The notes below the pieces were generated by a model, which did no database searches, had not been told where the DNA came from, and saw only the letters and a list, made by a program, of their open reading frames with translations. A stretch of 39,481 bases of DNA from Scytonema tolypothrichoides VB-61278 (GTDB lineage Bacteria > Cyanobacteriota > Cyanobacteriia > Cyanobacteriales > Nostocaceae). The stretch spans positions 237,762-277,242 of the forward strand of contig NZ_JXCA02000024.1 of NCBI RefSeq assembly GCF_000828085.3, given 5' to 3'. The position numbers and the translations under genes are program-made. Shown here one piece after another: positions 1 through 39,481 of the stretch (the first letter of the stretch is position 1; the number at the start of each line of letters is the position of its first letter).

Positions 1-165
1 GTGTCGCAAGAATTGCGGGCAGCAGAAGACCCAGAGTTTGAAACTTTCTATACCAAGAACATTTTGCTCAACGAGGGTATCCGCGCTTGGATGGCTCCTG
101 CTGATCAACCTCACGAAAAATTTGTCTTCCCTGAGGAAGTTCTTCCTCGCGGTAACGCTTTGTAA
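1..165 (+). CDS. psbD: Photosystem II D2 protein, C-terminal end (partial)
   Basis: The open frame enters from the left edge and ends with TAA at 163-165, giving the last 54 residues. The stretches [18 protein letters not shown] and [14 protein letters not shown] are the conserved D2 C-terminus; D1 (psbA) ends quite differently. D2 is one of the two reaction-centre core subunits of photosystem II in the thylakoid membrane. The GTG at position 1 is an internal codon, not a start. A strong terminator follows 44 bases after the stop, so this looks like the end of a transcription unit. Confidence 0.97.
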
Positions 166-209
166 TAGTTATCTAATATATCAGCGATATCAGCGTTAGA
201 TAGTTAAGT

Positions 210-246
210 CGTCCCCGCCACATGGCGGGGACGATTTGATTTTTTT
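210..246 (+). terminator. Rho-independent terminator after psbD
   Basis: A perfect 11-base-pair GC-rich stem (CGTCCCCGCCA at 210-220 with TGGCGGGGACG at 223-233) is followed by a T-rich tract at 234-246. It lies 44 bases beyond the psbD stop. Confidence 0.9.
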
Positions 247-325
247 GGTTAAAGTTATCAAACAGATAGAACAGCTTCAGTTGTGAATTGCTTAAAAAAA
301 CTTTTTTATATTATTGATCTTCAAC

Positions 326-1864
326 ATGGATGCTCAAGAATTTCTGCTAAATTATTGTAAAGGACAAAGAACCTTTTTTCGGGTTAAGCTACAAAATGCT
401 AACTTTCAGGGAGCTAATCTCAGGGGAATAAATATTTGGGGAGCTAATCTTAAAGGAGCTAATCTTCAAGGAGCTAATTTTGAAGGATCTGATCTCTCAG
501 GAGTTAATTTTGAAGGTTCTGATCTTTCAGGAGCTAATTTTGAAGGAGCTAACCTCAAATATAGTAAATTAATTAAAGCTAATTTTGCCAATGCGAATCT
601 CGCCCATACAAATTTTGACCTTGCTTGGCTTCTTGAAGCTAACTTCAGCCAAGCTAACCTTACTGGTGCTAGTCTGAAAACCCCTTTCATGGGCGGAGCA
701 AATTTTAGTCAAGCTAACTTAAATAGAGCAAATTTAGAGGATGCTTGTAAGCACTGGAAAAGTCCTGATAATCCTTACTGGGATGACGAGTTATTTGACT
801 TAGTTACTAGCTCAATCAACTTTAGTGGGGCAAGCCTTAAGGAGGCTGACTTAAAGAGAGGTTATTTTGTTAACAGTGACTTCAGTGAAGCTAATCTCAG
901 TTTAGCTAATCTTAGAGAAGCCGAGCTAGGTTTTACAAATTTTAGAGGAGCCTGTCTTGACGAGGCAGATTTTGCTGGAGCTAACCTTGATAGGTGTGAT
1001 TTTAGAAAAGCTAGTTTAATAAACTCAAACTTTACTGGAGCCAATCTTAGTCAAGCTAATCTTTCTGACTTGATTGTTGGAATTGTTGTTGAAGTAGATC
1101 ATTCTAGAGATTATTATTCTAGAGCCTGCTTCATCAGAGCTAATCTTTATAAGGCAAACCTGAAAAGCTCAGACTTTAGCGGCACAAATTTTGTAGGAGC
1201 AAACTTTAGCGGATGTGATTTGAGCAATGCGATTCTCGCTGATGCTGACCTTAGTGAAAGTAATATCTCAGGAGCTTGTTTTGAGAACGCAGAATTTTCT
1301 ATTCATGGATGTCCACCATGCCACTTCTACAAAAGTTTCTTTTATGAACGTTATGAACCTATAGGGCTAGATTTAAAAGATATCAAATTAATTAAATCAG
1401 CTTTTAAACACATTCCTACTCCCCAGAAACTAGAAATTATAATTGGGCGTAGTGAGAGCCGTAAAATCTTCATGGAAGCATTAGATCAAACAAAAAAGCG
1501 ACTAATTCTAGTTAACCCTTGGTTGACTCAATCTGCTATTAATAAGGAAGTCTTACAAAAATTCAGATACCTCCTGAAGCGAGGATGTCATATTAATATT
1601 GGCTGGGGCAATCTTAATGATATAGGCTCAAAGAAATTAATACCGCTAAATCGAAAAATTCTTATATCAAAGATGAATCAGCAAGGACAAGATTGGAAAT
1701 ATGGAGTTTTGCCTGAACTAGAAAAGTTAGAAAAGGAATATCCGAATCAATTCCAGTTAAAATTATTAGGGACGCATGAAAAATTTTTAGTATGTGACTC
1801 TTCTTTTGCTATGATAGGCAGTCACAATTTTCTTACATCTGGAGATGCAAGTGATGAACGATAA
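326..1864 (+). CDS. Pentapeptide-repeat protein fused to a phospholipase D-like domain, ended early by a nonsense codon
   Basis: The first ~330 residues are A(N/D)L/F-type pentapeptide repeats, which fold into a right-handed beta-helix. Residues ~375-510 resemble a PLD-superfamily domain (nuclease, phosphatase or phospholipase) with one HKD-like motif, HEKFLVCD, followed by GSHN. The ATG at 326 is preferred over an upstream TTG at 314 because MDAQEFLL matches the start MDTDELL of the pentapeptide protein at 13413; no clear ribosome binding site is visible. The TAA at 1862-1864 is followed by 30 further sense codons in the same frame (TGIIFDESETIAAL and so on) to a TAG at 1955-1957, so the gene appears cut by one nonsense change near its C-terminus. 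The HKD motif itself is retained. A single HKD motif would need dimerisation to form an active site. The role is unknown; a nuclease effector is possible but is inference. Confidence 0.75.
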   Translation: MDAQEFLLNYCKGQRTFFRVKLQNANFQGANLRGINIWGANLKGANLQGANFEGSDLSGVNFEGSDLSGANFEGANLKYSKLIKANFANANLAHTNFDLAWLLEANFSQANLTGASLKTPFMGGANFSQANLNRANLEDACKHWKSPDNPYWDDELFDLVTSSINFSGASLKEADLKRGYFVNSDFSEANLSLANLREAELGFTNFRGACLDEADFAGANLDRCDFRKASLINSNFTGANLSQANLSDLIVGIVVEVDHSRDYYSRACFIRANLYKANLKSSDFSGTNFVGANFSGCDLSNAILADADLSESNISGACFENAEFSIHGCPPCHFYKSFFYERYEPIGLDLKDIKLIKSAFKHIPTPQKLEIIIGRSESRKIFMEALDQTKKRLILVNPWLTQSAINKEVLQKFRYLLKRGCHINIGWGNLNDIGSKKLIPLNRKILISKMNQQGQDWKYGVLPELEKLEKEYPNQFQLKLLGTHEKFLVCDSSFAMIGSHNFLTSGDASDER

Positions 1865-1957
1865 ACTGGAATAATATTTGATGAATCTGAAACAATTGCT
1901 GCGTTAATTGAAAGTTTTGATAATGCTTCAAACTTAGATGACAGAGATAGCAGTTAG
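1865..1957 (+). pseudogene. In-frame C-terminal remainder of the pentapeptide/PLD gene
   Basis: The same reading frame as 326-1864 continues for 30 sense codons after the TAA and stops with TAG at 1955-1957. The encoded residues (TGIIFDESETIAALIESFD) look like the helix that normally follows the GSxN strand of PLD domains. This supports a GAA-to-TAA-type nonsense change rather than a natural end. Confidence 0.6.
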
Positions 1958-2192
1958 TCAGTCCCAATGAAACAAGTTTCATCACCAATGATGAAAATAT
2001 AATTTTTTCTGTTCTCTTATTTTCAAGTTATAATCAATAACGTTGTAGAAAATGCAAACAACGTAAAAAGATTGCTGAGTCATCGTTTACTCGTATGCCT
2101 AATTTGGAGAATTTGACGGTTGATAAATCAACCGTGTCGTGTTTCCTCCCTGGTCTTTTGACACACGGTTTCTACACTCGCGCAATCACAGC

Positions 2193-3998
2193 ATGACAAA
2201 AATTCCGCCTGCTGTGATAATTCTGGGTAACAACAGTATCCCCGTGGCAAAAAAAATTATCAGCGTCTTGCCAGGAGCGCAATTATACGGGTTGGCAGGT
2301 CGAACTGATGATGTGGATGTTAGTTTTACTGAGTTTGGAACGACACTGCGAGAATTATTTGCTCATGGAACACCAATCATTGGCATTTGTGCAACAGGTA
2401 TTCTCATCAGAACCCTCGCGCCATTACTTGCTAATAAGCGAGAGGAACCTCCAGTTCTTGCTGTTGCTGAAGATGGTAGTGCAGTGGTGCCACTTTTAGG
2501 CGGACTTAATGGTGTCAATTCGCTAGCACGCCAAATCGGTGAGGTACTGAGTGTCAAACCCGCTATCACAGCTACAGGTGACATTCGTTTTGGCATCGCG
2601 CTGGAAGATCCTCCTACAGGGTACCGTCTGGCTAACCCGGATGACGCTAAATCGTTCATGTCTGACTTACTAGCGGGAAACTCGGTGAGGTTGGAAGGAA
2701 GTGCACCTTGGTTGAAGAATAGTGCCTTACCTATTGCCGAGGATGCAACAAGAGTTATACAAATTACTGAAAAGCAAGTTGTTTCTACATCAAGCCGCCT
2801 CGTCTATCATCCTGCAACAGTAGCGATTGGGATAACCTTCCTTAATCCCTGCTTACCAAAAACAGAAAGAGGGAGTTCTGAGGAAATCGCTCTTGTGCAG
2901 CAAATGCTGGCTGATGCTGAGTTAGCTTCAGCATCTGTTGCAGGAATCTTCGCCAGCACTCTTGATGCTGCTAATCCAGCTTTACAAGAAATTGCCGATG
3001 CCCTCAATGTGCCTATTCGCTTCTTTACTCCAGACGAAATTGCGGGTGTGATGTCACAAGGTAAGACTGTGGATGTGGCGGCAGCAGCAGCTTTAACCGC
3101 TTCCTCTGGGCAGTTGGTGATGCAACGGCAAACATCTGATTTTAGCTGTGCGATAGCGAAGCGCTGCTGCTTTCAGCAGATCGCCCTCTCACCCTCACCC
3201 ATCAATATCAACACCACAGGTAAACCACGCGGTCGATTGGTAGTCATTGGCACTGGTCCTGGAGGAAGCGATTGGATGTCTCCAGAAGTTAAGGAAGTTT
3301 TGCGTAATGCCACTGATTTAGTTGGTTATTCTACTTACTTGGAATTAGTCGGCTCGTTGAGCAAAGGTAAAAGGTGGCATGAGTCCGACAACCGGGAAGA
3401 AATTGCACGGGCACGAGTAGCGCTAGATTTAGCGACAGAAGGGCGTTTTGTGGCGGTAGTCTCTTCTGGTGACCCCGGCATTTATGCTATGGCAGCAGCA
3501 GTGTTTGAAGTGCTTGAGAAGGAGGCAAAGCCAGAATGGCAAGGTATCGAAATTCAAGTAGCACCAGGTATTTCCGCGATGCAAGCAGCAGCAGCGAAGA
3601 TTGGTGCCCCCCTGGGTCATGACTTCTGCGCTATCTCCTTGTCTGATATCTTAAAGCCTTGGTCAATTATCGAACAGCGAATTACTGCCGCTGCACAAGC
3701 AGACTTCGTAATTGCCTTCTACAATCCAGTGTCAAAGCAGCGTACCTGGCAACTGGCACAGGCAAAAAATATACTGCTGCGTTATAGATATCCTGAGACT
3801 CCAGTTGTGCTAGCCCGCAATCTTGGTAGGGATGGAGAATCTGTTCAGGTTTGCACTTTGGAAAACTTAGCACCAGAACTCGCTGATATGCGGACAGTCA
3901 TTCTTGTGGGGTCAAGCAAAACCCGGACGATTCAGCGGTGCGATGGTAGCGTCTGGGTTTATACTCCTCGTCGCTATGATGAGGATAAGACTTTATAA
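2193..3998 (+). CDS. Fused CbiG / precorrin-3B C17-methyltransferase (CobJ/CbiH)
   Basis: Cobalamin biosynthesis bifunctional enzyme of about 601 residues. The N-terminal half carries CbiG features (GICATGILIRTLAPLL, then VPLLGGLNGVN and a CbiG C-terminal region ending near ALTASSGQLV); CbiG opens the delta-lactone ring of cobalt-precorrin-5A. The C-terminal ~240 residues are a tetrapyrrole methylase: the glycine-rich GRLVVIGTGPGG start, the VVSSGDPGIYAM motif and VAPGISAMQAAAA are classic for CobJ/CbiH, which methylates C17 and contracts the ring. CbiG-CobJ fusions are common in cyanobacteria. The ATG at 2193 (MTKIPPAVIILG) is chosen over an 18-residue upstream extension because it begins the CbiG fold directly. 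No cobalamin riboswitch is seen upstream. A 9-bp hairpin at 2116-2135 lies in the leader, without a T-tract. Confidence 0.92.
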   Translation: MTKIPPAVIILGNNSIPVAKKIISVLPGAQLYGLAGRTDDVDVSFTEFGTTLRELFAHGTPIIGICATGILIRTLAPLLANKREEPPVLAVAEDGSAVVPLLGGLNGVNSLARQIGEVLSVKPAITATGDIRFGIALEDPPTGYRLANPDDAKSFMSDLLAGNSVRLEGSAPWLKNSALPIAEDATRVIQITEKQVVSTSSRLVYHPATVAIGITFLNPCLPKTERGSSEEIALVQQMLADAELASASVAGIFASTLDAANPALQEIADALNVPIRFFTPDEIAGVMSQGKTVDVAAAAALTASSGQLVMQRQTSDFSCAIAKRCCFQQIALSPSPININTTGKPRGRLVVIGTGPGGSDWMSPEVKEVLRNATDLVGYSTYLELVGSLSKGKRWHESDNREEIARARVALDLATEGRFVAVVSSGDPGIYAMAAAVFEVLEKEAKPEWQGIEIQVAPGISAMQAAAAKIGAPLGHDFCAISLSDILKPWSIIEQRITAAAQADFVIAFYNPVSKQRTWQLAQAKNILLRYRYPETPVVLARNLGRDGESVQVCTLENLAPELADMRTVILVGSSKTRTIQRCDGSVWVYTPRRYDEDKTL

Positions 3999-4195
3999 CC
4001 TATCAGGCTGCAAGTAAAAAGTCCAGAGTGACTCTGAACTCTAGACCCTTGACAACACTCACAATTATCCTGTGATTTTTATAGCAGTCGCCACAATTGT
4101 TAGGACATTTCCCTGTTAAGAGTTAAGAGTTAAGAGTTCCCTCTTAATCAAAGTACGATGTCCTAAACGATATGTCTGTTGCTATACCTCACAGT

Positions 4196-5536
4196 TTATG
4201 AACTTGATTTCAGATTGACAATTGCTCTTTTAAGAGTGTCATAGGTATAGCCATACTTTCTAAAATCCAGAGTGTCTGCAGGTGTAACAATATCATTTTG
4301 TGAAAATCGAGGTAGCAAAGATAACAAATCTCCAGGAGTCCAATTCGCTGGAATGGACTCTCCTCCATCCCAAGGCCACAATCGGTCATTGAGATTCTCT
4401 CCATAATGTCCACCTGTGGCAGGATAATAATTGGAACCGGCGTGTCCATTTGCCTGCCATTCGGCCCAAAGGCGATCCACATTAGAATGAATTAACCAAA
4501 ATATTGGATCGTTAATAGAACTGGCAAGGGCAGCCATTGTACCTAGAGGATCGGGACGACCTACAGCAGGGTCAAAAGTGGCTCCACCAACGAAGCTATG
4601 AAAATAGTTATGCTCAAAGACTCCTGGCGTTGGTTGTTGAGAGGAACTATCAAGTTTGATAAACCCTTCTAGAGCTAAGCGAAAAGTTCCATAGTTATTA
4701 ATAGTAAGGATTTGCTCCACATCTTCTTTAGGAATAGGGTAACTATTTGTAGGTGGCACTTGCAGAAAGCGTAAGAGTGTGTCGCCAAATGGTTCTCCTG
4801 ATGGCTTGATATGTAAGTTTGGGTTTAGAACCCATCCATTGGCTTTTGTAAAAGAACCAGACACAACAGGTCCTCCTTGAACTTCACCCAAACCCGGAAT
4901 GCTGAGGTTGACTCCTTGACCATTTGGCCCCATAAAGTCATCTTGAAAGAGAACTGTCAACGCATTAGCGTCTGTCCAATCCCAATAAGGAAGTGTGACA
5001 TTGGGGTTTACTAATTGCAACGCTTTTTCAAATCGGTGTATAAACTCACGATGCCACGGTAGGAATAAATCGCTTTCATGGGCACCATCATGTCCAGCAG
5101 CCGGACCTTGTGCACTGTCGTACATTAAACCCATTGCCGCTACATGCACTGCAACAAACTGGTCATAGATACTGATACTGCTACCCTTGGGGACTATGTG
5201 TTTTAATGTCCGCACAGCATTAATGAATGCTTGTTTTTCTTCTTGGGTAAGGTCAACAACGTTCTTTCTAACTCTATAAGCTTTCTTTGTGCTCATAGGA
5301 AATTTTCTGTTTTGAGGAGCAAGATTAGAGATAGTGCTGTTGATTTCATCAACAACACTGGTGTAAGAAGGTGCAGTCAGCTTGATATTTGAACTATTGC
5401 TGAGCACCTGATTTAATGCTTGCTTATGCTCGCGATACTCAACATTATGAGAAAGTGCTGGAGTTCCGAAAACGACCAAGACAGCAACTATACTAGCAAT
5501 AATGACAGCTTTAATAGTTTTGTGGATTTTCATCAT
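4196..5536 (-). CDS. Secreted tyrosinase-family copper oxidase
   Basis: 446 residues with a hydrophobic N-terminal segment (residues ~8-28, AVIIASIVAVLVVFG then ALSH) that looks like a signal peptide. It carries the type-3 dicopper site of tyrosinases (PF00264): CuA candidates H131, H149/H153 and H162 in LFLPWHREFIHRFE, and CuB candidates H309 and H313 in FEHNYFHSFVGG plus H350 in DPIFWLIHSNVDRLW. Tyrosinases hydroxylate monophenols and oxidise diphenols to quinones; related enzymes act in natural-product pathways. No caddie protein or biosynthetic neighbour is nearby, so the substrate is unknown. It is transcribed away from the cobalamin gene and appears monocistronic. Two adjacent ATG codons are possible starts. 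Confidence 0.92.
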   Translation of the reverse strand: MMKIHKTIKAVIIASIVAVLVVFGTPALSHNVEYREHKQALNQVLSNSSNIKLTAPSYTSVVDEINSTISNLAPQNRKFPMSTKKAYRVRKNVVDLTQEEKQAFINAVRTLKHIVPKGSSISIYDQFVAVHVAAMGLMYDSAQGPAAGHDGAHESDLFLPWHREFIHRFEKALQLVNPNVTLPYWDWTDANALTVLFQDDFMGPNGQGVNLSIPGLGEVQGGPVVSGSFTKANGWVLNPNLHIKPSGEPFGDTLLRFLQVPPTNSYPIPKEDVEQILTINNYGTFRLALEGFIKLDSSSQQPTPGVFEHNYFHSFVGGATFDPAVGRPDPLGTMAALASSINDPIFWLIHSNVDRLWAEWQANGHAGSNYYPATGGHYGENLNDRLWPWDGGESIPANWTPGDLLSLLPRFSQNDIVTPADTLDFRKYGYTYDTLKRAIVNLKSSS

Positions 5537-5718
5537 CTACGCTTGTTGTGGTTCCTAAAGATTTCAAGATTTTTTGAGGAGTCTACTGAGAGCAATAATT
5601 AATTTGTATATAATTTGACAGTAAAAAGAATCACTCACAATAGAAAATCTTTAGGAAAATCCCTCTATTCTTTCGCAACCAGCGCAAAAGTCGTCATTTT
5701 TTGCAGTATTGCTGTGTT

Positions 5719-5823
5719 TCAACCTAGTTTGACCCGATCAACTGGATGACGACCGATAGGTAAATTTATCGTACCGCTTTCTGTTTTGGATACGCCGTAG
5801 ATAATGCCGAGGTATTCTCGCCG
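5719..5823 (-). pseudogene. Fragment of an RluA-family rRNA pseudouridine synthase
   Basis: A 34-codon open stretch between two stop codons on the minus strand reads REYLGIIYGVSKTESGTI followed by NLPIGRHPVDRVKLG. This matches the RluA/RluD pattern in which K/R-x-YxAxVxG is followed by G(T)I..PIGRHP.DR. The catalytic HRLD motif and everything else are absent, and no start codon exists, so this is a relic. It is the only recognisable content of the 326-base gap between the tyrosinase and PepSY genes. Confidence 0.7.
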
Positions 5824-5862
5824 TTAAGTTGGGGGCTTGTATCCTTTTTTTTCGGTCATTCT

Positions 5863-7008
5863 TTAACTTTTCACTGAAGGCTCAATCATTTTCATTGACT
5901 CCCGTCCGAGATTTTTGCCTTTGTAGCGATACCACCACATCACAAAGCCAGTGATAGATAGAATCAGCGGTGTAAGTCCAACAAATATATAGAAAATGCG
6001 GGTAGTTAAGCCACCAAAGGTGCCATAGTGCATTGGTACAAACGAGTTGAAAACAACGTCAGCTCGTGATGGCTGCAAACCATTTTTTAGTTGCACCACT
6101 TTGCCTGTATACTGGTCGAGATAAACCTGGGAGCGACCGTACTCCCACGTTTCTTGAGGCTGTTTTTTGCCCACCCTAAAAACTCCTTCTGGAGTTTGCG
6201 GTAGGCTGATGTAGGTAGTAACACCACCTGGTAGGGCAGCATCAGCTTTTTTGAGAATTTCGCCTAGCCCCAAAGGTGACTTACCCTCTATAGGTTGAGA
6301 AACTGGTTTCGGTGGCATGGGAGTGAAGGTTGCAGCGTGGATTACAGGTTGGGAATAATCCCAAAAATTCCAGCACACACCTGTGAAGGAAATCATGCCA
6401 AGGAAAACAGCTGCAATAATGCCTGCCACCTTGTGAATATCAAAGTTAGTTCGCTTGGGATGTGCATCCCACTTGATCTTGAAGCCAAGAATCAATTTGC
6501 GCCAACCGGGCCATAAAATAAATCCTGTAATGCTAAGAAGGAAAAGGAAAAACGCGGCAATTCCAACAATGATTGTTCCAATGTTGCCAGCAAGAAGTTC
6601 ATAGTGGAGTTTGAAGGTGAACCCAATTAATGTACGCTCCCACTGACGAGAACCCATAATTGCACCCGTGTAGGGATTGACAAATACTTGCCTTCGTGTG
6701 TCATCCGGACCTTCCAGCCAGACGCGATAGGGGAGGTGGGCATCTGGAAGTGTATTCATGCTTAATAGTTTCAGTTCAGGTTGCGAGGCGTAGGCGGTTT
6801 TGACAGTTTCGACTACGGACTCAATAGGGACGCGTTGTCCTTGAGGAATGACTTGCCCAAATTGCTGAGTTACTAAGAATTGGTCGATTTCGCGCTGAAA
6901 GACTAGTAAGCTGCCAGTTAATCCGACGATGATTAACAGTAGTCCGACAATTAAGCCGAGATAGCGGTGTATGTAAAATATAAAGTCGCGGAATTGTTTA
7001 TAATTCAT
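5863..7008 (-). CDS. PepSY-associated membrane protein of a siderophore/iron uptake locus
   Basis: 381 residues with the PepSY-TM pattern: an N-terminal YIHRYLGLIVGLLLIIVGLTGS segment, a periplasmic PepSY-like part (RQVFVNPYTGAIMGSRQ), two central membrane helices (about residues 145-165 and 190-215, with HKVAGIIAAVFLGMISFTG) and a C-terminal helix (IFYIFVGLTPLILSITGFVMWW). Such proteins often accompany TonB-dependent siderophore receptors and are thought to be inner-membrane reductases or uptake helpers. It lies 46 bases downstream of the broken receptor at 7055-8987 and is probably co-transcribed with it. The gene itself looks intact. Confidence 0.88.
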   Translation of the reverse strand: MNYKQFRDFIFYIHRYLGLIVGLLLIIVGLTGSLLVFQREIDQFLVTQQFGQVIPQGQRVPIESVVETVKTAYASQPELKLLSMNTLPDAHLPYRVWLEGPDDTRRQVFVNPYTGAIMGSRQWERTLIGFTFKLHYELLAGNIGTIIVGIAAFFLFLLSITGFILWPGWRKLILGFKIKWDAHPKRTNFDIHKVAGIIAAVFLGMISFTGVCWNFWDYSQPVIHAATFTPMPPKPVSQPIEGKSPLGLGEILKKADAALPGGVTTYISLPQTPEGVFRVGKKQPQETWEYGRSQVYLDQYTGKVVQLKNGLQPSRADVVFNSFVPMHYGTFGGLTTRIFYIFVGLTPLILSITGFVMWWYRYKGKNLGRESMKMIEPSVKS

Positions 7009-7054
7009 GGTGGATGCTCATTTTTGAGAAAAAGGATGACAAAAACTGACAAAA

Positions 7055-8987
7055 TCAAAAATTTACGGAAAATGTCCCCAGAATCGTAAACGGTTCGCCG
7101 TAAAAGACTGCATTTCTATCACGGGCACTTTCAAAATAATCCACATCAAAAAGGTTCTTGAAATTCAGTCCCACTCGCCAATTCTCACGACGGTAAAAAA
7201 TCGTCGCATCAGTTCGCACATAACTAGGCAAAGTGAAAGTATTTGCTAAGTCTCCCTTTCTATCACCTGTGAAAAACAACCCTGCACCTAATCCCAAGCC
7301 TTTGAAACCTCCATTTTGAATTTCATATGCAGCCCATAAACTTGCACCGTGTCGTGGCACGTTGTTAGGTTGATTTCCTTTGAAAGCTGGTCTAGTATCT
7401 TTAGTAATTTCTGCATCAGTGTACGCGTAGCTGGCAATCAGATTTAATCCTGGTATTGGTTGTCCGACTATATCTAACTCAATACCCTGGCTTTGTTGTT
7501 CGCCCACCTGGATGCTAAAGTTTGATCTGCCAGGAGTCGGATCCGGTGCAACAACGTTTTGCTTGGTGATTTGGTAAGCTGCTACTGTTGCTGACAGTTT
7601 GCCGTCTAGAAACTCTGTTTTTACACCCACTTCAAATTGTTCGCCCTCGGTTGGCTTAAACGTTGTCCCATCTGCATTGACAGTAAACAAACCCGCTGGC
7701 AAAAACGAGCGACTGTAGCTGGCGTACAGGGAAACTGGCGAAATCGGCTGATAAACCATCCCCACGCGAGGACTAAAAGCTGTGTCGTTTCTGTCAAATG
7801 TTCTGTTAGTCAATCGGTTGTTTGGTGGTCGTGTTAATAATTCCACCTGGTTCAGCCTGTCCGTAAAGCACCGAAGCTGGACCTTTAAGAACTTCAACTT
7901 GCTCAATGTTCGCTGTTTCAGAGAATGTGCGACCTCTGATTCTAATGCCATTGACATAATTGCTGCCGTTGTTGTTACTAGTTGAAAAGCCTCGAATTGT
8001 GAATTGATTCGGAAAAGAAGTTAAACCACCAGTAGCTCCTAATGAAACACCACTGATATTACGCAGTGCATCAATCAGGTTAATAGCTTTTTGATCTTCA
8101 AGCACCTGTCGGGGAACAACTTGAATTGAAGCTGGAATATCCCGGATGGGAGTATCAGTTTTCGTTGCAGTTGTTGCATCAGGTACGCGGTATCCATCTT
8201 GCTGCCCTGTCACCACCAACTCAATCGGTTCATCACCAGAAGCTGATGGTCTAGTTGGCTGTGTCTGGTTTTCTGGCTGAGCAGGATTTTGTGGTGTTTG
8301 TGACCCCTCCCTTTGTCCCTCCGCGAGGTTCGGGGAGGGTTGGGTGGGGTTCTGCGCCGAAGGTGCGGTACTCGCAACACTGAAGATCAGACCTTCGTTG
8401 GGACTATCATACAATTCGACCTGTGGTGCACCCGCCTCACCCGTTACCGTCACTCGGATAGTTTTGGCGTCAAAATTAGTTACCGTTATCTCAGTAACAC
8501 CCGCAATTGGTTTTTGTGAGCGGAATGTGAATCCCTCACCTGAGGGAAGGCGCAGTTGAGCATTGGGGATCTCAGCAATGAAAGTATTGCCAGTACTGCG
8601 ATTGACTAGTTGCAACGCCTGCCCCTTGGTAGTTTGTAAGATGACCTCCACACCCTTATCTGTGGGATTTGCTTTTACTCCGGTCACTTGCACGACTCCA
8701 CCCCCCTGTTTCCCTCCTTGCGAAGGGAGGACGGAAGGGGGGTTTGGTGGTGTTGATGACTGCACGAGCATTCTGGCACTTTTGGAAGGATGCTCTATCT
8801 CACTTAAGTGCCGAATCTCTCTTATGGGTTCAACCAGCTCTGCTTTGGAGAGTAAGGGTAATCGTTGATCAGAACTACTTTGTTGTACTCCTTGAGTTTT
8901 GACTATCTGACTCCAAGCAGGAGTTGTCACTAACATCGAAACAGAACTTGTCAATAGCAGAGCTTTCAGTTTTTGCTCCCTTCTCAT
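7055..8987 (-). pseudogene. TonB-dependent siderophore receptor with AMIN domain, broken by internal deletion and frameshift
   Basis: The 5' part (8987 down to a stop at 7806-7808, 393 residues) has a signal peptide, an AMIN domain (VTGVKANPTDKGVEVILQTT onward), a Pro/Gln-rich linker and a plug ending EVLKGPASVLYGQAEPGG then IINTTTKQP. The 3' part, in another frame, resumes about there with FSPRVGMVYQPISPVSLYAS, GVELDI-type strands (QQSQGIELDIVGQPIPGLNL) and the terminal barrel signature ending GTFSVNF. Between plug and late barrel, family members have roughly 250-280 more residues, so most of the first barrel half is missing and the frames do not match. The TonB box region and both ends survive. 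Loss of the barrel should abolish transport. GC-rich palindromes lie inside the linker coding region near 8310-8345 and 8699-8741. Confidence 0.88.
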
Positions 8988-9299
8988 CTTTGCCCCTTAC
9001 AATCGGTAGTGCTATCCGCCAGTTAATGCTAATTAATTGATATAGCTAACAGACTTACATGAGAAAACTCTACAGGAGCTGACTTATCAATTGCAAATCT
9101 TTGTCATAGTTTCGTAATGTTTTCTGTGCAGCTAAGTGCTAACACTTTTGTTTGAGGATATAAATGTTTACACAACTGCACAAACAAGCGTATGGATTAT
9201 TTGTTGAGAAATATGCTCTGACCTTGATTTGACGGCATGGTAGGGGGCACAGGCTGTGCCCCCTACTGTCTGGTAAATGTAACCGAGAATGGCTATATC
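8988..9299. other. Intergenic region between the TonB receptor and the PLP enzyme gene
   Basis: The 312-base gap should hold the promoter of the minus-strand receptor/PepSY unit close to 9000. I see no convincing Fur box. The only structured feature is the palindrome at 9240-9266, which may end the upstream minus-strand unit 9300-11285. Confidence 0.5.
9240..9266. repeat. Dispersed GC-rich hairpin (GGC loop)
   Basis: A perfect 12-bp stem (GTAGGGGGCACA / TGTGCCCCCTAC) surrounds the loop GGC. A related hairpin at 36695-36716 has the same architecture with changed but still paired stem bases. It lies 33 bases past the stop of the PLP enzyme gene and may also act as a transcript 3' end. Confidence 0.75.
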
Positions 9300-10556
9300 T
9301 CAGCACTCATCACTCGGCACTATATTAATAAGTGCTTTCAACAACTGGTGAATCTCTTCAACGGTATTGTAGTGAACCAGCCCAATACGCAAAAGTCCTC
9401 CGCTTGACTCAACTCCTAAGTCTTTGGTAAGACCGAGTGCATAGAAGTTACCGTTCCAGGTAAAGATACCTTGGTCACCCAATGCTTTAGCAACAGCGTG
9501 AGGTGTTTGCCCAGCAAGTCGTAAGCCAACGGTTGGTGTGCGCCAGTCAAAGCGGGTTGGATCAGTAATGCCATATAAAGTTATATCAGGAATTTCTAGC
9601 AATCCTGTGACCAACTTTTGGCACAAATCTCTTTCGTATTGCTTAATTGCTATCATCGCCGCAAGTAGGGCTTCTCGGCGGTTCTGAACACCCGGTAAGA
9701 CTCGGTGACCTAGTTCAGCAAGATAGTTGATTGCTGCTACTAACCCCGCTAGTCCTTCGTAGTTCTGGGTTCCATTTTCCCAACGTGAGGGAACTTCATC
9801 TGAAGCTGGTTGCACCTTGTAAGGACGCAATCGAGCAAGATGCTCGCGCTTTGCATACAAAACCCCAACATGCGGTCCAAAAAATTTATACGCAGAGCAA
9901 GCGAGAAAGTCGCAATCAAGCACACGTACGTCGATGGGAGCGTGAGCAACGTAGTGAACCGCATCCACAAAAACCATCGCCCCAACAGCATGAGCTAATT
10001 GCACAATTGTTGCAATATCATTAATTGTGCCCACAGCATTGGATGCATACCCTACCGCTACTAATCGCGTCCGTTCATTTATCTGCTGCTTGAGATGGTT
10101 CATGTCTAGCGTGCAATCTTCTACATTGATTTGGACTTCACGAATGACTACACCGCGTTCAGAAAGCGCAAACCAAGGTGAAACGTTAGCATAGTGGTCT
10201 AGTTTAGTGACAATGATTTCATCACCGCTTTGGAGTTCGCGAGCAATCGCCCGACTCAAGCTATAAGTCAGCGTAGTCATATTAGCACCAAAGACTACTT
10301 CGTCAGAACTGCATCCCAATAAATCAGCCATAGCTGTACGAGCTGAAGTTATGAGCGCATCTGTGCGCTGACTTGTGGCAAAAGCTCCATGTGCATTGGC
10401 GTTTGAGGTGATTAGGTATTGAGCGATCGCATCTATCACTGACTTTGGTACCTGAGTTCCACCAGGTCCATCAAAAAAAATCATAGGTTGACCATTGATT
10501 TCTTGTGAAAGTGCTGGAAACTGATTGCGTATCCACCTTAAGTCAAGGTCAACCAT
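9300..10556 (-). CDS. Class V aminotransferase-fold PLP enzyme, 'cysteine desulfurase-like' family
   Basis: 418 residues of the fold-type I PLP class V family. The Schiff-base lysine is K224 in CSAYKFFGPHVG; D198 and H201 in FVDAVHY are the pyridine-binding and stacking residues; N-terminal FFDGPGGTQVP and C-terminal LRIGLVHYNTVEEI are typical of the 'cysteine desulfurase-like' (TIGR01976-type) group. The mobile active-site loop that carries the catalytic cysteine in true SufS/IscS reads GNFYALGL here, with no cysteine. It is therefore unlikely to be a housekeeping desulfurase and its substrate is unknown. It lies 51 bases downstream of the dioxygenase gene 10608-11285 in the same direction, which suggests a two-gene operon acting on an amino acid. 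Confidence 0.85.
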   Translation of the reverse strand: MVDLDLRWIRNQFPALSQEINGQPMIFFDGPGGTQVPKSVIDAIAQYLITSNANAHGAFATSQRTDALITSARTAMADLLGCSSDEVVFGANMTTLTYSLSRAIARELQSGDEIIVTKLDHYANVSPWFALSERGVVIREVQINVEDCTLDMNHLKQQINERTRLVAVGYASNAVGTINDIATIVQLAHAVGAMVFVDAVHYVAHAPIDVRVLDCDFLACSAYKFFGPHVGVLYAKREHLARLRPYKVQPASDEVPSRWENGTQNYEGLAGLVAAINYLAELGHRVLPGVQNRREALLAAMIAIKQYERDLCQKLVTGLLEIPDITLYGITDPTRFDWRTPTVGLRLAGQTPHAVAKALGDQGIFTWNGNFYALGLTKDLGVESSGGLLRIGLVHYNTVEEIHQLLKALINIVPSDEC

Positions 10557-10607
10557 AAAAAACTCCTTTATTTGTAATGCTGTAGTCTGAATACTAAATT
10601 TGGTTCT

Positions 10608-11285
10608 TTACTTATCGTTTGACGGACTTAATCCTGGACAAGTTAATACAAACACATCTCTGACTCCAGATTCTAAGGAGGTTGCATTAATTGCAGATGT
10701 AAAATGGAGAAATTCCCGGTCACCAAAAACTAACATTTCTCCAGGGTTGAGAATTTTGTTCAAAACTGGGCTGTCATTCTTAGATTTGTATAAATGAGTT
10801 TCTCCCCCTTCAATTCTTTCTCTGTTCACAGAAAATATACCAATTACATCTACTCCATCTCTATGAATTCCTTCAGGAGCAGGTTTGCCAATTTGCTCTG
10901 GGGAAGCGCTGATTCTAATTTGATGAACTGCAACTTCTTTGAAAGTTGAGCAGAGTTCACAAAACTCGAAAAATTCTAAAATCATTCTTTGAAAATCTGT
11001 CAATTCTATCAGTTCATCATCTAGTTCTGCATACTCCCTGACTACATTACCCAACAAAGGATTATATTGTTTAGATTGATAGAAAAGACGATGTGGCAGC
11101 TTGATTATATTCTTACCAGAAATTTCAAAATGAGATAAACGCCTGAAACGATAATTGCCTGCTAAATATGGATCTGCAGGAAGGTTAATAAAGAATGGCT
11201 TCAGCTTATCTACATTTATAGAAGATATACTTATCTTAGCGTAGCTGGTAAAACAATTAAAGTCTTTTCTTTGTAATTCTAACAT
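10608..11285 (-). CDS. Fe(II)/2-oxoglutarate-dependent dioxygenase (PF10014-like)
   Basis: 225 residues matching the 2OG-Fe dioxygenase family that includes bacterial L-isoleucine 4-hydroxylase-type enzymes and BsmA-like proteins. The metal triad appears as H141 and D143 in EGIHRDGVDVIG and H194 in REFLHFTSAI; R209 in SGVRDVFVLT is the likely 2-oxoglutarate anchor; GGETHLY is the conserved strand. The family hydroxylates free amino acids. The linked PLP enzyme at 9300-10556 could process the product, but this pairing is inference. The promoter should lie in the AT-rich region above 11285. Confidence 0.85.
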   Translation of the reverse strand: MLELQRKDFNCFTSYAKISISSINVDKLKPFFINLPADPYLAGNYRFRRLSHFEISGKNIIKLPHRLFYQSKQYNPLLGNVVREYAELDDELIELTDFQRMILEFFEFCELCSTFKEVAVHQIRISASPEQIGKPAPEGIHRDGVDVIGIFSVNRERIEGGETHLYKSKNDSPVLNKILNPGEMLVFGDREFLHFTSAINATSLESGVRDVFVLTCPGLSPSNDK

Positions 11286-11882
11286 TTTACTATTCTCCTT
11301 AGCTTGACCTCATCTAGCCAGATTGACACATGACCAAATTTGGCTTGGCTATTATAGTCAAACCCAATCTGAAAAATTTCAGTCAAAATAAACACCATTC
11401 TACTGCCAATAACAAATTCCATAACGCAACAAATACCATTGAGTTATACTCAATTTTTACTGGCAGCTATAATTAGAGAATGTTTGACAATTCTCGAAAA
11501 CAGTTAATTTTTCAATTTTTTTGAGACCGATATTCTTTCGATTGATTTAACTTAGTTTTTTGTTGTTTTTTTGTGATTTTGGTGCTTTAGTTTTACACCT
11601 TTTACTCTAATTATAAGCAAGGAAAAACTGACCTGCAATATCGAGCTTCACATTGTATTAATTTATTATCAGTACTAACTTCAACTACTGAAAGCCTTTC
11701 TGGGAAGACTCTTTTACCGCTGAGCTTAGAATCCTACGGCTTTGAGTGTAAGCGCACGCACACTTCGTGTTGGCACAAGCCTCCGCAGAACTTATAAAGC
11801 AGCGTGCGGTAGGCATAAACGAGCGATAGCGAACGCTCACGCTGAGCGCCAAGCGCGCATAGTTTTCACAAGCCTAAGAGTG
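11286..11882. other. Long intergenic region with repeat-derived palindromes
   Basis: About 600 bases without a gene I can support. The part up to ~11700 is AT-rich and presumably holds the promoter of the dioxygenase operon. The part from ~11730 to 11880 is GC-rich and packed with short inverted segments (GCGCACGCACAC, GAGCGATAGCGAACGCTC, GCGCCAAGCGCGC) of the dispersed-repeat type seen elsewhere in the window. Confidence 0.5.
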
Positions 11883-12383
11883 TCAAAAAATCTCAAACTC
11901 AAACTCTAAACTGTGACTGTTAAGGAAATTGTGAGTAAAATGGTCTACCACATTCGTATTACTCAATTCTAAATTATAAAAATCCACAACTTCATGTTCA
12001 AAATATGGTCCAGCGTGCCAAGTTCCTACTTCTAACTTGATAAAGCAATTTCCTGGAATGCGGAAACCTGCAATCTCTTCTAGAGATGGTTGATCAATAT
12101 TATTCTTAGGAGGACAAACAGCAATTAGCCAGTCTTTCCCTTCCAATGAACCCAAACACTGAGTACATTGCACATGGCGAGTGATAGTGTGAAATCTGCG
12201 CCCCTTGGAGTGCAGTCTCATAATGTAAAAGCGGGGAGTACCTCTGTCAAGTACTAATTGAGCGTCTTCTGCATTAAAGGAGTTACCATCTAACTTAGAA
12301 AAAATCACTTGTCCGTATCGACGAAAATTTTCTGGCGTTACCCATTGGGCTTGTAGTTGTTGCACGGTCTTTGATGTCGTCAT
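11883..12383 (-). CDS. Ureidoglycolate lyase-like (AllA fold) protein
   Basis: 166 residues, the usual size for the AllA/ureidoglycolate lyase cupin-like family (PF04115). Diagnostic stretches are RRFHTITRHVQCTQCLGSL, GKDWLIAVCPP, GNCFIKLEVGTWHAGPYF and VVDFYNLELSNTNVVDHF. AllA splits ureidoglycolate to glyoxylate and urea in purine/allantoin use. Many cyanobacteria carry a solitary homologue with no allantoin genes, as here, so the in vivo substrate is uncertain. The DoxX gene lies 74 bases upstream on the same strand; a 7-bp hairpin (CCCTCTC / GAGAGGG near 12424-12444) sits between them, so co-transcription is unclear. Confidence 0.85.
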   Translation of the reverse strand: MTTSKTVQQLQAQWVTPENFRRYGQVIFSKLDGNSFNAEDAQLVLDRGTPRFYIMRLHSKGRRFHTITRHVQCTQCLGSLEGKDWLIAVCPPKNNIDQPSLEEIAGFRIPGNCFIKLEVGTWHAGPYFEHEVVDFYNLELSNTNVVDHFTHNFLNSHSLEFEFEIF

Positions 12384-12457
12384 ATCTAATCCGTTTGCAC
12401 CCTCATTATTTTAACCTTGTTCCCTCTCCTCTTAAGAGAGGGCTATGTAAAAGCTGC

Positions 12458-12901
12458 TTACTCCAATTTCAGTAGTTTCTTGGGAATAAGTGACTTAGGA
12501 ATAATAGAAGCTTGTTTATCTAAATCTGATGGTTGTGTGTACAACCAAGCCCAAGCAATTAAAACCGGCTGAAAAGGAAGTCTGATCACATGTACCCAAG
12601 GTGAATTGGGTATATTGTCAATCGGAATCAGATTAACCGCCATGTTGATATTTGCTGGAAAAACAGCAATAAAAAGAGCAATAAGCCCCCAAGCCGTAGC
12701 TTGACTGACAGGCGGAACTAATAACCCAATACCGCCCAAGATTTCATAAAAGCCACTGAGATAAACAATTTCCAGAGGGTAGGGGAGTTGCGGCGGCACA
12801 ATCCTGACATACTGGTCAGCAGATGTAAAGTGTGTTATCCCAGCGATAAGCATAGATACCGCAAGGATGACACGAAAAATTTCTTTGAGATTATTTTTCA
12901 T
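12458..12901 (-). CDS. DoxX-family small membrane protein
   Basis: 147 residues with four hydrophobic segments: VILAVSMLIAGITHF, PLEIVYLSGFYEILGGIGLL, ATAWGLIALFIAVFPANINM and LPFQPVLIAWAWLY. This is the DoxX/DoxD-like four-helix pattern, often described as a quinone-linked oxidoreductase subunit or a membrane protein of unknown role. The C-terminus is a short charged tail. The start ATG is at 12899-12901. Confidence 0.8.
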   Translation of the reverse strand: MKNNLKEIFRVILAVSMLIAGITHFTSADQYVRIVPPQLPYPLEIVYLSGFYEILGGIGLLVPPVSQATAWGLIALFIAVFPANINMAVNLIPIDNIPNSPWVHVIRLPFQPVLIAWAWLYTQPSDLDKQASIIPKSLIPKKLLKLE

Positions 12902-13147
12902 CTGTTTCCGTAGTTGCGTTCATACCTTCAGTTTGTTTACCAAATCTCACTCCGTCGTCAGCCATGAGTGGGAATTAGGAAGTGGAAAAATGAGGGCACA
13001 AGGGGACAATGAACCAATACTAATGCAGTCTTAAGCAGTCTTGATCAGTTCTTGAACCAAAAGTTTTTAGCAGATAATTCTCATGTTATTGCTTTTTGAC
13101 CATTATTTGTTACAATTGTTTATATAAAGTTACAAAAAGACAAAACC

Positions 13148-13300
13148 ATGAGTTACACCGCTGATGACAGAGGCATTCTTAACAATTACGCGGCTGAATC
13201 CGCTATTTATTTGCCAGAGTATCCAAGCCTTGAACAACAGAAGCGCTAAGCTTTTGGTGGAGTGGTAGCGAGTTTGTTAGTTTTCGCGCTTAATTGTTAA
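13148..13300 (+). pseudogene. Psb34-like (ssl1498-family) photosystem assembly protein, cut by a nonsense codon before its membrane helix
   Basis: ATG at 13148 opens MSYTADDRGILNNYAAES, then AIYLPEYPSLEQQKR, the N-terminal domain of the ssl1498/Psb34 light-harvesting-like family. A TAA at 13247-13249 falls where the family usually has an aromatic residue just before its single membrane helix. The frame resumes at once with AFGGVVASLLVFALNC and stops at 13298-13300, clearly the remains of that helix. As written, only a 33-residue soluble peptide would be made. A TTGACC at 13096 and TATATA at 13121 could be its promoter. Psb34 binds photosystem II assembly intermediates near CP47; other copies presumably exist elsewhere. 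Confidence 0.75.
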
Positions 13301-13412
13301 TAACCTTTGCTATCAGCTAAACTGCTCAACCCTTAGGTTTTAGGGTTGCTCAATTGTGTGACACATCACTTGTCAGTAATGAGAAATTCCGGGGTTTGAG
13401 CCTCAACTTTAC

Positions 13413-14081
13413 ATGAACATGGATACTGATGAACTTCTTATACGCTATGCTGCAGGTAACAGAGATTTTTTGCAGGTGAACTTGCGGCAAGCTAACCTTA
13501 GCGAATTTACTTTACCAGGAATCAACCTGAGTCGCTCAGACTTGACTGGGGCAAATTTATCAGGCGCTTCTCTACGTGGAGCCAATTTGAGTGAGGCTCA
13601 AGTTGATGAAGCAACCCTGTGGAGAGCCAATCTCACTGAAGCTGTCCTGATTTGGGCAAATTTTAGTAAAGCTTGTTTGATTCGGGCAACCCTCACTCAA
13701 GTGGATTTACACAAGGCTGTCCTAACAAAGGCAGACTTACGATTAGCCAATCTGCGCTACGCTGACCTCAGCTATACAAATTTGGAGGGTGCGGATCTAC
13801 GTTATGCTGACCTCACTGGTGTAAACTTAGCGGGTGCGAATTTGAGCAAAGCAAACTTGACAGGTGCAAACTTGAGTCAGGCAGATTTGTATAACGCCAA
13901 TTTTACTAAAGCCATTTTGTCAAGAACCAACCTGCGCTACGCTGACCTTTGCAGCATCAACCTGGATGGGGTTGATCTGCGTGATACACAGGTGAATAGT
14001 GGTTCTTTACAGCTATTAGTGAACAGTGAAACCAGTGCTGCGGGAGGGGAGCCAGTGCGGTCTTGGGGTTTCCCCAAGTAG
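13413..14081 (+). CDS. Pentapeptide-repeat protein
   Basis: 222 residues, almost entirely A(N/D)LXX repeats from residue ~25 to ~195, predicted to form a right-handed quadrilateral beta-helix. No enzymatic domain or signal peptide is visible. The start may be ATG 13413 or ATG 13419 (MDTDELLIRYAAGNRDF); the latter aligns with the N-terminus of the protein at 326. The last residues (EPVRSWGFPK) and the stop codon are encoded by a dispersed repeat at 14048-14085 that recurs at 36845-36882, so the natural C-terminus has probably been replaced. Function is unknown; cyanobacteria carry many such proteins. Confidence 0.9.
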   Translation: MNMDTDELLIRYAAGNRDFLQVNLRQANLSEFTLPGINLSRSDLTGANLSGASLRGANLSEAQVDEATLWRANLTEAVLIWANFSKACLIRATLTQVDLHKAVLTKADLRLANLRYADLSYTNLEGADLRYADLTGVNLAGANLSKANLTGANLSQADLYNANFTKAILSRTNLRYADLCSINLDGVDLRDTQVNSGSLQLLVNSETSAAGGEPVRSWGFPK

Positions 14082-14085
14082 AGCA
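14048..14085 (+). repeat. Dispersed repeat supplying the C-terminus of the pentapeptide protein
   Basis: The 38-base segment beginning GGAGCCAGTGCGGTCTTGGG contains the hairpin CTTGGGG / CCCCAAG and the stop codon of the preceding gene. A copy differing by about one base lies inverted at 36845-36882 inside a MITE-like element. Confidence 0.8.
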
Positions 14086-14320
14086 CAAGCGCGTTTTCCC
14101 GACAGCCAGGCAACTGTCGCTAGCCGTAAGGCGTGCGCTTTGCGCATACCCGATAGCCGTCAGGCGTGGCGTCAGCCATAGGGTTATCAGTAAACAGTGA
14201 TAACTGAACAACTGACAAATGTGATTATGAAAGATTGTGTTTGGAGGAGTTAACCCTATTTACAGCTCCTCAATTTCAACTAGAAATTGGCTGAAAAGGG
14301 AAATTGACAGCTTATCGGTT

Positions 14321-16312
14321 ATGAAGACTTCAAATTCTATATTACAGGATTTACTTCAGAGTGTATCACATCTGCGTCCAAAAGTCTACTTCAAGGCTTC
14401 TCTAACAGCTCTTTCTCACGCAATGGAAGACCTTATACTAACAGGGACAGATCAGCCACTGGTGATTGCAAATTTTCAGCGGGAGCGCTTTTATCGTCAG
14501 GAGAGCCGTCGCTATCAGCGAATTGCCCAACGAACAGACATGGTTTATGTCTTGGCTGCACCAGAATCTGATTTTATAGCGGCTTCAACTCCTTACGCGA
14601 CTATTCCCCTTGACCCCAACGACAGTTTAGCCCAGGAGTGGCATCTGATTATCATTGGTCAAAAGTATGCTGCCTGCATCGTTGCCCTTGAATTCGCTTC
14701 CCCGGTAGACGCAGTATCGTTAGACCAGGCAAGACAATTTAAAGGAATCTGGACTTTTGACCGCCAAGCTAGCATTCTTGCAGCCCAACTGTTACTGGAT
14801 AAGATATTGGTTTATCGACCAGAATTGGCGGCGAGTGTGAAACGAGCGCAAAAACGCTACGGTCTTAAAAGCAAAGATTTGTCTAGTATGGCGAAGAAAC
14901 GGGTATCAGAAATTGATGCCCGACTGTTTACAGACCGTCTGGTAACATATTTACAATCTAGCCAATACAAGCAGCTCAAAGCCTATCGCACTATTACTAA
15001 AAAGGAGCGCAATGAGCGCCTCATTAATGTGATCATCGCTGCTATCCGCAGTTCTTTAAAACCGGAAGAGATTTTTCAGGTTACAGTTCAGGAACTCGGT
15101 CAACTCTTTAGCCCTTGCCGCTGCCTCCTTTACCACTATCATCCCTCTGAAGTGTTAGCGCCTATTGAGTATGAATGGGTCGCCTTGGGACTGCCTTCTA
15201 TCAAGGGAGAAACTTGGTCATTGGCAAATCATCCGCTATTTCAAGCTGCTTTGACTGGTGATCGAGCGATCGCCATCGCCGATACCACACAAGACTTGGG
15301 TATACAAGCACATCCCGATTTAAGTGCTCAATTCCAACGCGCTTCAATTCGGTCGTGCCTGTTGGTGCCAATTCGCTATCATCAAACTTGGTTAGGAATA
15401 TTAGAATTGCATCACTGTGGTGACTCTGCTTATGTTTGGAGTGACTCTGAGCGAGTGTTGGTAGAGGCGATCGCCACCCAAGTAGGAGCCGCCTTAATCC
15501 AAGCTCAAGCTTACACCAACTTGGAAACCCTTAACCAGCAACTGGCAGCTTTAGAGCGTACACAAAGCAACCTGATTGCGATTGTAGGGCATGAGTTGCG
15601 GACTCCTCTGTCTACTATCCAAGTTTGTTTAGAGAGTTTAGCCAGTGAACCTGAAATGCCACTAGAGTTCCAACGCTCAATGCTGGAAACGGCATTAGAT
15701 GATTCCGAACGGATGCGCCGTCTGATACAAGATTTTATCACCCTCTCTCGTTTAGAAGGGGGTTCGGTGCGCTGGCATGTGGAGTCAATCTCCCTCAAGA
15801 CTTGCCTGGATTTAGTTTTGAGTAGCCTCAAAGAACGCTCCTCGTCGCAGGCTTTACCTCAAATTGTTTTGGAGTTGCCGCCTGAGTTACCTCTGGTTCA
15901 AGCTGATGGGGAAGGACTTATGGAAGTCTTGACTAAGCTATTGGACAATGCATACAAATTCACCAATCCAGATGGCATGGTGAGAATTTGTGCTCAAGTT
16001 CTAAACCCTGAAACTGAGTCATTGACTTCGTTGTCTTCCCAGGGTCAGCTTGAGCCTGTTTTTGTTGGGAAAGAAATGTTAGAAGTCATTATTGCAGATA
16101 CAGGTCGGGGAATTGAGCCAAATCAGTTAGAAGCCATCTTTGAACGCTTTTACCAAGCAGAAGGTTTTCTGCGACGTACAATTGGCGGTACTGGATTGGG
16201 TTTGGCAATTTGTCGTCAAATCATTCAAAGACTGGGAGGAGAGATTTGGGCTGTGTCTGCGGGGAAAAATCAGGGGAGTGAGTTTCACTTTACATTACAA
16301 CTCGCAGTTTGA
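14321..16312 (+). CDS. Sensor histidine kinase with DICT and GAF domains
   Basis: About 663 residues from ATG 14321 (MKTSNSILQDLL); an upstream GTG in frame at 14237 is less likely because the added residues are not domain-like. Order: DICT sensory domain (~1-130), a helical linker, a GAF domain (~230-390, ending around LIQAQAYTNL), then HisKA with the phosphoacceptor in AIVGHELRTPLSTIQ, and HATPase_c with N-box DNAYKFTNPDG, G1 ADTGRGIEPNQ and G2 GGTGLGLAICRQII. No membrane helix is evident, so it is probably cytosolic. No response regulator is adjacent. DICT-GAF kinases are typical of cyanobacteria and are linked to light or redox sensing, but the signal here is unknown. Confidence 0.92.
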   Translation: MKTSNSILQDLLQSVSHLRPKVYFKASLTALSHAMEDLILTGTDQPLVIANFQRERFYRQESRRYQRIAQRTDMVYVLAAPESDFIAASTPYATIPLDPNDSLAQEWHLIIIGQKYAACIVALEFASPVDAVSLDQARQFKGIWTFDRQASILAAQLLLDKILVYRPELAASVKRAQKRYGLKSKDLSSMAKKRVSEIDARLFTDRLVTYLQSSQYKQLKAYRTITKKERNERLINVIIAAIRSSLKPEEIFQVTVQELGQLFSPCRCLLYHYHPSEVLAPIEYEWVALGLPSIKGETWSLANHPLFQAALTGDRAIAIADTTQDLGIQAHPDLSAQFQRASIRSCLLVPIRYHQTWLGILELHHCGDSAYVWSDSERVLVEAIATQVGAALIQAQAYTNLETLNQQLAALERTQSNLIAIVGHELRTPLSTIQVCLESLASEPEMPLEFQRSMLETALDDSERMRRLIQDFITLSRLEGGSVRWHVESISLKTCLDLVLSSLKERSSSQALPQIVLELPPELPLVQADGEGLMEVLTKLLDNAYKFTNPDGMVRICAQVLNPETESLTSLSSQGQLEPVFVGKEMLEVIIADTGRGIEPNQLEAIFERFYQAEGFLRRTIGGTGLGLAICRQIIQRLGGEIWAVSAGKNQGSEFHFTLQLAV

Positions 16313-16957
16313 ATCGACATATTATACCGTATTTCGGTATAGAAGGGGCACAGCAACGGCGATGCTGCTTCATTTTTGTTAAACAAATAGATTCAAGTGT
16401 TGTAAAGCCTGGCAATACTCTCTGATAAATCATCAGTCGGTTTTTGCAATAGTTCCGAAGACAGTGCATAGCACAATTAATGAACTTTTTATATATAAAA
16501 GTCTGTTACATGACTCTACCAGAAAAGAAAAATCTTATAGATTGTTACCAAAATTTACATTTTTTAACTTTTTTTGTTACATTAATTTACATGGCAGCCA
16601 AACCTATGTGAAAACAGTTTTCACGAATACACACAGCTACGTCATTAATGACTAGAGTCGGCATCACTGCCAACTCCCATTAACTGATGTGCCTGTAAGA
16701 TAACTCACAGGCTAGCTTCACGCTTCGGGTGAGGCGGTCGCGCGACTGTCCCAAAACCCTAGCTGAGCACTGCCTCACCATAAGACAGAAAAATTCAATG
16801 TTCACAAGTGCCAAGATTAGAGTAGTATCGCTCTAGAAGAAAGCTCGATTCTCACTGAACGCAGCTTAATAGGGATTACTGCAAGTCTGTCTTAGCTTAA
16901 TATCCGAAAAAGCAAATTTTGAGTAATTAAATACAAATAGATCTGGAGATTCTGACG
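16313..16957. other. Intergenic region upstream of the orange carotenoid protein gene
   Basis: The 645 bases are mostly AT-rich with no supportable gene. Around 16700-16790 there is a GC-rich patch with short inverted repeats (CTTCACGCTTCGGGTGAGG and similar) of the dispersed kind. The promoter and a long leader of the OCP gene presumably lie in the last 300 bases. Confidence 0.5.
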
Positions 16958-17920
16958 ATGGTTTTTTCAATCGAGTCCGCTCAAAACATTTTTTCTAGCA
17001 CTCAAGTTCCTAGTCCGATTCCAGCCACGATAGCACTGTTTGAGCAACTCAACGTTGACGATAAACTGGCATTACTCTGGTTTGCCTACACTGAAATGGG
17101 TCGTTCCATCACTCCTGCGGCTGTAGGAGCAGCACGCCTACAGTTTGCGGAAGGTTTACTAAACCAAATTAAGCAGATGTCTCAAGCAGATCAATTGCAA
17201 GTCATGCGCGATCTTGCTAACCGTGCTGACACTCCTGTTAGTCGTTCCTATGCAAACTTCAGTGTCAACACTAAACTGGCTTTCTGGTTTGAGTTAGGAG
17301 AGTTGATGAAACAGGGCGTCGTTGCTCCCGTTCCGTCTGGCTATGAAATGTCTAGAGGTGTACAAATCGTACTAGACGCAATCAAGAAACTCGATGCAGG
17401 TCAGCAAATCACAGTACTTCGTAATACTGTGGTAGACATGGGATTTGGGGATGTTGTTCCTCCCAGCAGTTCCCAAATTGAGGCCGAACCCCTGTTTCCA
17501 CGCACCGAGCCAGCTCCTACTAAAATCACTGTTAAGGGTATCACAGAGCCTACTGTATTAAGTTACATAGAAGCTCTGAACAAAGATGACTTTGACACTG
17601 CTATTTCTCTGTTTACTCCCGATGGTGCTCTGCAACCACCATTCCAGAAACCGATTGTTGGTCGTGAGGCGATCAAGAGATATATGCGTGCAGAAGCACA
17701 GGGACTCAATATCCTGCCACAAGAAGGTATATCCGAAAATCTACCAAATGGCTCTAAGCAAATCAAAGTCACAGGTATAGTACAAACTCCTTGGTTTGGT
17801 GTCAACGTTGGTATGAATATCAGTTGGCGCTTCTTACTCAATTCCGAAAGCAAAATTTTCTTCGTGGCAATTGATATGTTGGCATCTCCCGAAGAACTGC
17901 TAAACCTGCGTGTAAGATAG
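16958..17920 (+). CDS. Orange carotenoid protein (photoprotective, phycobilisome quencher)
   Basis: 320 residues with both OCP domains: the all-helical carotenoid-binding N-terminal domain (~1-162) and an NTF2-like C-terminal domain (~190-318). Functional residues by alignment to OCP1 are present: W41, Y44, W110, R155, E246 (the R155-E244 inter-domain salt bridge), and Y203 and W290 that hydrogen-bond the carotenoid keto group (Y201/W288). The position of W101 in ASWSP of OCP1 is phenylalanine here (ANFSV). The linker (PPSSSQIEAEPLFPRTEP) is unlike typical OCP1, so a divergent clade is possible. Blue light converts OCP to a red form that quenches phycobilisome energy. No FRP or carotenoid ketolase gene is adjacent. 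GGAG 9-12 bases upstream of ATG fits a ribosome binding site. Confidence 0.95.
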   Translation: MVFSIESAQNIFSSTQVPSPIPATIALFEQLNVDDKLALLWFAYTEMGRSITPAAVGAARLQFAEGLLNQIKQMSQADQLQVMRDLANRADTPVSRSYANFSVNTKLAFWFELGELMKQGVVAPVPSGYEMSRGVQIVLDAIKKLDAGQQITVLRNTVVDMGFGDVVPPSSSQIEAEPLFPRTEPAPTKITVKGITEPTVLSYIEALNKDDFDTAISLFTPDGALQPPFQKPIVGREAIKRYMRAEAQGLNILPQEGISENLPNGSKQIKVTGIVQTPWFGVNVGMNISWRFLLNSESKIFFVAIDMLASPEELLNLRVR

Positions 17921-17968
17921 AACGCTTCATGGATTCGTAGAGTGCTAGTCGTACAGTGCTAGCACACG

Positions 17969-17998
17969 TGTAGAGACGTTGGATGCAACGTCTCTACA
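17969..17998. repeat. Dispersed palindrome TGTAGAGACGTT...AACGTCTCTACA
   Basis: 12-bp perfect arms around GGATGC, 48 bases past the OCP stop. A perfect 30-base version of the same palindrome occurs at 27933-27962. It may act as a bidirectional 3'-end hairpin. The remainder of the 361-base gap to 18281 is repeat and AT-rich leader. Confidence 0.85.
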
Positions 17999-18099
17999 TT
18001 AACGTCTTGATAACGGTTTTGGTCTGATCACCAAGCATATTGAAATATATAGGACTCCTCCAAAGATTTTTGTGAAACTAGGTACACCTTCTTCCCTGT

Positions 18100-18146
18100 T
18101 CCCTATTCCCTGTTCCCTGTTAAGAGTTCCCTATTCCCTGCTATAT
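18100..18146. repeat. Short tandem heptamers TTCCCTG / TTCCCTA
   Basis: Several copies of TTCCCTG or TTCCCTA, interrupted by TTAAGAG. It belongs to the same heptamer class found at 25488-25525 and 30411-30446. Such short tandemly repeated repetitive sequences are typical of heterocystous cyanobacteria. Confidence 0.8.
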
Positions 18147-18281
18147 GATTAGATTCTCATCTAATTAATTTATGTAAAATTTAAGATTTTCTTTAGATTT
18201 TAGTTTTAAGATTGTTTTTAGATTCTTGATAACACTAATGTGTTTGACTAAGAACGAGTCTTTACAAAGGAGGTTTATCCG

Positions 18282-18530
18282 ATGGACTCTTCAACGTTAC
18301 GTCATCTATGGTCTGTGATTGAAGAAACCCAGACCAGTACTCTTCTAAACTTCAGTGATGCGGAACTAGTCAAGCAGTTAATTAAACTGCTTGAAAATAG
18401 AAAACTACTTAACGACGAAGAAATCAGTACCCTTAGTGCTTATATTCGTTCCAGAATCCCACTCATCCGCGACCTCGCTTTTGCGCGTTCACCAATAAAT
18501 GGACAATGGGTTATGAGCATGGCTGGCTGA
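18282..18530 (+). CDS. Small conserved-looking protein of unknown function
   Basis: 82 residues beginning MDSSTLRHLWSVIEETQ. A perfect AGGAGG ribosome binding site 10 bases before the ATG supports translation. The sequence is mainly amphipathic helix (LVKQLIKLLENRKLLNDEE) followed by IRSRIPLIRDLAFAR and an unusual C-terminal GQWVMSMAG. No membrane helix or signal peptide is visible. It converges with the ArsR-ClpN gene, whose stop codon lies 12 bases away. I do not recognise a family. Confidence 0.7.
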   Translation: MDSSTLRHLWSVIEETQTSTLLNFSDAELVKQLIKLLENRKLLNDEEISTLSAYIRSRIPLIRDLAFARSPINGQWVMSMAG

Positions 18531-18542
18531 AAACCTCTTATG

Positions 18543-19406
18543 TTAGGTCAAAGCCCTTTGCAGTCGCTGTTCTAAAGAAATCAAATCTACCCCAAGATTT
18601 TGCAATACCCGAATTGCGACTCCCCCTCCTTCATGGAGAATGCCCAATAATAAATGCTCAGTACCAATGTAGTTAACATTAAGATATCGGGCGTCCTCTA
18701 CTGCTAATTCCAAGACCTGTTTGGCTCTGGGAGTGAAGGGAATATCTATAGCTGTATCACCTTTTCCTCTGCCGATAATTTTTTCGACCTCAATCTGTGC
18801 ATTTTCCAAATTCACCCCCACAGAATTAAGAAACTGCCAACCTATACCACTCCCTTCACCAAGAAGTCCCAGTAAGATTTGTTCTGTCCCAACAAAATTA
18901 TGCCCCAAACGGCGCGATTCACCCTGAGCCAAATTAATCGCGTTAACTGCCTTTTGGGTGAACCTTTCAAAACCTTTGAGATGAAATCTGTCAGAAAAAG
19001 ACCCTGACAGTTTGTGAAAAATAGACTCGAAAAATTTTTCAAACATAAACCCCTCCTGAATAGGTGTCTTGTTAGCGCCCTCAAGGGTGTGTTCATTGGA
19101 GAGGCGAACGCCTTCACCTCTGCTTCTGTCCGTCGTCAAAAAAGCAAGCAAATCCTCCATCGTCTCAGCATTCGCTGAGTACCACAGAAATTGCTTATCT
19201 TTGCGGCTTTTCACTAACTCTTCGTTCCGCAGCTTTTCCAAATGGTGCGACAGGGTTGAGTTCGGGATTTTGAGCTTTTCCTGAATCTCACCCACTGTCA
19301 TCCCTTCTGGATAAGCCGCAAACAGCAGCCGCATTATTTCAAGTCGTGGCTCCGACCCGAGTGCAGCAAACATATCTGCATATCGAGCCGTTTCTTGATT
19401 TGCCAT
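18543..19406 (-). CDS. ArsR-type winged-helix regulator fused to a ClpA/ClpC N-terminal (ClpN) domain
   Basis: 287 residues. Residues ~5-95 form an ArsR-like DNA-binding domain ([20 protein letters not shown], recognition helix, then the wing [10 protein letters not shown]). No cysteine-rich metal site is visible around the HTH. Residues ~142-287 hold the double Clp repeat of ClpC/Clp[34 protein letters not shown], then [19 protein letters not shown] and [20 protein letters not shown]. There is no AAA+ ATPase module, so the Clp domain probably acts as an adaptor- or peptide-sensing unit. A minus-strand TTGACA (19435-19440) with a TATTCT element and the perfect palindrome AATATTAATATT (19440-19451) lie just upstream and could mediate autoregulation. 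Confidence 0.88.
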
Positions 19407-19417
19407 ATTTCTAGAAT

Positions 19418-19451
19418 AATCGAAATAAAGAAAATGTCAATATTAATATTG
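19418..19451 (-). promoter_or_regulatory. Candidate promoter and operator of the ArsR-ClpN gene
   Basis: On the minus strand, TTGACA (complement of 19435-19440) is followed 16 bases later by TATTCT, ending about 10 bases before the ATG. The perfect 12-base palindrome AATATTAATATT (19440-19451) touches the -35 element. The placement suits autorepression by an ArsR-type dimer but is not proven; the short distance to the ATG would leave almost no leader. Confidence 0.4.
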
Positions 19452-19512
19452 AGTCATTAGTCATTAGTGATTAGTCAAGAAGTTTTTTCTGCTTGTCTGT
19501 TTGTTTTTTACT

Positions 19513-20502
19513 CTATGCCCTACCACTCCCGATCAAATACAGCAGCGCCATACGAACAGCAACACCACTAGTGACTTGAGCTTGAATGAGGCTAAATTCC
19601 GCATCATCCATTAACTCTGAGCTAATTTCGACACCACGGTTCACTGGTCCAGGGTGCAAAAGCTTGACATTTGGCTTGCACAGTTGCAGCCTGGAGTGTG
19701 TCATACCAAACATCTGGTGATATTCTCGCAAAGAAGGCAATAAATGAGCAGTCATTCGTTCTTTTTGCAAGCGCAAAGTCATTACAAAATCTGCATCTTG
19801 CAAAGCTGGTTCTAACTCCCAGTGGAGAAATACTTTACCGGGTGTATTTTCACAGTAATCTGCAAATAATTTCGGTAAGAGGGTGGGTGGTGCTGCTAAA
19901 TGCACATCAGCACCACTTGCTGTCAGACTCCAAATATTTGAGCGTGCTACCCGCGAATGTAGAATATCCCCAACAATCGCAATCTTTTTTTCTTTCAAAA
20001 GCTCGACTCGGGGTAGATCTGGATCAAGGAGACTACAAATAGTAAATAAGTCCAACAGACCTTGGGAAGGATGTTCGTGTTGACCATCACCAGCATTGAG
20101 GACGCTGACTCGTACACCAAGTCGATCCATTTCTTGGGCGATCGCATCAGGAACTCCAGCCTCCCGATGGCGAATTACCATTATATCAGTTCCCATTGCC
20201 AAGTAAGTTTTCGCCGTATCAAGAATAGTTTCTCCTTTTGTCATTGAAGAAGTTCCTGAGGCAAAATTCAGTGTATCTGCCGATAGCCGCTTAGCAGCAA
20301 GTTCAAAACTGCTGCGAGTGCGAGTGGATGGCTCAAAAAATAAATTCGCCACAACCTGTCCCTGCAAAGTTGGGACTTTTTTCGTCCGCCGAGATAGAAC
20401 CTCTTGAAAACTAGCAGCCGTTTGCAAAACGGTATCGTACTCATCAGTGGTGAAGTCAGCGAGGGAAAGAATGTGGTGACGACTCCAGGTGTTATTAGAC
20501 AT
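19513..20502 (-). CDS. pyrB: Aspartate carbamoyltransferase catalytic subunit
   Basis: About 329 residues from the ATG at 20500-20502 ([18 protein letters not shown]); an in-frame upstream start would add 22 residues with no counterpart in the family. Key motifs are [13 protein letters not shown] (carbamoyl phosphate loop), [22 protein letters not shown] and [14 protein letters not shown]. It catalyses the first committed step of pyrimidine synthesis, joining carbamoyl phosphate and aspartate. No pyrI or other pyrimidine gene is near, as is usual in cyanobacteria. Confidence 0.96.
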
Positions 20503-21078
20503 AAATAGCGAGGATATTTGACTTAAAGACACGTCTACAGCGCACTCCAGGGGGAAGTTTCGATGCACACTGATAGCGCCTTTGGAGTTTGGGTAAAACC
20601 CGTGTAAAAATTAGGCAACATATTGTTTCAGTGGCGCTTATTGTATCGCATTTTGACAGTTTTTTAATTTATATTTCAGAAAAAATCATAAGAAATCTTG
20701 AGGAAGTTTAGAAACCACGCTTGGCGTTGCAAAACGAAGGGGAACCTGCAAAGGCGCACTGCCTCCTGAATACGCTTGCCCCATTTTCTTACGTGTTACA
20801 CCTGAATTTACCTGACCCAAAAGAAGCAAATCTGAGAACTGAATAAGTCTGAATTTCCTGCTGTGCAGGAGTTGTGCCGTTTCGCTAAAAACCTTTACAA
20901 CATAGGGCAACAGCCTCGTTCAAAGCAACTTCTTAGAACTTTCATCACAGTCTCCCCGGAGAGTGTCATAAGCTAATGTAACGAATAGTGACAAAACTTA
21001 CAACAGACGAAACAGGTTAGGAACTCTGCCCAGTCTTATGGGTACATTATGAAACAGTGTTCTCCAGACAAATGACCC
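20503..21078. other. Intergenic region between pyrB and the CBS gene (divergent)
   Basis: About 575 bases that must hold both divergent promoters. A 74-codon minus-strand frame at 20686-20910 (ending SGGSAPLQVPLRFATPSVV then SKLPQDFL) has no ribosome binding site and looks like repeat-derived sequence. No tRNA or other RNA gene is recognised. Confidence 0.5.
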
Positions 21079-22014
21079 ATGCTACTTGATGATCTGCGGC
21101 TGAGTGAACCAGCAATAGAGACGGCGGTAGACTATAAACCACTGACTGTCACACCAGAAACATTGCTGGTAGATGTCATTACTTTAATGAATCAAAAGCG
21201 AATTCACAGTTGCTCATTATCTCGTGTTAATTCACCGTTAAATGGATTGACCGTACATCCGACAGGCTCAAGCTGTGTTTTAGTGATAGAAAATACTAAA
21301 TTACTGGGTATTTTTACAGAAAGAGATATTGTACGGCTAACGGCAGATGAAGTTGACTTTAAAAAGGTGACAATAGCTGAAGTGATGACGCAACCAGTGA
21401 TTACGCTGGAGCAAGCTGCTTTTGCGGATGTTTTTGCAGCTTTATTTTTATTTCGGCGTTATCGTATTCGCCATTTGCCCATAATAGGACAAAAGGGCGA
21501 ACTTATTGGTGTAATTTCCCACGAGAGTATTCGTAGTATTTTACGCCCTGTTCATCTTTTGAAGTTCATGCGTGTGGCAGATGTGATGACAACCCAAGTC
21601 ATTCGTGCTTCCATGAGTGCTTCGGTATTAACTTTAGCTCAGGTGATGGCAGAGTTTCGGATTAGCTGTGTTGTCATCACCGAGGATCAACCACCGTTAG
21701 ATTTGGGACAATTTGTTCACATTCCGATCGGAATTGTCACCGAGGAGGATATTGTACAATTTCAGGCAATGGAAGTGAATCTCTCTGAAGTTCTAGCGCA
21801 AACTGTGATGAGTACACAGCTATTTGTGCTCAATCCTGAGGATTCTTTGTGGACTGCTCTTGTGGAAATGCAACGGCAACAAACGCGAAGATTGGTGGTA
21901 TCTTGGGATCGAGGAACAAGATTAGGCATTGTCACTCAAACTAGTTTACTGCGAGTCCTTGATCCCGTACAAATGTATGGAGTCATCCAAACTTTGCAAC
22001 AGACGTCTCACTAG
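21079..22014 (+). CDS. Protein with four CBS motifs (two Bateman pairs)
   Basis: 311 residues consisting only of CBS repeats: motifs around residues 20-95 (LLGIFTERDIVRLTADE), 100-160 (VMTQPVITLEQAA... ELIGVISHESI), 168-235 (VADVMTTQVIRASMSAS... IGIVTEEDIVQF) and 240-300 (VMSTQLFVLNPEDSLW... LGIVTQTSLLRVLDP). CBS pairs bind adenosine nucleotides and regulate attached domains. In cyanobacteria, this exact kind of quadruple-CBS module, ending LDPVQMYGVIQTLQQ, usually precedes PAS/GAF and kinase or GGDEF domains. Here the protein stops right after it (TSH), so it may be a stand-alone sensor or a truncated one. Nothing downstream encodes such a partner. Confidence 0.85.
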   Translation: MLLDDLRLSEPAIETAVDYKPLTVTPETLLVDVITLMNQKRIHSCSLSRVNSPLNGLTVHPTGSSCVLVIENTKLLGIFTERDIVRLTADEVDFKKVTIAEVMTQPVITLEQAAFADVFAALFLFRRYRIRHLPIIGQKGELIGVISHESIRSILRPVHLLKFMRVADVMTTQVIRASMSASVLTLAQVMAEFRISCVVITEDQPPLDLGQFVHIPIGIVTEEDIVQFQAMEVNLSEVLAQTVMSTQLFVLNPEDSLWTALVEMQRQQTRRLVVSWDRGTRLGIVTQTSLLRVLDPVQMYGVIQTLQQTSH

Positions 22015-22050
22015 TATAAGAACAGACCTATGCTGAAGGCTTTGTAAGAT

Positions 22051-22279
22051 CTACGCTTTTCCGCGATGCCTTTCCTTAGCTTTTTGACGCGCTAGTAGTC
22101 GTTTTTGCTCTTTTTCTTCTTTCCTCACCGCTTTAGAAATCTCGTTTCTCTCACGTTTAAGATTTTCAAACTCTAGTTTGAGATACTTCGTATAGCCATT
22201 TCCTTGGCAACTTTTTGTGAACGACGCTTGGGATTTACCTTGATATTATATTTTTTGGTACACAAAAATCGTTTCAGCT
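22051..22279 (-). pseudogene. C-terminal remnant of a YjdF/DUF2992-family gene, frameshifted
   Basis: Two minus-strand frames together give the basic C-terminal tail of DUF2992 (YjdF) proteins. The first reads QLKRFLCTKKYNIKVNPKRR then SQKVAKEM. After a one-base shift near 22190-22200 it continues GYTKYLKLEFENLKRERNEI, then RKEEKEQKRLLARQKAKERH and RGKA before TAG at 22051-22053. The NPKRRxQ core and the KxKHRG-type ending are the family's hallmarks. The N-terminal domain is absent and a stop precedes the remnant. It fills most of the 370-base gap between the CBS and CAP genes. Confidence 0.6.
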
Positions 22280-22384
22280 GCTATATTTTTTACTTAGCCC
22301 TCTTCAGGTTTGCTTCTACCAAAAGTGACAGCAGAATTCTTATCTGCTGAGTTTATATGAACAAATCTTTGTGAGGAGAGATTG

Positions 22385-23254
22385 ATGGCATTAAACAACG
22401 TGACATTTGAGCAGCAAGTTTTTGAACTAACTAACCAGGAACGAGCCAAAAATGGTCTTCCACCTCTGAAAGCAAATGCTGAACTGAACTATGCTGCTGA
22501 CAAATATGCTCAAGAAATGTCACAACGTGGTATTTTGAGTCATACATCACCAGATGGGTCTCAAGCGTGGGATCGAGCAAAAGTTGTTGGCTATGAAGCT
22601 CAAATGATGGGAGAGAACATAGCCTCAGGTCAAATAACACCTCAACAGGTTGTTCAAGATTGGATGAAAAGTCCTGGACACCGAGCTAATATCCTTAAGA
22701 CCCAATACACTGAGATTGGCATTGGTTTTCATAACAACTATTGGGTTCAGGACTTTGGTAGTGGTGATAAAAATCCTATGAGCTACATACCAAACTCTAC
22801 ACCTAACTCAACGATTGCATCTACATCAACGCCTACCCCGCAATCCGCCTCCATGCCTACACTCACATTGGACAGTGTTTTTCCTTCAGACTCTGTTTTA
22901 GATTCTACCCCAGCATCCACCCCTGTTGCAGAACCTACAGTTGAAGCTGCTTCTGACACTGATACAGCAAGTGATAGCGGTGAACTCATAAACAACCCAG
23001 TTCATGACTCGCTACTCTTGGGTGGTTTCAGCAACAACACACCCGACTATGATCTTGGACATGATACCTTTATGCTTGGTCAGGTCGAAAACTTTGACTG
23101 GATTGGCAATATTCAATTTAGCCAGGGTATTCCTATTCTAGATAATAGCAGAATTCTTGAGATATTACCAGCGTCTCAAATAGATCACAACATCCCCATT
23201 GGGGATAGGAATATAGAGACTTTGATTGCACAAGGACAAAACACTTTCTTCTAG
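22385..23254 (+). CDS. CAP/SCP-domain protein (PR-1 superfamily)
   Basis: 289 residues from ATG 22385, preceded by GAGGAG at the proper distance; the TTG one codon earlier is unlikely. Residues ~6-125 form the CAP domain: LTNQERAKNGLPPL, SHTSPDGSQAWDR, MGENIASGQITPQQVVQDWM, SPGHRANIL and YWVQDFGSG. The rest (from ~130) is a Ser/Thr/Pro-rich, acidic linker (TPNSTIASTSTPTPQSASMP and following) and a C-terminal segment with DSLLLGGF and DTFMLGQVENFDWIGNIQF. No signal peptide is visible, although CAP proteins are usually extracellular, so export by a C-terminal signal (as for type I secretion) is possible. Confidence 0.9.
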   Translation: MALNNVTFEQQVFELTNQERAKNGLPPLKANAELNYAADKYAQEMSQRGILSHTSPDGSQAWDRAKVVGYEAQMMGENIASGQITPQQVVQDWMKSPGHRANILKTQYTEIGIGFHNNYWVQDFGSGDKNPMSYIPNSTPNSTIASTSTPTPQSASMPTLTLDSVFPSDSVLDSTPASTPVAEPTVEAASDTDTASDSGELINNPVHDSLLLGGFSNNTPDYDLGHDTFMLGQVENFDWIGNIQFSQGIPILDNSRILEILPASQIDHNIPIGDRNIETLIAQGQNTFF

Positions 23255-23268
23255 AGATTGTGTGGATT

Positions 23269-23306
23269 ACACTCCTACACTGTACTGAAGGATGGTGTAG
23301 GAGTGT
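23269..23306. repeat. Perfect 12-bp inverted repeat after the CAP gene
   Basis: ACACTCCTACAC (23269-23280) pairs with GTGTAGGAGTGT (23295-23306) around a 14-base loop. It lies between convergent genes (CAP on + and a small gene on -). No T-tract follows on +; the A-run at 23309-23317 precedes it on -. It may serve as a 3' end for one or both. Confidence 0.7.
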
Positions 23307-23324
23307 AAACAAAAAAAGCATTGA

Positions 23325-23516
23325 TTAATCGTCACTGGGATAAACCCATTTTGGAGGTTCCATGAGTTTTTTTAGTCGCGCGGCTTCAGCTATTTCATGC
23401 ATTTTTTCTATAGAAGTCTCTTGAATAAACTTTGATGCAGCCTCAATGTGGGATTTTTCATCGCCAGCGCTGTTGTGAATTTTTGTTTCTGGATTATTGA
23501 CTTTATCTTCTTGCAT
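23325..23516 (-). CDS. Small hydrophilic protein of unknown function
   Basis: 63 residues: MQEDKVNNPETKIHNSAG, a central helix EAASKFIQETSIEKMHEIAE and a C-terminus LMEPPKWVYPSDD. A perfect AGGAGG lies seven bases before the ATG, which argues for real translation. It has no membrane segment or cysteine. I do not recognise the family. It lies 69 bases downstream of the Uma2 gene on the same strand and could be co-transcribed. Confidence 0.7.
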   Translation of the reverse strand: MQEDKVNNPETKIHNSAGDEKSHIEAASKFIQETSIEKMHEIAEAARLKKLMEPPKWVYPSDD

Positions 23517-23585
23517 ATAAACCTCCTGATGAGTTATTTTGAAAACAAGGAACTGGTGATAGAAAAATTATCTATAGTCTATTCG

Positions 23586-24179
23586 CTATGGATTTAAAAT
23601 AATAGTCAAATCTAAAACAAAACCAGGTAAAACTTCTTCACCAGAAAGTTGAGGAGGGTTGTCAAAAAAGAAATTCAAAACTTCCACATCTTGTCCTGGT
23701 CGATAAATTTCTACTAAAAGTGTTTGCGGGTCAATTAACCAACCTAAACTCGCACCATTCTCTTGATATTCCCGCATTTTGATGCGTAATTTTTCTAAAG
23801 CATCACTTTCTGAACGCAGTTCAATCACAAAATCAGGACAAATAGGTGGAAAACGTCGTTTTTCATCTTTTGTTAATGCTTCCCAACGTTCTAATTTAAC
23901 CCAAGAAGCATCAGGACAGCGATAAGCACCACTGGGTAATTTAAACTCAGTGGAAGAGTCAAAGACTTTCCCTAACTTGGTTTGACGGTTCCATAAACCG
24001 ACTTGTGTGTTAATGTCTGAATTTCTAATTCCGCTTTCTCCGCCTGTTGGGGGCATAATAATTAATTCTCCAGTCTGAGTAAGTTCTAATTGCCAAGGTT
24101 CGTTAGCAATACAGAGTTGATAAAACTGCTCATCGGTTAAACCTACAGCTGGAGGTACGTTTAAGGTGAGGGTTTCCAT
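23586..24179 (-). CDS. Uma2-family (DUF820) putative restriction-endonuclease-fold protein
   Basis: 197 residues of the Uma2 family, which is greatly expanded in cyanobacteria. The PD-(D/E)xK-like core is seen in YRCPDASWVKLERW and CPDFVIELRSESDALEKLRIKM, preceded by LIIMPPTGGESGIRNSDINT. The activity of Uma2 proteins is unproven; many sit near mobile elements. A second member lies at 29747-30316. The gene looks complete. Confidence 0.92.
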   Translation of the reverse strand: METLTLNVPPAVGLTDEQFYQLCIANEPWQLELTQTGELIIMPPTGGESGIRNSDINTQVGLWNRQTKLGKVFDSSTEFKLPSGAYRCPDASWVKLERWEALTKDEKRRFPPICPDFVIELRSESDALEKLRIKMREYQENGASLGWLIDPQTLLVEIYRPGQDVEVLNFFFDNPPQLSGEEVLPGFVLDLTIILNP

Positions 24180-24416
24180 GATGATGTTTTACGGAAGGGG
24201 TTCATTCTATTATCGAACAAAGACTGAAGCACAAACATAAGTCTGTTGAGTCCAAGAAATTAAAGCCGCTAAAAGCAAAGGTAAAAAGTCTACAACAATT
24301 GGTAGAAGCATCTGCCACAGAAATTATGTAAAACTAAAATCACGCTACAGATGTAAATTTAGAAAGTCAAATTTCATCTGGGTTGCCTAATTACGAATTA
24401 CTAATTACGAATTACT

Positions 24417-25340
24417 ATGAATTGGAGTGCTGCATTACCAACATTTTTTATTACCTTAAGAGAAGGCGTCGAAGCTGCTTTAGTTGTCGGAATCGTCTTC
24501 GCCTGTTTACAGCAAGCTGAACAACAAAGGTTGCATCGTTGGGTATACTTAGGAGTTCTCAGCGCGACTTTAGCTAGTTTTGTTGTTGGTATATTACTAA
24601 ATCTGGGTATCCAAGGTTTGCAGACATCTGATTTGCTTTATGCACCTGTTTTCAAGCAACTTTTCGAGATGGGACTGGGCGTAATTGCGATCGCCATGCT
24701 CAGTTGGATGCTAATCTGGATGACACAACAAGCACGATTTCTTAAAGCAGAAATCGAAGGCTCAGTGAAAACTGCTTTAGGTGAAGACAATCGTGCAGCT
24801 TGGGCGATTTTCAGCTTAATTTTTATTGCCGTATTTCGGGAAGGTTTAGAAACGGCTTTGTTTATCGTCGCTAAGTTTCAAGAAGGTTGGACACCCGTAC
24901 TTGGGGCAATAGGAGGACTCGGTATGGCTGTTGTCATCGGGATGCTACTGTTTAAGTGGAGTATCCGCATCAATTTGAGCAAATTTTTCCAGGTGATGGG
25001 CGTGTTCCTGCTGGTGATTGTCTCTGGATTAGTGATTTCTGCACTCCGCCATCTTGATGCGGCGGCGATCGCCTATACCCAAATCAATTCCTCAGTTGCT
25101 GATGCTTGTGGACAAGGAAATACTTCTTGTCTTTTAGGTGCCCAAGTTTGGGATCTCTCTGGTATTTTACCTGATCGACAGTTTCCTGGAATTTTGCTGA
25201 AAACTTTATTTGGCTATACCCAAAAACTGTATCTCGTTCAGGCTGTAGGATATCTCCTGTTTTGGGTGGTTGTGGGTGGTCTATATTTCCGTAGTCTTAG
25301 TCAACCTACACAATTAAAGCCAGCAACTAAACTCAATTAG
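24417..25340 (+). CDS. FTR1-family iron permease
   Basis: 307 residues with seven or so membrane helices and the two REGxE iron-binding motifs of FTR1 permeases: FFITLREGVEAALVVG in helix 1 and AVFREGLETALFIVAKF in helix 4. The family imports ferric iron after oxidation by a partner oxidase, or ferrous iron in EfeU-type systems. No EfeO/EfeB or multicopper oxidase gene is adjacent. Position near the TonB/PepSY locus is not close enough for an operon. Just upstream, 24385-24415 carries tandem ATTACGAATTACT repeats. Confidence 0.93.
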   Translation: MNWSAALPTFFITLREGVEAALVVGIVFACLQQAEQQRLHRWVYLGVLSATLASFVVGILLNLGIQGLQTSDLLYAPVFKQLFEMGLGVIAIAMLSWMLIWMTQQARFLKAEIEGSVKTALGEDNRAAWAIFSLIFIAVFREGLETALFIVAKFQEGWTPVLGAIGGLGMAVVIGMLLFKWSIRINLSKFFQVMGVFLLVIVSGLVISALRHLDAAAIAYTQINSSVADACGQGNTSCLLGAQVWDLSGILPDRQFPGILLKTLFGYTQKLYLVQAVGYLLFWVVVGGLYFRSLSQPTQLKPATKLN

Positions 25341-25357
25341 GACTCTGAAGAAACACA

Positions 25358-25434
25358 GGGGTGTAGGGGTGTAAGGGTGTAGGGGAAAAGGGTGTAAGGG
25401 TGTAAGGGTGTAGGGGTGTAAGGGTTTGAACACC
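25358..25434. repeat. Tandem GGTGTAGG/GGTGTAAG repeats
   Basis: About nine units of the form GGGTGTAGG or GGGTGTAAG occur in a row between the FTR1 and CHAT genes. Unit length varies by one or two bases. No coding role is visible. Confidence 0.85.
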
Positions 25435-25446
25435 TACACCCGTTCG

Positions 25447-25469
25447 TAAGTAATTAGCCGGACATGATA
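25447..25469 (-). repeat. Solitary IS630-like terminal sequence
   Basis: The reverse complement reads TATCATGTCCGGCTAATTAC followed by TTA. It matches the left end of the element starting at 38887 (with its TA) at 21 of 23 positions. No second end or transposase lies nearby, so it looks like a relic or a minimal element. Confidence 0.65.
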
Positions 25470-25484
25470 TAAGTCCTACAGTTG

Positions 25485-27797
25485 TTACTGTTCCCTGTTC
25501 CCTGTTCCCTGTTCCCTGTTCCCTATTCTCAAGACAGGAGTTAAATGTTCAGCAATCCCATCCAATTGAATAACATTACATCCCAACTTATAAGCAAACT
25601 CAACAGATTCCCCTGCACATAGCGCATTGTAAAAGCCTGTTGCAAATTTAATTGCAGCTTTATCGCCAATCGCTTTGTTCATACCAATCACATAGGGGAT
25701 GTGAGTGGCGATCGCACTCGCTTGAACTTCCGAGTAACAAGCGTTGAGGACAACACACTCAATGTCACTGGCAAACAACTTGAACAGTTCAGCCAGTGCA
25801 ACGGTATCTACTAACCGCACGTTCCCGGCTTCATCTTCTAGTACTAAACCATCATCTCCTGAACCGTGACCGCTAAAGTGAACGAGTTGCGGTTTAAAAT
25901 CGAGTAGTGCTTGGTAAACATCTTGAGTACGCACAGCCCACCGTTGTTCTAGATTAAACTGTTCACGTTTTTTAGCTTGTCGTAATCCCGCGTCAATTTC
26001 TCGAATTTCTTCGTTTAACCGTAAAGACGATGTGTTTTTTGGGTTAGATGCCAGAACCAGGATTGTTTTAACAGGGGTGTTAGTTTTTGGGGTAGAATCA
26101 GTTGAGGAGTGGTCACTGAACGTAGTGTTTCCTTGGTTCTGATAAGTTTGAGCATAAAAACTGGGGCGTTGCAGTGCCGTTTCTACCATATTTTCTAAAC
26201 TATGAATTCTGCTATCTTTTTCTGCTAACAATAATTTAATATCTCGTTCTGGTAAGCTTTTGATTTGATTATAAGTTTCAAAATATTCAGCACTGAGTTC
26301 CGACTTATTCGCTGTAGGTGCAGTTTTTGCTCTGATTAAAAACTTATCTTCACCTCGCACCTCCATCCCCACAATTCGCAGTTCTGCCTCTGGATGTTTC
26401 TCCGCTAACTCTTTGAATGAAATCGCAATAGCTCGCGGATCAACACCTTGGTTATGATAAAGGTCGAGGGTGTCAACAATGGGTTTGATAAAATCACCAA
26501 ATTCCCCATCTCCAAAAACCTCTTCTCTGTTATCCGGTTTACGCAGAGGATCAGGATCTTCTTTTGTGGGCTGTCGCATATAAACGTATTCGCACCGCAC
26601 TCCATCAAATTTTGTATCGCTGGTAATCCCCCAATCTTTGATGTATGCACCAGTAAGAGTCGCGCCTGTAAAATCAGTTCCGTCTAACTGTGCTTGTATT
26701 AACTTTGCTCTGGATAAATCCGCATCTTGTAAATTAGCTTTGCTCAAGTCTGTGCCAATAAAGCTGGCATCTACTAAGTTTACTCCTGTAAAGTTGACCC
26801 CTCGCAGGTCGTCACGGTCAAAAATCTTATCTTTTCCAAATCCAGTAACAAGTACCATCAGCACCTGTACTTTCTGAAGGTAAGTTCTCCCAGGACGAGC
26901 AAATTCAAGTTTTTTAGTTTTGCGGAAACACGTACGAGTCAAATTAGCTTTTCTAAAATCTGTACTTTTGAGCGTCGCTGCTGTCAAGTTAGCATCAGTT
27001 AAGTCGGCTTTGCGAAAACTTGTACCGCCAAAAGCGGCAAAAGCAACAGCGATGTTCCGAATCAAAACCTGCTTTTCATCTCCCTTGATTGCTCGCCAAC
27101 CAATATAGATGTTAAGTAACGTTACCGCTACGGCGAAGGCTCCGGCTACGGCTCCGGCTACGGCTACGGGGAAGGCTACGGCTACGCCTAGGGCGAAGGC
27201 TACGGCTCCGGCGAAGGCTACGGCTCCGGCTACGGTTCCGGCTACGGCTCCGGCGAAGGCTACGGCTCCGGCTACGCCTAGGGCGAAGGCTACGGCTCCG
27301 GCGAAGGCTACGGCTACGGCTCCGGCGAAGGCTACGGCTCCGGCGAAGGCTACGGCTACGGCTCCGGCTACGACTCCGGCGAAGGCTACGGCTCCGGCTC
27401 CGGCTACGGCTACGGCGAAGCCCGCTTGTATTCCTTGGCGAATTGTGACGATAAAGAATATAACAATTAAAATTATAGCACCCCAGCCCGCGATTTGATA
27501 ACTTATTTGCTGTAAATGGTTCTTACTTAAGCCAAATAGTAGGAGCACCACATAAGCGCCAGCAAAACTTGATAAAAATCCTGATATTCCCGACAGCAAC
27601 CACGAAACAACAACCAGGAAAATAGCCCAACGGTTTTGCAGTCCCGCTTTGGCATGACTGAAGTTAGCACCTGTGAGGTTGGCACCGCTAAAATCAGCGC
27701 TTCGGATATCTGCACCGCTAAAGTTCGCCCCCTCAAGGTTTTGATTTTTAAACGATCGCCCTCTAAGATTTTGCCCTGAGAAATCTTGTGATGGCAT
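25485..27797 (-). CDS. Membrane protein with pentapeptide repeats and a C-terminal CHAT (caspase-like) protease domain
   Basis: 770 residues. Order: pentapeptide repeats (~5-50), membrane helices (~57-120), a 100-residue Ala/Val/Gly/Phe segment (126-225) encoded by hexanucleotide repeats, a second run of pentapeptide repeats (~255-385), an effector-associated-type linker (~430-590), and a CHAT domain (PF12770, ~593-755). The catalytic dyad is present: H644 in VHFSGHGSGDDG and C687 in VVLNACYSE. CHAT proteases are relatives of caspase and separase and include bacterial cell-death and defence proteases such as Craspase/TPR-CHAT; cyanobacterial pentapeptide-CHAT proteins have no proven role. The last 12 residues come from a heptamer repeat. 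Start ATG is at 27795-27797. Confidence 0.9.
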   Translation of the reverse strand: MPSQDFSGQNLRGRSFKNQNLEGANFSGADIRSADFSGANLTGANFSHAKAGLQNRWAIFLVVVSWLLSGISGFLSSFAGAYVVLLLFGLSKNHLQQISYQIAGWGAIILIVIFFIVTIRQGIQAGFAVAVAGAGAVAFAGVVAGAVAVAFAGAVAFAGAVAVAFAGAVAFALGVAGAVAFAGAVAGTVAGAVAFAGAVAFALGVAVAFPVAVAGAVAGAFAVAVTLLNIYIGWRAIKGDEKQVLIRNIAVAFAAFGGTSFRKADLTDANLTAATLKSTDFRKANLTRTCFRKTKKLEFARPGRTYLQKVQVLMVLVTGFGKDKIFDRDDLRGVNFTGVNLVDASFIGTDLSKANLQDADLSRAKLIQAQLDGTDFTGATLTGAYIKDWGITSDTKFDGVRCEYVYMRQPTKEDPDPLRKPDNREEVFGDGEFGDFIKPIVDTLDLYHNQGVDPRAIAISFKELAEKHPEAELRIVGMEVRGEDKFLIRAKTAPTANKSELSAEYFETYNQIKSLPERDIKLLLAEKDSRIHSLENMVETALQRPSFYAQTYQNQGNTTFSDHSSTDSTPKTNTPVKTILVLASNPKNTSSLRLNEEIREIDAGLRQAKKREQFNLEQRWAVRTQDVYQALLDFKPQLVHFSGHGSGDDGLVLEDEAGNVRLVDTVALAELFKLFASDIECVVLNACYSEVQASAIATHIPYVIGMNKAIGDKAAIKFATGFYNALCAGESVEFAYKLGCNVIQLDGIAEHLTPVLRIGNREQGTGNREQ
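25488..25525. repeat. TTCCCTG heptamer tandem repeat inside the CHAT gene 3' end
   Basis: About five heptamers of CTGTTCC phase. Read on the minus strand, they encode the last residues [12 protein letters not shown] of the CHAT protein and lead into its stop codon. Confidence 0.9.
27123..27422 (-). repeat. Hexanucleotide repeat encoding the hydrophobic segment of the CHAT protein
   Basis: Some 50 hexamers, nearly all GCC followed by GTA, GGA or TTC on the minus strand, encode Ala-Val, Ala-Gly and Ala-Phe pairs (residues 126-225). The order of units is irregular, with a few variants (GCCCTAGGC giving ALG, one Thr, one Pro). Confidence 0.95.
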
Positions 27798-27932
27798 AAA
27801 TCACGCATTGATAAAGTGCTGTTATGATGTCATACAAATCCCGCACTTTATTTTCCGGGTTTCAGATAAGAATACAATCTTTTTCTGGTGTTGCACAAAG
27901 AGGGGATGAAGTACGAATCGCCAAGACGAGTG

Positions 27933-27962
27933 TGTAGAGACGTTGCATGCAACGTCTCTACA
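27933..27962. repeat. Perfect 30-base palindrome
   Basis: TGTAGAGACGTTGCA joined directly to its reverse complement TGCAACGTCTCTACA. A copy with two changed central bases lies at 17969-17998. The 240-base stretch between the CHAT start and the RHH stop holds otherwise only AT-rich sequence and a GCGATCGC-containing patch. Confidence 0.9.
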
Positions 27963-28033
27963 GTTGATTGCCAAGCGCGTTAAGCTAGCTGCGCCTCCGG
28001 CGATCGCCTCACCAAAAGCTTGGGTCTGAAGCC

Positions 28034-28050
28034 TCGCCCTAGAAGGGCGA
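28034..28050. other. Hairpin at the left end of the TnpB element
   Basis: TCGCCCT / AGGGCGA, a 7-bp stem with loop AGA, contains the stop codon of the RHH gene. It is followed on + by CTTTTTATTT. A matching structure (29656-29676) contains the TnpB stop at the other end. The arrangement resembles subterminal hairpins of IS200/IS605-type elements. Confidence 0.5.
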
Positions 28051-28182
28051 CTTTTTATTTATTCTCAGTTTCCTGATCAACTCCCTAAGTACGTCAGATT
28101 TTGTTCTTCCTACTGCTTGGCAATATTCTTCTAGATGTGCCAATTCCTCTTCTGTCAGTCGAAAAAATACACTTTTATTCAT
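28039..28182 (-). CDS. Small ribbon-helix-helix protein divergent from tnpB
   Basis: 47 residues: MNKSVFFRLTEEELAHLEEY, then CQAVGRTKSDVLRELIRKLR and INKKSPF. The short N-terminal beta-strand (SVFFRLT) followed by two helices (EELAHLEEYCQAVG and TKSDVLRELIRKL) is the MetJ/Arc/CopG fold of DNA-binding dimers. Such genes commonly lie head-to-head with cyanobacterial IS1341-type tnpB, and may repress it; that role is inference. The start region overlaps the beginning of the artefactual duplication at 28172. Confidence 0.75.
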   Translation of the reverse strand: MNKSVFFRLTEEELAHLEEYCQAVGRTKSDVLRELIRKLRINKKSPF

Positions 28183-28525
28183 GGCATTTGTATATCTATA
28201 TGATATACAATAATAGCAGAGTCAAAGGAAAGATTAGTGAAAGCCAGATATCAGTATCGTTTTTACCCAACAACACAACAACAACAGAATTTAGCTCGGT
28301 TGTTTGGTTGTGTTCGTGTGGTATGGAACCTGTCTCTTATACACATCTAGATGTGTATAAGAGACAGCTTTTATTCATGGCATTTGTATATCTATATGAT
28401 ATACAATAATAGCAGAGTCAAAGGAAAGATTAGTGAAAGCCAGATATCAGTATCGTTTTTACCCAACAACACAACAACAACAGAATTTAGCTCGGTTGTT
28501 TGGTTGTGTTCGTGTGGTATGGAAC
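28172..28525. other. Artefactual duplication around two Tn5/Nextera mosaic ends
   Basis: Positions 28330-28348 read CTGTCTCTTATACACATCT, the 19-base Tn5 mosaic end used in Nextera libraries, followed at 28349-28367 by its exact reverse complement. On both sides lies the same 158-base sequence (28172-28329 and 28368-28525), spanning the RHH/tnpB promoter region and the first tnpB codons. This is a chimeric read or assembly error, not a natural insertion. Removing 196 bases restores one copy. Translating across the junction gives the well-known contaminant peptide SYTHLDVYKRQ. Confidence 0.97.
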
Positions 28526-29677
28526 GATGCACTGGCTATCTGCAAGCAATCTGAAAAGCTGCCAAAGAATAGCGAATTGCAAAAGCTTGTAATTACGCGA
28601 GCCAAAAAGACTGTTGAGCGGGAATGGTTGTCAGATGTCTCTACCACTCCATTACAGCAGTCTGTTGCTGATTTAGGTATTGCCTATAAAAACTTTTTTG
28701 ATTCAATTAAAGGTAAACGCAAAGGTGGTAAAGTAGGCACTCCAAGATTTAAAAAGAAAACAAGTAAACAGTCTGCAAGGTTTACGCTCAATAGTTTCTC
28801 AATGAAAGGTGAGGAGGTATATTTAGCTAAAATTGGTAATGTAAAACCAATTTGGTCTAGGAAATTACCTTCTGTACCTACTTCAGTCACAGTAATGAAG
28901 GACTGTGCTAATCGCTATTTTCTTAGTTTTGTTGTAGAGATAGAACCTACTCAAATTGATGCCCTTACGGGTTCGCCAGTCACCTGCGGAGGGAAACCCT
29001 CCCGCAGTGCTGGACTCACTAAAAACCAAAGTATCGGTATTGACCTAGGACTTAAGACTTTTGCAGTGATGAGTAATGGGGAAAAAGCAACAAGCCCTAA
29101 TTATTCCAAGAAAGACCGCAAAATCCGCAAACTACAACGTAAGCTAGCAAGACAGCAATCGTGTTCTAAACGTCGTGAAGTCACTCGCTTAAGGATTGCC
29201 AAACAACACAGCAAAAAAGCGGACACTCGCAAAGATTTCCTGCACAAGTTATCAACCAAGGTGGTGCGCGAAAACCAAACTATTGTTTTGGAAGATTTGA
29301 ACGTGTCAGGGATGGTCAAAAATCGTAAGCTAGCAAGAGCTATCAGCTTGCAAGGATGGCGAGAATTTCGGGTACTGTGTGAGGCTAAGTCTGAAAAACT
29401 TAATCGGGAATTTAGAGTAATTAACAGATGGGAACCTACCAGCCAGACTTGCTCTTGCTGCGGGTTCCGATGGGGCAAAGTTGATCTTTCTGTCCGTTCA
29501 GTGCTGTGTTTAAACTGTGGCACTGCACACGACAGAGACGAGAATGCATCTAAAAATATAGAAATGGTCGGGATGGGGCATCGCCACGACCTTAAACGGA
29601 CAGGGAGCGACTGTAAGACCATTTCGGTGGCGCGTTGCCGTGAACTGTCAAGAATCACCGACCCTTTAGGGCGGTGA
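28433..29677 (+). CDS. tnpB: TnpB RNA-guided nuclease of an IS200/IS605 (IS1341-type) element
   Basis: 414 residues from GTG 28433, with AAGGAAAG upstream. N-terminal domain MKARYQYRFYPTTQQQQNLA; RuvC motifs D204 (GIDLGLKTFAV), E287 (IVLEDLNVSGM) and D369 (HDRDENASKNI); zinc-ribbon cysteines C340, C343, C359 and C362. All catalytic residues are intact, so it may be an active RNA-guided nuclease. No tnpA transposase is present; only a divergent RHH gene accompanies it. Residues ~177-196 (DALTGSPVTCGGKPSRSAGL) just before RuvC-I are encoded by an inserted palindromic repeat. A false 5' copy of the first 33 codons starts at 28237 because of the duplication artefact. Confidence 0.93.
   Translation: MKARYQYRFYPTTQQQQNLARLFGCVRVVWNDALAICKQSEKLPKNSELQKLVITRAKKTVEREWLSDVSTTPLQQSVADLGIAYKNFFDSIKGKRKGGKVGTPRFKKKTSKQSARFTLNSFSMKGEEVYLAKIGNVKPIWSRKLPSVPTSVTVMKDCANRYFLSFVVEIEPTQIDALTGSPVTCGGKPSRSAGLTKNQSIGIDLGLKTFAVMSNGEKATSPNYSKKDRKIRKLQRKLARQQSCSKRREVTRLRIAKQHSKKADTRKDFLHKLSTKVVRENQTIVLEDLNVSGMVKNRKLARAISLQGWREFRVLCEAKSEKLNREFRVINRWEPTSQTCSCCGFRWGKVDLSVRSVLCLNCGTAHDRDENASKNIEMVGMGHRHDLKRTGSDCKTISVARCRELSRITDPLGR
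28962..29020 (+). repeat. Palindromic repeat inserted in frame in tnpB
   Basis: A GC-rich hairpin (CTGCGGAGGG, loop AAA, CCCTCCCGCAG at 28984-29007) with flanks CGCCAGT / GTGCTGG interrupts tnpB ahead of RuvC-I. It keeps the reading frame and adds about 20 residues. Similar GGTTCCCTCC and GAGCCACTGCGGTGCGG modules occur at 34190-34330. Confidence 0.7.
29656..29676 (+). other. Right-end hairpin of the TnpB element
   Basis: CACCG-A-CCCT / AGGG-CGGTG with a TT loop and a bulged A. It covers the last codons and most of the stop of tnpB. In IS200/IS605 elements, the guide (omega/re) RNA is made from this 3' region, with the guide lying just beyond the element's right end; that is expected around 29677-29710 but not proven here. 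Confidence 0.5.
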
Positions 29678-29746
29678 GTATGTCAAAACTAAATTTGTGA
29701 CAAAATAGTTTTGTTGTCCTACAGCCAATGCAATCGGCTACGACCT

Positions 29747-30316
29747 ATGATTTCTACCATCAAGCGCCGCTACACTTTGGATGAATATCGCGCGCTCGAA
29801 GAAAAAATGGAAGGACGCAGCGAATATCGAGATGGAGAAATCGTACCCATGCCCGGAGGAACGCTTAAACACAGCCGCATTAGTGGTAACATTTTTGCCT
29901 TTCTCAAGTTTCTACTGCGGGATACTCAATTCGAGCCAATTAACAGCGACTTGCGGCTGTGGATTCCTGAACATCGACGCGGAGTATATCCAGACGTGAT
30001 GATTTTTGATGGTGAACCGCAACTGAACGATGAGCGCTTAGATGAAGTTTTGAATCCGACTTTGATTGTTGAAGTACTATCTCCTTCCACCGCAGATTAC
30101 GACCGACAAAACAAATTTCGGATATATCGATCAATTCCTAGTTTTAGGGAATATTTATTAGTCGAACAGGATGAACCCTTTGTCGAACGCTATAGCAAGC
30201 AAACTCAAGGTTGGTTGCTCAGTGAATTTAACGACTTAGAGCGATCTATTTCCCTAGAGTCAGTTGGGATGGAATTGCCAATCGCAGAAATTTATCGTGG
30301 CGTTGTTTTTGAGTAA
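29747..30316 (+). CDS. Uma2-family (DUF820) putative endonuclease-fold protein
   Basis: 189 residues from ATG 29747 (MISTIKRRYTLDEYRALEEK); an upstream in-frame TTG start is poor. Motifs: IVPMPGGTLKHSRISGNI, YPDVMIFDGEP and NPTLIVEVLSPSTADYDRQN with KFRIYRSIPSFREYLLV. The PD...ExLS pattern fits the PD-(D/E)xK fold. Only about 70 bases separate it from the TnpB element, so the element may have inserted beside it. Confidence 0.92.
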   Translation: MISTIKRRYTLDEYRALEEKMEGRSEYRDGEIVPMPGGTLKHSRISGNIFAFLKFLLRDTQFEPINSDLRLWIPEHRRGVYPDVMIFDGEPQLNDERLDEVLNPTLIVEVLSPSTADYDRQNKFRIYRSIPSFREYLLVEQDEPFVERYSKQTQGWLLSEFNDLERSISLESVGMELPIAEIYRGVVFE

Positions 30317-30410
30317 AATGCAGGGATCGAGGTTTCGCGTTTTGAGTGCGTAAGTCCTGAGCGCCCAACGGGCGCGACTACACGCCCCCAACGAATGAAA
30401 GAAACACCAT

Positions 30411-30446
30411 TTCCCTGTTCCCTGTTCCCTGTTCCCTGTTCCCTGT
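30411..30446. repeat. TTCCCTG heptamer tandem repeat upstream of mnmE
   Basis: Five successive TTCCCTG units lie between the Uma2 gene and mnmE. A GC-rich inverted segment (GCGCCCAACGGGCGC, 30361-30375) precedes them. Confidence 0.9.
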
Positions 30447-30507
30447 GTTTCTTCAAAGAATCTCTACAATCGAGAAAGAATTGAATGTCTTGGTAAAAAG
30501 GGCGCAA

Positions 30508-31890
30508 ATGTCAGAAATTTTTGCTACTACTGGAACCATTGCCGCGATCGCCACTGCTGTTGTTCCCCAGCAGGGTAGTGTTGGGATTGTCCGCGTTTCT
30601 GGTTCACAAGCAATCCACATCGCCCAAATTCTTTTCTGTGCACCAGGGCATCAAGTTTGGGAAAGTCACCGCATTCTTTATGGTTACATCCGCCATCCCC
30701 AAACACAGCAATTGGTGGATGAAGCACTTTTGCTGATTATGAAAGCACCCCGTTCTTACACGCGTGAAGATGTGGTGGAGTTCCAGTGTCACGGAGGAAT
30801 TATGGTGGTGCAAGAAGTTTTGCAACTGTGTTTGGAACATGGGGCAAGACTCGCACAACCAGGAGAATTTACCTTGCGGGCGTTTTTGAATGGACGACTA
30901 GATTTAACTCAAGCAGAAAGTATTGCGGATTTGGTAGGAGCGCGATCGCCTCAAGCTGCACAAACAGCACTCGCTGGTTTACAAGGGAAATTAGCTTCTC
31001 CGATTCGTCAGCTACGGGCGATCGCCTTAGATATCTTGGCAGAAATTGAAGCCAGAATCGATTTTGAGGAAGACTTAGCTCCGCTGGATGATAAAGTCAT
31101 CATATCAGAAATTGAGAGAATCTCAGCAGAAATTTCCCAGATTCTTGCAACTGCGGATAAAGGAGAATTACTGCGGACAGGTTTAAAAGTGGCGATCGTT
31201 GGGCGTCCGAATGTCGGAAAATCGAGTTTGTTGAATGCTTGGAGTAGAAGCGATAGAGCCATTGTCACCGATTTGCCTGGGACAACCCGCGATGTTGTCG
31301 AATCGCAGTTAGTTGTCGGTGGAATTCCTGTGCAGGTATTGGATACGGCGGGAATTCGGGAAACACAAGACGAAGTAGAAAAGATTGGGGTTGAGCGATC
31401 GCGCCGTGCAGCTAGTGCAGCAGACTTGGTACTTTTGACCATTGACGCCACAGCAGGTTGGACAGCACTAGACCAAGAAATCTACTCTCAAGTGCAACAT
31501 CGTCCCTTAATTTTGGTGATTAATAAAATTGACTTAGCATCTCCAGAAAAGGTGCAATATCCAACAAGTATCAACTATATTGTCAAAACAGCAGCAGCTC
31601 AAAACCAAGGTATTGATGCTCTAGAAACTGCAATCTTAGAACAAGTCAAATCAGGCAAAGTCCAAGCCGCAGACTTAGATTTAGCAATTAACCAAAGACA
31701 AGCAGCCGCATTGATAAAAGCGAAAACATCCCTAGAACAAGTCCAGACGACAATTGCCCAGGAGTTACCTCTTGATTTCTGGACAATTGACTTGCGAGAT
31801 GCGATTCATGCTTTGGGGGAAATTACAGGTGAAGAAGTGACAGAATCTGTTCTCGACCGGATTTTTAGTAAGTTTTGTATTGGTAAGTAA
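30508..31890 (+). CDS. mnmE: tRNA uridine-5-carboxymethylaminomethyl modification GTPase MnmE
   Basis: 460 residues from ATG 30508 ([19 protein letters not shown]), the length and start of MnmE/TrmE; upstream in-frame codons pass through the repeat region. The N-terminal tetrahydrofolate-binding domain has [10 protein letters not shown] and the [16 protein letters not shown] motif. The G domain has [12 protein letters not shown] (G1), LPGTTRD (G2), DTAGIRE (G3) and NKID (G4). The C-terminus ends FCIGK, the conserved CxGK motif. With MnmG it modifies U34 of tRNAs. Its stop codon abuts a MITE-like element (31890-32001). Confidence 0.97.
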
Positions 31891-32001
31891 TATCAAGTTA
31901 AAGCTACCTCATCCACCCTTCGGGCACCCCTCTCCTTAATAAGGAGAGGGGATGGGGGTGAGGTTCTTTGTTTTTTAGAAGTGTTCATCCGAACTTGATA
32001 T
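31890..32001. mobile_element. MITE-like element with IS630-type ends next to the mnmE stop
   Basis: 112 bases with terminal inverted repeats ATATCAAGTT and AACTTGATAT. Inner inverted arms CCCCTCTCC / GGAGAGGGG and ACCTCATCCACCC / GGGGGTGAGGT give a long hairpin. The right end TCATCCGAACTTGATAT resembles the ends at 37002 and 38887. There is no coding capacity. The first base is the last A of the mnmE stop codon. Confidence 0.65.
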
Positions 32002-32072
32002 AACTCAAATCCTAGGAGTTGCGCGTATAAGGGCATACTAACTAAACCGTAACTCATTACTAAGGATTTGTC

Positions 32073-33131
32073 ATGTTTAATAAATTAAAACAACTCATCA
32101 CCAATCAGCAAAATGTGATGGAAACATTGCAGGATGAACCTTTCTATTTTCAGCCACAAGCAGTTGGCTATCACCCTAATAATGCTTACACTTTGGGACT
32201 AATTTCTTATTTGACTTATAGAGATGAAGCACAACTAAATCCAAACCTTCAAAAAGATATACCACGTTGGATTTCGGAATTTCATGTTGCAGCTGTTGTT
32301 GGCGAGCAAAAAAAACCAAACTGGTTTGACAGTGATACTTGGAGTTTAACAGATACCCAAGCAATCGTGCTAGAAAATCAAGAGGTAGTCATTATTGCTT
32401 TTCGGGGTAGTCAAGAAATCATAGATTGGCTAACAAATGCGCAGATTATACATTGCACTAAAGGACCAGGGGGTTACGGCGTACATTTTGGAATATATTA
32501 CGCTCTGATGTCAATTTGGGATAAAATAGAGCCTTACATTAAAAATAAAGGAGACAAAACTCTGTGGTTTACAGGGCATAGTTTAGGAGCTGGTTTAGCA
32601 GTCATGGCGACTGCTCATTGTCTGTTTGAACTCAACATTGTCCCTAATGGGTTATATAACTATGGACAACCTAAAGTTGGTAGTGAAGACTTTGTTGAAG
32701 CATTCAACAAGAAGTTTGTAAACCAGACGTTTCGTTTCGCTAATAATAATGATATTGTGCCTTTTCTTCCTCTGAGTCAGTCAGACCTTTCTGTGAAAGT
32801 CCCCAATTTAGTTAAATATTTACCCCGGTCTCAAAAGCTGAATGTAGTTAATGCCCCCACAATAATTGACTACTATCACGTTGGACATTTAAATTATTTT
32901 GATAAAGATGGTGTTCTTCATAACGAGGGTTTAGGTATTGCTGATAAATGGCTTGATAGGATAGCTGGACATTTAGATAGTTTGTTAAAAATAGCCCCGG
33001 GTTCTTTGACGACTGGAGGTCTCTTTGATCGCGCTGACCTTTTGGGCGATCATCTGATGAAGCAATATATTATCAATTTAAAAAAACATAGAGAGGAATG
33101 GGAAATGAACAAGAAGTCTGTCTGTAGTTAG
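32073..33131 (+). CDS. Class 3 lipase (alpha/beta hydrolase)
   Basis: 352 residues with the Lipase_3 (PF01764) core: VVIIAFRGSQEIIDWLTN (oxyanion region), the nucleophile S170 in LWFTGHSLGAGLAV, the acid D227 in ANNNDIVPFLP and a histidine at H269 or H272 in YYHVGHLNYF. YNYGQPKVGS is also typical. No signal peptide is seen, so it is probably intracellular or exported by an unknown route. Neighbours give no clue to its substrate. Codon use is AT-rich relative to mnmE. Confidence 0.92.
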   Translation: MFNKLKQLITNQQNVMETLQDEPFYFQPQAVGYHPNNAYTLGLISYLTYRDEAQLNPNLQKDIPRWISEFHVAAVVGEQKKPNWFDSDTWSLTDTQAIVLENQEVVIIAFRGSQEIIDWLTNAQIIHCTKGPGGYGVHFGIYYALMSIWDKIEPYIKNKGDKTLWFTGHSLGAGLAVMATAHCLFELNIVPNGLYNYGQPKVGSEDFVEAFNKKFVNQTFRFANNNDIVPFLPLSQSDLSVKVPNLVKYLPRSQKLNVVNAPTIIDYYHVGHLNYFDKDGVLHNEGLGIADKWLDRIAGHLDSLLKIAPGSLTTGGLFDRADLLGDHLMKQYIINLKKHREEWEMNKKSVCS

Positions 33132-33238
33132 TTACGTAATAACTCAAGTTGTGGGTTGGGGCTATCCTGTTATGACGAAGTTACCTAACCTTCATTATTC
33201 CTATATTAAGAATATTGATCTTTTATTCAATACAAGAA

Positions 33239-34009
33239 ATGTCTTTTCTCGAAGAACTTAACAACGCTAACGCATTCATCGTAGGAGCAAGCCAAGGCAT
33301 TGGTTTAGGTTTTGTGCAAAAATTACTCCAAGATGACAGATTTGCCAAAGTTTATGCCACTTATCGTCAGCCAGAGTCCGCTGCTGATTTATTAACTCTT
33401 GAAGGCGAACATCCAGACAAATTAACTTGTCTATCGATGGATATTACTGACGAGTCGCAGATTATTGATGTTGTTCAAAAGATAAGTGCAGCAGTTAACA
33501 AGCTGCACTTAGTTGTTAACTGTGTAGGATTGCTGCATGAGGGTGCTTTGCAACCAGAAAAAAGTTTAAAACGTATCAATTCAGAGTCTTTGATGCGCTA
33601 CTTCCAAGTTAACAGTATTGGGGCTATCCTACTTACCAAAAATCTGTTACCCTTATTCCGTCATCATGAGCGCAGTGTTTTCGCCAGTATTTCTGCCAAG
33701 GTAGGTAGTATTGGCGATAATCAACTTGGAGGATGGTATGGATATCGAGCTTCCAAAGCTGCACTCAATATGTTAATGCGAACAGCGGCTATTGAGTACA
33801 AAAGAACGAGTCCCAAAACTGTGATAGTCATGTTACACCCTGGGACAACTGATACACGCCTTTCTCGTCCATTTCAGGCAAATGTACCTCCAGAAAAGTT
33901 ATTTTCAGTGGAACGCACAGTGAATCAATTATTCGGTGTCATCGAACAGCTTCAAGATGGCGATAGCGGGCAGTTTTTCTCTTGGGATGGTAGCCGCTTA
34001 CCTTGGTGA
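33239..34009 (+). CDS. Short-chain dehydrogenase/reductase (C-factor-like SDR)
   Basis: 256 residues from ATG 33239 (MSFLEELNNANAFIVGAS). The NAD(P) motif is GASQGIGLGF; the catalytic Tyr and Lys are in WYGYRASKAALNM; S in SISAKVGSIG is the third residue; LHPGTTDTRLSRPF follows. The sequence is close to the CsgA/C-factor-type SDRs widespread in bacteria; the substrate is unknown. A rho-independent terminator follows at 34048. Confidence 0.93.
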   Translation: MSFLEELNNANAFIVGASQGIGLGFVQKLLQDDRFAKVYATYRQPESAADLLTLEGEHPDKLTCLSMDITDESQIIDVVQKISAAVNKLHLVVNCVGLLHEGALQPEKSLKRINSESLMRYFQVNSIGAILLTKNLLPLFRHHERSVFASISAKVGSIGDNQLGGWYGYRASKAALNMLMRTAAIEYKRTSPKTVIVMLHPGTTDTRLSRPFQANVPPEKLFSVERTVNQLFGVIEQLQDGDSGQFFSWDGSRLPW

Positions 34010-34047
34010 AAATAGGGAAAACAAAAAAGTTGTCACCAAAGCGACAG

Positions 34048-34081
34048 AACCCCGACTTCGCAGAATTTGTCGGGGTTTTTG
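34048..34081 (+). terminator. Rho-independent terminator after the SDR gene
   Basis: AACCCCGAC (34048-34056) pairs with GTCGGGGTT (34069-34077), loop of 12 bases, followed by TTTTGTTT. It is placed 38 bases after the stop. Confidence 0.85.
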
Positions 34082-34120
34082 TTTATTAATATTTATGATT
34101 GCTATAGGTTTTTAAATATA

Positions 34121-34179
34121 TCAAAAATAAGGTTAAATATCTAGGCAATCAAGGTTAAAAAATGGTTATTGATAAAAAG
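34121..34179. repeat. Direct repeat, copy 1 (with copy 2 at 34432-34491)
   Basis: Both copies contain GGTTAAATATCTAGGCAAT, then (C/T)AAGGTTAAAAAATGG and TTATT(G/C)ATAAAAAG, differing at about four positions over 59-60 bases. They enclose a ~250-base GC-rich insert. Confidence 0.9.
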
Positions 34180-34283
34180 AAACACACGTAGGGGAGCCAC
34201 TGCCGTGCGCGGGTTAAGCGCGTTGAGGAGCCACTGCGGTGCGGAGGTTCCCTCCGTTGAAGCATGTGGCGTGCATGTGGCGT

Positions 34284-34333
34284 GAGCCAGTACTTGATGA
34301 GGGTTTCCCTCACTTGGTATCTGGCGTTGGGCA
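34284..34333 (+). repeat. Dispersed 50-base repeat, copy 1
   Basis: The segment GAGCCAGTACTTGATGAGGG followed by TTTCCCTCACTTGGTATCTG and GCGTTGGGCA. Copy 2 is at 36583-36632 with about six differences. It is part of a larger GC-rich patch 34190-34340. Confidence 0.85.
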
Positions 34334-34966
34334 CTGCCACTAAAACCCGAATATATTATGCAGGATCTGATTAGCAGTACCCACCCTACACTGCTCAAGA
34401 TTTTTCTACTATTTCAGACTGCATTATGTTATCAAAATATAAGGTTAAATATCTAGGCAATTAAGGTTAAAAAATGGTTATTCATAAAAAGTCTAAAACT
34501 GTTAACCTCATTGTCTGAAATAGGCAAAACCTTTCTCAAAGCTTTTTGAATCCACACTTCATAATTTCTAGGAGTTCAAAAGCCAGAAAAGCTAATAAAT
34601 ACTTAATAAGTTTGGCATTGACTAGGTGTTGTCAATCGAATTATTGTGAGTATCAAGTCATCCAATTCGAGATGAATGAGATTACTTAATGATAAGTTAA
34701 TAAATCCTTAATATGGTTATAAGTCTTAGCAAGAATAATAAATATTTCTAGAGATTGATGCTTATTTTTCTGATTTCGCTTTCAGTTATATTTTGAAGTC
34801 CGCGCTCAAGAAAATTTTTAAAACTGGGAGCAAAGCGTATTCAACCGTTATCAGTTATCAGTTATCAGTGATTAGCTCAAGAAAGCTGCTTCTGCTTGAT
34901 AACTGTTCACTGTTTACTGTTCACTGATTCCCTTCCACATAACAATTTTCACCAAACCTTAATTTT

Positions 34967-36562
34967 ATGAAATCTAACTTTCCACTCAAGCTAAATCGTC
35001 GCCAGTTCTTGCTAACTTCAGCCATCACTAGTGGTGGAGTTATTGCGACAAACGTTTTTTCAAAATCAACAGGTTTTGCTCAAGCACCTGCTATCATCAC
35101 ATCTGATAAAGCACGTCCCTCCATACCTTATGGAGTGGCGAGTGGTGACATCAATGGTAATAGAGCTGTTATTTGGAGTCGGAGCGATCGCCCAGCCCGG
35201 ATGATTGTAGAATATGCAACTGATGAATCTTTCCGTGGCGCACAGCGTGTTCTTGGACCAACAGCAATAGATGCCAGCGACTATACAGCACGAGTTTATC
35301 TCAAAGACTTACCATCAGATGAGCGGATATTCTACCGGGTGAGTTTCCGGGATTTATCTGATACAAAAATTTACAGTGATTTTGTGGAGGGTAGCTTCCG
35401 AACTCCTGCTGCATATCGGCAAAATGTATTCTTTGCTTGGTCAGGTGATACTGCTGGTCAAGGATGGGGTATTAATCCGGATTTTGGTGGTATGAAGATT
35501 TATGAAACTATGCGGAGTCTCAAGCCAGACTTTTTCATTCATTCTGGTGACACCGTTTACGCCGATGGTCCCATTCAAGCGGAAGTCAAGCTAGATGATG
35601 GTAGTATTTGGAAGAATATTACCACACCAGAAAAATCGAAAGTTGCCGAAACCCTAGCAGAATTTCGTGGCAATTATATCTACAACTTACTGGATGAAAA
35701 TGTCCGTCGCTTTAATGCTGAAGTTCCCATACTAGCGCAATGGGATGATCATGAGGTAACAAACAACTGGTATCCAGGCGAGATACTTGATGATAGTCGC
35801 TACACAGTCAAGGACGTATCTTTGCTAGCACAGCGAGGGAATCAAGCATTTTTGGAATACTTTCCTATTCGGATTAATGCTGATGACCCAACCAGAATTT
35901 ACCGTTCTTTTAAGCATGGTCCTAACTTGGAAATTTTCATGCTAGATAAGCGCAGTTACCGGGGACCAAACACAACTAATCGTCAGACAGAACAAAGTGC
36001 AGAAACGGCATTTTTAGGAAGTGCACAGGTGCGTTGGTTGAAAAACCAATTGCGGAAATCAACAGCAACATGGAAAGTCATTGCAAGTGATATGCCCATT
36101 GGACTTGTCGTTCCAGATGGTCCCACCAACTTTGAAAACTTGGCTAACGGAGATGGTCCAGCTTTAGGACGAGAACTAGAACTTGCTGATTTACTACGTT
36201 TCATCAAAGAAAAGAATATCAACAATGTTGTTTGGTTAACTGCTGACGTACATTACGCAGCTGCCCACTATTACGACCCCAACAAAGCACAGTTTCAAGA
36301 CTTCAAACCCTTCTGGGAGTTTGTTGCAGGTCCTCTCAACTCTGGCACATTTGGACCAAACAAACTCGACAATACTTTTGGTCCAGAGGTGAAATTCCTA
36401 GCCATACCTGAAGATTTGAAAGCAAATCGACCCCCAAGTGAAGGTTTCCAATTCTTTGGTACTGTCAAAATTGATGGTTATACACAGGTGATGACAGTCG
36501 CATTGGTGAACTTGGAAGGTAAAACTCTCTACAGTGTAGATTTACCACCGGAAAAAGACTGA
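34967..36562 (+). CDS. phoD: PhoD-family alkaline phosphatase with Tat signal
   Basis: 531 residues. The N-terminus holds a twin-arginine signal (LNRRQFLLTSAITSGG, cleavage probably near GFAQA). The PhoD N-terminal domain (PYGVASGDINGNRAVIWSRS) and metallophosphatase core follow, with FFAWSGDTAGQGWG, FFIHSGDTVYADGP, ILAQWDDHEVTNNW and VVWLTADVHYAAAHYY supplying the metal ligands. PhoD enzymes are periplasmic, use Ca and Fe, and hydrolyse phosphomono- and diesters under phosphate limitation. I did not find a clear PHO box upstream; the region is full of short tandem repeats. Confidence 0.95.
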   Translation: MKSNFPLKLNRRQFLLTSAITSGGVIATNVFSKSTGFAQAPAIITSDKARPSIPYGVASGDINGNRAVIWSRSDRPARMIVEYATDESFRGAQRVLGPTAIDASDYTARVYLKDLPSDERIFYRVSFRDLSDTKIYSDFVEGSFRTPAAYRQNVFFAWSGDTAGQGWGINPDFGGMKIYETMRSLKPDFFIHSGDTVYADGPIQAEVKLDDGSIWKNITTPEKSKVAETLAEFRGNYIYNLLDENVRRFNAEVPILAQWDDHEVTNNWYPGEILDDSRYTVKDVSLLAQRGNQAFLEYFPIRINADDPTRIYRSFKHGPNLEIFMLDKRSYRGPNTTNRQTEQSAETAFLGSAQVRWLKNQLRKSTATWKVIASDMPIGLVVPDGPTNFENLANGDGPALGRELELADLLRFIKEKNINNVVWLTADVHYAAAHYYDPNKAQFQDFKPFWEFVAGPLNSGTFGPNKLDNTFGPEVKFLAIPEDLKANRPPSEGFQFFGTVKIDGYTQVMTVALVNLEGKTLYSVDLPPEKD

Positions 36563-36582
36563 AATACACATTTACTGTAGGG

Positions 36583-36632
36583 GAGCCAGTGCTTGATGAG
36601 GGTTTCCCGACCTAGGCATCTGGCGTTGGGCA
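36583..36632 (+). repeat. Dispersed 50-base repeat, copy 2
   Basis: Starts GAGCCAGTGCTTGATGAGGG and ends GGCGTTGGGCA, matching 34284-34333. It lies 20 bases past the phoD stop. Confidence 0.85.
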
Positions 36633-36694
36633 TAAGTAATGCCCACCTTACTTATTACAGCGTTTTTCATCTATTTGAACCACAATCAATCGTT

Positions 36695-36716
36695 GGGGCG
36701 CAAGGCTTTGCGCCCC
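36695..36716. repeat. Dispersed GC-rich hairpin (GGCT loop)
   Basis: GGGGCGCAA / TTGCGCCCC around GGCT. It has the same loop and layout as 9240-9266, with paired substitutions in the stem. Confidence 0.75.
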
Positions 36717-36777
36717 TACAATGTGGTCTATTTACCCGAAAATTGCTGTAACAATCAGAAATTCGCATTTCTCTACT

Positions 36778-37002
36778 ATATCAAGTTCGCCTAATTACTT
36801 ACAATAAAAAGACCTCACCCCCGCCCCTAATCCCCAACGCCAGATGCTCTACTTGGGGAGACCCCAAGACCGCACTGGCTCCTTCGTGGGGACCGGTGAG
36901 TTCCCCTCTCCGAAATCGCGGAGAGGGGTGCCCGATAGCGTAGCGTGCCGTTAGGCATAGGGCGGGGTGAGGTTTTCATAAGTGTTCATCCGAACATGAT
37001 AT
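36778..37002. mobile_element. MITE-like element with IS630-type ends next to the YidB-like stop
   Basis: 225 bases bounded by ATATCAAGTTCG (left) and CGAACATGATAT (right). The left end, running TAATTACTTACAATAAAA, aligns with the left end of the IS630-type element at 38887. Internal arms ACCTCACCCCCGCCCC / GGGCGGGGTGAGGT and CCCCTCTCCG / CGGAGAGGGG make a nested hairpin. It carries the dispersed repeat 36845-36882 (inverted copy of 14048-14085). It has no coding capacity. Confidence 0.65.
36845..36882 (-). repeat. Dispersed repeat, inverted copy of 14048-14085
   Basis: Reverse complement begins GGAGCCAGTGCGGTCTTGGG, then GTCTCCCCAAGTAGAGCA. One difference from the copy that ends the pentapeptide gene is seen. 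Confidence 0.8.
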
Positions 37003-37526
37003 TACCTACCCATATACCGGCTAGCCATTTGCATGACATCAGAAATATCAACATCGCCATCGCCGTCTGCATCCAGAAAAGAATTCAGCACCGGATTTCC
37101 TCCTGCTTGAGGATTTTGGGAACTAGCACCAGATTTCAACACATTCAGAATTAAAGGAACCAAAGTTGGTAATAACTGTTGAACCATTCCTGCATTCAAC
37201 CCTGTGCGCTGGGCTACAGTCTCAGCCAGCTGCTGTTGCAAAAAAGGAGCAAAAAGAGAGTTGACAGCTTGGGGATTAGGGGAAGTATCGCCAAACTGAT
37301 TTACGACCTCTTGCGCTGCTTGTGGACCTTCTGTATCTCGTTTCTGTTGTAAAGCAGAACGCACCTGACCACCAACAATACCCAAAACGGATTGCATTGT
37401 AGAGGGGTCTGTACCAGCATTATTGCTTAATTGCTGCACGGTGTTTAGGATATTGGCAATTTGACCGATATTCCCTTGTTGACCAGGATTGCCAATTGCA
37501 CCGATAATTTGGTCAAAAAGTCCCAT
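37002..37526 (-). CDS. YidB-like (DUF937) protein with a C-terminal EF-hand/dockerin-like loop
   Basis: 174 residues from ATG 37524-37526 (MGLFDQIIGAIGNPGQQG). The DUF937/YidB body is Gln/Ala-rich (MQSVLGIVGGQVRSALQQ, LAETVAQRTGLNAGMVQQLL, PTLVPLILNVLKSG). The last 26 residues hold DADGDGDVDISDV, a calcium-binding EF-hand or dockerin-type loop, then MQMASRYMGR. Function of YidB proteins is poorly known. The stop codon (37002-37004) abuts a MITE-like element. Confidence 0.85.
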   Translation of the reverse strand: MGLFDQIIGAIGNPGQQGNIGQIANILNTVQQLSNNAGTDPSTMQSVLGIVGGQVRSALQQKRDTEGPQAAQEVVNQFGDTSPNPQAVNSLFAPFLQQQLAETVAQRTGLNAGMVQQLLPTLVPLILNVLKSGASSQNPQAGGNPVLNSFLDADGDGDVDISDVMQMASRYMGR

Positions 37527-37652
37527 AAGATTTTTCTCCCTGTGTACTCATGCCAACAAAACCAAATTCTGACATACTAATGACGACTTGTTCCGAAGTA
37601 TTTAGTAAAAAATAAGCTTTGTCTATCTCAAGCTTGTAAGCACAAAATGGTG

Positions 37653-38886
37653 CTAGCTTCTATTAATAGGTAGAGAAATCGTGAACTCTGTACCTTGGTT
37701 CAACTCAGACTTGAAAGTCATTTCCCCAAGATGCTTTTCAACAATAATCTGATAGCTAATTGATAGACCTAATCCAGTGCCAAGACCTCGCGGTTTGGTG
37801 GTAAAAAACATTTCAAATATTTTATCCTGGTTTTGGGATGCAATACCTGAGCCATTGTCTGCAATTGTTATCTTCACCCAATTGTTGTCCCGGCGTTCGG
37901 TACTTACGGTAATTGTAGGAGAAAACTCCGAAGTGAGAGCAGACTTTTCCTCTACAGCGTCGATCGCATTACTCAAAAGATTCATGAACACCTGATACAG
38001 TAGTCCTGTATAGCCTGGAATGGGTGGAATATCACCATAGTGACAAATAACGTTGATGCCGGTTTTTAAGCGGTTTTGTAGAATTAACAGCGTACTGTTG
38101 ATACATACGTGTATATCTACTAACTGGACAACTCTTTCATCAAGACGGGAAAAGTCTTTCAAACTTCGGGACATTTCGCGGATGCGTTCAGCCCCAAATT
38201 CTACTGAATTTAGGAGATTTGGCAAATCAGTTTTTAAAAACTCTAAATCAATTTCCTCTGCGAATACTAGTACGGCGGTGGGGGAGTTAGGAACTTCAGC
38301 TTCGTATGTTTGCAGTAGCGCTAAGAGATCATCAATGTAATTTTTCGCGTGTACAAGATTACCAGAAATAAAATTGACGGGATTGATGATTTCATGGGCG
38401 ACACCAGCCAACATCTTGCCCAAACTGCTCATTTTCTCGCTATGAAGTAGTCGCGCTTGAGTTTCGGCTTTTTGTTCTTCTAGAAGTTGCTTGACTTGTT
38501 GAATGACTTGGTTGAGAGAGGTGGCTAACTCACCCACTTCATCTTTTGTCGTGACTGGTGCTTGTAAATCAAAATTAGCATCTTGGGTCACACGTTGAGC
38601 AATCTCTGTTAATGTTTTTATGGGACGAGCGATCGCAAGACTTGTGTACAAGGCGACGATGGTCGCCAGTACTGTTGACAGTAATATGCTATAGATAATA
38701 ATTTGCGCTTGTAGTGCTGCTGCCTGATTTTGCTCGATATCAGCTTTTTCCTGACGTTTGCGAACTAATATAGCAAAGTAGGTTAACTCGTGGGTAAATT
38801 GATAAAACTCAAATGTTGCTTTAGTTTGATGAAATTGCCAGACGAGTTGCTGTGCTTTTAAAATTCTCTGTGAATTGGGGCTAATA
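37653..38886 (-). pseudogene. Membrane sensor histidine kinase, 5' end lost to an IS630-type insertion
   Basis: The frame is open from a stop at 37653-37655 up to 38886, where the mobile element begins. In order: part of an extracytoplasmic sensor (NSQRILKAQQLVWQFHQTKA, VRKRQEKADIEQNQAAALQA), a membrane helix (IIIYSILLSTVLATIVALYT), a HAMP domain (ARPIKTLTEIAQRVTQDANF, DEVGELATSLNQVIQQ), a coiled coil, the H-box VAHEIINPVNFISG, and HATPase motifs IADNGSGIASQNQDKIFEMF and GTGLGLSISYQIIVEK. The catalytic part is intact, but the first membrane helix and the start codon are missing, so a full protein cannot be made from this copy. A TTG at 38649-38651 would give a soluble fragment of 332 residues. 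Confidence 0.88.
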
Positions 38887-39481
38887 TCATGTCCGGTTGA
38901 TTACTTATAATAAAGATGGAATCGTTGCAGTGCGTCTACTTACACTATGCCGAAACGGATTGCGATCGCCAACTACTTAAGTCCGGAAGAACTGTTTTCC
39001 CGTTACCGTAAAGCAACACAAACAACGGAACGTAGTCATTACCAAATAATTTGGTTATTGGTAACAGGAAAGACCGTGCTGGAGGTATCTCAAGTAACAG
39101 GTTACACGAGAATTTGGATTTATCAACTCGTCAAACGTTACAACCAAGATGGTCCAATGGTCTTGGGAGACCAACGGCATCAGAATCGAGGCAAAGAATC
39201 ATTATTAACAGATGTACAACAAGCCCAACTGTGGCAAGTGCTTTCACACAAGGCACCAGATGGGGGATTGTGGAATGGTCGTAAGGTGGCAGATTGGTTA
39301 AGCGAACTAACAGGACAAAGTATTGATCGTCGGCGTGGATGGGAATACATAAAACAAATGACTTTCCGCTTACGTGTGACTCGACCGGAGCATGGCGCTT
39401 GCGACCCAATCGAACAAGAAAACTGGAAAAAAAACTCGATTTACGGCTCCAATTCCTTCAATCCCGATATCCAGATGCCGA
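38887..39481 (+). mobile_element. IS630-type insertion sequence, left part (runs off the window)
   Basis: The left end TCATGTCCGGTTGATTACTT follows a TA (38885-38886), the expected target dinucleotide of IS630/Tc1-type elements. It contains the transposase frame from 38947. Related ends occur at 25447-25469, 31890-32001 and 36778-37002. The right end is beyond 39481. Confidence 0.85.
38947..39481 (+). CDS. IS630-type transposase (partial, frameshift at an A8 run)
   Basis: ATG 38947 opens MPKRIAIANYLSPEELFSRY, then a helix-turn-helix region (GKTVLEVSQVTGYTRIWIYQ LVKRYNQDG) and a linker typical of IS630 transposases (WNGRKVADWLSELTGQS). At 39427-39434 eight A residues follow TGG. The frame that continues past them gives unlike sequence (NSIYGSNSF), while the -1 frame gives KKLDLRLQFLQSRYPDA, the family's usual path toward the DDE domain. 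So either one A was lost or a -1 programmed frameshift occurs on A AAA AAA. The catalytic domain lies beyond the window. Confidence 0.85.
   Translation, partial: MPKRIAIANYLSPEELFSRYRKATQTTERSHYQIIWLLVTGKTVLEVSQVTGYTRIWIYQLVKRYNQDGPMVLGDQRHQNRGKESLLTDVQQAQLWQVLSHKAPDGGLWNGRKVADWLSELTGQSIDRRRGWEYIKQMTFRLRVTRPEHGACDPIEQENWKKNSIYGSNSFNPDIQMP

What the first reader, a model, noticed from the sequence alone, without database searches (positions are those of the whole stretch)
28172..28525. Nextera/Tn5 mosaic-end chimera inside the TnpB locus
Two 19-base Tn5 mosaic ends lie head-to-head (28330-28367) between two equal 158-base copies of the same sequence. This cannot be a natural duplication: the 38-base core is a library reagent, and its translation yields the database contaminant peptide SYTHLDVYKRQ. 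It doubles the RHH/tnpB control region and creates a false ORF at 28101-28409. Any promoter, copy-number or TnpB 5'-end analysis here would be misled.
Basis: partly seen in the sequence, partly recalled or inferred. Interest (0 to 1): 0.85.

Follow-up and report, generated by a model that had tools for sequence, protein, structure and literature searches.

The report
Mate-pair sequencing adapter left in assembly
A 38-base piece of a DNA-sequencing kit, together with a false 158-base duplicate of the neighbouring gene start, was left in this genome assembly; it is an ordinary laboratory artefact and should be masked, not interpreted as biology.

Summary
Two 19-base Tn5 mosaic ends lie head to head at 28330-28367, between two identical 158-base copies (28172-28329, 28368-28525). 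The 38-mer is the junction formed when a mate-pair library fragment is circularised. The geometry (fragment end, junction, start of the same fragment) is that of a 158-base fragment closed on itself, walked once too often by the assembler. The same assembly holds 13 full junctions and 3 truncated ones; 2 of the 13, this one included, have an exact abutting duplication of at least 20 bases. Fragment ends at the junctions carry the weak Tn5 insertion preference. The 38-mer occurs in 18 other assemblies of several phyla, in a capped scan. A same-genus relative has one uninterrupted RHH-tnpB region where the window is doubled. tnpB (28433-29677) is intact; only the doubled stretch and the ORFs through the adapter are false. 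No reads were available. Interest is low.

The parts
28330..28367 (.). 38-base mate-pair junction adapter: two 19-base Tn5 mosaic ends head to head (synthetic, not genomic)
   Evidence: identity of the 38-mer:
28172..28329 (.). copy 1 of the 158-base fragment: first 11 bases of the RHH gene, 54-base intergenic region, first 93 bases of tnpB
28368..28525 (.). copy 2 of the same fragment, identical over 158 bases; one of the two copies is false
   Evidence: single copy in the same-genus relative L159:
28101..28409 (+). false ORF running through the adapter (102 aa, SYTHLDVYKRQ)
   Evidence: no Pfam match up to E 1:
28351..28554 (+). second false ORF, starting inside the adapter (67 aa, MCIRDS...)
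28433..29677 (+). genuine intact tnpB (414 aa; OrfB_IS605, Cas12f1-like_TNB, HTH_OrfB_IS605)
28039..28182 (-). small gene of the RHH_1 (CopG) family, 47 aa, divergent from tnpB
   Evidence: 44 of the 47 residues were given to Pfam

Best explanation
This is a sequencing and assembly artefact. In a Nextera-type mate-pair library, Tn5 transposase cut the natural locus at two points 158 bases apart and put a 19-base mosaic end on each end. The fragment was closed into a 196-base circle, joining the two mosaic ends into the 38-base junction. Reads across that junction were not clipped before assembly or gap filling, and the assembler walked the loop (fragment, junction, same fragment) one extra time. 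Shown: the sequence, the adapter's identity, the exact abutting duplication, recurrence in the same assembly and in others, and a single-copy relative. Inferred: that the library was Nextera mate-pair, and the assembler's path, since no reads or methods were available.
For: Exact 38-mer and perfect 158-base abutting repeat. The 38-mer is printed as the biotin-labelled ring adapter of a circularised ~4 kb library in PMC7357533 (passage); NextClip (PMC3928519, part 1 of 2 read) describes two 19-bp adaptors joined by circularisation, 38 bases as a pair. Same assembly: 29 exact mosaic ends, 0 for the pattern read backwards, forming 13 full junctions and 3 truncated ones with 10-13 of 19 bases on one side. 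Exact abutting duplication of at least 12 bases at 3 of 13 own junctions (17, 149, 158) and 15 of 135 in other assemblies, against 0 of 2008 random positions in the loci of the other assemblies. The 26 own fragment ends match the Tn5 preference at 3.58 of 7 scored positions on average, against 2.55 in 224 control 9-mers (p 8e-5); 259 usable ends of 270 elsewhere 3.67 against 2.55 in 2288 controls; this site's two ends score 5 and 5. Same-genus relative L159 covers the region once.
Against: No reads and no library record were available. By exact match of at least 6 bases, 9 of 13 own junctions and 115 of 135 others have no abutting duplication, so the small-circle geometry is a minority outcome; 40 of the 135 others share a 20-mer between their flanks without abutting and 71 share none. 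What those junctions join was not worked out. The Tn5 preference is weak and ends within one assembly are not fully independent. L159 is a relative at about 75-79% DNA identity, not the same strain, and whether it is the orthologous site was not tested. No E. coli complete-genome record (0 of 20,395) matches the 38-mer.
Confidence: 0.98

Rival explanations
1. A real Tn5-derived insertion in the cultured strain (laboratory transposon mutagenesis, or a remnant with its cargo lost).
For: The mosaic end is a working Tn5 end (PMC3046479 passages).
Against: Nothing lies between the two ends; the flanking duplication is 158 bases, not the 9 bases of a Tn5 insertion (9 is recalled); 16 sites in one assembly, 3 of them truncated; the same 38-mer in 18 other assemblies.
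Confidence: 0.01
2. A natural 158-base tandem duplication of the RHH-tnpB control region with a natural palindrome between the copies.
For: The copies are perfect direct repeats; regulatory duplications exist in nature (general knowledge).
Against: The repeat boundaries coincide exactly with the adapter core; the mosaic end is a derived, hyperactive sequence (PMC3046479 passages); of 13 selected related tnpB loci, 0 have a repeated 25-mer in the 300 bases around the start and 0 hold a 12-mer of the mosaic end; the same-genus relative aligns through the region in one copy.
Confidence: 0.005
3. The same 38-mer came from a ligated ring adapter on ultrasonically sheared DNA (as in PMC7357533) rather than from tagmentation. 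Still a library artefact.
For: That protocol uses the identical 38-mer.
Against: Fragment ends at the junctions of this assembly carry a Tn5-like preference.
Confidence: 0.01

Closest known systems
Nextera mate-pair junction adapter left in assemblies
   Same: Exact 38-base sequence, head-to-head orientation, flanks that are the two ends of one fragment; recurs in the same assembly and in 18 others
   Different: Here the fragment was only 158 bases, so the artefact also duplicates sequence; 15 of 135 junctions in other assemblies show an exact abutting duplication of at least 20 bases, 17 of 135 when up to 2% mismatch is allowed

Membership tests
Nextera mate-pair junction artefact | two 19-base mosaic ends joined head to head, 38 bases, no other adapter sequence | tested here: met
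Nextera mate-pair junction artefact | left flank is a fragment's end and right flank the same fragment's start | tested here: met
   158-base exact abutting duplication
Nextera mate-pair junction artefact | fragment ends show Tn5 insertion preference | tested here: met
   weak signal, pooled over junctions; the two ends here score 5 and 5 of 7
Nextera mate-pair junction artefact | recurs elsewhere in the same assembly | tested here: met
   16 sites including this one
Nextera mate-pair junction artefact | absent from the source DNA | not testable with these tools
   needs raw reads, long reads or PCR; the single-copy relative L159 is indirect support
Tn5 / IS50 insertion | 9-base target duplication (recalled) around an element with cargo | tested here: not met
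   158-base duplication, 0 bases between the ends

The most novel reading that the evidence does not exclude
The strain carries a genuine in vivo duplication of the RHH-tnpB control region that was later marked by the adapter. Nothing in the data favours it; it is only not strictly excluded without reads.
Probability: 0.005. Interest if true: 0.3.

Novelty: not a real feature. Interest (0 to 1): 0.05.

Why it matters
It matters only for data quality. The 5' control region of tnpB and of the divergent RHH gene is falsely doubled, two false ORFs could enter protein databases, and the assembly has 15 further adapter sites that should be masked or re-assembled before promoter, repeat or gene-start analysis.

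Tried and rejected
Real Tn5 insertion and natural duplication were considered and rejected (see rivals). The contaminant-peptide claim could not be documented: 0 papers hold the string SYTHLDVYKRQ. A search for papers on Nextera adapter contamination in deposited assemblies gave a listing of 12 of 28 loosely matching papers, none opened. A search for cyanobacterial small dispersed repeats listed 10 of 79 papers, none of the 10 holding the phrase 'small dispersed repeat', none opened; that the window's organism is a cyanobacterium is a guess, and the organism was not identified. Rfam at gathering thresholds found nothing in the window. E. coli complete genomes have no match to the 38-mer. In one search the RHH query was empty because of a frame error of mine; it was redone.

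Full report
Observation. No other mosaic end with up to 3 mismatches occurs in the window, and none of 100 shuffles gave two. A scan of the whole window for direct repeats of 40 bases or more (seed 20) found this pair and two other families, a degenerate 12/18-base array at 27094-27458 and a 57-base pair at 34123 and 34435.

Identity of the 38-mer. PMC3046479 (passages) states that the mosaic end is a 19-bp hyperactive derivative of the wild-type Tn5 ends, and prints the complement of the sequence seen here. NextClip (PMC3928519, part 1 of 2 read) describes how tagmentation puts a 19-bp adaptor on each fragment end and circularisation joins two of them, 38 bases as a pair. PMC7357533 (passage) prints the exact 38-mer as a biotin-labelled ring adapter for circularised fragments. 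Skewer (PMC4074385, passages) and PMC6298255 (passages) describe the Nextera mate-pair design.

Geometry. A circle made from one fragment reads: fragment end, junction, start of the same fragment. Here the 158 bases before the junction equal the 158 bases after it. An exact abutting duplication of at least 12 bases was found at 3 of 13 full junctions of this assembly (17, 149 and 158 bases), at 15 of 135 junctions of other assemblies, and at 0 of 2008 random positions in the loci of those other assemblies. With up to 2% mismatch and longer flanks, 17 of 135 elsewhere had at least 20 bases. The majority of junctions show no such duplication: 9 of 13 own and 115 of 135 others lack even 6 bases, of the 135 others, 71 share no 20-mer between the flanks, 40 share one without abutting and 2 share one in inverted orientation only. 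What these join was not worked out.

Same assembly. The genome (7.89 Mb, 31 contigs) has 29 exact mosaic ends, 14 forward and 15 reverse, and none for the pattern read backwards. They form 13 full 38-base junctions and 3 sites with one full end and 10, 12 or 13 of the 19 bases of the other, 16 sites in all, 7 of them on contig C14. Six of the 16 have 50 or more N in the fetched locus of about 3 kb, but only 2 of the 13 full junctions have more than one N within 300 bases; there is none around the site in the window.

Tn5 signature. The first 9 bases inward from each junction were scored against GNTYWRANC, 7 scored positions, the core of the preference quoted in PMC3046479. Own assembly: 26 ends, mean 3.58, against 2.55 in 224 control 9-mers 20-100 bases away, one-sided Mann-Whitney p 8e-5. 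Other assemblies: 259 usable ends of 270, mean 3.67 against 2.55 in 2288 controls. Ends within one assembly are not fully independent. The two ends at this site score 5 and 5.

Other genomes. Plasmids: 5 of 72,556 records. E. coli complete genomes: none of 20,395 records.

Natural state of the locus. tnpB (28433-29677, 414 aa) matches OrfB_IS605, Cas12f1-like_TNB and HTH_OrfB_IS605 above cut-off, and the divergent 47-aa gene at 28039-28182 matches RHH_1 above cut-off (44 of its 47 residues were given). I took 13 tnpB loci from the matches (30 of 40 genomes matched; one of the 13 lies in the window's own genome, and G010, G024 and G037 give two each). Of these 13, 0 have a repeated 25-mer in the 300 bases around the start, 0 have a 12-mer of the mosaic end, and 2 (L159, L162) have a recognisable divergent RHH gene. 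L159, from the same genus, aligns to window 28029-28316 and to 28367-28963 by overlapping stretches of one continuous sequence, at 79% and 75% identity: what is doubled in the window is single there. In the window's own genome the region 28050-28329 has no further close copy, only a 79% match over 91 bases on C6.

Consequences. tnpB is intact from the second copy. The truncated first tnpB start, the ORFs 28101-28409 and 28351-28554 and the second RHH start (MNKSCLLYTSRCV) are products of the adapter.

Noticed in passing
window 28964-29020: A 57-base dispersed repeat with a predicted hairpin sits in frame inside tnpB, adding 19 residues shortly before the segment GIDLGLKTF; the 7 related tnpB genes compared by blastn (of 13 fetched) all lack it. 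At least 40 related copies lie elsewhere in the same genome, and short matches to it occur in at least 13 relatives of the truncated list. It looks natural, unlike the adapter.
   Followed up: partly
window 28039-28182 with 28433-29677: A tiny divergent RHH (CopG-family) gene faces tnpB; it is 89% identical beside tnpB in the same-genus relative L159 and 36% in L162, and no convincing match was found beside the other 11 of 13 tnpB loci compared. It may regulate tnpB (inference).
   Followed up: partly
G000 C4:638322, C6:225142, C6:310754, C6:435509, C7:455022, C8:398055, C13:70268, C14 (7 sites), C18:1247: Fifteen other adapter sites in the same assembly, 7 of them on contig C14; 6 of the 15 have 50 or more N in the fetched locus of about 3 kb.
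   Followed up: partly
window 27094-27458: Degenerate 12/18-base repeat array inside the 770-aa ORF 25485-27797 (-), which codes there an Ala/Val/Gly/Phe-rich stretch.
   Followed up: no
window 34123-34179 and 34435-34491: Two 57-base direct repeats, 95% alike, 312 bases apart.
   Followed up: no
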